Assembly (NCBI RefSeq): GCF_019264345.1
Contig: NZ_JAHVAO010000002.1
Location: forward strand, 62,001-126,000
Direction: 5' to 3'
Length of the DNA: 64,000 bases
Source: Marinobacter arenosus
Lineage (GTDB): Bacteria > Pseudomonadota > Gammaproteobacteria > Pseudomonadales > Oleiphilaceae
The position numbers were made by a program, and so were the translations under genes. Numbering within the stretch: position 1 is the first letter of the stretch; every line of letters begins with the position of its first letter. Shown here one piece after another: positions 1 to 64,000 of this stretch. The notes under the pieces are model-generated. The model saw only the letters and a program-made list of their open reading frames with translations, had not been told where the DNA came from and did not search any database.

Positions 1-631
1 CATGGTCGCTCAAGTGAGTGTCGAGGCCGATCATGATGATGGACATGTCGGTTCCCTCGCGCTCGCTGCGTTGAATTTCCTTGTGCAGATCCGCTGACAG
101 GTATTCCCGGCTGGCGGCCTGCGTCAGTTCATCGGTGCGACGTAACGGCGCCAGCTGGCGGGTCTTGTACTCGCGCAGGAACACCAGCAAGCCCGAGAGC
201 AGGGTGGTGAGCATGAACGCGCTGATCATCTGGTGGCGGTCGGCCAGGCCGGTTGCCAGCGGGATTGCCAGCCCTGCCAGTGCCATAAAGACCACGCTGA
301 TGATAATGGCCAGGGGAGGTTTGGTCAGGGCAAAGGCCAGCAGGGGAATTGCGTAGAACCAGTGGCTGAGTGACCAGGGGCCGGTCCAGAAACTGGTCAG
401 CAGAAGCAGTAGGAGAACCACGAAAAACAGCTGTTGCATCTGGGGCCAGGGGCGTTGCTGGCGATTGGCGTGAAAGGTGCGTCCGCAGATCACGATGCCG
501 GCACCTGCGGCAGCGGTGGCGGACGTCAGGGGCTCTCCCAGCAGGGCGCAGAGTGCGGCGATGGCGATCAGGGCAGCGACGCCGGCCCGTGACAGTCTGC
601 TTAACAGAAATTTCTCGGCCAGTTGGGCCAT
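1..631 (-). CDS. membrane GGDEF-domain protein, N-terminal part (cut by window edge)
   Basis: The gene starts at an ATG at 631 with a good ribosome site (GGAAGGA, 4-5 bases upstream) and runs off the left edge after about 210 codons. The visible part has several hydrophobic helices, including FFVVLLLLLLLTSFW and LAIIISVVFMALAGLAIPL. It then enters the start of a GGDEF fold: RRTDELTQAASREYL matches the usual DxLTGLxNR entry motif, followed by SIIMIGLDTHL, the metal-binding strand position. GGDEF proteins make cyclic di-GMP, but the GG(D/E)EF signature lies outside the window, so activity cannot be judged. It is divergent from proA. The family call is fairly firm; enzymatic activity is unknown. 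Confidence 0.75.
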   Translation of the reverse strand, partial: MAQLAEKFLLSRLSRAGVAALIAIAALCALLGEPLTSATAAAGAGIVICGRTFHANRQQRPWPQMQQLFFVVLLLLLLTSFWTGPWSLSHWFYAIPLLAFALTKPPLAIIISVVFMALAGLAIPLATGLADRHQMISAFMLTTLLSGLLVFLREYKTRQLAPLRRTDELTQAASREYLSADLHKEIQRSEREGTDMSIIMIGLDTHLSDH

Positions 632-681
632 GGTGTCCTTCCTTTTCCGAAACTCCCTAAGTATGTGGCATACCGCAGCGC

Positions 682-687
682 TATAAT
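682..687 (+). promoter_or_regulatory. putative -10 element upstream of proA
   Basis: A perfect TATAAT lies about 85 bases before the proA start, in the 141-base gap between the divergent GGDEF gene and proA. No convincing -35 box is visible at the expected distance, so this is a suggestion only. Confidence 0.35.
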
Positions 688-772
688 ATCTGTTTGGGGT
701 GCGTACTTGAAACGGGAAAGGTAAAGTTAGCTGGTATTAATGAATTCTGCTTGAAAACACGAAGGTAAATGG

Positions 773-2026
773 ATGGATATTGCAGCTTACATGGCTGACG
801 TTGGAGTACAGGCCCGCGCGGCGGCAACGCACGTGGCGCGCTCAACCACGGCCGTGCGCAATCAGGCGCTGCTGGCAACGGCCCGGGCATTGGATGAGGC
901 CCGCGACGAACTGGCTACGGCCAACAGCAGGGACCTCGAAAACGGCCGCCAGAACGGACTGGACGTGGCCATGCTGGATCGGCTGGAGCTCACGCCGCAG
1001 CGTATCGATACGATGATTGAGGGCCTTCGCCAGGTGGCGTCGCTGCCGGATCCCATTGGCGCAATTACCGACATGACCTACCGCCCCTCGGGCATTCAGG
1101 TTGGCAAGATGCGGGTGCCCCTGGGCGTGATTGGCATCATCTACGAATCCCGTCCGAATGTGACCGTGGAGGCGGCGAGCCTGTGTCTGAAATCGGGCAA
1201 CGCGACCATCCTCCGCGGGGGCTCCGAATCCATTCATTCGAACCAGGCCATTGCGCGGTGCCTGGCCCAGGGCCTGTCCGAAGCCGGCCTGCCGGAGACC
1301 GCCGTTCAAGTGATCAACACCACGGATCGGGCTGCAGTCGGTGAGCTGATCACCATGCCGAAATACGTCGATGTGATCGTGCCCCGTGGTGGCAAAGGGT
1401 TGATCGAGCGCGTCAGCCGGGATGCTCGTGTCCCCGTGATCAAACACCTCGATGGCGTCTGCCATGTCTACATCGACAGCCACGCCGATCCGGAGAAGGC
1501 GTTGAACGTTGCGGTGAATGCCAAGACCCAGCGTTACGGTACCTGCAACACCATGGAAACCCTGCTGGTGGATTGCGAGATCGCCGAGGATATGCTGCCA
1601 CTGCTGGCCTCTGCTTTCTCGGACCGGGGAGTGGAGTTGCGTGGGTGCGACCAGACCCGGGCAATCATCGATGCCGGTGAAGCGACAGAGGCCGACTGGG
1701 AGGCCGAATACCTGGGCCCGATTCTGGCACTTCGCGTGGTTGATGGCCTGGACGGTGCCATCGAGCACATCAACCGCTACAGCTCCCAGCATACCGACAG
1801 CATCATCACCGAGAATTTCACCCGGGCCCGGCGGTTCATCACCGAAGTGGACTCGAGTTCGGTCATGGTCAACACCTCGACCCGTTTCGCGGACGGTTTC
1901 GAGTATGGCCTGGGCGCGGAAATCGGCATCTCCACCGACAAGATTCACGCCCGAGGACCGGTTGGCTTGGAAGGGCTCACGTCCCAGAAGTATGTGGTAT
2001 TCGGCGACGGCCACATTCGGACCTGA
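773..2026 (+). CDS. proA: gamma-glutamyl phosphate reductase
   Basis: Second step of proline synthesis: NADPH-dependent reduction of gamma-glutamyl phosphate to glutamate-5-semialdehyde in the cytosol. The 417-residue length is normal for ProA. The catalytic cysteine is in [15 protein letters not shown] (about residue 258), and the nucleotide-binding part includes [23 protein letters not shown] ribosome site sits just before the ATG. proB is not adjacent. The stop overlaps the nadD start (TGATG), so the two are probably translated from one message. This linkage of proA to nadD is common in gammaproteobacteria. Confidence 0.97.
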
Positions 2027-2682
2027 TGCCAATGCACGTGATTTACGGCGGCACCTTCGATCCGATCCATCACGGCCACCTTCGGCTGGCGCTGGAACTG
2101 AGTGACCGGCTGAGTGTGGATCAGGTCAATCTGGTGCCCTGTCACATACCGCCCCATCGAGGCGATACTGGCGCGACGTCCGAGCAGCGATGGAAACTGT
2201 TGGAGTTGGCCGTGGCCGGGGAGCCTCAGCTTCGGGTGGATGACCGCGAACTCCGGCGGGCAGGGGCGTCCTACACCGCGGATACCCTGAGGCAGCTGCG
2301 TCAGGAGCTCGGCCCCGACGAGCCGCTTGCCATGGTGGTGGGTACGGATGCCTTTGCCGGTTTCGATCGCTGGCAGCAGTGGCAGCAGATTCCCGACCTC
2401 GCCCACATCGTTGTGGTCCGTCGGCCCGGCCCCGGGCTGGATCCGGACGGTGAGCCGGCGCGCATGCTGGCGAAGCGCGCGGTACGGGACGTCAGGTTGC
2501 TGCACAACCAGCCAGGCGGCCTGATGCTGGAGCTGGATCCGCCGCTTCTGGATATCTCGGCCACCGGCATCCGGGAACGGATTGGTGACGGCCGGTCTCC
2601 CCGTTATCTGGTTCCGGATTCGGTGTGGCAGGAGATTCGTCGCCAGGGGCTCTATGGTGCGTGCCCCGGCGGGAACTTTTAG
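2026..2682 (+). CDS. nadD: nicotinate-nucleotide adenylyltransferase
   Basis: Transfers AMP from ATP to nicotinate mononucleotide, giving deamido-NAD in NAD synthesis. The N-terminal [15 protein letters not shown] carries the GxFxPxHxGH motif of nucleotidyltransferases, and the C-terminal [10 protein letters not shown] is the SxTxxR signature. The 218-residue length is normal. The start codon overlaps the proA stop. A second in-frame ATG two codons downstream (MHVIYGG) could equally be used. It is followed by rsfS, as in most relatives. Confidence 0.96.
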
Positions 2683-2752
2683 TGCTACAATCGCGTCTGA
2701 ATATGACTTTTCGGGCGGCCATATCGGTCGACGCCCGTCCTACAGGGTGATT

Positions 2753-3103
2753 ATGCAGGCAGAACAACTGAAAGATCTGGTAGTTAACGCGCTTGAAGAT
2801 GTGAAAGCACAGGACATCAGCGTCATTGATGTCCGTGACCGTACCAGTGTCACCGACTTCATGGTTCTGGCATCCGGAACGTCCAACCGTCATGTGAAGT
2901 CACTTGCCGACTCCGTCGTGTCCGAAGCCAAGGATGAGGGCGTACGCGCCAGCAACGTTGAGGGCGGTACCGCCAGCGACTGGATCCTGGTAGACCTCGG
3001 CGACGTGGTTGTACACGTCATGATGCCCGCCACCCGGGAATTCTACGATCTGGAGCGCTTCTGGCGGGATGCCCCGGATCTTGGTGTTGCAGGCAGCGAA
3101 TAA
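2753..3103 (+). CDS. rsfS: ribosomal silencing factor RsfS
   Basis: RsfS (Iojap/DUF143 family) binds L14 on the large subunit and blocks subunit joining when nutrients are short. The ATG at 2753 begins [16 protein letters not shown], the usual start of the family, and gives 116 residues; longer readings would run into nadD. Family hallmarks are the [22 protein letters not shown] block and the C-terminal [10 protein letters not shown]. It sits between nadD and rlmH, separated from rlmH by two bases, the standard neighbourhood. Confidence 0.95.
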
Positions 3104-3105
3104 TC

Positions 3106-3576
3106 ATGCGGTTACGTCTGATCTGCGTGGGGCAGAAGATGCCCGACTGGGTCAGTGCGGGGTATAACGATTACGCACGCCGGATGCCGCCAGAGCTGCC
3201 CCTGGAGCTGGTCGAGATTCCCATGGCACACCGGGGCAAGAATCCGGATATTCCCAGACTGATGCAACGCGAGAGTGAAGCCCTGCTTGCTGCTGCCGGC
3301 TCGAAAGACCGGGTCATAGCGCTGGAAGTGGGCGGTCGGCCGTGGTCGACCGAGAAACTCGCCAGCCAGTTGGAGAACTGGCAGCAGGATGGTCGCGACG
3401 TCAGTTTCTTTGTCGGCGGTCCAGACGGTTTGGCTGAGGGCTGTCGTCAGCGGGCGGACCAGCAGTGGTCCCTGTCGCCGCTGACCCTGCCTCATCCGCT
3501 GGTTCGTATTGTGCTGGCCGAGCAGCTTTACCGGGCCTGGTCGATCACCCGAAACCACCCATACCACCGGGCTTAG
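3106..3576 (+). CDS. rlmH: 23S rRNA (pseudouridine1915-N3)-methyltransferase
   Basis: SPOUT-class methyltransferase that modifies pseudouridine 1915 in helix 69 of 23S rRNA on assembled 70S ribosomes. The 156-residue size fits. The knotted C-terminal half shows [13 protein letters not shown] (SAM-binding loop) and [18 protein letters not shown], ending in HPYHRA, the near-invariant terminus of the family. It starts two bases after rsfS and precedes mrdA. Confidence 0.97.
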
Positions 3577-3585
3577 GAAAACGTC

Positions 3586-5481
3586 ATGCCGTGGGGTGAA
3601 TTCAAGGACACTGCTGCCGAGCGCCGATTGTTCCAGAGCCGGGCCATGGTGATGCTGGTCTTCGTTGTGATATTGATCGGCGGACTGCTCGTGCGCATGT
3701 ATCAGCTCCAGGTTATCGAGCATGAGGTCTACACCACCCTTTCGGACAAGAACCGCGTCCAGGTACAGTCCGTGCCGCCTCCCCGGGGCCTCGTCTACGA
3801 CCGCAACCGAATTCTGCTGGCCGAAAATCGCCCCGTGTTCAGCGTCACGCTGGTGCCTGAGCGGGTCGACGGCATGGATCAGACCCTGTCCCAGCTTGGC
3901 GGCATTCTCGACGTCTCGGAAGAGGACCTGGAACGCTTCGAGCGTCGTTTGCAGGAGCCGAGGCGGCCATTCCAGGAAATCCCCCTTCGCTACGACCTCA
4001 ACGAACAGGAAATGGCGCGGCTCGCCGTCCACCGGCATGAGTTGCCCGGCGTCGAGGTGAAGGCTGAACTGGTCCGGTACTACCCCCACAGTGAACTGAC
4101 GGCCCACGCGCTCGGCTTTGTCGGCCGTATCAACCGGGATGAGCTACAGCGCATTGATCCGGTCAACTACGCGGGTACCAACTACATTGGTAAATCCGGC
4201 ATCGAACGCTTCTATGAAGATCTGTTGCACGGTGAGGTCGGTTACCAGCACGTGGAGACCAACGCCCGGGGCCGGACCCTGCGGGTGCTGGAGCGGGAAA
4301 ATCCGATTCCCGGGGAAGACCTTCAACTGCACCTCGATCTCCGGCTTCAGAAGCGGGCGCACGAGCTGCTGGACGGGCGGCGCGGGGCCATCGTCGCCAT
4401 TGAGCCGGCGACCGGCGGGATTCTCGCGCTGGCGAGCGTCCCCGGGTTCGATGCCAACAAGTTCGTGACCGGCATCAGCGTCAAGGATTACCGCGAGCTG
4501 AGTGAGAGCCGTGACAAGCCATTGTTCAACCGGGCCCTTCGCGGCCAGTACCCGCCCGGTTCCACCATGAAGCCGATGCTGGCGATTGCCGCCCTGGACA
4601 GTGGCGCGACCACTCGTGATTACACCATCTGGGACCCGGGCTACTTCCGGCTTAACGACTCGGGCCGCCGTTATCGGGACTGGAAGCGGGGCGGTCACGG
4701 CTGGGTTGACCTGATGGACGCCATGGCCGAGTCCTGTGATGTCTACTTCTACGAAATTGCCGTGAAGATGGGCGTGGATACCATGTATAGCTATCTCTCC
4801 CGCTTCGGGTTCGGCGAGGACGCCGCTCTTGACGTGTCTGGCGCCCTCAGTGGATTGCTGCCATCGAGGGAATGGAAGCGCGCCATGCGCAGTGAGCCCT
4901 GGTACCCGGGGGATTCGGTGAACCTTGGGATTGGCCAGGGCTTCATGCTGGCAACGCCGCTCCAGCTGGCGACGGCGACCTCGCTGATTGCCAATCGCGG
5001 GACCTGGGCGGAACCCCGGTTGTTGAAGGAAATCGAGGGCGATACACCGGTCTCGGATTACCTGCCTGACGGTACCCATGAGCCGCTGAAGCTCAAGAAC
5101 CCGGGGGACTGGGAGTACGTCGTCGGGACCATGGCCGAGGTCATGCACGGTCGGCGGGGGACGGCACGCCGCGCGGGTGACGATGCGCCCTACCGCATGG
5201 CGGGCAAGACGGGTACCGCCCAGGTGTTCAGCCTCGCTGAAGACGAGGAGTACGATGCGGAGGAAATCCGGGAGCGGCTTCGCGACCACGCCTTGTTCAT
5301 CGGTTTCGCCCCGGTTGATAACCCCAAGATTGCGGTCGCGGTGATCGTCGAGAATGGCGGTGGCGGCAGCAGTACCGCGGCTCCGGTCGCCCGTGACCTG
5401 TTTGATGCCTGGCTGCTCGAATTCCCCGCCAGTGAAGACGGAGCGCTGGTGGGCAGTGTGGACGCCGGAGGGGAAGAGTAA
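3586..5481 (+). CDS. mrdA: penicillin-binding protein 2, elongation-specific transpeptidase
   Basis: Class B PBP that cross-links peptidoglycan in the elongasome with RodA. The 631-residue protein has one N-terminal membrane anchor (about residues 20-40: VMLVFVVILIGGLLVRM), a pedestal region, and a transpeptidase domain. The active-site serine is in PPGSTMKP (about S326, K329), the SxN-type motif is ESCDVYFYE, and the third motif is KTGTAQ (about K541). The last bases overlap rodA (TAATG), implying coupled synthesis of the two partners. Confidence 0.97.
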   Translation: MPWGEFKDTAAERRLFQSRAMVMLVFVVILIGGLLVRMYQLQVIEHEVYTTLSDKNRVQVQSVPPPRGLVYDRNRILLAENRPVFSVTLVPERVDGMDQTLSQLGGILDVSEEDLERFERRLQEPRRPFQEIPLRYDLNEQEMARLAVHRHELPGVEVKAELVRYYPHSELTAHALGFVGRINRDELQRIDPVNYAGTNYIGKSGIERFYEDLLHGEVGYQHVETNARGRTLRVLERENPIPGEDLQLHLDLRLQKRAHELLDGRRGAIVAIEPATGGILALASVPGFDANKFVTGISVKDYRELSESRDKPLFNRALRGQYPPGSTMKPMLAIAALDSGATTRDYTIWDPGYFRLNDSGRRYRDWKRGGHGWVDLMDAMAESCDVYFYEIAVKMGVDTMYSYLSRFGFGEDAALDVSGALSGLLPSREWKRAMRSEPWYPGDSVNLGIGQGFMLATPLQLATATSLIANRGTWAEPRLLKEIEGDTPVSDYLPDGTHEPLKLKNPGDWEYVVGTMAEVMHGRRGTARRAGDDAPYRMAGKTGTAQVFSLAEDEEYDAEEIRERLRDHALFIGFAPVDNPKIAVAVIVENGGGGSSTAAPVARDLFDAWLLEFPASEDGALVGSVDAGGEE

Positions 5482-6623
5482 TGGCGCTGAATGATTTTGT
5501 GGATTCGACAGCGGCCAATCCCCTCGGTCGTCCCCGGGGCATCTGGTCCGCCTTACACCTGGATCCCATCCTGCTGTTTCTTTTGCTGATTCTGGTTTCT
5601 GGCGGCCTCTTCGTCCTGTACAGCGGGGCGGATCGGAACATTGACGTGGTCAAGGCACAGGGCATCCGGCTTGGCGTGGCCTTTGTGGTGATGCTGGTGT
5701 TTGCCCAGCTCGATCCATCCGTGTTCCGGCGCTGGGCGCCGTGGCTCTATGGTGCGGGCATTGCTGCCCTGTTGGCGGTACTGCTGGTTGGTGTGGGCGC
5801 CAAGGGGGCCCAGCGTTGGCTGGCGATTCCCGGGCTGCCGCGTTTCCAGCCCTCAGAGTTGATGAAGCTGGTGGTCCCGATGATGGCGGCCTGGTATCTG
5901 TCGCGTCATTTCCTGCCACCCCGTTTCCGCCATGTGATGGTTGGGCTCGCTATTGTGCTGGTGCCCATGATGATGATTATTCAGCAGCCGGACCTGGGAA
6001 CCTCGCTGCTGGTCGGCATGGCGGGGATTTTTGTGGTCTTCTTCGCCGGCATCAGTTGGAAGCTGATCAGCGCCTTTGTGGCGCTGGTGTCGGTGTCGGC
6101 GCCCATGATGTGGTTTTTTGTCATGCGCGACTACCAGAAACAGCGGGTCCTGACGCTTCTTGATCCTCAGAGCGATCCGCTGGGGGCAGGCTGGAACATT
6201 ATTCAGTCCAAGACCGCCATCGGCTCGGGTGGCCTTGAAGGGAAAGGGTGGCTGCAGGGAACCCAGTCCCATCTGGAGTTCCTGCCCGAAAGCCATACCG
6301 ATTTCATTGTGGCGGTGCTGGCGGAAGAGTTTGGCTTCGTCGGCATGTTGGCGCTCATGACCGTGTACTTCCTGATTATCCTGCGCTGCCTGTACATTGC
6401 GGTGACGGCCCAGGATTCGTTCAGTCGCTTGCTGGCGGGTGCCCTGACCATGACGTTCTTCATCTACATCTTCGTGAATGTCGGCATGGTCAGCGGATTG
6501 CTGCCGGTGGTTGGTGTGCCTCTGCCGCTGATCAGTTATGGTGGCACCTCCGGTGTGACGCTGATGGCCGCTTTTGGCGTGCTGATGTCCATCCACACCC
6601 ATCGCCGAATGATCAGCGCCTGA
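5481..6623 (+). CDS. rodA: rod-shape-determining peptidoglycan glycosyltransferase RodA
   Basis: SEDS-family polymerase that makes glycan strands from lipid II in partnership with PBP2. The 380 residues are mostly hydrophobic, with about ten membrane helices. SEDS landmarks include LAIPGLPRFQPSELMKL, FQQPDLGTSL-like sequence IQQPDLGTSLLVGMAG, the HTDFIVAVLAEEFGFVG loop, and VPLPLISYGGTSGVTLM near the end. The start overlaps the mrdA stop. This gene implies a rod-shaped cell. Confidence 0.97.
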   Translation: MALNDFVDSTAANPLGRPRGIWSALHLDPILLFLLLILVSGGLFVLYSGADRNIDVVKAQGIRLGVAFVVMLVFAQLDPSVFRRWAPWLYGAGIAALLAVLLVGVGAKGAQRWLAIPGLPRFQPSELMKLVVPMMAAWYLSRHFLPPRFRHVMVGLAIVLVPMMMIIQQPDLGTSLLVGMAGIFVVFFAGISWKLISAFVALVSVSAPMMWFFVMRDYQKQRVLTLLDPQSDPLGAGWNIIQSKTAIGSGGLEGKGWLQGTQSHLEFLPESHTDFIVAVLAEEFGFVGMLALMTVYFLIILRCLYIAVTAQDSFSRLLAGALTMTFFIYIFVNVGMVSGLLPVVGVPLPLISYGGTSGVTLMAAFGVLMSIHTHRRMISA

Positions 6624-6749
6624 CGCCCGCCCGCGAAAGGTGGAAAGTGGGTAATGGTGAATCCCGGTTATAACCCGTTACAATAAAGACATGGTCGCCA
6701 AAGCTTACCAGTGAATCCGGCGGCCGTCTTTCAAGAGGAATTCCGGACA

Positions 6750-7643
6750 GTGAACTTCAAGCCCTCGCTCTCATGGATATTGGCGGTGACCGCCGCGCTG
6801 GTGCTCGGCGGCTGTGCCTCCGCGCCGGAAACCGACCATTCCTCCCGCTACACAATTTCCCAGGATCGGGCACCTGCCGGGGATTTTGACGCCTCGGGGC
6901 TGTCCGATGCCCGGCCCGTGTACGAGAAACCCAGGCGGGCGGGGAACAAGTCCCCCTACACAGTGTGGGGCAAGCGGTATAGTGTGATGGGCAGTAATGA
7001 GGGCTACGTGGCGCGTGGCACTGCCAGTTGGTATGGCGAGAAGTTCCACGGTCACAAAACATCAAATGGCGAGACCTTCGACATGTACACGATGTCTGCC
7101 GCCCACAAATCTCTGCGGATACCCGGCTATGCGCGGGTAACCAACCTGGACAACGGACGTTCGGTCATCGTGAGGGTCAATGACCGGGGGCCCTTCCATG
7201 GTGATCGCCTGATCGATCTGTCCTACGCCGCGGCCAAGAAACTTGGCTATCAGTCCCGGGGTACCGCCCGGGTCGAAGTGGCGGCCATCACCGTCAAGCC
7301 GGACGGGTCCATGTTCCTGGCCGGCAAGCCGTTCGTGCCGGGTGAAACGGTCAGCTATCCTGAAAGCCGCGTAGCGGCTAGTGGGCAGATGGGGTCGGGC
7401 AACGAGGCACTGTTCGTCCAGCTTGGGTCTTTCAGTAGCCGTGATCCGGCGGAAGCGTTGCTCGGCCGGGCCCGGGCCGTGCTTGAGAACCCCATGCGCG
7501 TCCGGGCTATCGACACCGCATCCGGTCGTTTTCATCGGGTACAGGTTGGCCCGTTCACCGATGAGAGCAGTGCCCGACGAACCCAGAGCCTGCTTGAGGC
7601 AAGGGGATTTTCCCAGTCAATTCTGTTGACCGACTCGCATTGA
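6750..7643 (+). CDS. rlpA: RlpA septal-ring lytic transglycosylase lipoprotein
   Basis: Outer-membrane lipoprotein that cleaves denuded (stem-peptide-free) glycan strands during cell separation. The GTG at 6750 is chosen because it follows GAGGAA and places a signal peptide directly before the lipobox LGGC. A double-psi beta-barrel catalytic domain follows, with TASWYGEKFHGHKTSNGE and VNDRGPF carrying the catalytic aspartate. A C-terminal SPOR domain (FVQLGSFSSRDPAEA to the end) binds denuded glycan. The length is about 297 residues. It lies in the mrdA-rodA-dacA cluster, as in Pseudomonas. Confidence 0.93.
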   Translation: MNFKPSLSWILAVTAALVLGGCASAPETDHSSRYTISQDRAPAGDFDASGLSDARPVYEKPRRAGNKSPYTVWGKRYSVMGSNEGYVARGTASWYGEKFHGHKTSNGETFDMYTMSAAHKSLRIPGYARVTNLDNGRSVIVRVNDRGPFHGDRLIDLSYAAAKKLGYQSRGTARVEVAAITVKPDGSMFLAGKPFVPGETVSYPESRVAASGQMGSGNEALFVQLGSFSSRDPAEALLGRARAVLENPMRVRAIDTASGRFHRVQVGPFTDESSARRTQSLLEARGFSQSILLTDSH

Positions 7644-7677
7644 ATACCAATTAAAAAAGACACACACCTAACGACGA

Positions 7678-8853
7678 ATGAATGAACCCATGGCCTTAAA
7701 ATCCTTGTTTCGCTCCTTTTCGATCATTGTTGTCCTGGCCCTGACGCTGGTAGGCAAAACCACCGCGCAGTCAGTGCTGATACCTTCGCCGCCGCAGATC
7801 GCCGGCACCTCCTACGTGCTGATGGATCCGAAGAGCGGACGAATCATCATGGAGGAGAACAGTCACGAACGCCTTCCGCCGGCGAGCCTGACCAAAATGA
7901 TGACGGCCTATATCGTCGAGCGCGAGCTGGATGAGGGGCGCATCGCCATGTCCGACATGGTGCCGATCAGCGTTCGCGCCTGGAAAACCGAGGGCTCACG
8001 CACGTTCGTCCGGGAAGGTACCAGTGTACCGGTCGAGACCTTGCTGAAAGGGGTGATCATCCAGTCCGGCAATGACGCGTCGGTGGCGCTGGCTGAGTTT
8101 GTGGCGGGGAGCGAAGGCGCCTTTGTCGACATCATGAATCAGCAGGCGCAGATACTGGGCATGAAGGACACCAACTTCGAGAACGCCACCGGCCTGCCAT
8201 CGCCTGAACACCGTTCCACGGCGTATGACCTCGCGATCCTGGCTCGGGCAATCATCAACGATTACCCGGATAATTACCCGATCTACGCCGAAAAGCACTT
8301 TACCTACAACAACATCCGGCAGCCGAACCGAAACAGCCTGTTGTGGCGTGACGACAGCGTGGACGGTCTGAAAACGGGCCACACCGAAGAGGCAGGATAC
8401 TGCCTGGTGGCGTCGGCCAAGCGCAACGATACCCGGTTCATTGCCGTCGTGATGGGAACCAGCAGCTCCGAATCGCGCTCCCAGGAAGTGCAGAAGATGC
8501 TGAACTATGGCTTCCGCTACTATGAGAGTGAGCGCCTGTTCAGGACGGGCCAGGAGCTGATGGAAGCCCGGGTCTGGGGTGGACAGTCTGACCAGCTGTC
8601 CGTCGGCCTGACCGAGGATGTCTACGTCACCATTCCCAGAGGCTCCCGCAATGATCTGGAATCCACGGTAGACCTTGATTCCGTCATAAAAGCGCCCATT
8701 AAAGTGGGAGACGAGCTGGGTCGGGTCAAAGTGACCCTGAACGGGGACGTGCTGGTGGATCAGCCGGTACTGGCGCTGACAGAGGTGCCCGAGGGTGGAT
8801 TCTTCAAGCGTATCTGGGATGCCATCAAGCTCTTTTTCTTCCAACTGTTCTGA
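7678..8853 (+). CDS. dacA: D-alanyl-D-alanine carboxypeptidase (PBP5/6 type)
   Basis: Removes the terminal D-alanine from peptidoglycan pentapeptides in the periplasm. An N-terminal signal sequence is followed by the penicillin-binding motifs PPASLTKMM (serine near residue 70), QSGNDASVAL (SGN) and DGLKTGHTEEAG (KTG). A C-terminal beta domain ends in an amphipathic helix, GFFKRIWDAIKLFFFQLF, of the type that anchors PBP5 to the inner membrane. The start could be the ATG at 7678 or 7690. It is followed by ybeD and lipB. Confidence 0.95.
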   Translation: MNEPMALKSLFRSFSIIVVLALTLVGKTTAQSVLIPSPPQIAGTSYVLMDPKSGRIIMEENSHERLPPASLTKMMTAYIVERELDEGRIAMSDMVPISVRAWKTEGSRTFVREGTSVPVETLLKGVIIQSGNDASVALAEFVAGSEGAFVDIMNQQAQILGMKDTNFENATGLPSPEHRSTAYDLAILARAIINDYPDNYPIYAEKHFTYNNIRQPNRNSLLWRDDSVDGLKTGHTEEAGYCLVASAKRNDTRFIAVVMGTSSSESRSQEVQKMLNYGFRYYESERLFRTGQELMEARVWGGQSDQLSVGLTEDVYVTIPRGSRNDLESTVDLDSVIKAPIKVGDELGRVKVTLNGDVLVDQPVLALTEVPEGGFFKRIWDAIKLFFFQLF

Positions 8854-8893
8854 GTAAGGGCGCCTGAGTGAAGTGTCCGGGAGTATTAACGGT

Positions 8894-9163
8894 ATGAGTG
8901 AGCCGAAAGCACCAAAAATCGAATTCCCCTGTGACTACGTCATCAAGGTCATCGGCAACTCGGCCCCGGACTTCACCGATTTTGTGGTTGAGGTCGTTGA
9001 GCAGCATGCCCCGGGCATCACCGAGGCGGACATCTCGGTCAATGAGAGCAGCAAAGGCAGGTTTTCGTCGGTCCAGCTCACTATCGTGGCCACCGGCGAA
9101 GCCCAGCTTAAAGCGCTGTTTGAAGAACTGAAGGCCAGTGGCCGGGTTCACATGGTGTTGTGA
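8894..9163 (+). CDS. ybeD: YbeD-like DUF493 protein
   Basis: Small cytosolic protein of the DUF493 family with an ACT-like fold. Its exact role is not established, although it is nearly always next to lipB. The ATG at 8894 gives 89 residues, begins [20 protein letters not shown] and has GGGAG-like purines (GGGAG) upstream. The family-typical ending is [15 protein letters not shown] at 8873 would add seven residues. Its stop overlaps the lipB start (GTGA). Confidence 0.88.
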
Positions 9164-9807
9164 CCGGAATGACCGATCTGATCGTCCGCTCATTGGGCCA
9201 GCAACCGTACACGGAAACCTGGGAAGCGATGAAGTCCTTCACCGCGGAACGGGATGATGCGGTGACCGACGAACTCTGGTGTCTGGAGCATCCCCGGGTT
9301 TACACCCAGGGCCAGGCCGGGAAGGCCGAACATATCCTGGCGCCAGGCGATATTCCCGTGATCCAGGTGGATCGGGGAGGCCAGGTTACCTACCACGGGC
9401 CGGGACAACTGGTGGTCTACCTGTTGATCGACCTGAGCCGACGCAAATTTGGTGTGCGAGCCCTGGTGGATCAGATCGAGCAGGGGATCGTTCGCACGTT
9501 GGCCGAACTGGATATTAATGCCGCCCCGCGACCTGACGCGCCGGGCGTCTATGTTGGTGAGTCCAAGATTGCCTCGTTGGGCCTTCGGGTCCGGCGGGGC
9601 TGTTCCTTCCACGGACTTGCCCTGAATGTTGCCATGGACATGGAACCCTTCCGTCGCATCAACCCCTGCGGTTATGCGGGCATGCCCATGAGCCAGGTAT
9701 CCGACTTCGCCCCGGGCGCGACTGTCAGTGATCTGGAAGCGCGACTGGTCGCGCAACTGGTCGCCGGCCTCGGAGCTTCTGCGGTTGATTACCGGCAGGG
9801 CTGGTAA
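9160..9807 (+). CDS. lipB: octanoyl-[acyl-carrier-protein] protein N-octanoyltransferase
   Basis: Moves octanoyl groups from ACP to the lipoyl domains of 2-oxoacid dehydrogenases and GcvH; LipA then inserts the sulfurs. The motif [16 protein letters not shown] and the catalytic pair, lysine in GESKIASLG (about K136) and cysteine in NPCGYAGM (about C170), are present. The GTG start overlaps the ybeD stop; an ATG three codons later is an alternative. Unlike in Enterobacteriaceae and Pseudomonas, lipA is not next door but about 31 kb away at 40553-41602. Confidence 0.96.
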
Positions 9808-9810
9808 GCG

Positions 9811-10908
9811 TCAGGCGGCGCTCTCGCCTTCGGCGGCGCAGGCCTGGTCCCGGCCGAGGGTTTTGGCCCGGTACAGGGCCTCGTCCGCGCGCTGCAGCAG
9901 GCGGTCGATGGATTCGGAGGCGCGCATGCCGGCCACGCCAATACTGATGGTCGCTTTCACCGCCTTTTGATCCACGGGTACCCCGGACCTGGCAACGGTT
10001 TCCCGAATTCGGTTGGCCATCTTCAAGGCTTCGGCTGTTTCGGTCTCTGGCAACAGGGCCAGAAATTCCTCGCCGCCCCAGCGTGCAAGCGTATCGACCT
10101 TTCGACATTCGTCCCGCAACGTCCGGGCAACCAGGACGATCAACTCATCGCCAACGTGATGGCCATGGGTGTCGTTCACCGATTTGAACAGGTCAATGTC
10201 CATCAACAGGACCGAAAAAGAGCGCGCGCTGCGCAGATAGCGCTGGTATTCAGCCTCAAGTTGCGCCAGGGCTTCTCGGCGATTGGCCAGCCCGGTTAGC
10301 GAATCGTGTTTGGCCGCGTACTCGAAATCCGCCGCCAGCTTCAGCAGGCCAAGCTTGCTGCGCCTGCGGCTTTGATCAAGGATGTAACAGGTGACGATCT
10401 CGAACCCGAAGGCCGCCAGCATGGTCAGCCGGAAACCAGGACTGTAGGGCGTGCCGAAGATCAGGTCGCCAAGGGGGCTGAACAGAAGCAAGAGGGCAAC
10501 AAACCCGCCGGCACAGGCCAACACCCCGACACGAGCATCGCTGATGTAAAAAATGATGGGCGGGTAGGCGAACAGCCAGAGAATGGCCGACCCGTCTTCG
10601 ACGGCATGCACCGCCAGGTAGGTAAACAAGACGGTTATCAGCGTGATGAAGCCCCGACGCTGCAGGACCTTGTTGCCGCTGATCCAGAACACGGCGGTGT
10701 TGATGCCGAGCAGCACCGCAATGGTAATGAGCAGGGGCGAGGTGACCGGGTCATCGCGCAAACTGGAGCGCCAGGCGAAGAACAGCAGCAGAGGGATCGC
10801 AAAGGCGGTCAGCCAGTTGATCAGAATGGGGACGGGTATTTCGCCCTTGACCCTGAACTGTGACAGCTTCGTGTCCGAGGTTTTCAGTGAACCATGTGTC
10901 ATTTTCAA
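9811..10908 (-). CDS. membrane diguanylate cyclase (GGDEF)
   Basis: A 365-residue protein with about six N-terminal membrane helices (roughly residues 28-180) and a C-terminal GGDEF domain. The active-site loop is RWGGEEFLALLPE (GGEEF, an active-type signature), and the entry motif is HDSLTGLANRREAL, so it probably makes cyclic di-GMP. No clear RxxD inhibitory site is visible immediately before GGEEF (the sequence there is CRKVDTLA). It converges on lipB with three bases between them. The sensed signal is unknown; the membrane part does not match a sensor domain that I recognise. Confidence 0.92.
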   Translation of the reverse strand: MKMTHGSLKTSDTKLSQFRVKGEIPVPILINWLTAFAIPLLLFFAWRSSLRDDPVTSPLLITIAVLLGINTAVFWISGNKVLQRRGFITLITVLFTYLAVHAVEDGSAILWLFAYPPIIFYISDARVGVLACAGGFVALLLLFSPLGDLIFGTPYSPGFRLTMLAAFGFEIVTCYILDQSRRRSKLGLLKLAADFEYAAKHDSLTGLANRREALAQLEAEYQRYLRSARSFSVLLMDIDLFKSVNDTHGHHVGDELIVLVARTLRDECRKVDTLARWGGEEFLALLPETETAEALKMANRIRETVARSGVPVDQKAVKATISIGVAGMRASESIDRLLQRADEALYRAKTLGRDQACAAEGESAA

Positions 10909-11152
10909 GTCTTGTTGTTGTGATGCAGTTCATGGATCCTGTGCAAGCCAATACTAGATCGGTTTTGGGCCGAAAACTGTATAAAAACGTAAACAGGTAA
11001 TACAGACACCTTTAACGCTCCGGCCAGCCCGGCGCATTGGCTCGACGGCCGCCCAATACGGGTCGATACGGTTAGGTTACGCAGCCACAGTATCCGTATA
11101 ATGGGCACATCCGCCGGTGACGGTGAAATTCTCGGATCGCGACAGGTCATTC

Positions 11153-12583
11153 ATGTCAGCCAGACGTCCAGGTAAATCGGTCTCCCGCATCAAAACCGGC
11201 AGCTTCGAGCGCCGATTGAGTCTCACCCGTGCTGGGCTGTACGCCGGCGGTCGCATGGCTTCGCACATGGCCACCAACTGGTTCAGCAACAAGGAAAAGC
11301 GGGAGCAGAAACACCGGGCCATGCTGTCCAGTCAGGCCCGCTTCCTCGTTGATGAGCTGGGCCAACTGAAGGGTAGCGTGGTCAAGATCGGTCAGGTCAT
11401 GGCGCTCTATGGCGAGCACTTTCTGCCCGAGGAAGTCACGGAGGCGCTGCATACCCTCGAAGACCAGACCACATCCCTGGAATGGTCAGCGATAGAACAG
11501 GTTCTGAAAGAAGAACTGGGTGCCGGGCGCCTTTCTGAGCTGGAGGTTGATCCTGAGCCGATTGGCGCGGCGTCACTGGGGCAGGTCCATCGGGCGGTGC
11601 GCCGTAGCGACGGCCTGGAGTTAGTGCTGAAAGTCCAGTACCCGGGGGTGGCGGATGCGGTCGACAGCGACCTTAATGCGGTTGCGCAGCTGCTCAAGAT
11701 CGCCCGGCTGGTCAGTTTCGGCCCGGAATTCAATGACTGGCTGGAAGAAGTCAGGGAGATGATGCACCGGGAGGTGGATTATCGCCTCGAGGCACGCACC
11801 ACGGAAAAATTCCGCGAGATGCTGGCCTCGGATCCGCGTTTCATCGTCCCGCGGGTGTTACCGGAGTTTTCCACCGCCCACGTGATTGCATCAACCTACG
11901 AGCATGGTCACGCGGTCAGTTCCGGGCCCGTGCGGGAGTTGCCGCTGGCACGGCGCACAGCGCTGGGTGAGGCGGCGCTTGAGCTGTTTTTCCGCGAGTT
12001 GTTTGTCTGGGGCGAAATCCAGACGGACCCCAATTTCGGGAATTACCGGATCCGGATTGCCGGCGAAGAGGGCGAAGACCGTGGTTATGATCGCATCGTG
12101 TTGCTCGACTTCGGCGCGGTTCAATCCTACAGCGACGAGTTTCTGGACCCGGTGCGGCAGATGATCCGTGCCTCCTACGAAAATGATCTGGAAGCGGTCA
12201 TTGAGGGCGGTGTGAAGCTGCGTTTCATGAGCCGGGATTGGCCTCGTGACGTGCTGGAGACGTTTGGTTCGGTCTGTATGTCTGTGCTGGAACCGCTGTC
12301 CAAAGACCAGGACCAGTGGCCGGACCATGCCGTGAACGCCCAAGGCCAGTACCGCTGGAAACAGAGTGATCTGCCTTCCCGGGTGGCCCGCCAGGCGGCC
12401 CGATCGGCCATCAGCCGTTATTTTCGGGTGCCGCCGAAGGAATTCGTGTTCCTCAATCGTAAACTCATCGGCGTGTACACCTTTATCGCGGTACTGCACT
12501 CGGAGTTCAATGGTGAGCCCCTGCTTCGCAAGTACCTCTACGGTGAGGATGCTTCCGCCACCAGCCACAGCACGAAGGCGTAA
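11153..12583 (+). CDS. ABC1/ADCK (UbiB-like) atypical kinase
   Basis: Cytosolic member of the ABC1 atypical kinase family, which includes UbiB and COQ8. The marks are the KxGQ motif (VVKIGQVMALYG), the alanine-rich loop GAASLGQVHRA, a VLKVQYPG lysine strand, TDPNFGNY, and the metal-binding DFG in LLDFGAVQSY. The ATG at 11153 (MSARRPGKS) is the likeliest start; an upstream GTG at 11117 would add 12 residues. It is not in a ubiquinone operon, and the membrane helices typical of UbiB are absent, so it is best called UbiB-like without a defined substrate. Its 3' end overlaps the convergent yqaA-like gene by 46 bases. Confidence 0.88.
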   Translation: MSARRPGKSVSRIKTGSFERRLSLTRAGLYAGGRMASHMATNWFSNKEKREQKHRAMLSSQARFLVDELGQLKGSVVKIGQVMALYGEHFLPEEVTEALHTLEDQTTSLEWSAIEQVLKEELGAGRLSELEVDPEPIGAASLGQVHRAVRRSDGLELVLKVQYPGVADAVDSDLNAVAQLLKIARLVSFGPEFNDWLEEVREMMHREVDYRLEARTTEKFREMLASDPRFIVPRVLPEFSTAHVIASTYEHGHAVSSGPVRELPLARRTALGEAALELFFRELFVWGEIQTDPNFGNYRIRIAGEEGEDRGYDRIVLLDFGAVQSYSDEFLDPVRQMIRASYENDLEAVIEGGVKLRFMSRDWPRDVLETFGSVCMSVLEPLSKDQDQWPDHAVNAQGQYRWKQSDLPSRVARQAARSAISRYFRVPPKEFVFLNRKLIGVYTFIAVLHSEFNGEPLLRKYLYGEDASATSHSTKA

Positions 12584-12966
12584 CGAAGGCCTTTGCCGAT
12601 TCCCACCAGGATCACAAAGTTGAGCCAGGGAACCCGCATAATACCGCCCACAAGGGTCAGCGCATCGCCGCCCAGCGGTAACCACCCAAGCAGCAGTGAC
12701 CACTGCCCGTAACGGTTGAACCGGTTACGAGCACGGTGCAACTGGTATTCGCTGATCGGAAACCACTTTTTATCCTTAAAGCGATCGACCTGCCGGCCGA
12801 TAACCCCATTAACGACGGAGCCAAGCGTATTGCCAAGGGTGGCCCAGAACCACAGCCACCAGTACGACAGTCCCTGCGCCACAAGGGTTCCCAGCAGTAT
12901 TTCTGAATACGCGGGCAACAGTGTTGCGGCTGCAAAAGCCGTCAGGAACAGTGTCAGGTACGCCAA
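12538..12966 (-). CDS. YqaA-like (SNARE-associated/DedA-type) membrane protein
   Basis: A 142-residue inner-membrane protein with a re-entrant and helical pattern typical of the YqaA branch of the DedA superfamily. It contains [16 protein letters not shown] near the start, [19 protein letters not shown], and [21 protein letters not shown]. DedA proteins help recycle undecaprenyl phosphate or flip lipids, but the role of the YqaA branch is not settled. It is divergent from the chemoreceptor gene and overlaps the ABC1 kinase tail to tail. Confidence 0.85.
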
Positions 12967-13025
12967 CCGGGTCTCCTTCCATCAAGAATCAGAACGTTGC
13001 CTTTCGTCAAACAGGTCGCTCCTCC

Positions 13026-15152
13026 ATGAAACAGCTTTCCCTTCAGTTCAAACTCTATGCCTTGGTGATATCCCTGTTGCTGGTGATGGGCATCAGCATC
13101 GTTGTTACCGCCCAGATGTCACTCGGCAGCATGGAAGACCGTCTGACGTCAGAAACCAGGGATACGGTACAGGGTATTGTCATGGACCAGTTGAGCGCAA
13201 CGGCCGGGAAATACGGCGAGCTGGTCAGTGGTCAGTTTGCCACTGCCTACCGGACGCCGGAGGTGGTTCGGAACGTGATTACCCGCAATATTCAAGCGGA
13301 CAGTTCCGGGCGAATCAGTCGTCTGGCGCTTCAGGAAACCATCGGTGCGGTCCTCGAGGAGCAGAAGAGCCTCAGTTCCATCTACGCCCAGTTCGAACCG
13401 GATGCCTACGACGGCCAGGACCGCTATTTCACCGGAGGCGTCGAAGAGCACAGCAGTGACGAAGGAACCCTGGAAATCTACTATTACCGGGATCCGGACG
13501 GCAATGTGGTGTTCAGCCGCACCGAAGACCCCGCCACCAAGTACCTGGAAAAAACCAACGAGTTCGGCATTCGCGAAGCGGAGTGGTATCTCTGCTCCCG
13601 TGACACCAGGGCCCCCTGCATCATGGAGCCCTACGAATACGAGATCGAAGAGGGCTACAGCGAACTGATGACCAGTCTGGTCATGCCCATCCTTGACGAT
13701 GGCGAGTTTGCCGGGGTCGCCGGTACCGACATCAACCTGTCCACACTGCAGAAAACCATCGCCGATGTCAGCCAGAACCTCTTCGGTGGTGAATCCCGGG
13801 TGACGCTGCTGAGCGAGCGAGGCCTGATTGCGGCGTCCAGCCATTACCAGGATCACCTTGGCCGGCCATTGCGTGAGGCACTGCCCGAGCTGGCGGACAA
13901 GTTTGTCCGGTTGCACACAGCAGAAGGCAGTTTCGATAACGGCGAAATCCTCGCTGTCTCCTATCCGGTCGAGATTGGTCTCGCCAATACCCAATGGTCG
14001 CTTTTGATCGAGTTGCCACGGGATATCGCGCTCGCCAGTGTGAACGAGATAACCACCATGCTGTCGGAGCAGGTGGCGGCAACAGCGACCGGCCAGACCG
14101 TGGTCGGCGTGGTGGTGGTCGTGCTTGCAACGTTGGTGCTGGTGTTGCTGGTGCGATCGGTTACCCGGCCGCTGAACGAAATCCGGGATCGGATGCAGAA
14201 CCTGGCCAGCGCCGAAGGGGACCTGACCCGGGAGCTGGATATAGATACTCACGCGGAGCTGATTGACCTCGCAGCTGGCTTCAACACCTTCCTGGGCCGG
14301 CTTAGGGGCATGATCAACGACCTCAAGGACGTGAACGCCCGTGTCAGTGATCAGGCCCGGGGCGTTGGCGCCATTGCCCTGGAAACCGACGAGCAGACCT
14401 CCCGCCAGCATCAGGACATCGACAGCGTGGTGACCGCCATGAACGAGATGTCGGCGGCCGCGGGCGAGGTTGCCGGCTTTGCCGTGGATGCTGCGGACAA
14501 CGCTCGCATGGCCCAGGATGGGATCCGGTTTACCCAGGAAACCCTGTTGTCGGCGGTCAACGGCGTCAACGAGGTGTCCGGCGACATGAGTCAGGCGAGC
14601 ACGGCGATCGGCCACGTTGCCAGTCGCAGCGAGGATATCAACCGCATCCTGGATGTGATTCGGGGCGTAGCCGAGCAGACCAATCTGCTGGCGCTGAACG
14701 CGGCCATAGAAGCGGCTCGGGCCGGTGAGCAGGGGCGCGGATTCGCGGTGGTCGCGGATGAAGTCCGGACGCTGGCCTCTCGAACCCGGAAATCCACCGA
14801 CGAAATCAGTGACATGATTGATGGTCTGAAGGCCGATGTGAACGGTGCGGTCTCGGTCATCGAGAGCGGCGTGGAGCGCGCGTCCAGTGCGGTTGACGGT
14901 ACTCAGGAAGCGGCCCATTCGCTGGCAACGGTGGTGGATCGGATTGGCACCATCGTTGAACACGTGACGCACGTGGCCACCGCTGCGGAAGAACAGAGTT
15001 CGGTCAGTGAGGAGATCAATCGAAACCTGACCCAGATCGGCGATGCCGCGAACGACTTGAGGGAACTGGCCACCCGGGTCAAGGGCAGTGGTACAGCCCT
15101 GGATGAACAGGTGCAGGTGCTCGAACGGGAGCTCGGGCGACTGAAAACCTGA
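13026..15152 (+). CDS. methyl-accepting chemotaxis protein with dCache-type sensor
   Basis: A 708-residue transmembrane chemoreceptor. The first helix (about residues 10-30, [19 protein letters not shown]) leads to a long periplasmic sensor of about 350 residues, dCache-like by size and pattern. A second helix follows ([18 protein letters not shown]), then a HAMP linker ([20 protein letters not shown]) and the signalling hairpin with tip [20 protein letters not shown]. The start is set by the ATG before [11 protein letters not shown]; longer readings would run back across the yqaA start. The ligand cannot be named from sequence. No other chemotaxis gene is nearby. Confidence 0.93.
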
Positions 15153-15288
15153 CGGGCCATCCGGGCATGGACCGGCGCTATGGCGGTGATTCAAAGCATC
15201 AATTTTCATTTGCTGACCGCCATGAGATCATTGAGCCCAAGTATCAACCAGTAAAAGACTAAATAACGCCGGTGTTTAGGAGGTCGTT

Positions 15289-15543
15289 ATGGATCAGGTG
15301 ACTATTTATGGCCGCACAAGCTGTGGCTTCTGTGTTCGAGCCAAGAGCCTCTGTGAAGCCAAGGGGTTGCCCTACAAGTGGGTCGACATGATGGCAGAGG
15401 GGTTGAGCAAGGCGGATATCGCCGACAGGATCGGCCGGCCGGTATACACGGTGCCCCAGATTCTGGTGGGCGACCAGTACATCGGTGGTTGTGACGAATT
15501 CTTCTCGTTCGTTCGGCAGCAGGAAGCGGCGACGGTCGGCTGA
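15289..15543 (+). CDS. grxC: glutaredoxin, GrxC type
   Basis: An 84-residue dithiol glutaredoxin that reduces disulfides with glutathione. The active site is SCGFCVRAK, a CGFC variant of the usual CPYC. The TVPQI cis-proline loop (VYTVPQILVGD) and GGCDEF glutathione-binding turn are present. A strong ribosome site, TAGGAGG, lies 5-6 bases before the ATG. An intrinsic terminator follows. Confidence 0.93.
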   Translation: MDQVTIYGRTSCGFCVRAKSLCEAKGLPYKWVDMMAEGLSKADIADRIGRPVYTVPQILVGDQYIGGCDEFFSFVRQQEAATVG

Positions 15544-15572
15544 TTCGGCTGGCAGCCTTCGCTTCGAGACAT

Positions 15573-15610
15573 AAAAAACGCCCGAGAGCGCAAGCCCTCG
15601 GGCGTTTTTT
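15573..15610. terminator. bidirectional intrinsic terminator between grxC and pfp
   Basis: The 8-bp arms CGCCCGAG (15579-15586) and CTCGGGCG (15597-15604) are flanked by A6 on the left and T6 on the right, so the hairpin can stop transcription from both convergent genes. Confidence 0.9.
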
Positions 15611-15632
15611 ATGGCGAGTGTATTCTCGCGGC

Positions 15633-16895
15633 TCAGAGGTCGAACGGTGTTTTGAGCTTCTTCTCGACCAACTGGTTCTTCAGTTTCGCGACCCTGGGCA
15701 GGCCGTTATCGAACGGCGGGAAGCTTTCCCCGGCGATCAGCGGTTCCAGGTAGTCACGGCAGTCCTGGGTGATGCCAAAGCCGTCGTCGGTGATGTAGTG
15801 GATCGGCATTTTCTTCTCCTGGTTCGCCACTTCGCTCAGCGGCGCCTCACCGATTTTCCAGCGATACGGCTTGGCCTGCTCCCTGACAATGGTTGGCATC
15901 AGGGCCTGCTTGCCACTGATCGCCATCTCCACGGCCGCCTCGCCGACCGCATAGGCCTGCTTTACGTCGGTCGCTGAGGCAATGTGCCGGGCACTGCGCT
16001 GCAGGTAATCGGCAACCGCCCAGTGGTATTTGTGGCCTAGGGCCTGCTTCACCATATTGGCCAGTGCCGGAGCGACACCGCCGAGCTGGGTGTGGCCGAA
16101 GGCGTCCTTGGCACCGGCGTCCGCCAGGAATCGACCGTCTTCGTATTGGGCACCTTCTGAGGCAACCACCACGCAATAACCGTATTCCTTCACGCAGTGA
16201 TCGACCCGTGCCAGGAAGGCTTCGCGATCGAACGGGATCTCCGGGAACAGGATGATGTGCGGAGGCTCGCCTTCGCCCTGACCGGCCAGGCCGCCGGAGG
16301 CGGCGATCCAACCCGCATGGCGCCCCATCACTTCAAGAATGAAGACCTTGGTGGAGGTTTCGCACATGGACTTGATGTCCAGACTGGCTTCCAGTGTGGA
16401 GGTAGCGATGTACTTGGCGACGGAGCCGAAGCCGGGGCAGCAGTCGGTAAAAGGCAGGTCGTTGTCGACGGTTTTGGGGACACCGATGCAGGTAATGGGG
16501 TAGCCCATCTTGTCGGCAATCTGAGATACCTTGTAGGCGGTGTCCTGAGAGTCACCGCCACCGTTGTAGAAGAAGTATCCGATGTCGTGGGCGCGAAAAA
16601 CTTCAATCAGGCGTTCGTACTCGCGGCGGTTCTCGGAGATGTTCTTGAGCTTGTGACGGCAGGAGCCGAATGCGCCACCGGGAGTGTGGATCAGGGCCTG
16701 GATGGCGTCGTCGCTTTCAAGGCTGGTATCAATGAGTTCTTCCCTCAGTGCCCCGATGATGCCGTTACGGCCGGCGAAGACTTTGCCGATTTTGTCCGGA
16801 TGCTTGCGCGCGGTCTGGATGACCCCGCAGGCACTGGCATTGATAACGGCGGTAACCCCGCCGGATTGAGCGTAGAATGCGTTCTTGATGGCCAT
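15633..16895 (-). CDS. pfp: 6-phosphofructokinase, pyrophosphate-dependent type
   Basis: Interconverts fructose-6-phosphate and fructose-1,6-bisphosphate. The substrate loop reads PKTVDNDLP (about K141), where ATP enzymes have PGTIDND. The donor loop is NGGGDSQDT (about residues 111-119), with aspartate where ATP enzymes have glycine. Both changes point to PPi as phosphoryl donor, which would make the step reversible. The usual PPi loop is GGDDS; here the first aspartate is glycine. The ATG at 16895 (MAIKNAFYAQSGG) has AGGAGG about 13 bases upstream. The length, 420 residues, fits the long PPi-PFK clade. It is divergent from mpl. The donor is inferred, not proven. Confidence 0.9.
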   Translation of the reverse strand: MAIKNAFYAQSGGVTAVINASACGVIQTARKHPDKIGKVFAGRNGIIGALREELIDTSLESDDAIQALIHTPGGAFGSCRHKLKNISENRREYERLIEVFRAHDIGYFFYNGGGDSQDTAYKVSQIADKMGYPITCIGVPKTVDNDLPFTDCCPGFGSVAKYIATSTLEASLDIKSMCETSTKVFILEVMGRHAGWIAASGGLAGQGEGEPPHIILFPEIPFDREAFLARVDHCVKEYGYCVVVASEGAQYEDGRFLADAGAKDAFGHTQLGGVAPALANMVKQALGHKYHWAVADYLQRSARHIASATDVKQAYAVGEAAVEMAISGKQALMPTIVREQAKPYRWKIGEAPLSEVANQEKKMPIHYITDDGFGITQDCRDYLEPLIAGESFPPFDNGLPRVAKLKNQLVEKKLKTPFDL

Positions 16896-17051
16896 CTTGG
16901 GCTGGAGCCTCCTGCTGGTTCGACAATGGCGCCGATGATACGCCAATCGACGCGGATTTTCATGAGCAGGATTGCGGATGGCAAGCCTCTTGACGGGCCC
17001 GGACGGATACGGGAGGCTTGTCGGGTTTCAATGGGAGAGGGCAGTAGCGGA

Positions 17052-18446
17052 ATGCATATTCATATCCTGGGGATCTGTGGCACCTTTATGGGCAGCCTTG
17101 CGGTGTTGGCGCGGGAACTGGGCCATACCGTCACCGGTTCCGACCAGGGCGTCTATCCACCCATGAGTACCCAGCTGGAAGCTCAGGGCATCCAACTCAT
17201 GGAAGGCTACAGCGCTGACCACCTCGAGCCGGCACCGGATCTGGTGCTGATTGGCAACGCCATGTCACGGGGCAATGAGGAGGTGGAAGCGGTCCTCAAC
17301 CAGAACATCGATTACATGTCAGGGCCCGAATGGTTGGCCCGGGAAGTGCTGAGGCACCGCTGGGTGCTTGCCGTGGCGGGCACCCACGGCAAAACCACGA
17401 CCACCTCCATGCTGCTGTGGATTCTGGAGCAGGCCGGGTTTGAGCCGGGTTACCTCGTCGGTGGGGTGCCCAACGACTTCCCGGTGTCGGCGCGACTCGG
17501 CAACAGCGATTTCTTTGTTATCGAGGCCGACGAATACGACAGCGCGTTCTTCGACAAGCGCTCGAAGTTCATTCACTACCGACCCCACACCCTGATTCTG
17601 AACAACCTGGAATTTGACCACGCCGATATCTTCGACAACGTCGAAGCCATCGAGCGACAGTTCCATCATCTCGTCCGAACCGTGCCTTCCCGGGGGCTGA
17701 TCATCCGGCCGGCGGTGGATGCGCATCTGGACAATGCCCTGGAGCTGGGTTGCTGGAGCCCGGTCCAGGACACGGCTATCGGTAGCGAAACTCCCCGCAC
17801 TTCGGACTGGCGGGCCGAGCTGCTATCGGAGGACGGTAGCCGATTCATGGTCATCCACCATGAACAGCCGGTGGCGACACTGAAGTGGTCCCAGACTGGC
17901 ATGCACAACGTGCGCAATGCCCTGGCTGCGATCGCCGCCGCCCGTCACGTGGGGGTGACGCCGGACCACGCCGTGGCGGCCTTGTGCCGGTTCTCCGGCG
18001 TGAAGCGCAGAATGGAACTGTTGGCCGATGTGGGCGGGGTCCGGGTCTACGACGACTTCGCCCATCACCCGACAGCCATCGCGACCACGCTCGAAGGGCT
18101 GCGGGCGCAGGTGGGGGACGAACCGATCGTCGCGCTGATTGAACCCCGTTCCAACACCATGAAGCAGGGTGTGCACCAGAAAACATTGCTGCCAAGCGCT
18201 GCAGCCGCTGATCGGGTGCTTTGGGCCAACCTCAACGGCATGGCGTGGTTGCCAGAGCTGGTGGCCGACTGGCAGTCCGGTCACGACGATGCCGGCCAGC
18301 ACAGTGTTGAAGCGTCGGTGGATAGCCTCATCGGCCGGGCGTTGGACGATCTCCCGAGTCCCTGCCACATTGTCATTATGAGCAACGGCGGATTTGGCGG
18401 TATCCACGGCAAACTCGTTGCCGCGCTTGAACGTATCCAGAACTGA
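17052..18446 (+). CDS. mpl: UDP-N-acetylmuramate:L-Ala-gamma-D-Glu-meso-DAP ligase
   Basis: Recycling ligase that attaches the murein tripeptide to UDP-MurNAc. The ATG at 17052 starts MHIHILGICGTFMGSLA, the usual Mpl start with its nucleotide-binding loop, and gives 464 residues. The Mur-ligase ATP motif is GTHGKTTTTSMLLWIL; later blocks are VIEADEYDSAFFDKRSKF and YDDFAHHPTAI. The start of the long reading frame upstream lies antisense to pfp and is not coding. It forms a likely unit with ubiX, 37 bases downstream. Confidence 0.96.
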   Translation: MHIHILGICGTFMGSLAVLARELGHTVTGSDQGVYPPMSTQLEAQGIQLMEGYSADHLEPAPDLVLIGNAMSRGNEEVEAVLNQNIDYMSGPEWLAREVLRHRWVLAVAGTHGKTTTTSMLLWILEQAGFEPGYLVGGVPNDFPVSARLGNSDFFVIEADEYDSAFFDKRSKFIHYRPHTLILNNLEFDHADIFDNVEAIERQFHHLVRTVPSRGLIIRPAVDAHLDNALELGCWSPVQDTAIGSETPRTSDWRAELLSEDGSRFMVIHHEQPVATLKWSQTGMHNVRNALAAIAAARHVGVTPDHAVAALCRFSGVKRRMELLADVGGVRVYDDFAHHPTAIATTLEGLRAQVGDEPIVALIEPRSNTMKQGVHQKTLLPSAAAADRVLWANLNGMAWLPELVADWQSGHDDAGQHSVEASVDSLIGRALDDLPSPCHIVIMSNGGFGGIHGKLVAALERIQN

Positions 18447-18483
18447 TATTCCAGTGATCGTTTCCTCTACCCAGGGCTGAGCC

Positions 18484-19137
18484 ATGACCGAGCATTCCCA
18501 GCAGGCGCGCACCATCAATCTGGCGTTCACCGGCGCGTCCGGTGCCCAGTACGGGCTGCGTCTCCTGCAATGTCTGGTTGCGGCCGGCTGTCGGGTTCAT
18601 GTCATGATCAGCCGGGCGGCGCAGGTGGTGATAGCCACAGAAACCGATCTGAAACTGCCGGGCACGCCGCCGGGGATGCAGGCAACCCTGACCGAGTGGG
18701 CGCAGGCGGATCTGGGGCAGGTGCTGGTGTTCGGCCGGGAAGACTGGTTTGCACCGCCGGCGTCGGGCTCCGGGGAAAAAGCGCCCCTGGTGATCTGCCC
18801 CTGCAGCACCGGCACCCTCTCCGCCCTTGCCACGGGCGCCAGCAACAACCTCATCGAGCGGGCCGGTGATGTGGCTCTGAAGGAGCGTCGGCCGTTGATC
18901 CTGGTGCCGAGGGAAGCACCGTTTTCCGAGGTTCATCTGGAAAACATGCTGAAGCTGAACCGGATGGGTGCCGTGATCATGCCGGCCAGCCCCGGTTTCT
19001 ACCACAAGCCGGCATCGGTGCAGGACCTAGTGGATTTTGTGGTGGCCCGTGTGCTGGATCATCTCGATATTCCCCAGGACCTGATGCCTCGCTGGGGCGA
19101 GGAACGAGCGCAAGCCAAGCGCAACGCACCAACCTGA
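18484..19137 (+). CDS. ubiX: flavin prenyltransferase UbiX
   Basis: Joins dimethylallyl phosphate to FMN, making the prenylated FMN used by the decarboxylase UbiD in ubiquinone synthesis. Seen here are [18 protein letters not shown] (flavin-binding start), [20 protein letters not shown], the [16 protein letters not shown] motif and [11 protein letters not shown]. The length of 217 residues fits. The mpl-ubiX pairing is common in this group. ubiD is not in the window. Confidence 0.96.
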
Positions 19138-19259
19138 CCCTGCCCCCGGCGATGGTTTTGGTCAGCGCGATTGATGGTTTTCATCATTGAGCGAACGGGC
19201 CTCCCGGCCGAGACTTGGTGGACGATAAACACAACACAGGTCATCCACCGAGGTTCACC

Positions 19260-20399
19260 ATGATTCCACGTACGCTCTTCGACGCAGATCTTGAAGGCTT
19301 CCGCGATTCCGTCCGCAAGTTTCTGGAGCAGGAGGCGGCGCCCTATCACGAGCAATGGGAAAAGGACGGCCAGGTCAGCCGCGAACTCTGGCAAAAGGCC
19401 GGGGAGCTCGGTTTCCTGTGCCCCACCATGCCGGAGGAGTACGGCGGCGTCGGTGCGGATTTCCGCTACAGTGCCGTGATTATGGAAGAGGTGTCACGGG
19501 CGGGTCTGTCGGGCATTGGTTGGGGCCTGCATTCGGACATCGTTGCGCCTTACATCCTGAACTACGGCTCGGAAGAGCAGAAACAGCATTACCTGCCCAA
19601 GCTGGTGTCCGGCGAAATGATCACCGCCATTGCCATGACGGAGCCCGGCGCCGGGTCCGATCTTCAGGGTGTGAAAACCACGGCAGTCAAAAACGGTGAT
19701 CACTATGTCTTGAATGGTTCCAAGACGTTCATCACCAACGGGCAGCTGGCTGACCTGGTGATCGTGGTTGCCAAGACCGACCCGAAAGAGGGGGCCAAGG
19801 GCACTAGCTTGCTGCTGGTTGAGAGCGCCTGGGAGGGATTTGAAAAAGGCCAGAACCTGAACAAGGTCGGCATGAAAGCCCAGGATACCTCCGAGCTGTT
19901 CTTCCAGGACGTGAAGGTGCCGGTTACCCACCTGTTGGGCTCCATGGAAGGGCAGGGCTTCTTCCAGCTTATGCAGGAACTGCCGGCTGAGCGCCTGCAG
20001 GTCGCTCTGTCAGCGGTCGCGGCCGCGGAAGCGGCGTGGCAGTGGACGCTGGATTACGTGAAAGAGCGCAAGGCATTCGGTAAGCCGGTCATCAAGTTCC
20101 AGAACACCCGGTTCAAGATGGCGGAAATGAAGGCGGAGATTACCGCGGCCCGCGTCTTTACCGACCGCTGCCTGGAACTTCACCTCGACAAGAAACTGGA
20201 CATCCCGACGGCGGCCATGCTCAAGCAGCTCACCACCGATCTTCAGTGCAAGGTCATGGATGAGTGTGTTCAGCTCCACGGTGGCTATGGTTACATGTGG
20301 GAGTACCCGATCGCCCGTGCCTGGGCGGATTCCCGCGTGCAGCGCATCTATGCCGGCACCAATGAGATCATGAAGGAAATCGTCGCCCGCTCATTCTGA
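19260..20399 (+). CDS. acyl-CoA dehydrogenase, long-chain type
   Basis: FAD enzyme of the first beta-oxidation step. The ATG at 19260 has GAGG seven bases upstream and gives 379 residues. The flavin/substrate motif is AIAMTEPGAGSDLQG. The C-terminal motif is RIYAGTNEIMKE: alanine replaces the catalytic glutamate found there in medium-chain enzymes (YEGT). The base is therefore expected in ELPAERLQVAL, as in long-chain and isovaleryl-CoA dehydrogenases. It stands alone, not in a fad operon. The exact chain length cannot be told. Confidence 0.93.
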   Translation: MIPRTLFDADLEGFRDSVRKFLEQEAAPYHEQWEKDGQVSRELWQKAGELGFLCPTMPEEYGGVGADFRYSAVIMEEVSRAGLSGIGWGLHSDIVAPYILNYGSEEQKQHYLPKLVSGEMITAIAMTEPGAGSDLQGVKTTAVKNGDHYVLNGSKTFITNGQLADLVIVVAKTDPKEGAKGTSLLLVESAWEGFEKGQNLNKVGMKAQDTSELFFQDVKVPVTHLLGSMEGQGFFQLMQELPAERLQVALSAVAAAEAAWQWTLDYVKERKAFGKPVIKFQNTRFKMAEMKAEITAARVFTDRCLELHLDKKLDIPTAAMLKQLTTDLQCKVMDECVQLHGGYGYMWEYPIARAWADSRVQRIYAGTNEIMKEIVARSF

Positions 20400-20555
20400 G
20401 GAGGCGGGGTCCCGGGGTCGTCAAGCCGCCGGGACCCACATCCTGCTGCGAATGCGTTACCAAAGTTTACAAATTGCCAAACCTATCAAGGTCTAGGCTC
20501 TCTACATCCCCTAAAGTAGCGGCACAACCTCTAACAAGGATAAACGGTTGCCGCG

Positions 20556-22457
20556 ATGAAACGCCTCCCGAGTCTCTCCGTCTTCACTCTTGCCTTCGTC
20601 CTGACCGGTTGCGGTGAGGAATCTGATCAGTTGCCGGTCGATGGCAGGGAATTCGATGGTGTTGAATACAGCCAGTCATCGGTTTACACCGGGAAGGTCA
20701 TCGATGGTTACCTGAATAATGCCCGGGTCTGGCTCGACATGGATGGCGACAGTCAGTACACCGCCGGGCCGCTGACCATCACCCTGGACAATGGCTCGGA
20801 TGTGGTTCTGGAGTCGGGGGAGCCCACCGCCATGAGCGGTCCGGGTGGAGCCTTTTCCCTGGATGTTTCGGAATTGTCCGTTGACCCTGTGGTCGGGCCG
20901 GACTTGGATCCCCGCGACTATCCCCTGATCGCCCTGGCCATTCCGGGGCAGACGCTGGAAGAGACCCGCGCCGGCGATGTGGTCATTACCGACGCCTTCA
21001 TGATGTCGGCGTCACCGGGGCTCCGTAACGTCACGCCGCTGACCACGCTGGCCAGGTTTCGGGGCTTGGCGGGCCTGCCCGAGGGGGCGGGGGACGATCT
21101 GGACGCCAGCCTGGTTGACCTGAATCTGGTGCGTGACTATGTCCTCGCCGGCGACGAGCAGGCCCATGCCTATGCCCGGGCCCTTGCGCGGTTCATGGCC
21201 AGTCAGTTGCCCCGGGAGTATGGCGACTTGCTGGCGGCGCCCGGAAGCGACGGTACCGAGCGGTACCTGAGTCCCCAGGCGGCCTTCCTTCTCGGTATCT
21301 CGCTGGTCCAGAACGCCAACCAGGTGATCGGCGTGGTCGATGAAGCGGCGAACGGCGATTACGCGAATGTCGATGTCACTGCGCTGACCCTGCCGGAGGT
21401 TCCGCTGGAACTGAGTGATCCGGCGTTGCTGACCAAGCAACGGATCTTCGCGCAACCGGAGCGGTCCGGTACCTTGCCGACGAACCTCTCGGACCTGCTG
21501 TTATCAGCGGAGATTTCCTTCGACTACAGCGAAGATGGTCGCATCCAATCGGTGTCCGCGGAGGGCTGTCTGGCGCCATCGATGCCGGAACTGGCACGGC
21601 TTGTTTCGGTGGGTGGCTATGTCGCCAATCTCGGTACCCAGTGGCTGCCGTCTGCCGCCTTGTCGGCCCAGAGCCGGATAAACTTTGATAACGCCGGGAT
21701 TGATGAACGGCTTGAGTTCGATTGGGCAAACAATCGGATCTACTTCGAGACAACCACCACCTGCCACGATCAGGAAGGTATCTTCGCAGGGTCCAGTGAG
21801 CTGGGCGGCAGCCCGGAAGTCACCTACAGCTGGACCATGCAGGATGGCAGCCTGACCGAGCTGATTGCTCAGATCCCCCAGCCCGGGGGCGGTACGCTGG
21901 TCCGGACACTGGAGCCGCTCACAACCAATGCGACGACTGGTTTTCCCGGATACCGTCTGAGTGAAGAGGGCGCAGAGCAGGAATCACTGGCGTTCAACGA
22001 AGTCCTCACTGACTGCACCGTGGCGCCGGCGGCGGTGGGCATGGATCTCGTTGTCAGCGCGTCTCAGGCCTACGACTTTTCGGGCTATTCACCGCAACCG
22101 GCGACCTTTGTCGACCTCGTTCTGGAGTTCGATGCGCGGGCGTTCGCGTATCCGGGGCCCCAGGACAGCCTGACGGTCAGGCGACCCCTGCGGTACGGAT
22201 TCCTGGACCCGGCATCGGCCAGTCTGACCAACGTCGAGTCAGACGGGAGCCTGGAATGGGCAATGTTTTATCCACCGGTCGGCGGCGAGGCGTTTGTGGC
22301 GGCCCAGCCCAACCTCATTGAAGAGGCCTACCTGAGAAAATACAACAGCGGTTTGGTCTGCGGTCGGGCGTTCGAGGAGCAGCAGGCAGGCGCCTTTGCG
22401 CGCGTGGAGTATCAGTACGAGGCGCTGTCTGAATATCTGGTCGGGTTGCTGCAGTAA
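20556..22457 (+). CDS. large lipoprotein of unknown function
   Basis: A 633-residue protein with a lipoprotein signal peptide ending in LTGC (cysteine near residue 19). Near residue 60 there is an extracellular repeat-like segment, VIDGYLNNARVWLDMDGD, with a calcium-loop-like DMDGDSQYT. This pattern occurs at the start of many marine surface and adhesin-type proteins. The rest is acidic, with many short polar stretches and no recognised catalytic motif. It is monocistronic and followed by the convergent tRNA-Leu. I do not recognise a specific family. Confidence 0.8.
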   Translation: MKRLPSLSVFTLAFVLTGCGEESDQLPVDGREFDGVEYSQSSVYTGKVIDGYLNNARVWLDMDGDSQYTAGPLTITLDNGSDVVLESGEPTAMSGPGGAFSLDVSELSVDPVVGPDLDPRDYPLIALAIPGQTLEETRAGDVVITDAFMMSASPGLRNVTPLTTLARFRGLAGLPEGAGDDLDASLVDLNLVRDYVLAGDEQAHAYARALARFMASQLPREYGDLLAAPGSDGTERYLSPQAAFLLGISLVQNANQVIGVVDEAANGDYANVDVTALTLPEVPLELSDPALLTKQRIFAQPERSGTLPTNLSDLLLSAEISFDYSEDGRIQSVSAEGCLAPSMPELARLVSVGGYVANLGTQWLPSAALSAQSRINFDNAGIDERLEFDWANNRIYFETTTTCHDQEGIFAGSSELGGSPEVTYSWTMQDGSLTELIAQIPQPGGGTLVRTLEPLTTNATTGFPGYRLSEEGAEQESLAFNEVLTDCTVAPAAVGMDLVVSASQAYDFSGYSPQPATFVDLVLEFDARAFAYPGPQDSLTVRRPLRYGFLDPASASLTNVESDGSLEWAMFYPPVGGEAFVAAQPNLIEEAYLRKYNSGLVCGRAFEEQQAGAFARVEYQYEALSEYLVGLLQ

Positions 22458-22555
22458 GGCGGCATCCGGCCAACGCAACGTTCCAGACCGAATGCGGTCA
22501 GGGCTGAGAGAACTTGCTGGATGCTTGGGATCTGAACACTTCCTGAGGGAGGAAG

Positions 22556-22642
22556 TGGTGCCGAGGAGAGGACTTGAACCTCCACGGGGTTGCCCCCACT
22601 AGCACCTGAAGCTAGCGTGTCTACCAATTTCACCACCTCGGC
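22556..22642 (-). tRNA. tRNA-Leu (CAG)
   Basis: An 87-nt class II tRNA with encoded CCA. The acceptor stem is GCCGAGG with its complement, the anticodon loop is TTCAGGT (anticodon CAG), a long variable arm is present (GGGGGCAACCCC region), and the T arm contains GGTTCAAGTCC. Confidence 0.97.
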
Positions 22643-22727
22643 AGGTGATTTGCAGAGCCGCCCTTAGTTTATTGAAAACTCGGCGTTTCTGCCAGCGTTG
22701 AGGCGTGTCCCTCAACCGATGGCGCGT

Positions 22728-22756
22728 ACTTTAATAATTCCCGGAAAAGCTGTCAA
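22728..22756 (-). promoter_or_regulatory. sigma-70-type promoter for tRNA-Leu
   Basis: A perfect TTGACA (22751-22756) and TAAAGT (22728-22733) are separated by exactly 17 bases. They are followed by a GC-rich discriminator, ACGCGCC. The predicted start lies roughly 75-80 bases upstream of the mature tRNA. A similar box set precedes tRNA-Met. Confidence 0.8.
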
Positions 22757-22897
22757 ACTTTTTTTGCAGAAATGGTGGGCAGGTATTTGTGCCTATTCCG
22801 GGCGCCTTGTTAGGCAGCAGCGGCATCCCAACGTTATACTGCAGAACAAATGAATGAACCTGTGCCGATGTGGCGCAGACATACAGCAAGGATCCGA

Positions 22898-25468
22898 ATG
22901 GTTTCCAGGAAGAAAACTGACCGGGACCCGCACGCCAACCGTGAGGCCCAGAAATACGAGAATCCCATTCAGAGCCGGGAATTCATTCTCGGTCATTTGA
23001 AGGAGAGAGGTGCACCGGCAACCCACGAGACACTGTGTGGCGAGCTGGGGCAAACGTCGCCAGAGGGTATTGAGGCCCTGCGGCGTCGCCTGATTGCCAT
23101 GTGCCGGGACGGGCAGCTTATCTGTAACCGTCGCGGCGCCTACCTCCCGATCGAAGAGGCAGATCTGGTCACCGGCCGTGTCATCGGACACAAGGACGGC
23201 TTCGGCTTCCTGGTGCCGGATGATGGTGGCTCTGACCTGTTCCTGACCGCCCGCCAGATGCGCCAGGTGTTCCATGGCGACCGGGTGGCGGCCCGTGTTG
23301 ACCGGGTCGATGACCGGGGGCGTCGGGAAGGGGTGATTGTCGAGGTGCTTGAGTACCGGACCAGTCAGACCGTTGGGCGCTTTTTCCAGGAAAGCGGCAT
23401 CAGTTTCGTGGTGCCGGAGAATGCCCGCATCAACCACGAGGTTCTGATCCCCCAGGAGCATGCCGGGGGAGCCCGTCACGGGCAATACGTGGTGGTGGAC
23501 ATCATCCGTCAGCCAAGTGTTCGTACCCAGCCCCTGGGGAAAGTGGTCGAGGTGTTGGGTGAGCACATGGCGCCCGGCATGGAAATCGATGTCGCCATTC
23601 GGTCATACGATATCCCCCACAGTTGGCCGCCGTCAGTGGGCGAGCAGGTGGCAAAGATTCCGGAAGAAGTCACCGAAAAAGACAAGGAAAATCGGGTTGA
23701 TATCCGCAATCTCCGGTTGGTGACCATTGACGATGAAACCGCTCGGGATTTCGATGACGCGGTCTACTGTGAGCCCCGGCCGCGGGGCGGATACCGCCTG
23801 ATCGTCGCAATAGCCGACGTTTCCCACTACGTCCGTCCCGGTACGCCACTCGATGAAGAGGCAGTGAATCGCAGTACCTCGGTGTACTTCCCGGATCACG
23901 TGGTTCCGATGCTGCCAGAGAAGCTCTCGAATGGCCTCTGCTCGCTGAACCCGGGCGTCGATCGCCTGTGTATGGTGGCCGACATGACCATCAGTGCTGC
24001 GGGCAACATCAGTGGCTACAGCTTTTACCAGGCAGTGATGTACAGCCATGCGCGCCTTACCTACAACAAGGTAAGCGACATGCTGGAGCACCCCGATTCC
24101 GAGTCGGGCTATCGTCTGTCGGAGCAGTACGCCCACGTCCTTCCGCAGCTGCACAATCTGTACGGGCTGTATCAGCTGCTGCGCGAGGCGCGGACCGAAC
24201 GCGGTGCGATCGATTTCGAAACCACGGAAACCAAGGTCGTCTTCGATGCCAACCGGAAAATCGAAGAGATTGTGCCGGTTACCCGTAACGACGCTCACAA
24301 GATCATTGAGGAATGCATGTTGTGTGCGAACGTCGCCACAGCCCGATTCCTCAAGAAACATAAGATTCCTGCGCTTTACCGGGTCCACGATGGGCCCTCC
24401 GAAGAGCGCCTGAATGCGGTCAGACTGTTCCTCGGCGAGCTGGGGCTGCAGCTGGGTGGCGGAGATAATCCCACGTCCGCCGATTATCAGGCGTTGCTCT
24501 CCGAGATTGCCGAACGGTCGGACGCGAATGTCATTCAAATGGTCATGCTGCGCTCCCTCAGTCAGGCGGTATACAGTCCTGAGGAAGGGGGTCACTTCGG
24601 TCTTGGCTTTGCGGGCTACGCGCATTTCACCTCGCCAATCCGGCGTTACCCGGATTTGATCGCCCACCGGGCGGTGAAGTCCGTTATTCACGGCGATAAC
24701 GCGTCAAAAGACGTGGTCAAACCGCCGAAATCGGACCCGGCGCTGGCCGAATACCCCTACGATTTTCCTCAGATGGAACGTCTGGGGGAGCATACTTCGA
24801 TGGCCGAGCGCAGGGCGGATGATGCCACCCGGGACGTCATGGCCTGGCTCAAGTGCGAGTACCTCCGCGACCACGTCGGGGAGGAATACGACGGCGTCAT
24901 TGCCGCTGTGGTGCCTTTCGGGTTCTTCGTGGAGCTGTCCGGTGTCTACATCGAGGGTCTGGTCCATGTGTCGACGCTGAGCGGGGATTACTTCCACCAC
25001 GACGCCGCCAAGCATCGACTGATCGGGGAGCACACCGCGATGAGCTTCAGGCTTGGCGATGAGGTCCGGGTCAAGGTTGTTCGGGTCGGCATGGAGGATC
25101 GCAAGATTGACCTGGAACTGATCAGCGATCCAGTGCACCGTCAGGCGGATCGTGACGCTCTGGCCGTTCCCAAGTCTGATGAGCGTGGCAAGGGGAAGGG
25201 CAAGCGTACCGGTGGAAAAGGCAAGGCGGGAGCCCGGGAAAAATCGGGTCCCAAGGGGCGTGCGCCGGCTGACGGTGAGCTGAAGCGTCCACGCAAAAAA
25301 TCCGGTGGCAAGGCGCCCGCCAAACCCGCGACGCCCGCAAAGGCTTCCGGTGCCGATAATGAGCCGCCATCGGCCAGGGATGAGCTGGTTGCCCAGGCTG
25401 CCAAGCTCGCATTAGAGAAAGGCAAGAAGTCCGGTCAGGGCGATAAAAAACGGAAACCCCGCAAGTAA
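22898..25468 (+). CDS. rnr: exoribonuclease RNase R
   Basis: Processive 3'-5' exoribonuclease that degrades structured RNA. The ATG at 22898 follows AAGGA at ideal spacing, giving 856 residues; an upstream ATG at 22850 would add 16. Domain order: N-terminal helix-turn-helix-like region, cold-shock domains (FGFLVPDDGGSDLFL), and the RNB catalytic domain with TIDDETARDFDDAVY (metal-binding aspartates). An S1 domain follows (YDGVIAAVVPFGFFVELSG), then a lysine/glycine-rich tail from about residue 760. Next is rlmB, 15 bases on, the usual rnr-rlmB operon. Confidence 0.97.
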   Translation: MVSRKKTDRDPHANREAQKYENPIQSREFILGHLKERGAPATHETLCGELGQTSPEGIEALRRRLIAMCRDGQLICNRRGAYLPIEEADLVTGRVIGHKDGFGFLVPDDGGSDLFLTARQMRQVFHGDRVAARVDRVDDRGRREGVIVEVLEYRTSQTVGRFFQESGISFVVPENARINHEVLIPQEHAGGARHGQYVVVDIIRQPSVRTQPLGKVVEVLGEHMAPGMEIDVAIRSYDIPHSWPPSVGEQVAKIPEEVTEKDKENRVDIRNLRLVTIDDETARDFDDAVYCEPRPRGGYRLIVAIADVSHYVRPGTPLDEEAVNRSTSVYFPDHVVPMLPEKLSNGLCSLNPGVDRLCMVADMTISAAGNISGYSFYQAVMYSHARLTYNKVSDMLEHPDSESGYRLSEQYAHVLPQLHNLYGLYQLLREARTERGAIDFETTETKVVFDANRKIEEIVPVTRNDAHKIIEECMLCANVATARFLKKHKIPALYRVHDGPSEERLNAVRLFLGELGLQLGGGDNPTSADYQALLSEIAERSDANVIQMVMLRSLSQAVYSPEEGGHFGLGFAGYAHFTSPIRRYPDLIAHRAVKSVIHGDNASKDVVKPPKSDPALAEYPYDFPQMERLGEHTSMAERRADDATRDVMAWLKCEYLRDHVGEEYDGVIAAVVPFGFFVELSGVYIEGLVHVSTLSGDYFHHDAAKHRLIGEHTAMSFRLGDEVRVKVVRVGMEDRKIDLELISDPVHRQADRDALAVPKSDERGKGKGKRTGGKGKAGAREKSGPKGRAPADGELKRPRKKSGGKAPAKPATPAKASGADNEPPSARDELVAQAAKLALEKGKKSGQGDKKRKPRK

Positions 25469-25483
25469 CAGGAATCAGAGCCA

Positions 25484-26221
25484 GTGTCCGGAGAGTTTGT
25501 ATTTGGTTGGCATGCGGTTGAGGCGGTTCTCAAGCGTGAGCCCGAGAGATTGCAGCAGGTCTGGATCCAGACCGGTCGTCAGGATAAGCGGGTAAAAAGC
25601 GTCACCGACGCCCTTGATGCCCTTGGTGTTCGCTGGAAGGTGGTGCATCGCAGGGAACTGGATGAACGGGTGTCCGGCGTCCATCAGGGCGTCGTGGCGG
25701 CGGTCAGTGAAAGTCGTGAATGGACGGAAGACGATCTGCTGGCCCAGCTCGCTGGCAGTGACAAGCCGCCGTTTCTGCTGGTGTTGGACGGCGTCACTGA
25801 TCCTCATAACCTCGGAGCGTGCATGCGCACGGCGGATGCCGTAGGTGTCCAGGCGGTCATCGTTCCCAAGGACAAGTCCGCGTCACTGACGCCCGTGGCC
25901 CGCAAGGTGGCGTGTGGCGCTGCTGAGACCGTGCCCTTTGTTCGTGTGACCAATCTCGCCCGTTTCCTGCGCACCCTCAAGGAGTTGGGTATCTGGCTGA
26001 TCGGAACCGCCGGTGAGGCCGATGCCACGCTCTTTCAGGCCGATTTCAAGGGGCCGGTGGCACTGGTCATGGGTGCCGAGGGGAAGGGGATGCGCCGTCT
26101 GACCCGGGAGCATTGCGACCAGCTCATCAATATTCCGATGCTGGGTCACGTGGACAGCCTCAACGTATCCGTGGCTACGGGTGTTTGCCTATACGAAGCC
26201 CTGCGCCAGCGCCTTGGTTAA
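25484..26221 (+). CDS. rlmB: 23S rRNA (guanosine2251-2'-O)-methyltransferase
   Basis: SPOUT methyltransferase that methylates G2251 in the ribosomal P loop. Starts with GTG ([19 protein letters not shown]). SpoU motifs are present: [33 protein letters not shown] and [17 protein letters not shown]. Length 245 residues. It lies 15 bases after rnr and probably shares its message. Confidence 0.96.
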
Positions 26222-26462
26222 CCCTTGCACAGAAGCCCCCGGCCGCCTAGAATACGTGACCCCTTTTCCAAGGGGTGGTTTTGTATTGCCTGCTCGTCAG
26301 GCCTCCAAAATCCAGCTTTTGATCAAGCCTTTCTTGTAAGGCCTTATTGATAAAGCAAAAAAACGGCAGCCCAGGCTGTCACCTCCTTGCTTTCACGTTT
26401 AACCGGTTGGGCCAGGCGCCCGAAGGTTGAAAAGAAAGCTGTTTAAACCGTAGGGAGAACTC
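26222..26462 (+). promoter_or_regulatory. intergenic leader of the rpsF-rpsR-rplI operon
   Basis: The 241 bases between rlmB and rpsF hold no gene. A short hairpin (CCCCTT at 26260-26265 with AAGGGG at 26270-26275, then TGGTTTT) may end rlmB transcription. A second stem (GGCAGCC.GGCTGTC near 26366-26380) lies in the presumed leader of rpsF. In many bacteria this leader is bound by the S6:S18 complex for autoregulation; whether this stem is that site is inference only. Confidence 0.4.
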
Positions 26463-26879
26463 ATGCGTCACTACGAAATCGTTTTCATGGTACACCCGGA
26501 TCAGAGCGAGCAGGTGCCCGCGATGATCGAGCGTTATACCAGCGTCATCACTGAAGATGGCGGTCAGGTACATCGCCTTGAAGATTGGGGCCGTCGTCAC
26601 CTGGCTTACCCGATCAACAAGATTCACAAGGCTCACTACGTGCTGATGAACGTTGAATGTTCACAAGCCGCAATGGACGAGCTGACTCACAACTTCCGGT
26701 TCAACGATGCCATCATCCGTGACCTGATTCTGCGTCGCGATGAAGCCGTTTCCGATCTGTCTCCGTTGAAAGCCGCCGAGTCCCGTGAGGACCGTCGTTC
26801 TGGTGGAGATGACCGTCCGCGCCGCTCAGCCGAATCCGACGACCGTCGCAAGGCTGAGACTCAGGACGAAGAAGAGTAA
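26463..26879 (+). CDS. rpsF: 30S ribosomal protein S6
   Basis: S6 binds 16S rRNA with S18. It begins [19 protein letters not shown] and has the [20 protein letters not shown] block of the family. The 138 residues include a charged tail ([20 protein letters not shown]), the region glutamylated by RimK in some relatives. The AGGGAGAA ribosome site is close to the ATG. First gene of the block with rpsR 25 bases downstream. Confidence 0.98.
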
Positions 26880-26904
26880 TTAACCGGAGTTGAGGAGTTA
26901 AGTT

Positions 26905-27135
26905 ATGGCTCGTTTTTTCAGACGTCGTAAGTTCTGCCGTTTCACGGCAGAAGGTGTTAAAGAGATCGATTACAAGGATCTGGACACCCTGAAAGGCTAC
27001 ATCACTGAAACCGGCAAAATCGTGCCCAGCCGCATCACCGGCACTAAAGCACGTTATCAGCGTCAGCTGGCTACCGCTATCAAGCGTGCCCGCTACCTGG
27101 CACTGCTGCCGTACTCGGACAGCCACGACAACTAA
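26905..27135 (+). CDS. rpsR: 30S ribosomal protein S18
   Basis: A 76-residue S18 with [39 protein letters not shown] and the terminal [12 protein letters not shown]. It forms a heterodimer with S6 on the small-subunit platform. A GAGGAG ribosome site precedes the ATG. The next gene starts 26 bases later. Confidence 0.98.
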
Positions 27136-27161
27136 GTAACAGATAAACAGGACTTGGGACC

Positions 27162-28028
27162 ATGCGTGCACTTGCACAGTATGTAATGCGCGGTCCCCTG
27201 CAGGCCGGCGGGGTAGCAGCAGTCACGACTGCCATACCTTTGCTGTTCTGGATTGGCGCAGCGGTTGTCGGCCTGGTTATTCTCAGGCTTGGCATCAGTC
27301 AGGGGTTAAACATTGGCCTCTGGGCACTACTTCCGGCGCTCGGTTGGAGCTGGTTCGGGCAAGACCCGACAGCCCTGGCGGTGCTGCTTCAGGTAATGTT
27401 GATGGCGTCATTGCTCAGAACCACGCTGTTCTGGGAAAGAGCCCTCCTCGGGGGGAGTTTTCTGGCAATCGTCACGGGGCTCATGTTGCCCGTGATCTAC
27501 CCCGCTCTGTTGGACGATCTGGTCCAGGCCGGGGTGAGCTTTTACGAACAGTACAATGCCGACGTGGCCCAGACCCTTGGGGGCGACCTCGAGAAAGTCA
27601 TACGGGACACCATGAATGCCAGTATGGCGGGTACCTACCTCGCCACTGGCATCGGCATGACGATGCTGGCCAGGTCATGGCAGGCGGGGCTTTATAACCC
27701 CGGCGGATTCCGCAAGGAGTTCCATGCCCTGAGACTGTCGCCCGCCGTTGCGGTAGTGTGTGCGGTCACCATGGTGGTTGGTCCGATACTTGGGCTGAAC
27801 GCCATGCTGCTGGTCTGGGTGGCGGGTACGCCCCTGTTCCTGGCGAGCGTGGCCCTGGTCCACGGCCTCGTTGGACGTAAAAAGCTGAGTGGGCAGTGGC
27901 TGGTGCTGTTCTATATTGCACTGGTTCTGTTGGGCCCAAGCCTGATGATTCTGTTAGTAGTTCTGGCTTTTGTGGATAGCTGGCTGGATATCCGGGGGCG
28001 TATAAAACCTGCCGGGCCGGCTGAATAA
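27162..28028 (+). CDS. multi-pass membrane protein in the rpsR-rplI operon (DUF2232-like)
   Basis: A 288-residue inner-membrane protein with about seven or eight helices, for example [20 protein letters not shown] near the start and [20 protein letters not shown] near the end. It sits between rpsR and rplI, where pseudomonads carry a DUF2232-type membrane protein. No catalytic motif is visible and the function is unknown. Its tight spacing to rplI (19 bases) makes co-transcription likely. Confidence 0.75.
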
Positions 28029-28047
28029 GCACGAAGAGGTTAACGAG

Positions 28048-28494
28048 ATGGAAGTTATTCTGCTCGAGAAAGTAGCAAACCTTGGATCCCTGGGTGACAA
28101 GGTAAAGGTTAAGGCCGGTTACGGTCGTAATTTCCTGCTTCCGTATGGCAAGGCTGTACCTGCCACCGAAGCAAACCTGAAGGCGTTCGAAGAGCGTCGC
28201 GCAGAGCTTGAAAAAGCGGCTGCCGAGAAACTGGCTGCTGCCCAGGCCCGCGCCGAGGCTCTGGAAGGTGCGTCCTTCACCATCAGCTCCAAGGCTGGTG
28301 ACGAAGGCAAGCTGTTCGGTTCTATCGGTGTTCGTGACATCGCAGACGCGATCACAACCGGTGGCACTGAAGTCGAGAAGAGCGAAGTTCGTCTGCCTGA
28401 AGGTCCGATCCGCGTGACCGGCGAGTACGACATCGAGCTGCAGCTGCACTCCGACGTTGAAGTAACTGTCAAGCTGGCGGTTGTTGCAGAGTAA
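28048..28494 (+). CDS. rplI: 50S ribosomal protein L9
   Basis: A 148-residue L9 with the N-terminal [20 protein letters not shown] rRNA-binding domain, a long central helix ([20 protein letters not shown]), and a C-terminal domain containing [14 protein letters not shown]. It helps keep the reading frame by restraining neighbouring ribosomes. An AAGAGG ribosome site is upstream and a strong hairpin follows. Confidence 0.98.
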
Positions 28495-28542
28495 TCTGCA
28501 GCAACACTGGCCAGGCCGGGTCACCCCGGCCGCGCTTGATTG

Positions 28543-28577
28543 AACGGGCCCGAGCCGGAGACGGTTTCGGGCCCGTT
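28543..28577 (+). terminator. strong hairpin after rplI
   Basis: Perfect 11-bp arms, AACGGGCCCGA (28543-28553) and TCGGGCCCGTT (28567-28577), are followed by GCTTTCT rather than a clean T run. It is probably the terminator of the rpsF operon, though the weak tail leaves some doubt. Confidence 0.65.
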
Positions 28578-28674
28578 GCTTTCTGGTATTCTTAGCTTTT
28601 TGTAAGCCTTCTCCCATTCCCGAAGCGTTCCCCGTAAACTGTGTGCTTCGTGGTATCCAGCTGAAGACGTTGTT

Positions 28675-30081
28675 ATGGCCAAGCCCAACCTGAAATCCGC
28701 CAACTCTGATCTAGAAACCAGTCGCATCAAGGTCCCCCCGCATTCCGTCGAGGCGGAGCAGGCGGTACTCGGTGGCCTGATGCTGGACAATCGCCGGTTT
28801 GACGAGATTTCAGAGATCATTTCCGCTGTCGATTTCTACCGGCAGGATCACCGTCTCATTTTCGGCGCTGTCGAGCGACTGGCCAGTGAAAGTGAGCCTC
28901 TGGACGTCGTCACCCTGGCGGAATTTCTCGAACGCGCCGGCGACATCGAAGATGCCGGCGGACTGGCCTACCTTGCCGAGCTGGCCGAGAAAACGCCCGG
29001 TGCGGCGAACATCCGGGCCTATGCCGATATCGTTCGTGAGCGTTCGATCCTGCGCCAGTTGGTGGAAGTATCCGGCAAGATTTCCGATTCTGCGTTCAAT
29101 CCCCAGGGACGAAACAGTAACGAGATCCTTGATGAGGCCGAACGCAACGTCTTCCAGATTGCCGAATCCCGAGTCAAGGAAGGTTCCGGTCCCCAGGCCA
29201 TCAATCCGATCCTGACCAAGACCCTGAGCCGCATTGAGGAGCTCTTCGAGTCGGGCGAGCAGACCACGGGCCTGACCACCGGATTCCGGGACCTGGACGA
29301 CCGGACATCCGGGATGCAGCCCGCCGACCTGATCATTGTGGCGGGCCGGCCTTCCATGGGTAAGACCACCTTCGCGATGAACATCGTCGAGAATGCCCTG
29401 ATCAGCACGGGCACGCCGGTCCTGGTGTTCAGTATGGAAATGCCGGCAGACGCCCTGGCCATGCGGATGCTGTCCTCCCTGGGCCGCATCGACCAGACCA
29501 AGGTCCGGGGCGGCAAACTCGAGGAAGACGACTGGCCGCGCCTGACCTCGGCCGTCAGTCTGCTCAAGGACAAGCCCCTGTACATTGACGACACCCCGGG
29601 CCTCAGCCCCACGGAAATGCGCTCAAGGGCCCGGCGCATCGCCCGGGAGAACGACGGCAAGATTGGCCTGATCATGGTCGATTACCTTCAGTTGATGCGC
29701 GTGCCCGGCAACACGGAGGGCCGGACCGCGGAGATCTCCGAGATCTCCCGCTCCCTGAAGGGGATCGCCAAGGAATTGAGCTGTCCGGTGGTGGCCCTGT
29801 CGCAGCTGAACCGGAGTCTCGAGCAACGGCCCAACAAGCGGCCGGTGAACTCGGACCTGCGGGAATCCGGTGCGATCGAGCAGGACGCCGACGTCATTAT
29901 GTTCGTCTACCGCGACGAGGTTTACAACGAGGACACGCCGGACAAGGGCATTGCCGAAATCATCATTGGCAAGCAGCGGAACGGGCCTATTGGTACGATC
30001 CGGCTGGCCTTTATCGGCAAATACACCAAGTTTGAAGATCTGGCGCACGGGGATTACGGCGATTACGGTGGTGATTACTGA
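28675..30081 (+). CDS. dnaB: replicative DNA helicase
   Basis: Hexameric 5'-3' helicase of the replisome. The N-terminal collar starts at IKVPPHSVEAEQAVLGGLML. The RecA-like motor carries Walker A in AGRPSMGKTTFAMN and Walker B in IGLIMVDYLQLM, then QLNRSLEQRPNKRP and SDLRESGAIEQDADVIMF. The 468-residue length is normal, with no intein. The stop overlaps the alr start (TGATG), a common arrangement. Confidence 0.98.
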   Translation: MAKPNLKSANSDLETSRIKVPPHSVEAEQAVLGGLMLDNRRFDEISEIISAVDFYRQDHRLIFGAVERLASESEPLDVVTLAEFLERAGDIEDAGGLAYLAELAEKTPGAANIRAYADIVRERSILRQLVEVSGKISDSAFNPQGRNSNEILDEAERNVFQIAESRVKEGSGPQAINPILTKTLSRIEELFESGEQTTGLTTGFRDLDDRTSGMQPADLIIVAGRPSMGKTTFAMNIVENALISTGTPVLVFSMEMPADALAMRMLSSLGRIDQTKVRGGKLEEDDWPRLTSAVSLLKDKPLYIDDTPGLSPTEMRSRARRIARENDGKIGLIMVDYLQLMRVPGNTEGRTAEISEISRSLKGIAKELSCPVVALSQLNRSLEQRPNKRPVNSDLRESGAIEQDADVIMFVYRDEVYNEDTPDKGIAEIIIGKQRNGPIGTIRLAFIGKYTKFEDLAHGDYGDYGGDY

Positions 30082-31157
30082 TGCCCCGAAGCACTGTTGC
30101 CCGAATTGATCTGGAGGCGTTGCGCCAAAACTTTCGGCTGGCTTCTGAGCGAGCCGGCACGGCACAGGCCATGGCGGTGGTCAAAGCCGACGGTTACGGT
30201 CATGGCATCGTTCCGGTGGCGAAGGCGCTGGCGGCGGATGCCCAGAAGTATGCGGTGGCTTGTCTGGAAGAGGCGTTTGCCATCCGAGACGCCGGTCTGC
30301 GACAGCCCGTGGTGATGCTGCAGGGCGTGCATGCTGAGGGTGATCTTGAGCTGTGCGTGCGACGAGGTTTCGAGCCGGTTCTGCACAGTCATCAACAAAT
30401 TGACTGGTTGGCGCAGAGTGAGGCGCGGCCAACGTTCTGGATCAAGATTAACACCGGGATGAACCGTCTTGGATTTCTTCCGGCGGAAGTGGAAGACGTC
30501 ATGACGCGGCTGGATTCGATGGGTGCCCGCTCGGGCGTGCTGGGTTTTATCACCCACTTTGCCTGCGCGGATGACCTCGACAGCCCCATGACGGCCGAAC
30601 AGACGGCCCGGTTTGAGGAAGCGACGGTGCCCTGGCCCGAGCTGATGCGGAGCGTTGCCAATTCTGCAGCCCACTTTGTTCCTGGTCAGGCGATGTATGA
30701 CTGGAGCCGCCCCGGCATCATGCTGTATGGCGGTTCGCCATTGGTAGGCAAGACTGGCCCCGAGCTGGGACTGAAGCCCGTAATGTCGCTTGAAGCACCT
30801 CTGATCAGCATCCGAACGGTGCGGGCAGGAGAAACGGTGGGCTATGGCGCCGGTTTCCTGGTGGATCGGGACATCCGCATGGGTATGGTGGCCGTCGGCT
30901 ACGGTGACGGTTATCCTCGTCACGCCGGAACCGACACGCCCGCCGCCGTGAACGGTCAGCGTATCCGCCTGATTGGTCGCGTCTCGATGGACATGCTTGC
31001 GGTTGATCTGACGAACGCGCCCGATGCGAAGGAAGGGGATCCGGTCGAACTGTGGGGGCAAACGGTGGGTGTTGACGAGGTGGCGACGTGCGCGGGAACC
31101 ATCTCCTATGAGCTGCTTACCGGCATCACGGCCCGGGTGCCCAGGGAATACCGGTAA
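30081..31157 (+). CDS. alr: alanine racemase
   Basis: PLP enzyme that converts L-alanine to D-alanine for peptidoglycan. The PLP lysine is K35 in AVVKADGYGHG, and the second catalytic base is the tyrosine near residue 255 in VGYGAGFLV. The 358-residue length is standard. It overlaps dnaB by one base and is therefore translated from the same message. Confidence 0.97.
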   Translation: MPRSTVARIDLEALRQNFRLASERAGTAQAMAVVKADGYGHGIVPVAKALAADAQKYAVACLEEAFAIRDAGLRQPVVMLQGVHAEGDLELCVRRGFEPVLHSHQQIDWLAQSEARPTFWIKINTGMNRLGFLPAEVEDVMTRLDSMGARSGVLGFITHFACADDLDSPMTAEQTARFEEATVPWPELMRSVANSAAHFVPGQAMYDWSRPGIMLYGGSPLVGKTGPELGLKPVMSLEAPLISIRTVRAGETVGYGAGFLVDRDIRMGMVAVGYGDGYPRHAGTDTPAAVNGQRIRLIGRVSMDMLAVDLTNAPDAKEGDPVELWGQTVGVDEVATCAGTISYELLTGITARVPREYR

Positions 31158-31179
31158 ACAGTCAGGGATTGGTCACCGT

Positions 31180-31536
31180 TCAGCCTTGTTCCGGCTCGTG
31201 GATGATCTCGTCAATGAAGTCGAGAATGGCCGCGAGGCTCTTGTCATCGAGTTTTTTCAGGACCTTGTGAACCACCATTTTACTGCCTTTTAGCATGCTG
31301 CTGATGCCCATCCGGGCCATCCCCATCATCATGCTGCTGGCGTTCAGGCGGCGCAGTGGCTCCAGGAAGAAGAAGTCGAGTCCCGCCTCGGTCAGCTCTA
31401 CAATGAGCTCGAACAGCTTGTCGATGGCTTCCCGGTCGGCCTTGCCGCGGTCCCGGAGCTGACTCACGGTGTAAAGAGCTCGGGTGCGAAGTTCGTCTGG
31501 AATCGGCGCCACGATGTGGCTCTGTTGTTTCAGCAT
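31180..31536 (-). CDS. hypothetical protein, helical
   Basis: A 118-residue protein, mostly predicted helix, with a methionine-rich centre (SSMMMGMARMGISSML) and an acidic end. There is no signal peptide, membrane helix or recognised motif. It converges on alr and is divergent from the RmlD-like gene. Codon use matches its neighbours, which supports a real gene. I do not recognise the family. Confidence 0.65.
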   Translation of the reverse strand: MLKQQSHIVAPIPDELRTRALYTVSQLRDRGKADREAIDKLFELIVELTEAGLDFFFLEPLRRLNASSMMMGMARMGISSMLKGSKMVVHKVLKKLDDKSLAAILDFIDEIIHEPEQG

Positions 31537-31664
31537 GGTGGGTCCTGTTGTTTTATGCGTCTGAAAGAAAAGGCAAAAGTTAAACTGTTGGCGTTTCCTC
31601 TTGGCTGTTATTGTAGGGATCGGTGGTGGTAAGCCATTGGCCTGACCGGTCCGGGAAACCCGTC

Positions 31665-31677
31665 ATATCAGTGATAT
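31665..31677. promoter_or_regulatory. short palindrome upstream of the RmlD-like gene
   Basis: ATATCA-G-TGATAT is a perfect inverted repeat about 20 bases before the GTG at 31698. It could be an operator or simply part of a -10 region. No cognate regulator is identified. Confidence 0.3.
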
Positions 31678-31697
31678 TCTGGAGGAATTGACCCCCC

Positions 31698-32573
31698 GTG
31701 CATGTGCTTGTCGTTCATGATTATGGCCCACTGGGTAAACTGGTGCTGGAGCGTTTGCGTGAGACGCCGCTGCAGGTAAGTCCCCTGTTGGTCAGCGATC
31801 CTGCCAGTGCGGATCTCAATGCCCTTGAGAACTGGATTCCCGAAGATGCCGATCTGATCGTCAACGCCCTCTGGCTGTCGGATCCGGAGGTTGCCCAGAA
31901 CGATCCGGAAGACACCCACAAGGCCGCTTTCTCCTTGCCGGTGGCCATGGCTGAGTATGCGGCGGAGCGTGGCATGGCGCTGCTGCAGCTTTCCTCCTGT
32001 TACGTGTTCGATGGCCGCAAGCAAAGTGGGTACATCACCTCGAACCCCGGGCAGCCGGTCAATGAGCTGGGCAACTGGCAGTGGGAGTGCGAGCAGGCAC
32101 TGCGAACGCTCCTGCCTCGACACATCATTCTTCGCACCGGCTGGAGTCTGTCGCGTTTTATCCGCAAAGTGCAGGCAAGCACTGCGGCCGGGGAGACACT
32201 GTCATTGCCGGGCCGGTGCCGTGGCCAGCCCGTCGCGGCTCGCGACCTGGCGAGGGTGATGACCGCCGTGATCCAGCAAATCGATTGTGGTGCCGAAGTC
32301 TGGGGCACCTACCAATACGCCGGTGCCGAGGAGATCAACCTGTACGAGCTGGGGCTGGCAATCGCCGGTCTGCCGGGGATTCCCGAAGGTATCCGGGTGG
32401 TGGACGAGGTGCCGGACTGGGGGCACCTGGAACCGATCAATACCACATTGATCTGCACCAAGATCCGCAACACCTTTGGCATCAAGCAGCTGCCGTGGCG
32501 CTCAGGGCTGGTGGATGAGTTGGAGATGCTGAAGACTTCGAGTGGCCGAGGCGTGAAGGCGCCGGCTGAATAG
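31698..32573 (+). CDS. RmlD-like sugar-nucleotide reductase homologue with lost active site
   Basis: A 291-residue protein with the overall RmlD (dTDP-4-dehydrorhamnose reductase) pattern: an N-terminal Rossmann strand, LQLSSCYVFDG, and a conserved middle. The glycine loop is degenerate (VVHDYGPLGKLV instead of GxxGxxG). At the YxxxK catalytic position the sequence reads NELGNWQWECEQ, with neither tyrosine nor lysine. Starts with GTG, with GGAGGA 11 bases upstream. No rhamnose genes are nearby. It is probably not a classical reductase; it may bind a nucleotide or act as a regulator. The role is unknown. Confidence 0.7.
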   Translation: MHVLVVHDYGPLGKLVLERLRETPLQVSPLLVSDPASADLNALENWIPEDADLIVNALWLSDPEVAQNDPEDTHKAAFSLPVAMAEYAAERGMALLQLSSCYVFDGRKQSGYITSNPGQPVNELGNWQWECEQALRTLLPRHIILRTGWSLSRFIRKVQASTAAGETLSLPGRCRGQPVAARDLARVMTAVIQQIDCGAEVWGTYQYAGAEEINLYELGLAIAGLPGIPEGIRVVDEVPDWGHLEPINTTLICTKIRNTFGIKQLPWRSGLVDELEMLKTSSGRGVKAPAE

Positions 32574-32593
32574 CAGCCGGCGTTTCGGATGAC

Positions 32594-33346
32594 TTACTGG
32601 CTGCCCTGCCGCGAGAATTCCCGGGTGACCATCTGCAACGCTTCCACGTCCAGAAGTTCAACCTCGCGACCGCGGGCCTTGATGATGCCCTGATTCTGGA
32701 ATCGGGTGAAAACCCGGCTAACGGTTTCTACGGCCAGGCCGAGGAAATTGGCGATGTCGTTGCGCGCCATGGGCAGGCTGAAGTTGGTGCCGGACATGCG
32801 CCTGCGCTGAAAACGGCTGGACAGCGATAGCAGCAGCGCCGCAATACGCTCCTCGGCAGTATTCTTGCTCAACAGCATGGCGAGCTGATGGCTGTTCTGA
32901 ATCTCCTGGCTCATCAGGTGGTACATGTGGTGCTGCAGGTCCGGCAGCTTGCCGGTCAGTTCCTCCAGCTTTTCCACCGGAAATTCGCACACGCTGGTTC
33001 GTTCCAGAGCCTTGGCGGTGCAGGCATAGCTTTCGCTGCTCATGCTGTCCAGGCCAATCAGTTCGCCAGGCATGAAAAAGCCGGTGACCTGTTCCTCGCC
33101 ACCCTCAGTAATAATCGAGGTTTTCACGGAGCCGCTGCGCACCGCGTAGCAGGAGCGAAAGGGCGTGCTCTGATCAAAAATGTGCTCACCCCGATTGAAG
33201 ATACGCCCCTGCTGGACAATGTCCTCCAGCCTGGCGAGGTCGTTTTCTTCGATCGCAAGCGGCAGACACAGGTTGCTCAGGCTGCACTGGTGGCACGAGG
33301 CTTTGAGTGGGGATGAAGCCTGACGGAGTCGGATTGCTTGGGACAT
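32594..33346 (-). CDS. anr: Anr/Fnr-family oxygen-sensing transcription regulator
   Basis: CRP-family regulator that senses low oxygen through a [4Fe-4S] cluster. The ligands C18, C21 and C27 (CHQCSLSNLC) and C109 (ESYACTAK) are all present. The C-terminal helix-turn-helix contains DIANFLGLAVETVSRVFTRF, with the E..SR residues that read TTGAT half-sites. Length 250 residues. A near-perfect Fnr box lies about 20 bases before the start codon, suggesting autorepression. Neighbouring genes are not obviously anaerobic. Calling it anr rather than fnr is by similarity to pseudomonads. Confidence 0.95.
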   Translation of the reverse strand: MSQAIRLRQASSPLKASCHQCSLSNLCLPLAIEENDLARLEDIVQQGRIFNRGEHIFDQSTPFRSCYAVRSGSVKTSIITEGGEEQVTGFFMPGELIGLDSMSSESYACTAKALERTSVCEFPVEKLEELTGKLPDLQHHMYHLMSQEIQNSHQLAMLLSKNTAEERIAALLLSLSSRFQRRRMSGTNFSLPMARNDIANFLGLAVETVSRVFTRFQNQGIIKARGREVELLDVEALQMVTREFSRQGSQ

Positions 33347-33365
33347 ATCAGGAGAACCGTCCGAA

Positions 33366-33379
33366 TTGATTCATGTCAA
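33366..33379. promoter_or_regulatory. FNR/Anr box upstream of anr
   Basis: TTGAT-TCAT-GTCAA matches TTGAT-N4-ATCAA at nine of ten positions. Its centre is about 26 bases before the anr ATG, too close to act as an activating site for that start; negative autoregulation is likelier. Confidence 0.75.
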
Positions 33380-33454
33380 AGGGTACTTTAGTACGGAATG
33401 GCTTCAATGCCAATGATCCAGACCATGCCAGAGAGTATACAACACGGATGGGAT

Positions 33455-33473
33455 GCGGGCCTGAAAGGCCCGC
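33455..33473. terminator. hairpin between fabB and anr
   Basis: The 8-bp arms GCGGGCCT and AGGCCCGC enclose loop GAA. AAATTTT follows on the plus side only; on the minus strand, downstream of fabB, there is no T tract, so efficiency as a fabB terminator is uncertain. Confidence 0.55.
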
Positions 33474-33486
33474 AAATTTTCCCGAT

Positions 33487-34695
33487 TTACAGCTTCTCGA
33501 ACACCAGCGAGGCGTTGGTGCCACCAAAGCCAAAACTGTTGGACATCACCGTAGACAGGTCGGCCTCCTGCGATGCCGGGCCTACCAGTGGCATGTTGCT
33601 GATTTTCTCATCCAGATCCTTGAGGTTCGCAGTGCCGGCGATGAAACCGTTTTGCAGCATCAGGAGTGAATAGATCGCTTCGTGCACGCCGGCGGCCCCG
33701 AGTGAGTGGCCGGACAGGGATTTGGTTGAGGAAATCGCGGGAATGTCATCGCCAAAGGTATTCCGTACCGCGCCCATCTCTGCCACATCGCCCACAGGCG
33801 TGCTGGTGCCGTGTGCGTTGATGTATTGAACCTTGCCGCGAATCGTCGCCATGGCCTGGTTCATGCACCGCTGGGCGCCTTCGCCGGAGGGCGCGACCAT
33901 GTCATAACCGTCCGAGGTTGCGCCATAGCCGGTCAGTTCCGCAATGATGTTGGCCCCGCGTTTCCGGGCGTGCTCCAGTTCCTCCAGTACGACCATGCCG
34001 CCGCCGCCGGCAATGACAAATCCGTCGCGGCCACTGTCGAACGGGCGCGATGCGGTCTCCGGAGCTTCGTTGTACTTGGTGGAGAGGGCACCCATGGCGT
34101 CAAACATCATGGTCAGGCTCCAATCTTCTTCTTCACCGCCGCCGGCGAAGACAATGTCCTGCTTGCCGGCCTGGATCTGCTCCATGGCGTGACCGATGCA
34201 GTGGGCACTGGTGGCACAGGCCGAGGACATGGAATAGTTCACGCCCCGGATCTTGTAGGCGGTGGCCAGGCAGGCCGACACCGTGCTGGTCATGATGCGT
34301 GGCACCATGTACGGCCCGATACGTTTGACGCCTTTCTCCCGCATGATGTCGGTCGCCTCCACCTGGCTGGAGCAGGAAGCCCCGCCGGAGCCGGCAATCA
34401 GGCCAGTGCGGTCATTGGAGATCAGGTCTTCGGTCAGGCCGGCCTGGGCGATGGCCTGTTCCATGGACAGGTAGCTGTACATGGCCGAGGGGCCCATGAA
34501 CCGGCGAATCTTGCGATCAATGACCGAGGTGTCCACGTCCGGTGAACCGGAAACCTGGCTGCGAAACCCCATTTCCTTGTAGGTTTCATTGAACCGAATG
34601 CCGGATTTTCCGCTTTTCAGGCTTTCCGTTACCTCGTCCAGTGAGTTACCGAGGCAGGAAACAATGCCCATACCGGTGACGACAACGCGTCTCAT
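33487..34695 (-). CDS. fabB: 3-oxoacyl-[acyl-carrier-protein] synthase I
   Basis: Condensing enzyme needed for unsaturated fatty-acid synthesis. The catalytic triad is C in [10 protein letters not shown] (about residue 160), H in [13 protein letters not shown] and H in [12 protein letters not shown]. The ending [15 protein letters not shown] is typical, as is the length of 402 residues. fabA is not adjacent, unlike the pseudomonad fabAB operon. It is divergent from the Mpo1-like gene. Confidence 0.96.
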
Positions 34696-34874
34696 ACTTT
34701 CCTCCTTTACGACCCGCCAGACATGGCGAAATCATGTGATCAGTGACGTTATGACCAGTTTAGGCTTTTTGCCGTGGCGGGGATATTTGACCTTGGTAAG
34801 GGGCGGTGGAACCGGTCCGAAAACCCGGGGTAATAGCCGTTACGTACAAGGCCCTGGAAACGGAGCCTGATAAA

Positions 34875-34888
34875 GTGATCAATATCAA
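34875..34888. promoter_or_regulatory. FNR/Anr-like box upstream of the Mpo1-like gene
   Basis: GTGAT-CAAT-ATCAA matches nine of ten consensus positions of TTGAT-N4-ATCAA. It lies 25 bases before the ATG at 34913, within the divergent fabB/Mpo1-like intergenic region. The position suggests repression of the plus-strand gene or action on a fabB promoter. Confidence 0.55.
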
Positions 34889-34912
34889 AGACAACAACAA
34901 GGTGAGAGGTCT

Positions 34913-35446
34913 ATGCGATCGTTACCGCAATTTTTGAGTGATTACGGCGAGAGCCACCGGAATTCGTTCAACCAGTGGGTGCACATCGTGTGTGTGCCGG
35001 CCATCGTGTTTTCAACCCTGGGCCTGCTCTGGCTCATTCCCATCGGCAGTTGGCTGGGTCTGACCGGCACGGCCGGTGAGTGGGTCAATGGCGCAACCCT
35101 GTTGGCGGTGCTGTCCGGCCTCGTGTACCTGCGGCTGTCGCTCGGGGTGTTCGTGCTGATGGCGGGCTGGTTCGCCGTTTCGGCCTGGATTATCCAGGGC
35201 GTTATCGCGGCCGGTTGGTCCCTGTTCTGGACCAGTCTCGTGGTCTGGATCGCGGCCTGGGCTTTGCAGGTGTACGGCCATAAGGTTGAAGGGAAAAAAC
35301 CGTCGTTCGTGGAGGACCTGGTGTTTCTGCTGATTGGGCCCATTTTCGTCAGCATCGAGTTCGGCGCCAAGGTCGGACTGCCTGTGCCTTATGCCCTGAG
35401 CCGCGATGGCAAGGATCAGCACGGAGGTTCCGTTCAGGGGCACTGA
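34913..35446 (+). CDS. Mpo1-like (DUF962/YGL010w) membrane protein
   Basis: A 177-residue membrane protein with four or five helices and both histidine motifs of the Mpo1 family: YGESHRNSFNQWVHIVCVP near the start and QVYGHKVEGKKPSF near residue 120. Yeast Mpo1 is an iron-dependent dioxygenase that shortens 2-hydroxy fatty acids by one carbon; whether bacterial members do this is not established. The AGGTG ribosome site (AAGGTGAGAG) precedes the ATG. An Fnr-like box upstream would link it to oxygen supply, fitting an oxygen-using enzyme. Confidence 0.85.
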   Translation: MRSLPQFLSDYGESHRNSFNQWVHIVCVPAIVFSTLGLLWLIPIGSWLGLTGTAGEWVNGATLLAVLSGLVYLRLSLGVFVLMAGWFAVSAWIIQGVIAAGWSLFWTSLVVWIAAWALQVYGHKVEGKKPSFVEDLVFLLIGPIFVSIEFGAKVGLPVPYALSRDGKDQHGGSVQGH

Positions 35447-35532
35447 ATGCCCACGCGACGGGGCCATGCTGGCGAAACCGCTGACCTGGGGTATGCTTTG
35501 GGCACAGTAGAAATTCACTGACCGGCCCGATT

Positions 35533-36300
35533 ATGCAGCATACGCCCAACGGCACCCTGTTCCTCTGGCCCGATCACTGGCAGGTGGTCGGGCATCTGAT
35601 GCCCAATCGTCCGCACCGCCATATCAGTGCCTCGTGGCTCGTCGGCCTGGATGGCCCCTTCCGGCTCCAGGTCGGCGGCCAATGGCGATCGACATCGGCG
35701 GCGCTGGTGGCGCCCGATGCCGTTCAGGCACTGGAGCCCGGTGGCGGTCGCATGTGGTGCGCGCAGCTCGATCCGGACAGCCACTTCTGGCGCGCCCTGC
35801 AGCCGCTTCTGAACGGCCGACAAACGGTCGATATCGCATTGTCGGCGCACCACCTGTCGAGCCTGGAATCGGACACCTGTCAGTTGGTCCGGCAATCCCT
35901 GTCGACGGCAATCGAGCGACTTGGGGGCTCGCCGGTGCCGGTGGACCCCCGCGTGCGAACAATCTGCGATTACCTTCGCACAGAGTTGCCCGAGAAAGTG
36001 GATGTATCGTGGCTGGCAGAGTCGGTAGGGCTGTCGTCGTCGCGACTCAGCCACCTGTTCCGACAGGAAATCGGTGTGCCGATGCGACGGTTTCTGCTGC
36101 ATTTGAAGATGAACCGTGTGTTGGCCCACTGGGAGCCCGGGAAGTCCATGTCCGGGCTGGCGATGGACGCCGGGTTCTATGACCAACCCCATTTTGTTCG
36201 CACCGTCCGGGACATGTTTGACGCCTTGCCGTCCGAGTACGTCTCCAACGGCGGGTTCAGGGTTTGCCGTTGCGGCCCTTCTTCTTCCCCTTCGCCTTGA
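35533..36300 (+). CDS. AraC-family transcription regulator
   Basis: A 255-residue protein with an N-terminal cupin-like sensing part (PNRPHRHISASWLVGLDGPF) and a C-terminal pair of helix-turn-helix motifs: VSWLAESVGLSSSRLSHLFR and MSGLAMDAGFYDQPHFVRTV. It probably regulates a nearby or distant small-molecule pathway; the ligand is unknown. Its 3' end overlaps the convergent YlqF GTPase gene by 44 bases. Confidence 0.92.
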   Translation: MQHTPNGTLFLWPDHWQVVGHLMPNRPHRHISASWLVGLDGPFRLQVGGQWRSTSAALVAPDAVQALEPGGGRMWCAQLDPDSHFWRALQPLLNGRQTVDIALSAHHLSSLESDTCQLVRQSLSTAIERLGGSPVPVDPRVRTICDYLRTELPEKVDVSWLAESVGLSSSRLSHLFRQEIGVPMRRFLLHLKMNRVLAHWEPGKSMSGLAMDAGFYDQPHFVRTVRDMFDALPSEYVSNGGFRVCRCGPSSSPSP

Positions 36301-37189
36301 GTTCTTCCCGGGCGGCCTTTTCAGCGGCGGCCTGAGCGGCTTCTTCGGCTTCTTTTTCGACCATGGCCGGGGTTTCCAGGGAGATGCGCCCGAGCGTACC
36401 GGCGCGGAATTCGTTCAGCAGGATCTCGGACACCTTATGAAGGTCCGGAATACCGCCACGGCCAAAAAAACGTCGCTTGGCGGCGATTTCATCCATCAGA
36501 CCAATGCCGTCGGCGGGCAGCTCATCCAGGCCATAGCGGGCCATTACCAGGTCCGGGTAGGCTTCACGCAGGTAGTCTGCCTCAAACAGGGCGACGTCCT
36601 CGAAATCAAGGACCGAACTGCGGATGGCGCCGGTGACCGCCAGCCGATAGCCACAGGCTTCCGGTGACAGCTTGGGCCAGAGGAAGCCGGGCGTGTCGTA
36701 CAGCAGGATGTTGTCGGGCAGTTTGATGGCTTGCTGGGCCCGGGTCACGGCCGGCTCGTTTCCGGTTTTGGCGGCGGGCCGACCTGCCAGGGTATTGATG
36801 ATGGTGGATTTGCCGACGTTCGGGATGCCCAGAATCATCACCCGCAATGCGCTTTTCTGGCGATCATGCTCGGGCGTCATTTCCTCGGCCAGCTTCAGGA
36901 TACCCAGGGCTTCGCTGCGCTGGTTGTGGGTCAGTGTAATGGTGCGTACGCCCCGCTCCTGCTCGAGCCAGGCCTGCCACTCTGCGGTTATCCCGGGATC
37001 CGCCAGATCGCGTTTATTGAGTACCTTGATCAGAGGCTTGTCCCCACGCAGGGCAGGCACCAGCGGATTTTCGCTGCTGAACGGGATGCGCGCATCCAGG
37101 ACCTCGATAATAAGGTCCATCTGGGGCATGACCTGTTTGATCTCCTTGCGGGCCTTGTGCATGTGCCCTGGAAACCAGTTAATCGCCAT
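36257..37189 (-). CDS. ylqF: YlqF/RbgA-type circularly permuted ribosome-assembly GTPase
   Basis: A 310-residue GTPase with motifs in permuted order: NKRDLAD (G4) first, then GIPNVGKSTIIN (G1), and DTPGFLWPK (G3). It starts MAINWFPGHMHKARKEIK, the family signature. RbgA helps late 50S assembly in Gram-positives; the function in gammaproteobacteria is inferred. The C-terminus is lysine-rich (AREELKAKGKKKGR). It overlaps the AraC gene tail to tail. Confidence 0.92.
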   Translation of the reverse strand: MAINWFPGHMHKARKEIKQVMPQMDLIIEVLDARIPFSSENPLVPALRGDKPLIKVLNKRDLADPGITAEWQAWLEQERGVRTITLTHNQRSEALGILKLAEEMTPEHDRQKSALRVMILGIPNVGKSTIINTLAGRPAAKTGNEPAVTRAQQAIKLPDNILLYDTPGFLWPKLSPEACGYRLAVTGAIRSSVLDFEDVALFEADYLREAYPDLVMARYGLDELPADGIGLMDEIAAKRRFFGRGGIPDLHKVSEILLNEFRAGTLGRISLETPAMVEKEAEEAAQAAAEKAAREELKAKGKKKGRNGKP

Positions 37190-37431
37190 CTCGTCTACTC
37201 CGCGGGTCGTTGAACGGCGCCATTATGAAGGGGAATGACCAAATTTTCACATTTGTTTAGAACCGCCTGTGTGGCGGGCTGAGGGTAAACAGAGTGAGAA
37301 GTGTGTACAAAAAGGAGGGGTATCGGGGTGAACAACGGCGCCAGGATGTTTTAGGGTGTACAGCCTGAATGACGAAACCAACGCAAATCGGTGGCGTTTC
37401 CGATGTGGCCACCCTGTAAACGGAGAACCTT

Positions 37432-37887
37432 ATGAAGCTCGCAAAATTGTTTGGTACCGCCCTTGTTGCCGTGAGCCTTTCCGCTCCGGCGCTGGCCCAA
37501 CAGGCCGCTGGCGGTCAGCCGGATCAGGTGGATCAGTTGGCGCAGATGGTGGGTCTTTCTGACGACCAGCAAACCGAGATCCGGGGTATCATCGACGAGA
37601 TGCAGGGCAAGATCGCCGAACTCCGTCAAGAGGCGCGCGCGCTTCAGCAGCAGATGCAGGCCGAGATCAAGCCGGACTTCGACGAAGACTCCATCCGCGA
37701 AAATGCCGAGGAACTGGGCGACCTGACTGGAGAGATCGCAGCGCTCTCGACCCTCATGCAGGCGAAAGTCGACAGCGTGTTTACCGAGGAACAGCGCGAG
37801 ACGCTGGACCAGCGCATGCAGCAGATGCAGCAGCAAATGCAGCAGCAGCGCCAGATGATGCAACAGCAGCAGGGCCAGGGTCAGTAA
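37432..37887 (+). CDS. small periplasmic Spy/LTXXQ-like helical protein
   Basis: A 151-residue protein with a clear Sec signal peptide cleaved after ALA (SAPALAQQ). The mature part is helical and rich in glutamine and glutamate, with LTxxQ-like signatures LSDDQQTEI and FTEEQRETLDQ, ending in a methionine/glutamine repeat (QQMQQQRQMMQQQQ). This resembles Spy/CpxP-type chaperones or metal-resistance proteins. No two-component system is adjacent. The family call is tentative. A strong terminator follows. Confidence 0.75.
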   Translation: MKLAKLFGTALVAVSLSAPALAQQAAGGQPDQVDQLAQMVGLSDDQQTEIRGIIDEMQGKIAELRQEARALQQQMQAEIKPDFDEDSIRENAEELGDLTGEIAALSTLMQAKVDSVFTEEQRETLDQRMQQMQQQMQQQRQMMQQQQGQGQ

Positions 37888-37914
37888 CGACGTGCCTGTT
37901 CCCAGTGCATTATG

Positions 37915-37948
37915 AAAAAGGCCGCATCTTCGGGTGCGGCCTTTTTTT
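37915..37948. terminator. intrinsic terminator between the Spy-like gene and the MMPL gene
   Basis: Arms AAGGCCGCA and TGCGGCCTT with a TCTTCGGG loop are flanked by A5 and T7, so it can act on both convergent genes. Confidence 0.9.
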
Positions 37949-37951
37949 GGC

Positions 37952-40453
37952 TCAGGTTCCTGCGCTGGTGCCCGGGCCGAAGGGTTTGACCATGATCAAC
38001 AGCCGGGGCAGCAGCGTCAAGGCGCCCAGCAAGGCCATGAACATGGCGAAACCGGTGAACAGACCAAAGTAAATGGTCGGGATGAAGTTGGAGAGCACCA
38101 GAATCGAAAAGCCGGCAATGATGGTCAGGGAGGTGTAGAACATGGCCCGGCCGATGCTTCGGTGGCACCGGTGCATGGTGGCAAGGTAGTCCCCGTCTTT
38201 TGCGAATTCGGTTTTGAACCGGTGCAGGTAGTGAATGGTGTCGTCCACGGCAATGCCCACGGTAATGGCGGCCACGGTGATGGTCATCATATCCAGCGGA
38301 ATGCCCAGCCATCCCATCAGGCCAAGGACCGAGCCGGCAGCGATCAGGTTGGGTGCGATGCCGATCAGGGCCAGTTTTAATGAGCGGAACAGCAACAGGA
38401 ACATCGCCATAATGGCCAGGAAGACCGCGCCTATGGTCTTGATCTGGGAATCGAACAGGCTCTGGAGCATGTTGTTGTACATGACGGTCATACCCGCGAA
38501 CAGCACCTGATCCTCGTCGTAGTCGAGCTCGTTGGTCAGGTGTGAGTGGATGCGGTCAAGCAGGGCCTGGCGCCGAAGTTCGGGCATGGTTTCCAGAATG
38601 CGGACACTGAAACGGGCCTGGTCGTGTTCCTCGGAGATATAGGGCGTCAGCAGAACGTCCTGCAAATCATCCGGAACCGCCGCCGGCACAAACGCCAGCT
38701 CCAGGGCGTCCAGTCGCTCGCCCTGGTTGATCTGTGCCAGGATATCGAGGGTGGAGGTGATGGACAGGACCTTGCCGGTTTCCGGCAGACTATCGAGGTA
38801 GTTGTGCACCTCCTCCAGTTTCTGCATTTTCTGGTAGGTGTACCAGGTGTCCCGGTATTCCTCGCCACCTTCACACTCCTCCACAAACGGATCGCAGCCA
38901 CTGGCGAAGGGATCACTGTCTGTGGTGACATTTTCCGGCGGTGCCTCGTCGGTGATGACGATGTCCAGCGGTGTGGTACCACCCAGGCGATTGTCGATGG
39001 TGATCATGCCCTGGTGGATTTCGGTCGAGGACTTGAAGTAGTCGATGAAGCTGTTTTCCACCGTCAGTTTGCTCACGCCCACCGCACACAAGACCGCGAT
39101 CGCCGCCGATCCCGCCAGAACGGTTTTGCCAAAGCGCTCGGTGAAACCGGCAAAGGTCTCGGTAAACGGCACCCGATTGGACAACACGTTTTTATCCAGC
39201 GGCGGGGGCAGAATGCGCAGCAGCGCGGGGAAAATGATGAAGGTGATCAGGAAAGCCACGGTGAGGCCGAGCGTCATCATCCAGCCGAAATCGATGACCG
39301 GGCGGATGCCACTGAACGTCAACGAGCCAAACGCAACGATGGTGGTGATGGCCATGTAGAAACAGGGCTTGAGCATCGCCATCACCGTTTTGCGCAACGA
39401 GTCCTTGGGGTCGGCCTCCGGTTCGTCGTGCTGAAATTCCCGGTAGCGGACAATCAGGTGAATGGTGAGAGACAAAGTCATGATCAGCAACAGCGCAATG
39501 AAGTTCGCGGAGATCACCGTTACCGGCCACTGAGCCCAGCCCAGAAAGCCAACCATCAACCACACCGTAAAGCCACAGCACAGAGTGGGTATCAGCACCC
39601 AGCGCCACTGGCGGAAGATGATCGCCAGGGTGAGCAACAGAAAGGCCAGTACCCCGAACCCGAAGGTCGAAAGGTCGTTCTGGATAAAGCGAATCATGTC
39701 CGAGACGATCATAGGCACGCCACCAAGATGAATCTCCGCCTGGTCCCGGTACCTGTCCAGAATGGTGCGCACGGTGGCAATGGTGGCGTCACGCTCCTGG
39801 CCGAGCTTTCCGGTGTAGTCTATGAATGTCTGCCGGACCGTTTCCAGCTGGGCCCGTTCAGCATCAGACGCCTTGCCGCCTGCAACCTTGTCGCGCAGCT
39901 CGTTACGCTGCTGAAGCAGCTCGAAGTAGCGCTCCGGCGTAGGCAGATTGACCTGGATGGCCGTCGTTTTCGCATCCTCGCTGATCAGCAGGTTGGGGTA
40001 GAGCGGGTTGTTCAGGAGCGCTTCCCGGGCTGTTTCCGGGGGGACATTGTCGGCATCGATCGTTTTGATCTCGCTGTCGACGGTGTCCAGGGTCAGGTCG
40101 GGGCTGTGCAGCAGAGGTACGTTCAGAATGCTGTTGGTGGAACCGACCGCGTCGAGCGCCTGCAGCTCATCCCTCAGCGCGCGAAGGTGGTCGAGCCCCT
40201 GTTCGGAGAACAGTTCGCGTTTCGGGGTGTAGGTAACAATGAGAAAGTCGTCGGAGGTGGTGAACCGGCGATGGACCTTCCGATACTGTTCCAGCGACCG
40301 GTCGTCTTCCAGGACCAGGGATTCGGCCGAGGCGTCCAGCCGGAACTCGCCAAATTTCACTGCGGCCAGACCCAGTAACAGGCCGAAAACGGTTAGGACA
40401 ACAACGGGGTGGGGAAGGATCAGGCGATCGTACAGGGCGCGTAACCGGTTCAT
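37952..40453 (-). CDS. MMPL/RND-superfamily exporter-like membrane protein
   Basis: An 833-residue protein starting at the ATG at 40453 (MNRLRALYDRLILPHPVV). It shows two repeats, each with one helix, a large periplasmic loop and five helices. RND sterol-sensing-type helices include FGFGVLAFLLLTLAIIF and LIAAGSVLGLMGWLGIPLDM, and TVAAITVGIAVDDTIHYLHR carries the aspartate pair expected in proton relay. No membrane-fusion partner is adjacent, so it belongs with the MMPL/hopanoid-transporter-like group. The likely cargo is lipids or hydrophobic compounds, unproven. Confidence 0.88.
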   Translation of the reverse strand: MNRLRALYDRLILPHPVVVLTVFGLLLGLAAVKFGEFRLDASAESLVLEDDRSLEQYRKVHRRFTTSDDFLIVTYTPKRELFSEQGLDHLRALRDELQALDAVGSTNSILNVPLLHSPDLTLDTVDSEIKTIDADNVPPETAREALLNNPLYPNLLISEDAKTTAIQVNLPTPERYFELLQQRNELRDKVAGGKASDAERAQLETVRQTFIDYTGKLGQERDATIATVRTILDRYRDQAEIHLGGVPMIVSDMIRFIQNDLSTFGFGVLAFLLLTLAIIFRQWRWVLIPTLCCGFTVWLMVGFLGWAQWPVTVISANFIALLLIMTLSLTIHLIVRYREFQHDEPEADPKDSLRKTVMAMLKPCFYMAITTIVAFGSLTFSGIRPVIDFGWMMTLGLTVAFLITFIIFPALLRILPPPLDKNVLSNRVPFTETFAGFTERFGKTVLAGSAAIAVLCAVGVSKLTVENSFIDYFKSSTEIHQGMITIDNRLGGTTPLDIVITDEAPPENVTTDSDPFASGCDPFVEECEGGEEYRDTWYTYQKMQKLEEVHNYLDSLPETGKVLSITSTLDILAQINQGERLDALELAFVPAAVPDDLQDVLLTPYISEEHDQARFSVRILETMPELRRQALLDRIHSHLTNELDYDEDQVLFAGMTVMYNNMLQSLFDSQIKTIGAVFLAIMAMFLLLFRSLKLALIGIAPNLIAAGSVLGLMGWLGIPLDMMTITVAAITVGIAVDDTIHYLHRFKTEFAKDGDYLATMHRCHRSIGRAMFYTSLTIIAGFSILVLSNFIPTIYFGLFTGFAMFMALLGALTLLPRLLIMVKPFGPGTSAGT

Positions 40454-40552
40454 GAAGCAACAACTCTGCTGGAAAACGAGTGCAGAGTGTGCCACAAACT
40501 TTCGGTGACTGTGACCTTTGGCGATGTCGCCGGGGAAAAGCGGCTTGCCGCG

Positions 40553-41602
40553 TCAGTCGACCGCTTTGACCGGAATCTGCATGGCGTTGGTGGCCTGGGG
40601 TACTTCCGGTACGGCAAGACCGAGGTTGTTCTGGTCGAACACCTTGTCCGCACGGTAGCTGGAGCGAACCATCGGCCCGGAGGGCACCTCCATGAAACCC
40701 TTCTCCAGACCAATTTCCCGGTAGCGATTGAACTCTTCCGGGGTGACGTACCGTTCCACCGGCAGGTGGTTCGGCGTGGGCCGCAGGTATTGGCCCAGGG
40801 TCAGGATATCCACACCGATAGCGCGCAGGTCGTCCATGGTCTGGAGGATTTCCTCTTCGGTTTCACCCAGTCCCAGCATCAGGCTGGTTTTGGTGAGCAC
40901 GTCGGGGCGGTATTGCTTGGCGTGTGCCAGAACGCTCAGGGTCTTCTCGTATCCGGCGCGGGGATCCCGCACCCGGCTGGTGAGGCGTTTCACGGTTTCA
41001 ACGTTCTGGGCGAACACGTCCAGCCCGGAATCCACTACTTTCTCCACATGCGGCATGACGGCATCGAAATCCGGTGTCAGGGCCTCGACGGCCACTTCCG
41101 GCGTGCGCTGTTTGATCGCCGATACGCAGGCGGCGTAGTGGGCGGCGCCGCCATCGTCCAGATCGTCGCGGTCTACTGAGGTCAGAACGATGTAACGCAG
41201 GCCCATCAGCTCGACGGACTTGGCGGTGTTCTCGGGTTCCTCGTGATCCAGCCAGCCTTTGGGGTTGCCGGTATCTACCGCGCAGAATTTGCAGGCCCGG
41301 GTGCAGACTGAACCCATCACCATGATGGTGGCCGTGCCGGCCGTCCAGCACTCACCAATATTGGGGCAATGGGACTCCTGGCAGACCGTACTCAGGCGGT
41401 GTTCGCTGACATTCTTACGCACCGCTTCGTAGCGCTCGCCCCCTGGCATGCGAGCCCTCAGCCATTTTGGCTTGCGCTCCACCGGCCTGGAATCCCGATT
41501 CTCGCCCGAGCTGCGCTTGATACCATCCTTGATGGCGGAAAAGCCGTGCTCATTACGGAATTTGGAACCACTGGTAATGCGGGGTTTTGCGCTGTCGCTC
41601 AT
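40553..41602 (-). CDS. lipA: lipoyl synthase
   Basis: Radical-SAM enzyme that inserts two sulfur atoms into protein-bound octanoate. The auxiliary cluster cysteines are in [14 protein letters not shown] (CX4CX5C), and the radical-SAM cluster is in [13 protein letters not shown] (CX3CX2C). The C-terminal RSSYRADK supplies the serine ligand. Length 349 residues. It is physically separated from lipB (9160-9807). Confidence 0.97.
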
Positions 41603-41732
41603 TGCAACGGGACTCTCATGAAGGCTTGGTCAGCCTTCAAGAGTAATGGCCGGGACTCGGAGATACAAGGCAGGTACGGGCAATCACGGGGATGTGCCGG
41701 GCACGACATTGGTCGTACCCGGCAGGGAGCAA

Positions 41733-43010
41733 TCAGGCGGTTGCAGCGTCCAGCGCCTGGGTGATGTCGGCGATCAGGTCGTCCACATGCTCGATGCCGA
41801 TGGACAAGCGCACCAGATCCGCACTCACACCGGCGCTTTTCAGCTCCTCCGGATTCAGTTGCCGGTGGGTGGTAGAAGCCGGGTGGCAGGCCAGGGACTT
41901 GGCGTCACCAATATTGACCAACCGGTAGATCAGTTGCAGGGCATCGATGAACCGTGCTCCGGCCTCAAGGCCGCCCTTGATCCCGAAACTCAGGATGCCC
42001 GACGCCTTGCCGCCACAGATCTTCTCACAGGTCGCCTTGTAGGGGCTGCCATCGAGGGTGGCGTAGTTCACCCATTCGACGGAGGGATGGTCCTGCAGGA
42101 AGTTGGCAACTTTTTCCGCGTTCTCGCAGTGACGTTCCATGCGAAGGGCGAGGGTCTCCAGTCCCTGCATGATCAGGAAAGCATTGAAGGGGGCCAGGGC
42201 GGCTCCGGTGTTTCGCAGGGGAACCACCCTGCAGCGACCGATAAAGGCCGCGGGCCCGAGAGCCTCGGTATACACCACGCCGTGATAGGACGGGTCTGGC
42301 TCGTTCAGCATGGGGAACTTGTCGGCACTGGCTTTCCAGTCGAATTTGCCTGAATCCACCACGATGCCCGCCACGGTGGTGCCGTGGCCGCCGATGTACT
42401 TGGTGAGGGAGTGGACGACGATGTCGGCCCCATGCTCGAACGGTCGACACAGGAAGGGTGTTGCCACCGTATTGTCGACGATCAGCGGTATGCCATGCTT
42501 GTGGGCAATGTCGGCCCAGCGCTCGATATCCACCACATTGCCCGCCGGGTTGCCGATGGATTCGCAAAACAGGGCGCGGGTGTTGTCATCAATGGCTTTT
42601 TCGACCGCATCGAAATCATCGTGGGGCACCATCCGGCAGTCGATACCCTGGTTCGGCAGCGAATGGGCGAACAGGTTATAAGTGCCGCCATAAAGCTGGC
42701 TGGTGCTGACGATATTGTTGCCGACCTTGCAGATGGTTTGCAGGGCATAGGTGATGGCGGCCATTCCCGAGGCCAGCGCCAGTGCCCCAACACCACCTTC
42801 GAGTTGCGCCATGCGCTCCTCAAGCACCCCGTTCGTCGGGTTCATGATGCGCGTATAGATGTTGCCCTGCACCTTCAAATCAAACAGATCCGCACCGTGC
42901 TGCGTGTCATCGAAGGTATAGGAGGTGGTCTGGTAGATGGGCGTAGTCGCCGCATGGGTGGTCGGGTCTCCGCTGAAGCCCGCGTGTAAAGCCAGTGTCT
43001 CGAGTTTCAT
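41733..43010 (-). CDS. metY: O-acetylhomoserine sulfhydrylase
   Basis: PLP enzyme that makes homocysteine from O-acetylhomoserine and sulfide in methionine synthesis. It starts MKLETLALHAGF, and the PLP-lysine motif is VVHSLTKYIGGHGTTVAG. Length 425 residues, typical of MetY and longer than MetB/MetZ. It is monocistronic, and no SAM riboswitch was recognised upstream. A related cystathionine synthase activity cannot be excluded. Confidence 0.92.
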   Translation of the reverse strand: MKLETLALHAGFSGDPTTHAATTPIYQTTSYTFDDTQHGADLFDLKVQGNIYTRIMNPTNGVLEERMAQLEGGVGALALASGMAAITYALQTICKVGNNIVSTSQLYGGTYNLFAHSLPNQGIDCRMVPHDDFDAVEKAIDDNTRALFCESIGNPAGNVVDIERWADIAHKHGIPLIVDNTVATPFLCRPFEHGADIVVHSLTKYIGGHGTTVAGIVVDSGKFDWKASADKFPMLNEPDPSYHGVVYTEALGPAAFIGRCRVVPLRNTGAALAPFNAFLIMQGLETLALRMERHCENAEKVANFLQDHPSVEWVNYATLDGSPYKATCEKICGGKASGILSFGIKGGLEAGARFIDALQLIYRLVNIGDAKSLACHPASTTHRQLNPEELKSAGVSADLVRLSIGIEHVDDLIADITQALDAATA

Positions 43011-43099
43011 CGCAACTTCCTTGCTGTGTAATCATTGGTGTTGTTGGTTTCGCAAATCAGTATGCCACAGAGTATGCAAAGCGCAGATCCGTGCCCGGG

Positions 43100-44314
43100 T
43101 CAGACCAGGGCGCCGTGGACCATGGCTCGCAACTCCTGGCGCACAGGGTACGACGAAGAGGGTATCAACTGAGTCATGAAAATGACGACCATGTCCTCCT
43201 CCGGATCGATAAAGAAATTGGTGCTGGCCAGGCCGCCCCAGCCGTACTCACCCACGGAGCCATTGGTGTGCGATTTGGCGACGTCCGTCTTGACGGAAAA
43301 GCCCAACCCGAAACCATTGCCCTCGTAGGGCGTCTCGCTGAACGCGCCGATGGACAGCGCCGGCAGGTCCTGGTTTCCGGGCAGGTGATTGCTGCGCATG
43401 AACGCCAGGGTTTTCCGCCCTATGATGCGCTGGCCGGCGTATTCACCGCCCTGGCACAACGCCTGTGCGAAACGGTGGTAATCATCGACCGTCGACACCA
43501 GCCCCCCGCCGCCAGAAAGGAATGCCGGGGTGCGCAGGTAGCGGGATCGCGCTGGGTCGTCCTGCAACTTCATGGTGTTCCCCGGCTGGTGCAGGTAGCA
43601 GGCCGCAAACCGGTCCAGCTTGTCCTCCGGAACCTGGAAGCCGGTGTCGGTCATCCCCAGGGGCGCGAAGATGTGTTCCTGAAAATAGTCATCCAGAGGC
43701 TGGCCCGACAGCACCTGGACCAGGTACCCGACCACGTCAGTGGAAACCGAGTAGTTCCAGGCGGTACCCGGTGAGAATTCCAGTGGCAGCTCTGCCAATC
43801 GGTCGATCAGTTTGTCCAATGTGAGGGTGCCGCTGCCGTCCAGCTTGAGCTGGCGATAGGCGGCATCTACATTGGTGCGCTCAAGAAACCCGTAGGTCAG
43901 GCCGGACATATGGGTGAGCAGGTCGCGAATGGTCATGCTGGCGGCGGCCGGCTCGGTCTGGAAGTCCGGCCAGGCACCGGCCTTGTACACCGACAGGTTT
44001 TTCCACGAGGGGATGTACTTGTGAACCGGATCGTCCAGCAGAAAGCGGCCCTGTTCGTACAACTGCATCATGGCAATGGAGGTGACCGGCTTGGTCATGG
44101 AATAGATCCGGAAGATGGTATCTCGCCGGGCTGGCTTGTTGCGCTCAACGTCCATCAGCCCCTGAGCCCGGGTCCAGACCACCTCGCCATGCCGGGCCAC
44201 CAGGGTTACGGCCCCGGGAAGCTTGCCAGGCTGGATGTAGCTTTCGTCAAGGTGGCGGGTAATGCGCTCCAGTCGGTCGAGCGACAGGCCTGCGACGGTG
44301 GTGGTTTGCGGCAT
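43100..44314 (-). CDS. serine hydrolase of the class C beta-lactamase/esterase fold
   Basis: A 404-residue protein with S-x-x-K in [14 protein letters not shown] and Y-x-N-like YSV in [13 protein letters not shown], plus a conserved [13 protein letters not shown] block. No signal peptide is visible, so it is probably a cytosolic esterase (EstB-like) rather than a periplasmic resistance enzyme. The substrate is unknown. It is divergent from the SMR transporter. Confidence 0.88.
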
Positions 44315-44462
44315 GAACAGGTCCTCCGGGTAAAACGGGAGCTTATGCCATTCTTTCCATCGGGTGAAGGGGGGCGCCCCCGGTTGGATCGCTTTCGGTT
44401 TCTACGGTTCATTTTCCGGTTGGCGACAAGCACAATGGCCGCCTCGATGCAGGAGGTTAAAC

Positions 44463-44795
44463 ATGACGAACTGGGTATTTCTCGCGCTGGCGATCGTCGC
44501 GGAAGTGGTGGCAACGTCCTTCTTGAAGGCGAGTGAGGGCTTCAGCCGGCTGATGCCCTCCGTGGTTGTGGTTGTCGGGTACGGTGTCGCTTTTTACCTT
44601 CTGGGGCTGGCATTAAGAACCATCCCGGTGGGAACCGCGTACGCCATTTGGGCAGGTCTTGGAATTGTTCTGGTGGCGGCGGCCGGTTGGCTGGTGTTCG
44701 GTCAGAAGCTGGACGCGTGGGGTGTTGTCGGAATGGCGTTGATTGTGTCTGGGGTTTTCGTGCTGAACGTCCTTTCCAAGGCGGGCGCCCACTGA
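44463..44795 (+). CDS. small multidrug resistance (SMR) family transporter
   Basis: A 110-residue protein with four membrane helices, the EmrE-type membrane glutamate (E13/14 in [18 protein letters not shown]) and the [15 protein letters not shown] signature. A strong AGGAGG lies six bases before the ATG. It probably exports cationic compounds or guanidinium-like solutes by proton antiport. It is EmrE-like rather than a paired SMR, since no second SMR gene adjoins. Confidence 0.9.
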
Positions 44796-44851
44796 GGTGA
44801 AGACGGTTGCCCGAAACGGACGTTTCGGTCGCACACACTCTGCCATGGTCT

Positions 44852-45256
44852 TCAGCGTTCTTCAGTAATGAGCTTTGCCATGGTCCAATAAGTTGTGTGT
44901 GCAAGCACAAGCATTATGCCCGTCACGATGGCATCGACAGGTTCAATATCCAGCATCCAGATGCCGCAAAGAGAAAATGCCAGGAGCAGGACGAATTCAA
45001 AGCCGACGTAACACATCGATTTCTGGAACCAGCCCGCTTGTTGGTGCGCCGATTCCCCAAGGTCAGGCTGGTCATCGCCCCATCGCCGCTCGTACACCAT
45101 CGTCCAGATCCGTGAAAGCGGGACAACGGTAATCGCGAACAGAAACGCCTGGTTTGCGCTCGTATCATGGAAGGTCATCATGGCGATGCCAATGAGCAGA
45201 ACGGAGGCCAGGTCCAATGGGAGAGTTACAATGTTATCTTCGGTGTCCCGGAACAT
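44852..45256 (-). CDS. hypothetical four-helix membrane protein, possible Anr target
   Basis: A 134-residue protein with about four hydrophobic segments (LPLDLASVLLIGIAMMTF, AFLFAITVVPLSRIW, FEFVLLLAFSLCGIWML, AIVTGIMLVLAHTTYW). No catalytic motif is seen. A perfect FNR/Anr palindrome lies about 60 bases before its ATG, at a plausible activating position, so expression under low oxygen is suggested. I do not recognise the family. Confidence 0.7.
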   Translation of the reverse strand: MFRDTEDNIVTLPLDLASVLLIGIAMMTFHDTSANQAFLFAITVVPLSRIWTMVYERRWGDDQPDLGESAHQQAGWFQKSMCYVGFEFVLLLAFSLCGIWMLDIEPVDAIVTGIMLVLAHTTYWTMAKLITEER

Positions 45257-45315
45257 CCTCGAATCCGCTCTACACTACCGTTCGCGAAGTCTGTGTCGTT
45301 CACGGGAAACCAGCC

Positions 45316-45329
45316 TTGATGCACATCAA
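45316..45329. promoter_or_regulatory. perfect FNR/Anr box
   Basis: TTGAT-GCAC-ATCAA matches the consensus at all ten positions and is centred about 66 bases before the ATG at 45256. If it sits at -41.5, transcription would start near 45281. The only gene it can serve directly is the minus-strand membrane protein. Confidence 0.8.
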
Positions 45330-45427
45330 TTTTCGAGCTTCTATCTAACGGGCGTTGAAATTGGCTCGTAGCCTGACTGCCGTCCCTGACCGTATGATGC
45401 CTGGGATCTTCCGGGCGAGAGACGTGT

Positions 45428-45610
45428 TCAGCCCCGCTCCCTGATGGCTTTGATGAATTCCGCAAGGTTGGGATAGAAGAAGACGGCGAGGCATATCCAG
45501 AAGATTCCGATGGACAGCACCGCTGTTTTGAAGCCGGTTCCCGCAATGGCGAGGGCAATCGGCACCACCACCAATGCAAGCAATGCGGGAATTGTGCTTC
45601 GGGGTTTCAT
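45428..45610 (-). CDS. small two-helix membrane protein
   Basis: A 60-residue protein starting at ATG 45610 (MKPRSTIPALLALVVV) with two hydrophobic helices and a charged end (FIKAIRERG). No known domain. It is the last host gene before the integrated element and lies about 170 bases upstream of the 44852 gene on the same strand. Real but uncharacterised. Confidence 0.55.
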   Translation of the reverse strand: MKPRSTIPALLALVVVPIALAIAGTGFKTAVLSIGIFWICLAVFFYPNLAEFIKAIRERG

Positions 45611-45754
45611 GGGCGCTGCGATCCGATACAAGGTTCAAGGGTGATGTCCCCAGCATATCGAAAGAAGCCTCGGGCAACTGTCAAAGGTTGTGTAATCGGG
45701 GGAAGCAGGCCAAGGCCCTCGATCGAGAAAGGAGGGGCGCAGTGGTGCGGCAAT

Positions 45755-45784
45755 AAAAAAGGGCTGCAACCGAAGTTACAGCCC
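45755..45784 (-). terminator. terminator beyond the displaced tRNA-Met end (left flank)
   Basis: On the minus strand the arms GGGCTG (45761-45766) and CAGCCC (45779-45784), with an inner AAC/GTT stem, are followed by T6. It lies 9 bases past the left 45-bp repeat. It was probably the original terminator of tRNA-Met before insertion. Confidence 0.8.
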
Positions 45785-45793
45785 TTTGAATCT

Positions 45794-45838
45794 TGGTAGC
45801 AAGGGGCGGAGTCGAACCGCCGACCCCAGCATTATGAG
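45794..45838. repeat. attL: left 45-bp direct repeat, displaced 3' half of tRNA-Met
   Basis: Identical over 45 bases to 53772-53816. Read on the minus strand it runs from the start of the anticodon loop to the CCA end of tRNA-Met. It lacks the 5' half of the tRNA and is not a functional gene. Confidence 0.95.
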
Positions 45839-46264
45839 ACCTGTGGAACCCGCACAGTAAAAGGAACAGGTGTTCAAATCAGCTATTTAAAGAAGCTGGC
45901 CGTTCGTTGGCAGACAACGAAGTACAGGTTGGTAGTCAAAGGGGCAACCCTTCCTATCGAAAGCCAACTCTTTTTCATTGCTTCCCCTGTTCTCAAAAGA
46001 ATGCATTAGTCTAAGCAGTCGAATTGGTGGAAGGATCAAATGGAATAAACCATTAGATGGAACGATTACAGGGGCTGGACTAAGCTTTTGGATTATCGGT
46101 TTTGAACAGAGTTGACTGCGTTTGAATACTTCAACAATGAAGCTGTTTGGTTGTCGCCGTTGCAAAATACAATGTCAAAATCCGGTTATACAGATCCAGG
46201 ACTCGAGGCTTGGTGAACCCTAGTCAAGCTTTGGTGGTTTGCTCAGGGAAGGATTAAAACGAAA
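45839..46264. other. 426-base stretch without a supported gene
   Basis: Left end of the element between attL and the lipoprotein gene. The only longer reading frame (minus strand, 45887-46165) has no ribosome site or recognisable protein pattern. I see no tRNA, repeat array or clear promoter. Confidence 0.6.
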
Positions 46265-46744
46265 ATGGACACTAAAAGTATTCTTTTCGAAACACTGAAA
46301 TATACAGCCATAACTCCAATCTTGATGTTGGGAGGCTGTGCTTCCATAAATTTCGACTCAAACGATACTACCGGTTTAGTTTACTACGAACCTAAGCCTT
46401 ATCTTTTCTACTCTCAAACGACAAGCTGCGTGAGCTCAGTCACAGCGGTTACCTTACCCGGCAAGAAAAAGGTAATGAGTTTTGGGTGGGGGATCGGTTC
46501 CTCAGATTTATCCGCAAACTTTTCAAACGGAGTAATAACTGCTGTTGGTCAAACAAACGATTCAAAACTTTCCGAAACCTTAACGTCCATAGCCGCCGTT
46601 GCCGGGGTTATGACGGCCGAAGGCGAGGCCGAATGCCAGCCGGTATCTCTACTGTTTCCGATTGACGACAAAGGCCTCCTTAACTCGGAGAAACCTATCA
46701 ACTTACTCATTTGGGAGAAAAGGTTAGAAGATAAAACCGAGTGA
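46265..46744 (+). CDS. hypothetical lipoprotein
   Basis: A 159-residue protein with a signal peptide ending in the lipobox MLGGC (cysteine near residue 25). The mature part begins ASINFDSNDTTGLVYYEPKP, has no known domain and ends in a charged tail. AAGGA lies upstream of the ATG. Codon use is more AT-rich than in the host genes, in keeping with cargo of the element. It may be a surface-exclusion or envelope protein; this is a guess from class only. Confidence 0.65.
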   Translation: MDTKSILFETLKYTAITPILMLGGCASINFDSNDTTGLVYYEPKPYLFYSQTTSCVSSVTAVTLPGKKKVMSFGWGIGSSDLSANFSNGVITAVGQTNDSKLSETLTSIAAVAGVMTAEGEAECQPVSLLFPIDDKGLLNSEKPINLLIWEKRLEDKTE

Positions 46745-46786
46745 TCAGCGGAGTGCTCTGTTTATAGCTGGTAGAAGGTTACGACT

Positions 46787-47023
46787 ATGGAAACTGACAT
46801 TGACCTGCTCCGCTCTGGCTTAACCGTTTCCAGCTTAGTAATGATCATCAAAGCGGAGGATGATGAACATGAAGAGGCGATTTTCAGAAGTCCATCCCGC
46901 CCCAATAGATGGCTTCGGACGGAGGGACTTCAAGGTTCAGCGAAGAATAATGCTCTGAAAGCCACTGAACGCGCCGGCGGGACGCAGACTTTGCCGATAG
47001 TATTCTCAGTTATCCAGTTGTAA
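46787..47023 (+). CDS. uncertain small protein
   Basis: A possible 78-residue product with AAGG nine bases before its ATG, 42 bases after the lipoprotein gene. The second half has low-complexity, host-like codon use and no motif, so it may be a remnant. Weakly supported. Confidence 0.2.
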   Translation: METDIDLLRSGLTVSSLVMIIKAEDDEHEEAIFRSPSRPNRWLRTEGLQGSAKNNALKATERAGGTQTLPIVFSVIQL

Positions 47024-47254
47024 CTGGAATTTCGATTCACAAATAAAAAAGCTAACTGTTTAATTTTGTACGCAATTATTGTCCTTGGCGTTTTGCAGTC
47101 CCAACGGGTTATGACTAACTATAATTTTGGATGTTGATTTTTGATGGTGTGCTATCGACCGGACGCGCTCTAGCAGAGGTCTCTCGAGCGGAAGCGTTAG
47201 GCAACACCATTAGTGAAAACTCCATATGTTAAACGTGATCAAATAGGAAATACA

Positions 47255-48364
47255 ATGAGCGACGCCACGATTGACGAAATAAGAAATGGGATCATACTTC
47301 GAACTCAGTCAAGAACAGCATTATACCAATATGTAGATCCAGGGCTAGCCGATGAAATTGAGACGCTTTTTATTGGAGAGGTCGCAAACGCGATAGCAAC
47401 ATTATACGTTGGATACAAGCTAGGCGATGAGATCGAAGACGTAGGCTCCGCAATAGCTCGGACCATTGATGCGGTGGGAGATATTGCTAGGTCTATTGCA
47501 AAAGTAATAGATAAGTTGGCGGATATCATAGATGCAATAGATAAAGCAATAGAGGCTATCAGTCGACATATTGATTCGGCATTTATGAATCAACACATAA
47601 GCGATATGAAGTCGCGCAGCCTCTTGCTGCAAGACATAATTGTACGCCTTGACAGCTTGCCGCCTGAGAGTTCGGACCCGAGAGTGGCGCAGTTGCTCGC
47701 TCGGCTACAACTCAATACAGATGAATTATATACAGCAATTATTCGATACACGAACCAAGAGCCAATAGGACCGAGTCCTGCGACTTTTATAGGCTGCGCT
47801 CCTGCTATTGCTATGTGGGTACAGACTTATACTCTATTAGAACGGTATAAAAAAGCTGAAGACAGAGTTCCTCCTTGGGATTTAGCTTCTCAAAAAGAAA
47901 TATTTAGATTTGTAAACGATTTCTTTGACGATTATATAGCTGAAAATGCAAGAGTTAAGCTCGAGCTGGAAAATGATTATTTATTGCCAACGCTTGGAAC
48001 AGTTGTGGAGTTTAATGGCAGAAAGTTTGTTGCCTCTGATATATCGCGCCAAAGCTCGTATCCAGATAATGAGCGGTATTATTCTCTTTTCTCTAAAGAC
48101 TCGTTTAATTATTTTGATGTTTTCTCTACCAAATATCGCGGTTCCATTGGTGGAAATCCGATTCCTGATTTAACCTGGGGGCCATTAACAGAGAACAACT
48201 ACGATAAATTTCCTGAACCGCAGGTCGTATTGGAAGCACTAAGGTGGCAACAAGAAGCATTGCCTAAAGTGCAATTGAGAAATCGATTTTTGCATGAAAC
48301 AAATTCCTTTCATCTTCAAAAAGAAGAAGCTTTAAAAGCATTGAGTCCTCAAGATGATTGGTAA
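47255..48364 (+). CDS. unknown protein with long amphipathic helix, cargo of the element
   Basis: The ATG at 47255 follows GGAAA at good spacing and gives 369 residues; a GTG at 47213 would add 14. Residues about 40-110 form a long amphipathic or coiled-coil stretch with repeated I/V-D-x-I pattern (VGDIARSIAKVIDKLADIID). There is no signal peptide or enzyme motif. It converges with the ATPase gene with 150 bases between. The helical stretch could bind membranes or oligomerise; being next to a defence-like ATPase it might be an effector or a partner, but they are on opposite strands. I do not recognise the family. Confidence 0.7.
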   Translation: MSDATIDEIRNGIILRTQSRTALYQYVDPGLADEIETLFIGEVANAIATLYVGYKLGDEIEDVGSAIARTIDAVGDIARSIAKVIDKLADIIDAIDKAIEAISRHIDSAFMNQHISDMKSRSLLLQDIIVRLDSLPPESSDPRVAQLLARLQLNTDELYTAIIRYTNQEPIGPSPATFIGCAPAIAMWVQTYTLLERYKKAEDRVPPWDLASQKEIFRFVNDFFDDYIAENARVKLELENDYLLPTLGTVVEFNGRKFVASDISRQSSYPDNERYYSLFSKDSFNYFDVFSTKYRGSIGGNPIPDLTWGPLTENNYDKFPEPQVVLEALRWQQEALPKVQLRNRFLHETNSFHLQKEEALKALSPQDDW

Positions 48365-48514
48365 TAACTTCTGCCTAAATATCGTAAGTAATGAACATTG
48401 CCAAGTTGAAAGCAGTTAAGTTAGAGAGGCGCAGGTTACGCAGTTAAAAATAGGAATATAAAAAAGATCAGTGGGGCAAGGGAACTGATGACACCCTTAC
48501 CCCCCCCCAACCCT

Positions 48515-50689
48515 TTAAGCGGAAATCTTAGCTGTCATTATATCGTAATGGTCTTTATAGCCTTGAGTATAAAATACTAACCTAAGACCTTCCTTAAAGT
48601 CAGTATAATTGAATTCTTTGAAGTCAAATATGTTCTGGCCTAGAGAATGAGACTCGCGATTTATATATCTACAGAAGGCTTGAAATCTAGTACTTTGAAG
48701 TTCTGGCTTTTGAGTTATGACGCTTAAGTCAGACTTTTCTACGAAATTGAAGAAATACTCAATTATGTTTCGCATGCAGTTTGCTATTAGTGCTGGTGGT
48801 TGGTTTGGATCGTTTATTACTGACCAGTATGCATGATAATCATTCTGTATTTCTTCATATTTCATTTTTTTTATAGAGGTTCCTGTCGCGTTCTTGCTTA
48901 ACCGTAAAAGGTTTTGTTTTTTGTCGCGATTATCTTTCTTTGTCTCTGTTAAATCGTAGAAGAAATAAAGACTGTGTGTTAATACTATGACTTGCTCGTA
49001 TAGTTGTGAGTAGAAGAAGTCCCGCTTCAACATTTGCGCTACATTAAATACATATATGTGTGACAGGCTTGATACAGGGTCGTCAATTATTATTGATTTT
49101 TTTGTTGTTGTATCATTGGGCGATGCTTTTCCTTTGCATAGTTCGCAGAAATATAGAAAAGTTATTACTGTCTTTTCGCCTTCACTTAAACTTGTAAAGT
49201 CAGCGTCAGATTGATTGTCTCTTACTATTTTGTATAGCGTGTCGGAGTGTTTTACTATTTTGAAATCAGTTATCCCTAGCTGTTCAAGGTTTTGGTTTAT
49301 GTTGTTTATGGCGTCGTCAATATTGACGGTTTGACTTTGTGCTTTTGATAGATCTGAGTTGGTGGTTTGAATTTCGGATTTCTTTAAAAGGATTGATTGA
49401 TTTATTCCCTTAATTTTTGTGCTAATTTCCGATTCCTTCGATTTGTAGAATGAAATTGTTTGGTCATAGGTCCATCTCATCAAGTCCCAGAACTCATCCT
49501 TCAGTTTTCTAACTTCATCTTTTTTGTTGTCAATTTTTTTGTTGTGCTCTGATATTTCAGAGTTTATGTCAGATATTGAATGGTTTAAGTCTTCAATTGC
49601 CTCAGCAGTTGAGTTGAGCTCTACTCTTTGGCTTGGTGAGTTAATTTTTTCTTTTATTTTTTCTATGTTGGCCGTAAATATATCTACCGCATGATTGTAC
49701 TTTAAATATATCTCTTCAATATGTTTGTCTATGAAAGGGTTTTTTTCTATTTCTTCAAAGCTTTTGAGTGAGTTCAGGCTTTTCTCGTAGGAGGTAAGCT
49801 TCTGCCTCATGGAGTCTAAGGCTCCGTCGAACGACTCATCGAAGTAATCTTTGATATTTTCTAATAGGGGCTTTGTAATGGTTTTCTGCTGACAAAACGG
49901 ACAACTCTGATCATCCTCGGACTCCAAGTTCAAAAAGTCTAAACCCTTTCTTACCCAGTCGGAGTTATTTAGATGATCTATTAATTTTGAAACCGTACTA
50001 TCGTTGTTGCCTACTATGGCTTCTTTGAAGATTTCATCTTTTTCGATTTGGTAGTGGTTGAAGGAGAAGGGGGGCAGAGTTTGATATTTTTTAGCTGAAC
50101 TATCACTAAGGGTTTGGAAATCGTGTCTTATTTTTTCAATGCTTTTCGTCGGTTTTTCTGACGGCATTACCTTTTCTGATAGATAATTAAATAGAGTTTC
50201 TTTGTTTCCTTTTTTGCCTTCGAGAAAGCTGTCTAGTGTTCGATTTTTTGTCGAATTTTCTTGCTTTATCTCCCAGGTCTTATCGCTCGCTTTAGATTTC
50301 TCGTTATCCAGCGATTGGCGTTCAGTTTGTAAATTAGATTCTAGTTGGCGTAACTGATCTGTTTTTTCGTTGAGGTCTTTAGTGAGATTCTCGATCTTAG
50401 TTTCAGCTTCTTTGTTTTCTTTTGATAGGCTGAAAACGCCGCTTATTTTTTCTGCTTCATAAAAATTGTCATTTATGAAGTTTTGGTTATAGACGAGTTT
50501 TTTTGTTTCTGGAGCTATGGATAATTTGCAATGTCGGTATACGGGGGAATGGGGTGAGTATAAAAAATTTGAGATTGTGCTTTTTCCAGTTCCGTTCAGC
50601 CCATATATAAGAGTAACTTGTTTATTGGTGTCAATAACCGTAGCTTGCTTGTAACTGGCGACACGGTCCATCGTGATGTTGGTTATCAT
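48515..50689 (-). CDS. PrrC/RloC-like AAA_13 ATPase, candidate anticodon nuclease
   Basis: The start at ATG 50689 (MITNITMDRVASYKQATVID) fits this family and gives 724 residues; a TTG at 50779 would add 30. Order: Walker A GLNGTGKST (30-38); coiled coil; CPFC zinc-hook-like motif (263-266); second coiled coil; ABC signature LSEGE (501-505); Walker B SIIIDDPVSSLS (532-543); histidine switch THSL. The C-terminal part has R640-x3-E644 and H681, similar to the R-x3-E...H nuclease triad of PrrC and RloC; R674-x6-H681 also fits the HEPN pattern. RloC proteins cut tRNA anticodon loops after phage-induced damage. Here this is predicted, not shown. The gene is AT-rich and has no linked restriction genes, unlike prrC. 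A non-nuclease AAA_13 ATPase is the main alternative. Confidence 0.8.
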   Translation of the reverse strand: MITNITMDRVASYKQATVIDTNKQVTLIYGLNGTGKSTISNFLYSPHSPVYRHCKLSIAPETKKLVYNQNFINDNFYEAEKISGVFSLSKENKEAETKIENLTKDLNEKTDQLRQLESNLQTERQSLDNEKSKASDKTWEIKQENSTKNRTLDSFLEGKKGNKETLFNYLSEKVMPSEKPTKSIEKIRHDFQTLSDSSAKKYQTLPPFSFNHYQIEKDEIFKEAIVGNNDSTVSKLIDHLNNSDWVRKGLDFLNLESEDDQSCPFCQQKTITKPLLENIKDYFDESFDGALDSMRQKLTSYEKSLNSLKSFEEIEKNPFIDKHIEEIYLKYNHAVDIFTANIEKIKEKINSPSQRVELNSTAEAIEDLNHSISDINSEISEHNKKIDNKKDEVRKLKDEFWDLMRWTYDQTISFYKSKESEISTKIKGINQSILLKKSEIQTTNSDLSKAQSQTVNIDDAINNINQNLEQLGITDFKIVKHSDTLYKIVRDNQSDADFTSLSEGEKTVITFLYFCELCKGKASPNDTTTKKSIIIDDPVSSLSHIYVFNVAQMLKRDFFYSQLYEQVIVLTHSLYFFYDLTETKKDNRDKKQNLLRLSKNATGTSIKKMKYEEIQNDYHAYWSVINDPNQPPALIANCMRNIIEYFFNFVEKSDLSVITQKPELQSTRFQAFCRYINRESHSLGQNIFDFKEFNYTDFKEGLRLVFYTQGYKDHYDIMTAKISA

Positions 50690-50860
50690 GCTTAGGAGCT
50701 CCGAATTATCGTTTTTCAAATGATGATTGATTTTTGTATTGCTGTATTTTTTAAAATTTTTAGCTTTGATCTTCAGCAAGAGCTAGCGTGAATATCACTG
50801 TAACACGTCTGATAGATACCGAGTAATCGGTTCAATAATGGACAGAAAGGAACACTTCAC

Positions 50861-52122
50861 ATGATTCACGATTTTGAACGCTTTAAAGTCCAGACTTGGG
50901 AAATCGGTAAAGGAGATCTGTTCATTGGTCCCGATGGTCATCAGATCGATTTAAGCCGAGTAAACGTTCTCTGGACCGGTGTGGATACCGTTCGGCAATT
51001 GTTTGAGGGTCGACTAAAGCCGGAAGTCCTGGCTGAAATAACCACCGCCTACGAAGAAAGCTTTGAAGCGTCGTTCGAGATTCGAAACGTCTTGTTCCGT
51101 GTCCAGTCAGGTCGTAGCGGGGGGTTAAGTACATCCTCCAGAACCGCGAGTACGGTCTGACCAATCTGGTTCAGAGCTTCTACGCCGAAGCCGACACTTA
51201 GGGAACCCACGTCAAAATCGAAACGTCCCCGCGCTGGCTCTATGAACGCTCCAGTCAGCAAGTCCACGACGAATTGGCCGAGTGGGGAATGCATTTCCTG
51301 AAGGCGATTAACCCCGTCGGCACTGCGTTGCATCTGGCGGTGGATTTTTAGGGGTGGGGACCACCGGAAGACTTTGCGCAACACTTTGTGACCAGGGCAA
51401 AGACGGTCACCGTCCACAGCGGAATGAGAGACTTCCACTTTCAGGGCTTACAAGGGACCACTATCAATGGTCGCGGTGAAACCTACACCTTTGGCAAGGC
51501 TAACAGGTTGCAGGTGTGTCTGTACGACAAGTCAAAGGAGATCGACGTGAGCGACAAGCGCGCATTCATGGAGGGCATCTGGGAAAGCGCAGTCAATGAA
51601 GACGCCTTCCCGGATACCTGCTACGACTCGGACAAGTCGGTCTGGCGGTTGGAAATCCGCTTTCATCACAGAATCGTCAACGAGATCTCCCAGGGCACAC
51701 CCAACATGAAGCCCATTTATACCTTCATGGATGCCGTACCGCATCTAACTGGTTTGTGGAAATACGCTCTTCAGGGCAACCGCTACGAGGCTAAGAGGGA
51801 CTGGGTACACCCCATCTGGACGAAACTTCGGGATGACATCGGCTTCGGGTATTCGGCCCCTGATCTGCTCTACAAACGCGTAAAAAAGGAGCCTGGTTGC
51901 GGCAACGAGAAGAACGTCTCCCTCGCCTTCGGCAATCTCCTGAGCATTTATGCCCGCAACCGTTTTAACACCCGTCAGGCTTGGGATTGCCTCAAGAAAA
52001 GCGGCCTCTGGGAAGACTTGTGCAGCTACTATCGGCGTCGGGAGATCTATGAGAACGAACTGTTCCCGCTTGTTCAGGACGGGCTCATCAAACGACGACT
52101 GCTGACTAAGGTGGCCGCGTGA
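50861..52122 (+). pseudogene. broken replication initiator (phage gene II/X, Rep_trans-like)
   Basis: The ATG at 50861 has AAAGGAA upstream. The first 87 or so codons read normally. At a G6 run (51121-51126 region) the reading must shift by -1 to continue as VKYILQNREYGLTNLVQSFY. In that frame there are TAG stops at 51199 and 51349, both where tyrosine would fit (ADT-stop-GTH and VDF-stop-GWG). From 51352 on, the frame is open to 52122, with RLQVCLYDKSKEI and SVWRLEIRFHH, a pattern of replication initiation factors of phages and plasmids. Its end overlaps the integrase start (GTGA). Three lesions within about 230 bases indicate inactivation, sequencing error or, less likely, recoding. Confidence 0.8.
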
Positions 52123-53132
52123 TTTCAAAAAACGAACATGGCTGGAAGGTGGACTTCTATCCGGAGGGTAGGGAAGGTCCGAGAGTACGCAAACAGGGCT
52201 TCAAAACCCGATTGGATGCACTTCAGTTTGTTCGTGACTATGGGCGTAAAAATCGGGTCCCATCGGAACGACTCAAAGATCTGGTTAAGAAGTGGTACGA
52301 CTATCACGGCCATATGCTGAAGGACGCGAAGTACCGTCTGTCGAGGACAAACGCTATCTGCGATCGGCTTGGGAACCCCGGAGTAAAGGATTTCACCGCG
52401 ACTGACTGGATGGAATACCGTGCCCTACGAATGCAGGAAGTTACGCCAAGAACCTGTAACCACGAGCAGCGATACCTTTCGGCTGTGTTTGCTGAGATGG
52501 TGAGAATCGGGCACCTCAAAGCTAACCCGATCGGGCCGGTTCGTCAGGTGAGGGTCAAAGAACGGGAAATGTCCTTTCTTACTATCGACCAGTGCAACCA
52601 GCTCCTGGAGGAATGCAGGCAAAGCTCGAATGAGTTTGTCTGGTCTGTAGCAATGATCTGTCTGGCGACGGGCGCAAGGTGGATAGAGGCGGAAACTCTG
52701 ACGAACTCCGGGTTTCTCTCAGGGAAAGTCATCTTTCGGGATACGAAAAACGGAAAGAGCGGGGCGGTTCCGATTGATCCGAAGATCCAGGAGCAAATTC
52801 TTGAAAATGCCTTGCCGGGTCCAGGACGTTTATTTGGTCCATGCCGATCAGCGTTTCGCGCTGCCTACAAGCGATGTGGATACTCAACACCGCAACAGTT
52901 CACTGACATCCTCCGGCATACCTTCGCTAGCCACTACTTGATGAACGGAGGGGACATTCTTACGCTCCAGAGGATTCTAGGGCATGGCAACATTGCTATG
53001 ACTATGAAGTACGTGCATTTGTCTCCTGATCACCTAGAGTCTGCGGTCAGGTTGTCTCCTATTTCCCGTGTAGTCATGACGGAAGGCTCGGTGGGTATCA
53101 ATGATTTAAAGCGCGAGCCTGGACAGAGGTAG
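52119..53132 (+). CDS. int: tyrosine recombinase (integrase) of the element
   Basis: A 337-residue phage integrase that should drive insertion at tRNA-Met. Catalytic residues: R187 in TGARWIEAE, K213 in TKNGKSGAV, R266 and following in ILRHTFASHYLMNGG, H289 in ILGHGN, and nucleophile Y298 in MTMKYVHL. At the first histidine of the usual HxxR box there is D263 (TDILRHT), an uncommon change. Length and the HTFASHYLMNGG style resemble integrases of Pf-like phages. GTG start overlaps the replication gene. Probably functional, but the histidine change leaves a question. Confidence 0.93.
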   Translation: MISKNEHGWKVDFYPEGREGPRVRKQGFKTRLDALQFVRDYGRKNRVPSERLKDLVKKWYDYHGHMLKDAKYRLSRTNAICDRLGNPGVKDFTATDWMEYRALRMQEVTPRTCNHEQRYLSAVFAEMVRIGHLKANPIGPVRQVRVKEREMSFLTIDQCNQLLEECRQSSNEFVWSVAMICLATGARWIEAETLTNSGFLSGKVIFRDTKNGKSGAVPIDPKIQEQILENALPGPGRLFGPCRSAFRAAYKRCGYSTPQQFTDILRHTFASHYLMNGGDILTLQRILGHGNIAMTMKYVHLSPDHLESAVRLSPISRVVMTEGSVGINDLKREPGQR

Positions 53133-53543
53133 GGCTATTCCTAGGCAGCTTGCGATCCAGTAGAAGAAAAAAATGATGGACGCAATCGTGAACGTGGTTG
53201 CCGCTCTCCAGATTAGGTTTCTTAAACCTTGACCATTCTCGATTTTTTTTAGCTGCTCGTGCTGATCGTTGTGAACTGCGATTAATTGTTTGTAGGTGTT
53301 TGCTGCAGCTAATAGCTCGTTATAGTTCCCTCTAGATAGAATCTGTCTTACTTCATGCTTAGCTTGCTCTTTTGTCATTCCTTTGTTGCCATGCTTTAGA
53401 TCAAAGGTTCTATTTATGGCTTCGTCGATATTTTTTTGGATAGAGCTTTTGAAGTCTGAATCGGGACCGAATCCTGGAGGCCACTTTACTTTGTCCCGCT
53501 CGCCATCAACTCGATCAAGAACATCCCTGCTGCTAGCTTTCAT
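53106..53543 (-). CDS. small membrane-anchored hypothetical protein
   Basis: A 145-residue protein with a soluble, charged N-terminal part (DKVKWPPGFGPDSDFKSSIQ; KGMTKEQAKHEVRQILSRG) and one C-terminal hydrophobic helix (FTIASIIFFFYWIASCLGIA). It runs opposite to the integrase and overlaps its last 27 bases. It has its own ATG at 53543 just inside the right end of the element. Tail-anchored small proteins in such islands are sometimes effectors or immunity proteins; here there is no direct evidence. Not recognised. Confidence 0.65.
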   Translation of the reverse strand: MKASSRDVLDRVDGERDKVKWPPGFGPDSDFKSSIQKNIDEAINRTFDLKHGNKGMTKEQAKHEVRQILSRGNYNELLAAANTYKQLIAVHNDQHEQLKKIENGQGLRNLIWRAATTFTIASIIFFFYWIASCLGIALPLSRLAL

Positions 53544-53732
53544 TGAGTACCTCGGGCTTTTTGGAGTGTCTACGATAGGTTGCCAAAACTATACGGCTAA
53601 AACTGTAGCTGAAAAAACGAGAACATTTAGGAGAGTTATAGGACGTGGGCTTTTGTGTTATCGGTTCGAGGCACGTAGGTCGGCGCAAAGACTTGGTCTC
53701 CCACGCTGTAGTCAATTTGTAGTCAACCAACG

Positions 53733-53762
53733 AAAAAAGGGTTACAGCGTGAACTGTAACCC
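53733..53762 (-). terminator. tRNA-Met terminator supplied by the element
   Basis: Perfect 9-bp arms GGGTTACAG (53739-53747) and CTGTAACCC (53754-53762), read on the minus strand, are followed by T6. It lies just past the CCA end of tRNA-Met, mirroring the hairpin on the left flank but with a different sequence. Confidence 0.88.
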
Positions 53763-53771
53763 TTTGGAATC

Positions 53772-53816
53772 TGGTAGCAAGGGGCGGAGTCGAACCGCCG
53801 ACCCCAGCATTATGAG
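53772..53816. repeat. attR: right 45-bp direct repeat within tRNA-Met
   Basis: Identical to 45794-45838. It forms the 3' half of the intact tRNA-Met, so insertion restored the gene. The repeat ends at the 5' side of the anticodon loop, placing the likely strand exchange at or near the anticodon. Confidence 0.95.
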
Positions 53817-53848
53817 TGCTGTGCTCTAACCAACTGAGCTACCTTGCC
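53772..53848 (-). tRNA. tRNA-Met (CAT), elongator type, integration target
   Basis: 77 nt with encoded CCA. The acceptor stem GGCAAGG pairs with CCTTGCT (first pair G-U), the anticodon loop is CTCATAA, and the T arm has GGTTCGACTCC. The first pair is a wobble rather than the unpaired C-A of initiator tRNA, and the anticodon stem lacks the three G-C pairs of initiators, so it is an elongator. The 3' half comes from the element. Confidence 0.95.
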
Positions 53849-53883
53849 ATTTCGCTTTGGGCTTCGCCCCAAACGAGGCGCGT

Positions 53884-53912
53884 ATTTTCAGTATTTGGGC
53901 CCATGCTGTCAA
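53884..53912 (-). promoter_or_regulatory. promoter for tRNA-Met
   Basis: TTGACA (53907-53912) and GAAAAT (53884-53889) are 17 bases apart and followed by ACGCGCC, the same GC-rich discriminator as at the tRNA-Leu promoter, a feature linked to stringent control. Confidence 0.7.
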
Positions 53913-53940
53913 GGCTTCGGGCCTATTTTTTCCTGAAAAG

Positions 53941-55032
53941 TTAGACGTTGAAACGGAAGTGGATAACGTCGCCGTCCTTGACGATGTAGTCTTTGCCTTC
54001 CAGGCGCCATTTCCCTGCATCCTTGGCGCCGGCTTCGCCGTTGTACTGGACGTAGTCGTCGTAGCTGACCACTTCTGCCCGAATGAAGCCGCGCTCGAAG
54101 TCGGTGTGGATCACGCCCGCCGCCTGAGGTGCCGTGGCACCGATTTTTACGGTCCAGGCGCGCACTTCCTTCACGCCAGCGGTAAAGTAGGTCTGCAGGC
54201 CCAGGAGGCCGTAGCCGGCACGAATCACGCGGTCCAGGCCGGGCTCTTCCATGCCCATTTCATCCAGGAACATGGCTTTCTCGTCGTCTTCCAGCTCGGA
54301 AATCTCGGCCTCCAGCTTGTTGCAGATCGGCACCACCACGGCGTTCTCCGATTCGGCGATTTCCCTGACCTTGTCGAGATGCGGGTTGTTCTCGAAACCG
54401 TCCTCGTTCACGTTCGCGATGTACATGGTGGGCTTGACGGTCAGCAGGCACAGTTCGCGCACCAGGGCCATCTGGTCTTTGTCCAGGTTCATGCTGCGCA
54501 CCGGCTTGCCTTCGTTCAGGACGGGCAGCAGCTTCTCGAACATGTCGAGCTGGGCCTTGGCGTCCTTGTCGCCGCTCTTGGCGACGCGCTGAACGCGTTT
54601 GATCGCTTTCTCGACGGTGTCGAGATCGGCCAGGGCCAGTTCGGTGTTGATGACGTCGATGTCCGAGGCGGGGTCGACCTTGTTGGCCACGTGGATCACG
54701 TTGCCGTCTTCAAAGCAGCGTACAACGTGGGCGATGGCGTCGGTCTGGCGGATGTTGGCCAGGAACTGGTTGCCGAGACCTTCGCCCTTCGAGGCTCCAG
54801 CAACGAGGCCTGCTATGTCCACGAATTCCATGGTGGTGGGCACCACGCGCTCGGGCTTTACGATCTCGGCCAGCTTGGTCAGGCGAGGGTCGGGCATGGC
54901 CACCACACCGGCGTTCGGCTCGATCGTGCAAAACGGGAAGTTTTCCGCGCCGATGCCGGATTTGGTCAGTGCGTTGAACAGGGTGGATTTGCCGACGTTG
55001 GGAAGGCCGACGATGCCGCAGTTAAATCCCAT
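53941..55032 (-). CDS. ychF: YchF/OLA1-type P-loop ATPase
   Basis: A 363-residue Obg-family ATPase that binds ribosomes and affects stress responses. It starts [20 protein letters not shown] (Walker A), with [12 protein letters not shown] and NVNEDGF (the altered G4 that favours ATP over GTP). The TGS-like C-terminal domain contains [19 protein letters not shown]. It follows pth on the same strand, as in most gammaproteobacteria. Confidence 0.97.
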
Positions 55033-55116
55033 GGAATGCCTCTGCTGGTACTGAAAAAATGGTGGGCGGATTATACCGGTGTCAGCCGGTGGGTGCGAGT
55101 AAGGGGAAATGCCCCC

Positions 55117-55707
55117 TCAGGGCGCGGGCTTGAAGCTGTGCAGGCGGTTCATGGCCGCGGCCAGTTTGCCGCTGGCGGCATCCGGCAATACCCGCATGAC
55201 TTCGTCGAATACCGCGGTGAGGTCCTCTGTTTCTTTCTTGCCGAGTCGGCCCAGAACAAAACCCGTGACCTTGCGGCTGTCGCCGGGATGGCCGATGCCC
55301 AGGCGCAGGCGCTGAAAATCGTTGGTGCCCAGGTGGGCAATGGTGTCCCTGAGACCGTTGTGACCACCGTGGCCGCCGCCTTTTTTGAGTTTGGCAGTGC
55401 CGGGAGGCAGGTCGAGTTCGTCGTGGGCAACCAGGATCTGTTCGGGAGAAATCTTGAAGAAGTCCGCCAGAGCCTTGATGGACAGGCCACTGCGGTTCAT
55501 GAACGTGGAGGGATTCAGCAGGTGCAGGTCAAGGCCGTGCAGCTGAATGCGGGCGTAGAGCCCATGGTACTTCTTTTCGGGGCGGAGCGTCTGGCCCGCA
55601 TGGCGGGCCAGCGCTTCGACGAACAGGGCGCCGGCGTTATGGCGGGTATTTTCGTAGTCAGGCCCCGGATTTCCCAGGCCGACCACCATGACAATATCCT
55701 GTGCCAT
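55117..55707 (-). CDS. pth: peptidyl-tRNA hydrolase
   Basis: Frees tRNA from peptidyl-tRNA dropped by stalled ribosomes. It begins [26 protein letters not shown], with the catalytic histidine in the TRHNAG segment, and has [20 protein letters not shown] and [10 protein letters not shown]. Length 196 residues. It lies between rplY and ychF; the three are probably one operon. Confidence 0.97.
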
Positions 55708-55728
55708 TCGCCGTTGCCCCCGGAGTGC

Positions 55729-56379
55729 TTACTCCTTCTCTTCGCCGCCTTCTTCGCCTGCTTCACCTTCTTCCGCTTCGTCGTCAGCCTTGGCGCCACG
55801 CGGTTTGTGGATAGCAACAACCGGCAGGTCGTGGTCTTCGCCCTGCAGCAGGGCAGCAACACGAACGCCTTCCGGAAGTTTCAGGTCACTCAGGTGAACA
55901 ACCTGGTCCATTTCAACGGAAGTCATGTCGACCTCGATGAACTCGGGCAGGTTCTGCGGCAGACAGATCACTTCCACTTCGTTGATCTGGTGGTTGGCAA
56001 CACCACCGTGCAGCTTGATCGCCGGAGCGGTGTCTTCGTTGATGAAGTGCAGCGGTACGTTAACGTGGATCTCGTGATCCTTGTCGACGCGCAGGAAGTC
56101 AGCGTGCGTCAGGATAGGCTTGTACGGGTGACGCTGCAGATCCTTCAGGATCACGCTTTCTTTCTTGCCGTTCAGTTCAACGGTCAGAACGTGAGAGAAG
56201 AATGCTTCGTTTTCCAGGGCTTTCTTCAGTTCGTTGTGCCAGATGGAAATCGGAGTTGCATCCTTGTTGCCACCGTAGATGATGGCCGGGATTTTCCGTT
56301 CCTCACGACGCAGGCGGCGGCTCGCACCTCTCCCCTGATCGTCACGAGGAAATGCTTCGATAACAAATTCCTGAGACAT
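55729..56379 (-). CDS. rplY: 50S ribosomal protein L25, CTC-type long form
   Basis: The ATG at 56379 (MSQEFVIEAFPRDDQGRG) gives 216 residues, the long L25/CTC form with an N-terminal 5S-rRNA-binding domain (IPAIIYGGNKDATPISI) and a C-terminal beta domain (VHLSDLKLPEGVRVAALLQG), ending in an acidic tail (EEGEAGEEGGEEKE). It binds 5S rRNA. It follows prs, with a terminator between. Confidence 0.96.
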   Translation of the reverse strand: MSQEFVIEAFPRDDQGRGASRRLRREERKIPAIIYGGNKDATPISIWHNELKKALENEAFFSHVLTVELNGKKESVILKDLQRHPYKPILTHADFLRVDKDHEIHVNVPLHFINEDTAPAIKLHGGVANHQINEVEVICLPQNLPEFIEVDMTSVEMDQVVHLSDLKLPEGVRVAALLQGEDHDLPVVAIHKPRGAKADDEAEEGEAGEEGGEEKE

Positions 56380-56468
56380 GGTAGTAACCTCAATCGTCAC
56401 CTGAACTGCCCGCGACCAGGCGTTGGATCAGGTGATGTTTCTGAAAAGCCGGATTTTTCCGACTGACT

Positions 56469-56500
56469 AAAAGAGTCGGGAGCCTGATTAGGCTCCCGAC
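56469..56500 (-). terminator. intrinsic terminator after prs
   Basis: On the minus strand, GTCGGGAGCC and GGCTCCCGAC form a 10-bp stem with loop TAATCA, followed by TCTTTT. It separates prs from rplY, so rplY needs its own promoter or read-through. Confidence 0.88.
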
Positions 56501-56545
56501 CCGGTAACTGCTTGTTTTGCCTGAAAACTAGCGCGTTAAATTCGC

Positions 56546-57496
<951 letters not shown>

Positions 57497-57548
57497 GACG
57501 GCATCCTTCTCAGTATCGGCGTTTGATTCAGAAGAAGCGGGAGAAAGG

Positions 57549-57623
57549 TGGCTGGGGTGGCAGGATTCGAACCTGCGCATGACGGGATCAAAACCCGTTG
57601 CCTTACCACTTGGCGACACCCCA
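57549..57623 (-). tRNA. tRNA-Gln (TTG)
   Basis: 75 nt with encoded CCA. The acceptor stem is TGGGGTG with CACCCCA, the anticodon loop is TTTTGAT (anticodon TTG), and the T arm is GGTTCGAATCC. It sits between ispE and prs, 20 bases after the ispE stop, and no separate promoter was recognised, so it is probably processed from the ispE-prs transcript. Confidence 0.97.
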
Positions 57624-57642
57624 GTATCGTGCTTTTTTGGCA

Positions 57643-58506
57643 TCATTTCAGCTCTGTTAGCTTTTTGTGTAGAGGTGAACTGTTCACCCCTTTAGCTACG
57701 AACCCCGTGACGCCGGAGGGTTTGCTTTCCCAGATAATCCGGGCTGCGGATTCTGTCGGGAAACGTCCAAATATGCAAGCCCCGGTTCCGGTTAATCTTG
57801 CAGGTCCGAATTGTGCAAGCCATTCCAGGCTTCGGTTAACCTCAGGATACAGTTTTCGAACTACATCCTCACAGTCGTTTCGGTACCTCGAGGCGTCTCC
57901 CTCAAAAGCGGGCGCTATTTTGATTCTCGGGGTGTTCCTTGTCAACCCTTCCTCGGAAAAAATCTTGCCAGTATTGATGTTGCAGGATGGCTTCAAAATG
58001 ACGAACCAGTCTTCCGGCGGACTGGCTGGCGTCAGCTTTTCCCCCACGCCTTCACCGAACGCGGCGTGGCCCCGCACGAAAACGGGAACGTCCGCGCCAA
58101 GGGTCAGTCCGAGTTCGGCGAGGTCGTCCAGCGGGACGTGCAGTTGCCACAGGTGGTTCAGGGCCAGCAATGTGGTGGCGGCATTGGAGCTGCCTCCGCC
58201 GAGGCCTCCGCCCATCGGTAGGCGCTTGTTGATGCCAATACTGACGCCCGGAAGCGGGCCAGGCGCCCGTGCGGCCAGGGCCTTTGCTGCCCGGACAATC
58301 AGGTTCTCGTCGTCCGGCACGTCGGGGACGGGGTCGGTCAGGCGAATGCCGGGACGCTCGGGTGTCAGGGTGAAGGAGAGTTCGTCGCCGAAGTCGAGGA
58401 ACTGAAACAGGGTTTGCAGTTCGTGGTAGCCGTCGGGCCGGCGACCAACGATGTGGAGAAAGAGGTTCAGCTTGGCCGGTGACGGCAGGGTGATGCTGGC
58501 GGTCAC
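57643..58506 (-). CDS. ispE: 4-diphosphocytidyl-2-C-methyl-D-erythritol kinase
   Basis: GHMP kinase of the non-mevalonate isoprenoid pathway. The GTG at 58506 overlaps the lolB stop (GTGA) and gives 287 residues starting with [20 protein letters not shown]; an ATG at 58530 would extend into lolB. The ATP loop is [18 protein letters not shown], and the C-terminal motif is [12 protein letters not shown]. Coupled to lolB, a widely conserved pairing. Confidence 0.96.
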
Positions 58507-59147
58507 TGGTCTGCCTCGTGCCGGTTCCATTCACTGACCACCAGGCGAACCCGCTTGTCGTCCTTCAGGGCGGTGATTTTTGCGGGCAGTTCGGGGTGGT
58601 CCGGCAAGAACTGCTGCCATCGGTCATAGCGGATTTCCCAGCCGGCCTGTCGAATCATGGCAAGCTGACTGCGTTCATCAAACAGCAACCGGAAATCGTC
58701 GCCCGGCGCGGGCAGGCCCCGTATCCACCAGACCAGGTGGTTCAGGGGCAATTGCCATCCGGTAGCCGCTTCCACCAGGGCTTCGGGTTCACCGGACCGG
58801 TAGGTGTCGCCACTGGGCAGGGTCAGCTCGATGAAGCCGGGCACGCCTTTCAGGGTGGTGCTGCCCATGCCCAGAAACGAGGACGAAAGGGCCAGGTCGT
58901 AGGCTTCGCCGTCCTGAATCCAGTGATTGATTAAAGCCGTGCCGCTGTCAGAGGGCTGGCGCACGGCCAGCTTGCCCATCAGCCGCCAGTGGTCGAACCG
59001 GGTAAGTTGTTGGCTCCGCTCAGCCCAGCTTGCGGGCGGCTGGTCGGTCATGCCCTCGGGCAGGGGCTCCAGTTGGATGGTGGTGCAGGCGCCCAGCAAG
59101 GCCAGTAATGGCAGGGTCAACCAGACGCGGAACCGCACAGCCATCAA
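58503..59147 (-). CDS. lolB: outer-membrane lipoprotein receptor LolB
   Basis: Accepts lipoproteins from LolA and inserts them into the outer membrane. A signal peptide with lipobox LLGAC is followed by the open-barrel domain: [29 protein letters not shown] and [14 protein letters not shown]. Length 214 residues. The ATG overlaps the stop of the TPR lipoprotein upstream (ATGA), and its stop overlaps ispE. Confidence 0.94.
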
Positions 59148-60889
59148 AGATCACCGTTGTCGGTCAGTCGTTGGATGGTCTCGCGAAGGACATCGTGGTC
59201 GGCGTCCTGTTCCAGGCCCTCTCTCCAGATGATTCGGGCCTGTTCTTCCGCCCCGCTCATCCACAGGGCCTCGCCGTAGTGGGCAGCCACTTCGGGGTCC
59301 GGGTAAGCGGACCAGGCGCGGGCCAGGTAATCGAGTGCAGGCTCAAGCTGGCCCTCCTGAAACAGGACCCAGCCCATACTGTCGAGAATGGCGGGGTTAT
59401 CCGGGTCCAGGGCGAGCGCGCGCTCGATGTAGCCGCGAGCTTCTCCCAGTCGGTCGGTCCGTGTGGTCAGGATGTACCCCAGGGCATTGAGCGCCACCGC
59501 GTTGCCGGGATCCTCGTCGATGATCCGTTTGAGGTCCTCCTCGGCGCGTGCCGGCTTGTCCAGGGAGTCCAGTAACATGGCCCGGGCGTAGCGGATCTGG
59601 ATGTTGTCGGGATATTCCGCCAGCGCCTCGGTGGCCGTTTCCAGGGCAGCCTGTTCCTGGCCCTGGTCGAGCAGCAGGTTTACTTCCAGTAGCCAGAAGT
59701 TCTCGGCCTGCTCGGGGTTGGCGTCCTTGAGGTTGCGGATGTTGGTGACCGCCTCATCCAGCCTGCCATTCTCTGCGAGCAGGGCGCTTGTCCGGGCCAG
59801 AGCCGGAAAGTAGTAGTTGCCCTGGGTCACGCCCATGTAGTACCCAACCGCCTGCTCGGTGTTACCGGCTTCGTCCTCAATGCGCCCGAGGTAGTAGTTG
59901 GCCTCGTTGGTGTGCTGGCCCTGCTCGATGAGTTGAGTCAGTTCTCGCCTGGCCAGGTCGGTCTGACCATTTTCCAGTGCCACCAACGCGTGGGACAGTC
60001 TCAGGCCGGGGTTGGTCGGGTATTGCTGGGCCAGACGACTGAATTCGTCCTGAGCGGCCTGAAGCTCTCCCTCGCCAATCAGCATCCGTCCATAAAGCGT
60101 CCCCATCTGACGGTTTTCCGGGAAGCGGCGGGTGTTGACCATCAGGTAGTCGAGCGCTTCTTTTTTGGCGTCAGCCTCATACAGCAGGTCGCCCTTGAGG
60201 ATGATGGCTGGCTGGAAGTTGGGGTGGGCCTCAAGCAGCGTATCGAGCCGGTCCAGGGCCTGTCCCGGATCGCCGTTCACTTTCAGGAGCAGGGCAATGC
60301 TGTACTCCAGTTCGGGGGAGTAGGTGTGCCGCTCCGCCAACTCCTTATAAAGCGTGAGCAACTCCTGCTGATCTTCCGGCGGCAGGTTGCCGGCCATGGC
60401 GGCGAGGCTGTCGAAGTCGGCGTCGCCACCCTGATCCATGATCTTTTCCATGTGGCCCAGGGCAACGTCCAGTTCGTTCCTTTTTACGGCCTGGATAGCG
60501 GATACCCGGAGCGCCTGGAGATTGTCCGGATCGACTTCGAGCCAGAGATCGGCGAGCTGTTTCTGGGCATTATCTCCGTTCAGGGACTGGGCAATCCGCA
60601 TGGCGCGTTCGATAACGCCCGGATCCCGGGATTTCTGGGCGGCTTTCAGGTAGTTGACCAGAGTGACATCAAAGCGTCCGCGCTGGGCGGCTATCTCTCC
60701 GGATAAAAGGAGGTACAGAACGTCCGGCTCGAAGTCAGCGTACTGGATGCTGTCTTCACTGGCCGCTTTAGCCTTCGTGGGGGCGGGCTTTTCGGGCTCG
60801 GGTGCTTCCTTGGTGCCCGTGAAACCGGCACAGCCTGCCAGCGAGAGGCCAATCAGGCAGCTAACCAAAAACGGTAAGGATTTGTGCAT
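59144..60889 (-). CDS. tetratricopeptide-repeat lipoprotein
   Basis: A 581-residue lipoprotein (lipobox SLAGC) made almost entirely of TPR-like helix pairs, for example NYYLGRIEDEAGNTEQAVGY, ILDSMGWVLFQEGQLEPALD and ALNALGYILTTRTDRLGEAR. It resembles the large TPR proteins found before lolB in pseudomonads, likely a scaffold at the inner face of the outer membrane. It overlaps lolB (ATGA). Divergent from hemA. The exact partner is unknown. Confidence 0.9.
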   Translation of the reverse strand: MHKSLPFLVSCLIGLSLAGCAGFTGTKEAPEPEKPAPTKAKAASEDSIQYADFEPDVLYLLLSGEIAAQRGRFDVTLVNYLKAAQKSRDPGVIERAMRIAQSLNGDNAQKQLADLWLEVDPDNLQALRVSAIQAVKRNELDVALGHMEKIMDQGGDADFDSLAAMAGNLPPEDQQELLTLYKELAERHTYSPELEYSIALLLKVNGDPGQALDRLDTLLEAHPNFQPAIILKGDLLYEADAKKEALDYLMVNTRRFPENRQMGTLYGRMLIGEGELQAAQDEFSRLAQQYPTNPGLRLSHALVALENGQTDLARRELTQLIEQGQHTNEANYYLGRIEDEAGNTEQAVGYYMGVTQGNYYFPALARTSALLAENGRLDEAVTNIRNLKDANPEQAENFWLLEVNLLLDQGQEQAALETATEALAEYPDNIQIRYARAMLLDSLDKPARAEEDLKRIIDEDPGNAVALNALGYILTTRTDRLGEARGYIERALALDPDNPAILDSMGWVLFQEGQLEPALDYLARAWSAYPDPEVAAHYGEALWMSGAEEQARIIWREGLEQDADHDVLRETIQRLTDNGDL

Positions 60890-61125
60890 GCAACTTCCCG
60901 TGAATCTGTCGACAACGCATCAGAAATAATCGCCAATCAGCCGCATTCGTTGAGCTGGATCGGGTCTCGGCTTCGGCCGGTTCCCTATAATGGCATAAGC
61001 GTCTGATCTTGCCCAACCTGTCCGCACTTGCCGAAGCGCTGAGGCATTTGGGTGGCAGCGGAGGGCGCTGGCCGTTAAAATAGCGGCAATTAACCCCTTT
61101 CTGCATAAGGTTGTTCACCCACGAG

Positions 61126-62415
61126 ATGGCACTGGTAACGCTCGGAATCAATCATCGCACCGCGCCGGTCGAATTGCGTGAACGTGTGGCGTTCACGCCC
61201 GAGCGCATGGCCGAGGCGTTTGCCGAGTTGCGGGTCGCATCGGGCGCGTCCGAGGCAGCCATTCTCTCCACCTGCAACCGAACCGAACTCTACCTCGCCG
61301 GCGACGACGACTGTGCCCCGTCGGTGTTGCGCTGGCTCGCCGGATTTCATGATCTGGATGCCGCTGAGCTGGAGCAGTCGCTGTATGTGCACCGCGATGC
61401 TGACGCAGTCCGGCACGTGATGCGGGTAGCGGCGGGGCTGGATTCGATGGTTCTGGGGGAGCCCCAGATCCTTGGCCAACTGAAAGACGCCTACGCCCTG
61501 GCCCGGGAGAACGACGCCAGTGGCTCGTTTCTGTCCCGGTTGTTCGAGCAGACTTTTTCGGTGGCCAAACGCGTGCGCACCCAGACCGCCATCGGCGAAA
61601 ACCCGGTGTCGGTGGCCTACGCTGCCGTCAGCATGGCACACCACATCTTTGCGGACATGGGGCGCAACAAGGCGCTGCTGATCGGTGCCGGCAAAACCAT
61701 TGAGCTGGTGGCGCGACACCTTGCCGACGCCGGGGTGAAAGACTTTCTGGTTGCCAATCGCACGCTGGAGCGGGCCCAGGGGCTGGCGCAGTCCTACGGT
61801 GGCAAGGGCATCCTGCTGTCGGAAATTCCCGATCACCTGACCGACGTCGACATCATCATCTCCTCGACCGCCAGCCCCCTGCCGATTCTGGGCAAGGGGG
61901 CGGTCGAGCGCGCGCTGAAGAAGCGCAAACACAGGCCCTATTTCATGGTGGATATTGCCGTGCCCCGGGACATCGAGCCGGAAGTGGCGTCGTTGGCGGA
62001 TGTCTATCTCTACACGGTGGACGACCTGCGGCAGGTCATCGAAGAGAATATCCGGTCCCGCGAGGGAGCCGCCCGGGAGGCCGAAAACCTGGTGGCCGCT
62101 GGCGTTCAGGATTTCCTGAATCAGCTCCGTGCCCTGGACGCCGTGTCGACCCTCAAGCAGTTCCGTCAGCGCGCCGAAATCCTGCGCGACACCGAAACTG
62201 AAAAAGCTCTGCGCACGCTTCGCAACGGCGGCGATCCGGAAACGGTTCTGCGTAGCCTGGCTCGAGGCCTTACCAACAAACTTCTGCATGAACCGTCGGT
62301 TCAGGTCCGCAAGGCGACCACCGAAGGGCGGCCCGAGGTGACTGAATGGCTGCGTGAGTTGCATCAGCTGGATGTTCTGGAAGCAGACGAGCCGACCACC
62401 CCGGAAAAACTATGA
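61126..62415 (+). CDS. hemA: glutamyl-tRNA reductase
   Basis: First committed step of tetrapyrrole synthesis in this group: reduces glutamyl-tRNA to glutamate-1-semialdehyde. The ATG at 61126 gives [20 protein letters not shown], the canonical start, and 429 residues. The catalytic cysteine is C50 (LSTCNRTEL). NADPH-binding [13 protein letters not shown] and the C-terminal dimerisation helices follow. The stop overlaps prfA (ATGA). The order hemA-prfA-prmC is standard. Confidence 0.97.
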
Positions 62416-63500
62416 AACCATCAATCCAATCCCGCCTCGAACAGCTTGTTGACCGTTTCGAGGAGGTGAGTGCAATGCTCAGTGATGCCACCGTTATCGC
62501 TAATCAGAACCAGTTCCGGGATCTTTCCCGCGAATTTGCAGAGATCGAACCGATCGTGCATTGCTTTGAAGCCTGGCGACAGTCGCTGGCGGATATTGAC
62601 GAAGCGAAGGAACTGGCGAAGGACAGCGACGCGGACATGCGCGAGATGGCCGCCGATGAACTGGCCGCCGCCGAGCAGAAAAGCGAAGAGCTGGATGAGG
62701 AATTGCAGCGCCTGATGCTGCCCAAGGATCCCAACGACAGCAAAAGCATCTTTCTGGAAGTGCGCGCCGGCACCGGTGGCGACGAAGCCGCCATTTTTGC
62801 CGGCGACCTGTTCCGGATGTACAGCCGGTACGCCGAACGTCGCCGCTGGCAGGTAGAGGTACTCAGCGAAAGCGAGGGCGAGCACGGCGGCTACAAGGAA
62901 ATCATTGCCCGGGTGGCCGGCGAGGGTGTCTACGGCGCCTTGAAGTTTGAATCCGGCGCCCACCGGGTTCAGCGGGTGCCGGAGACTGAATCCCAGGGTC
63001 GGATTCATACCTCGGCCTGCACGGTGGCGGTCATGCCGGAAGCGGACGAAGCCGAGGCGGTGGAAATCAATAAGGGAGATCTTCGGATCGACACGTTCCG
63101 GGCATCGGGTGCCGGTGGCCAGCACGTTAACAAGACCGATTCGGCGATCCGGATAACCCATTTGCCCACGGGTATTGTCGTGGAATGCCAGGAAGAGCGT
63201 TCCCAGCACAAAAACCGCGCCAAGGCCATGAGCTTTCTGGCGTCCCGGCTGCAGAATGCCGAGATTGAGCGCCAGCAGAAATCCGTGGCAGAAACCCGCA
63301 AGAGCCTGGTGGGCAGTGGCGACCGCTCCGAGCGTATCCGTACCTATAATTTTCCGCAGGGCCGGGTCACCGACCACCGCATCAATCTTACCCTGTATAA
63401 GCTGGATGAGGTCGTGTCCGGGGATCTGGATGCGGTGATTGTTCCGCTGCAGCAGGAGCATCAGGCTGAGCTCCTGGCCTCCCTTGCCGATGACCAGTAA
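62412..63500 (+). CDS. prfA: peptide chain release factor 1
   Basis: Reads UAA and UAG and releases the finished protein. The GGQ motif lies in [13 protein letters not shown] (about residues 230-236). The stop-codon-recognition region includes the PxT-type motif [18 protein letters not shown]. Length 362 residues. It overlaps hemA by four bases and prmC by eleven, so the three are translated together. An intact RF1 argues against genome-wide UAG reassignment. Confidence 0.98.
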
Positions 63501-64000
63501 ACCCTCACTGACCTGTGAGAGCCTGTTGCAGCAGGCGGCGTGCCGAATCGCCAGTGACACGTCTAGGCTGGACGCGGAACTGTTGTTGAGCCATGTCACC
63601 GGGCTGAGCCGGACCAGCTTCCGGGCCTGGCCGGAGCGGGAGATTACCGCGGAGCAGGCGGGCCGATTCGAAAAATTGGTGTCCGAACGGGCGAGTGGCA
63701 CCCCCATCGCCTACCTGCTCGGCAACCAGGAATTCTGGTCCCTTCCTTTATACGTCAGCCCGTCGACTCTGATTCCCCGGCCCGACACCGAGTGCCTGGT
63801 GGAGGCCGCTCTATCCTTGCCGTTGCCGGCCAAGGCCCGGGTGCTGGATCTGGGAACCGGAACCGGTGCCATTGCCCTGGCGTTGGCCAGCGAACACCGG
63901 GAATGGCAGGTAAGCGCTTGCGACTGTGTGCCGGAGGCGGTGGCGCTGGCGCAGCGGAATGCCCGGGAACTGGGCCTTCTGGTCGGTGTGACGCAGAGTT
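63490..64000 (+). CDS. prmC: peptide chain release factor N5-glutamine methyltransferase, 5' part
   Basis: Methylates the GGQ glutamine of release factors. The ATG at 63490 overlaps the prfA end. About 170 residues are visible before the window edge: an N-terminal helical domain ([19 protein letters not shown]), [16 protein letters not shown] and the SAM-binding loop [17 protein letters not shown]. The catalytic NPPY lies beyond the window. Partial only because of the window edge. Confidence 0.95.

Follow-up and report, generated by a model that had tools for sequence, protein, structure and literature searches.

The gene at positions 48515 to 50689 of the window (the whole 64,000-nucleotide stretch of Marinobacter arenosus DNA analysed here) most likely encodes a member of the RloC family, with a DNA-end-triggered, tRNA-cutting role proposed by analogy. 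Judged from the sequence, it is probably an ordinary RloC, still working, lodged in a crippled Pf-like prophage. The RloC identification made in the initial annotation stands; the accompanying claim of portability fails unless a helper moves the element. The gene is as follows:

48515..50689, minus strand: rloC-type gene, intact open reading frame of 724 aa (ATG at 50689, stop at 48515)

An alternative frame of 754 aa begins with a TTG codon at 50779. The best PADLOC profile match starts at residue 31 of this longer frame and the N-terminus of the homologue consensus, MITxIxM, coincides with the ATG of the 724-aa frame; position 50689 is therefore the likely start, and initiation at TTG 50779 is unlikely. 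The GC content amounts to 36-38% in the gene, 42-54% in the rest of the element and approximately 60% in the flanks, in agreement with the initial description of the gene as AT-rich. The motifs of the 724-aa protein are located as follows:

50579..50602, minus strand: Walker A, GLNGTGKS, residues 30-37
49892..49903, minus strand: CPFC at residues 263-266, mid-insert, putative zinc hook
48758..48772, minus strand: R640-x3-E644, first and second residues of the ACNase triad
48647..48670, minus strand: R674-x6-H681, containing the last residue of the triad and matching the Rx4-6H motif of HEPN

With the additional motifs LSEG at 501 and IIIDDP at 533, the ABC ATPase set is complete (Walker A, signature, Walker B and the switch His, H572), and the ATPase is split between Walker A (30) and the signature (501) by the CPFC-bearing insert. 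The C-terminal spacing is R640-x3-E644-x36-H681, with S680 preceding the His. The split ATPase, the CPFC motif and the R640/E644/H681 arrangement announced in the initial annotation were thus all found at the residue numbers given there. A second CxxC motif, CELC at 515-518, adjoins the ABC signature and is distinct from the hook. Profiles of the SMC/Rad50 type match inside residues 117-542 of the 754-aa frame, under their own cut-offs; a Rad50/SbcC/SMC identity was rejected, since the likeness is confined to coiled coil and P-loop and lies far below the curated cut-offs. In a survey of the superfamily, the nucleases of RloC and PrrC are classed as HEPN and described with an Rx4-6H motif (PMC3710099); the triad is therefore best read together with R674, given that R674-x6-H681 fits this motif.

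As defined by Davidov and Kaufmann in 2008, RloC displays ABC motifs, a coiled-coil insert with CX2C and the nuclease signature R-X3-E-X36-52-H, spans 658-897 aa and often carries a Ser before the triad His (PMC2610378). Each of these features is present in the window protein, including the length of 724 aa. The equivalent residues of the Geobacillus kaustophilus protein (R692, E696 and H737) are each needed for ACNase activity, which is restrained by the hook cysteines (PMC2610378). Among family profiles, the PADLOC model of PDC-S06 (PDLC04886) is matched over positions 1-723 of 727 (E=1.1e-249), Pfam AAA_13 with E=2.1e-113 and PHROG 2801, of unknown function, with E=8e-118. The PADLOC PrrC HMM matches residues 459-683 of the 724-aa protein, or 489-713 of the 754-aa frame (E=2.9e-13). 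Among the 120 homologues listed in the protein search, some close matches bear the JGI name 'wobble nucleotide-excising tRNase'. Two PDC-S06 were counted by PADLOC in Pseudomonas aeruginosa PA14 (PMC11878078) and two RloCs in the same strain (PMC2610378); PDC-S06 and RloC therefore very probably overlap.

Three PrrC genes were taken from hsd loci of the same order. Two of them are situated directly behind hsdM-hsdS and before hsdR, and the third is a longer frame at the same hsd position. In all three proteins, the positions of R640, E644, R674 and H681 are occupied by R, E, R and H, respectively.

Searches of solved structures yielded little. The whole protein sequence gave two matches (E 0.028 and 0.27), both to unrelated helical proteins, a 45-row profile gave no match up to E 0.01, and the C-terminal 146 residues gave one match (E 0.023) to a dGTPase-like protein lacking the triad. 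These weak matches were taken as chance. The same 146 residues matched no HEPN family in Pfam, the hits being AAA_13 itself (E=5e-14) and, weakly and below its cut-off, DUF4441 (0.028). A match between one PrrC and the antiviral protein Ec1Ap (9hxn), with E 0.033 over the nuclease region, lacks the triad Arg and any single significant stretch, and was likewise attributed to chance; a literature search for Ec1Ap returned nothing relevant.

Conservation was evaluated on two sets of relatives. Out of 7999 candidates scored in a search of 5.8 billion proteins, 874 matched with E<=0.001, and 120 homologues were listed, one of which is the window's own protein. Of the other 119, 44 were aligned with it; they are 47-53% identical to the window protein, and R640, E644, H681, R674, C263 and C266 are invariant in all 45 rows. 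Scanning named genomes led to 124 confirmed places; the best 80 of these were kept and span Pseudomonadota, Bacteroidota, Bacillota and other phyla. In these best 80, R640, E644, R674, S502, G504, D536, D537 and H572 are each kept without exception. H681 is kept in 79 (L152 has Pro), as are C263 and C266 (L120 is gapped in a short frame), and Walker A K36 is kept in 77, the three others being short frames gapped at this position. The E-x36-H spacing is observed in 78 of the 80 scored rows, with 37 and 38 occurring once each. The window protein itself agrees with 127 of the 131 columns that are at least 97% identical among the best 80 loci, and differs in 4.

A remoter set comprises 19 rows of 20-49% identity, corresponding to 17 distinct genes (L002 and L156 are the same, as are L021 and L157), and row L002 also equals L077 of the best 80. 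At such a distance the alignment is uncertain; R640 and both cysteines are found in 19/19 rows, E644 and H681 in 16/19 each and R674 in 9/19, which makes R674 the least general residue. A quick tree with PrrC as root was drawn from 93 rows, after omission of 10 of the 103 rows (3 truncated frames, 2 duplicates and the 5 remotest). In this tree the window protein groups with copies from Salinicola and Arsukibacterium (support 93), within a 30-row set (support 96); its exact place is unsure because its branch is long (0.63).

The proposal of an RloC-type anticodon nuclease candidate is upheld by the order of the domains, by the spacing and conservation of the motifs and by the homology to PrrC. 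That the protein might instead be a member of AAA_13 with the same fold, acting on another RNA or as a non-tRNA toxin, appears improbable. AAA_13 is a broad family, the two RloCs characterised in the papers cited are 33% identical to each other (PMC3874168) and the choice of substrate differs even between RloC and PrrC (PMC2610378); against this, triad, hook and spacing are all kept and the PrrC profile match spans the nuclease region.

The function proposed for RloC can be briefly summarized by analogy with the proteins of G. kaustophilus and Acinetobacter baylyi. DNA ends would be sensed by the Rad50-like ABC head together with the zinc-hook coiled coil, and the same two parts would hold the HEPN-type nuclease at the C-terminus in check. 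Binding of broken DNA and hydrolysis of ATP would release the nuclease, and the freed enzyme would cut certain tRNAs at the wobble position (tRNA-Glu and tRNA-Gln in A. baylyi), so that translation would stop. The benefit would probably be the containment of phages or of other genotoxic stress. From this analogy, we infer that the window protein acts as a nuclease on tRNA, is triggered by DNA ends and counteracts phages.

The initial annotation had also stressed that the gene stands without a restriction system. The six or seven element proteins scanned include no restriction gene, and the host genome (99.97% complete) shows no match to HSDR_N or N6_Mtase, two Pfam models that were positive in 9/14 and 13/14 of the control genomes; the observation is therefore confirmed for the element and, as regards type I systems, for the whole genome by these two models. 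Linkage to type I restriction genes, as judged by HsdM similarity, was detected in at least 6 of the best 80 loci, a lower bound given that 16 of the 80 loci are shorter than 12 kb and that the queries consisted of HsdM and one type IC HsdR. Three relatives, 46-48% identical (L083, L093 and L116), lie directly behind hsdM-hsdS, which is the original 'restriction-linked orf' setting. The six hsdM-linked loci require at least four changes on the tree; restriction linkage thus comes and goes. In 2008, 8 of 73 RloCs were restriction-linked (PMC2610378). An RloC standing without a restriction system is normal rather than special. In A. baylyi, an inducer of DNA breaks activated RloC also in R-M deficient mutants (PMC3874168), in agreement with RloC working without a restriction partner. 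The window protein is one more well-conserved RloC in a genome devoid of type I genes according to the two Pfam models, a situation that fits an RloC carrying its own switch.

The gene family is patchily distributed and recurs on mobile DNA. Matches were obtained in 15 of 145 genomes, own included, and the only other one above 28% identity is in G093 (49%). Among plasmids, 270 of 72,556 records match, and in 97 of these the match covers at least 80% of the query; among phages, 9 of 50,697 records match. As an example from tailed prophages, RloC is annotated in Streptococcus phage Javan105, and three more Javan records match with the same identity. The Javan105 copy (L031, 3001-4947) aligns only up to residue 647 of the query; the alignment places Asp at both E644 and H681, and this RloC may be inactive or misaligned at the triad. 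Four viral contigs carry an rloC relative, and the one inspected (L158) is read as a tailed phage because it encodes a long tail-fibre-like protein. Previously, 10 of 73 RloCs were located in possible transposons (PMC2610378), and an RloC was listed in a Shewanella genomic island beside a type I system (PMC12016545).

This distribution bears on a somewhat unlikely alternative, in which the protein would mainly respond to DNA breaks for stress survival and host fitness instead of phage defence, a reading that involves the same biochemistry and is compatible with the best explanation. The RloC of A. baylyi does answer a DNA-break inducer with partial tRNA cleavage (PMC3874168), the phage effect of the RloC listed in Streptococcus thermophilus is given as 'not tested' (PMC12322248), and a Pseudomonas survey assigns no known function to RloC and finds it correlated with susceptibility to phages rather than with resistance (PMC12447246). 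The patchy occurrence and the carriage on prophage-derived DNA, plasmids and phages speak against it, as does the fact that no survival benefit was seen in A. baylyi (PMC3874168). In the same 2013 study, A. baylyi lacking RloC was no more sensitive to nalidixic acid; this result and the link with susceptibility in Pseudomonas also weigh against the preferred explanation. The accessible text of the open-licence literature yielded no demonstration of RloC anti-phage activity. The window protein bears on the question of phage protection by RloC, as any other member would.

The element carrying the gene is integrated at a tRNA-Met gene; the following features accompany rloC:

53772..53848, minus strand: tRNA-Met (CAT), integration site
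53772..53816: 45-bp att repeat inside tRNA-Met
45794..45838: exact 45-bp copy of the att repeat, at the element's far end
52119..53132, plus strand: tyrosine integrase, intact frame
50861..52122, plus strand: remnant of an inovirus Rep gene
53106..53543, minus strand: 145-aa protein between integrase and att, no family match
47213..48364, plus strand: 383-aa orphan cargo protein, convergent with rloC, no family match
46265..46744, plus strand: 159-aa protein, lipoprotein-like start (as read), no clear family match

The 45-bp att corresponds to the 3' portion of tRNA-Met(CAT) as far as the anticodon loop, and the exact repeats ending there bear out the crossover in the anticodon loop that had been noted initially. 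Integrases of this kind usually recombine within tRNA genes; the site is uninformative about tRNA cutting. Terminator-like hairpins adjoin both att cores, at 45755-45793 and 53733-53771, after the tRNA end. The two copies differ and each looks able to self-pair, as if the phage brought its own terminator for the rebuilt tRNA.

The integrase is 52-55% identical to those of nine Pf-type phage records, four of which (PfAC01, PfAC02a, PfAC11 and PfAC20) are Pf phages in tRNA-Met (PMC11878078), and the view of the carrier as a Pf-like, tRNA-targeting element is sustained on this ground. A frameshift near 51121-51130 and two in-frame stops, at 51199 and 51349, interrupt the Rep remnant. Its C-terminal part has relatives in 27 of 100 genomes from the genus, own included, with 74-91% identity where the frame is open throughout. 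Under the name of Synechococcus phage, two records (PP438433.1 and OM868077.1) encode a Rep 87% identical to that of the window; our guess is that the hosts of these phages may have been other bacteria accompanying the cultures. In another species of the genus (L068, G076:C61), a Pf-like prophage occupies the same tRNA-Met next to the same genes, with complete Rep and integrase frames and a Zot relative at the contig end.

Five structural protein queries from locus L045 gave no match in the whole window at E<=1e-3, a result to be read with the knowledge that divergent structural genes can be missed, as the Zot query finds a relative in 29 of the 41 loci searched. Other frames occupy the stretch from att to Rep. 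The gene complement of a functional Pf-like inovirus (intact Rep, ssDNA-binding protein, coat, pIII, pVI and Zot module) was not found; the element does combine a related integrase and Rep with att repeats in a tRNA, as expected of a Pf-like inovirus derivative. Besides the att and tRNA ends, DNA similarity to relatives extends from 50795 to approximately 53065. Since similarity begins at 50795, the region from the far att to this position, rloC included, is foreign DNA with respect to the phage backbone. For the 383-aa neighbour, a word-based search found three related proteins (57, 46 and 31% identical) in addition to its own entry, and no relative was found in viral contigs; the idea that it is a general partner of rloC was rejected on account of these few relatives and of the convergent orientation.

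The initial annotation had presented the gene as a 'portable abortive-infection module'. The integrase frame and the att repeats are indeed intact; portability is unsupported for the element as it stands, because Rep is broken and structural genes remain undetected. The same observations could suggest that rloC is a decayed, functionless gene carried along in a dead prophage. This appears highly improbable in view of the intact rloC frame and of the agreement with near-invariant columns noted above.

A second Pf-like prophage is present in the same genome (L067, G000:C1:1795715-1796446). Its 421-aa Rep frame shows 89% identity over the C-terminal part and is accompanied by weak pIII and Zot relatives; the prophage is a possible helper. 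One could envisage that the element is a living satellite in which coat and assembly genes have been swapped for rloC and the orphan gene, and which is replicated and packaged in trans by the co-resident Pf-like inovirus. We consider this very doubtful; if true, a self-contained tRNA nuclease triggered by DNA breaks would be spreading inside filamentous particles. The preferred explanation is a probably working RloC in a prophage remnant.

Comparison with known systems places the window protein among the RloCs exemplified by those of G. kaustophilus and A. baylyi ADP1 and by the Campylobacter restriction-linked orf. It shares with them the split ABC head with its CX2C insert, the R-X3-E-X36-52-(S)H arrangement and the size; these proteins are also usually unlinked to restriction genes and at times reside on mobile DNA. 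It differs in its carrier, a Pf-like prophage remnant, and the likeness to the characterised RloCs rests on the published motif definition. PDC-S06 is a candidate phage-defence class as opposed to a proven system, and would be equivalent to RloC, judging from PA14. PrrC shares the ABC motifs and the aligned R, E, R and H of the nuclease domain, whereas it lacks the zinc-hook insert, measures 341-416 aa, about half the size, and belongs to type Ic hsd operons; membership in PrrC was rejected for the window protein, which has the insert, 724 aa and a genome in which the two Pfam models found no type I genes. Defence genes on filamentous prophages are already known from the Pseudomonas Pf phages (PMC11878078) and from marine Vibrio (PMC11630473). 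The Vibrio prophages are likewise small and carry accessory defence genes at a variable locus; RloC is absent from the main text of that report. PfAC01, PfAC02a, PfAC11 and PfAC20 are alike in their integrase (52.5-53.3% identical), in the type of integration site and in carrying defence genes, and unlike in the systems listed for them, namely retron, ShosTA, Kiwa, Avs, PfsE and a methyltransferase, with RloC not among them (PMC11878078). The remnant of a small filamentous prophage is a commonplace setting for rloC, and RloC joins the cargo seen in Pf-like prophages of tRNA-Met.
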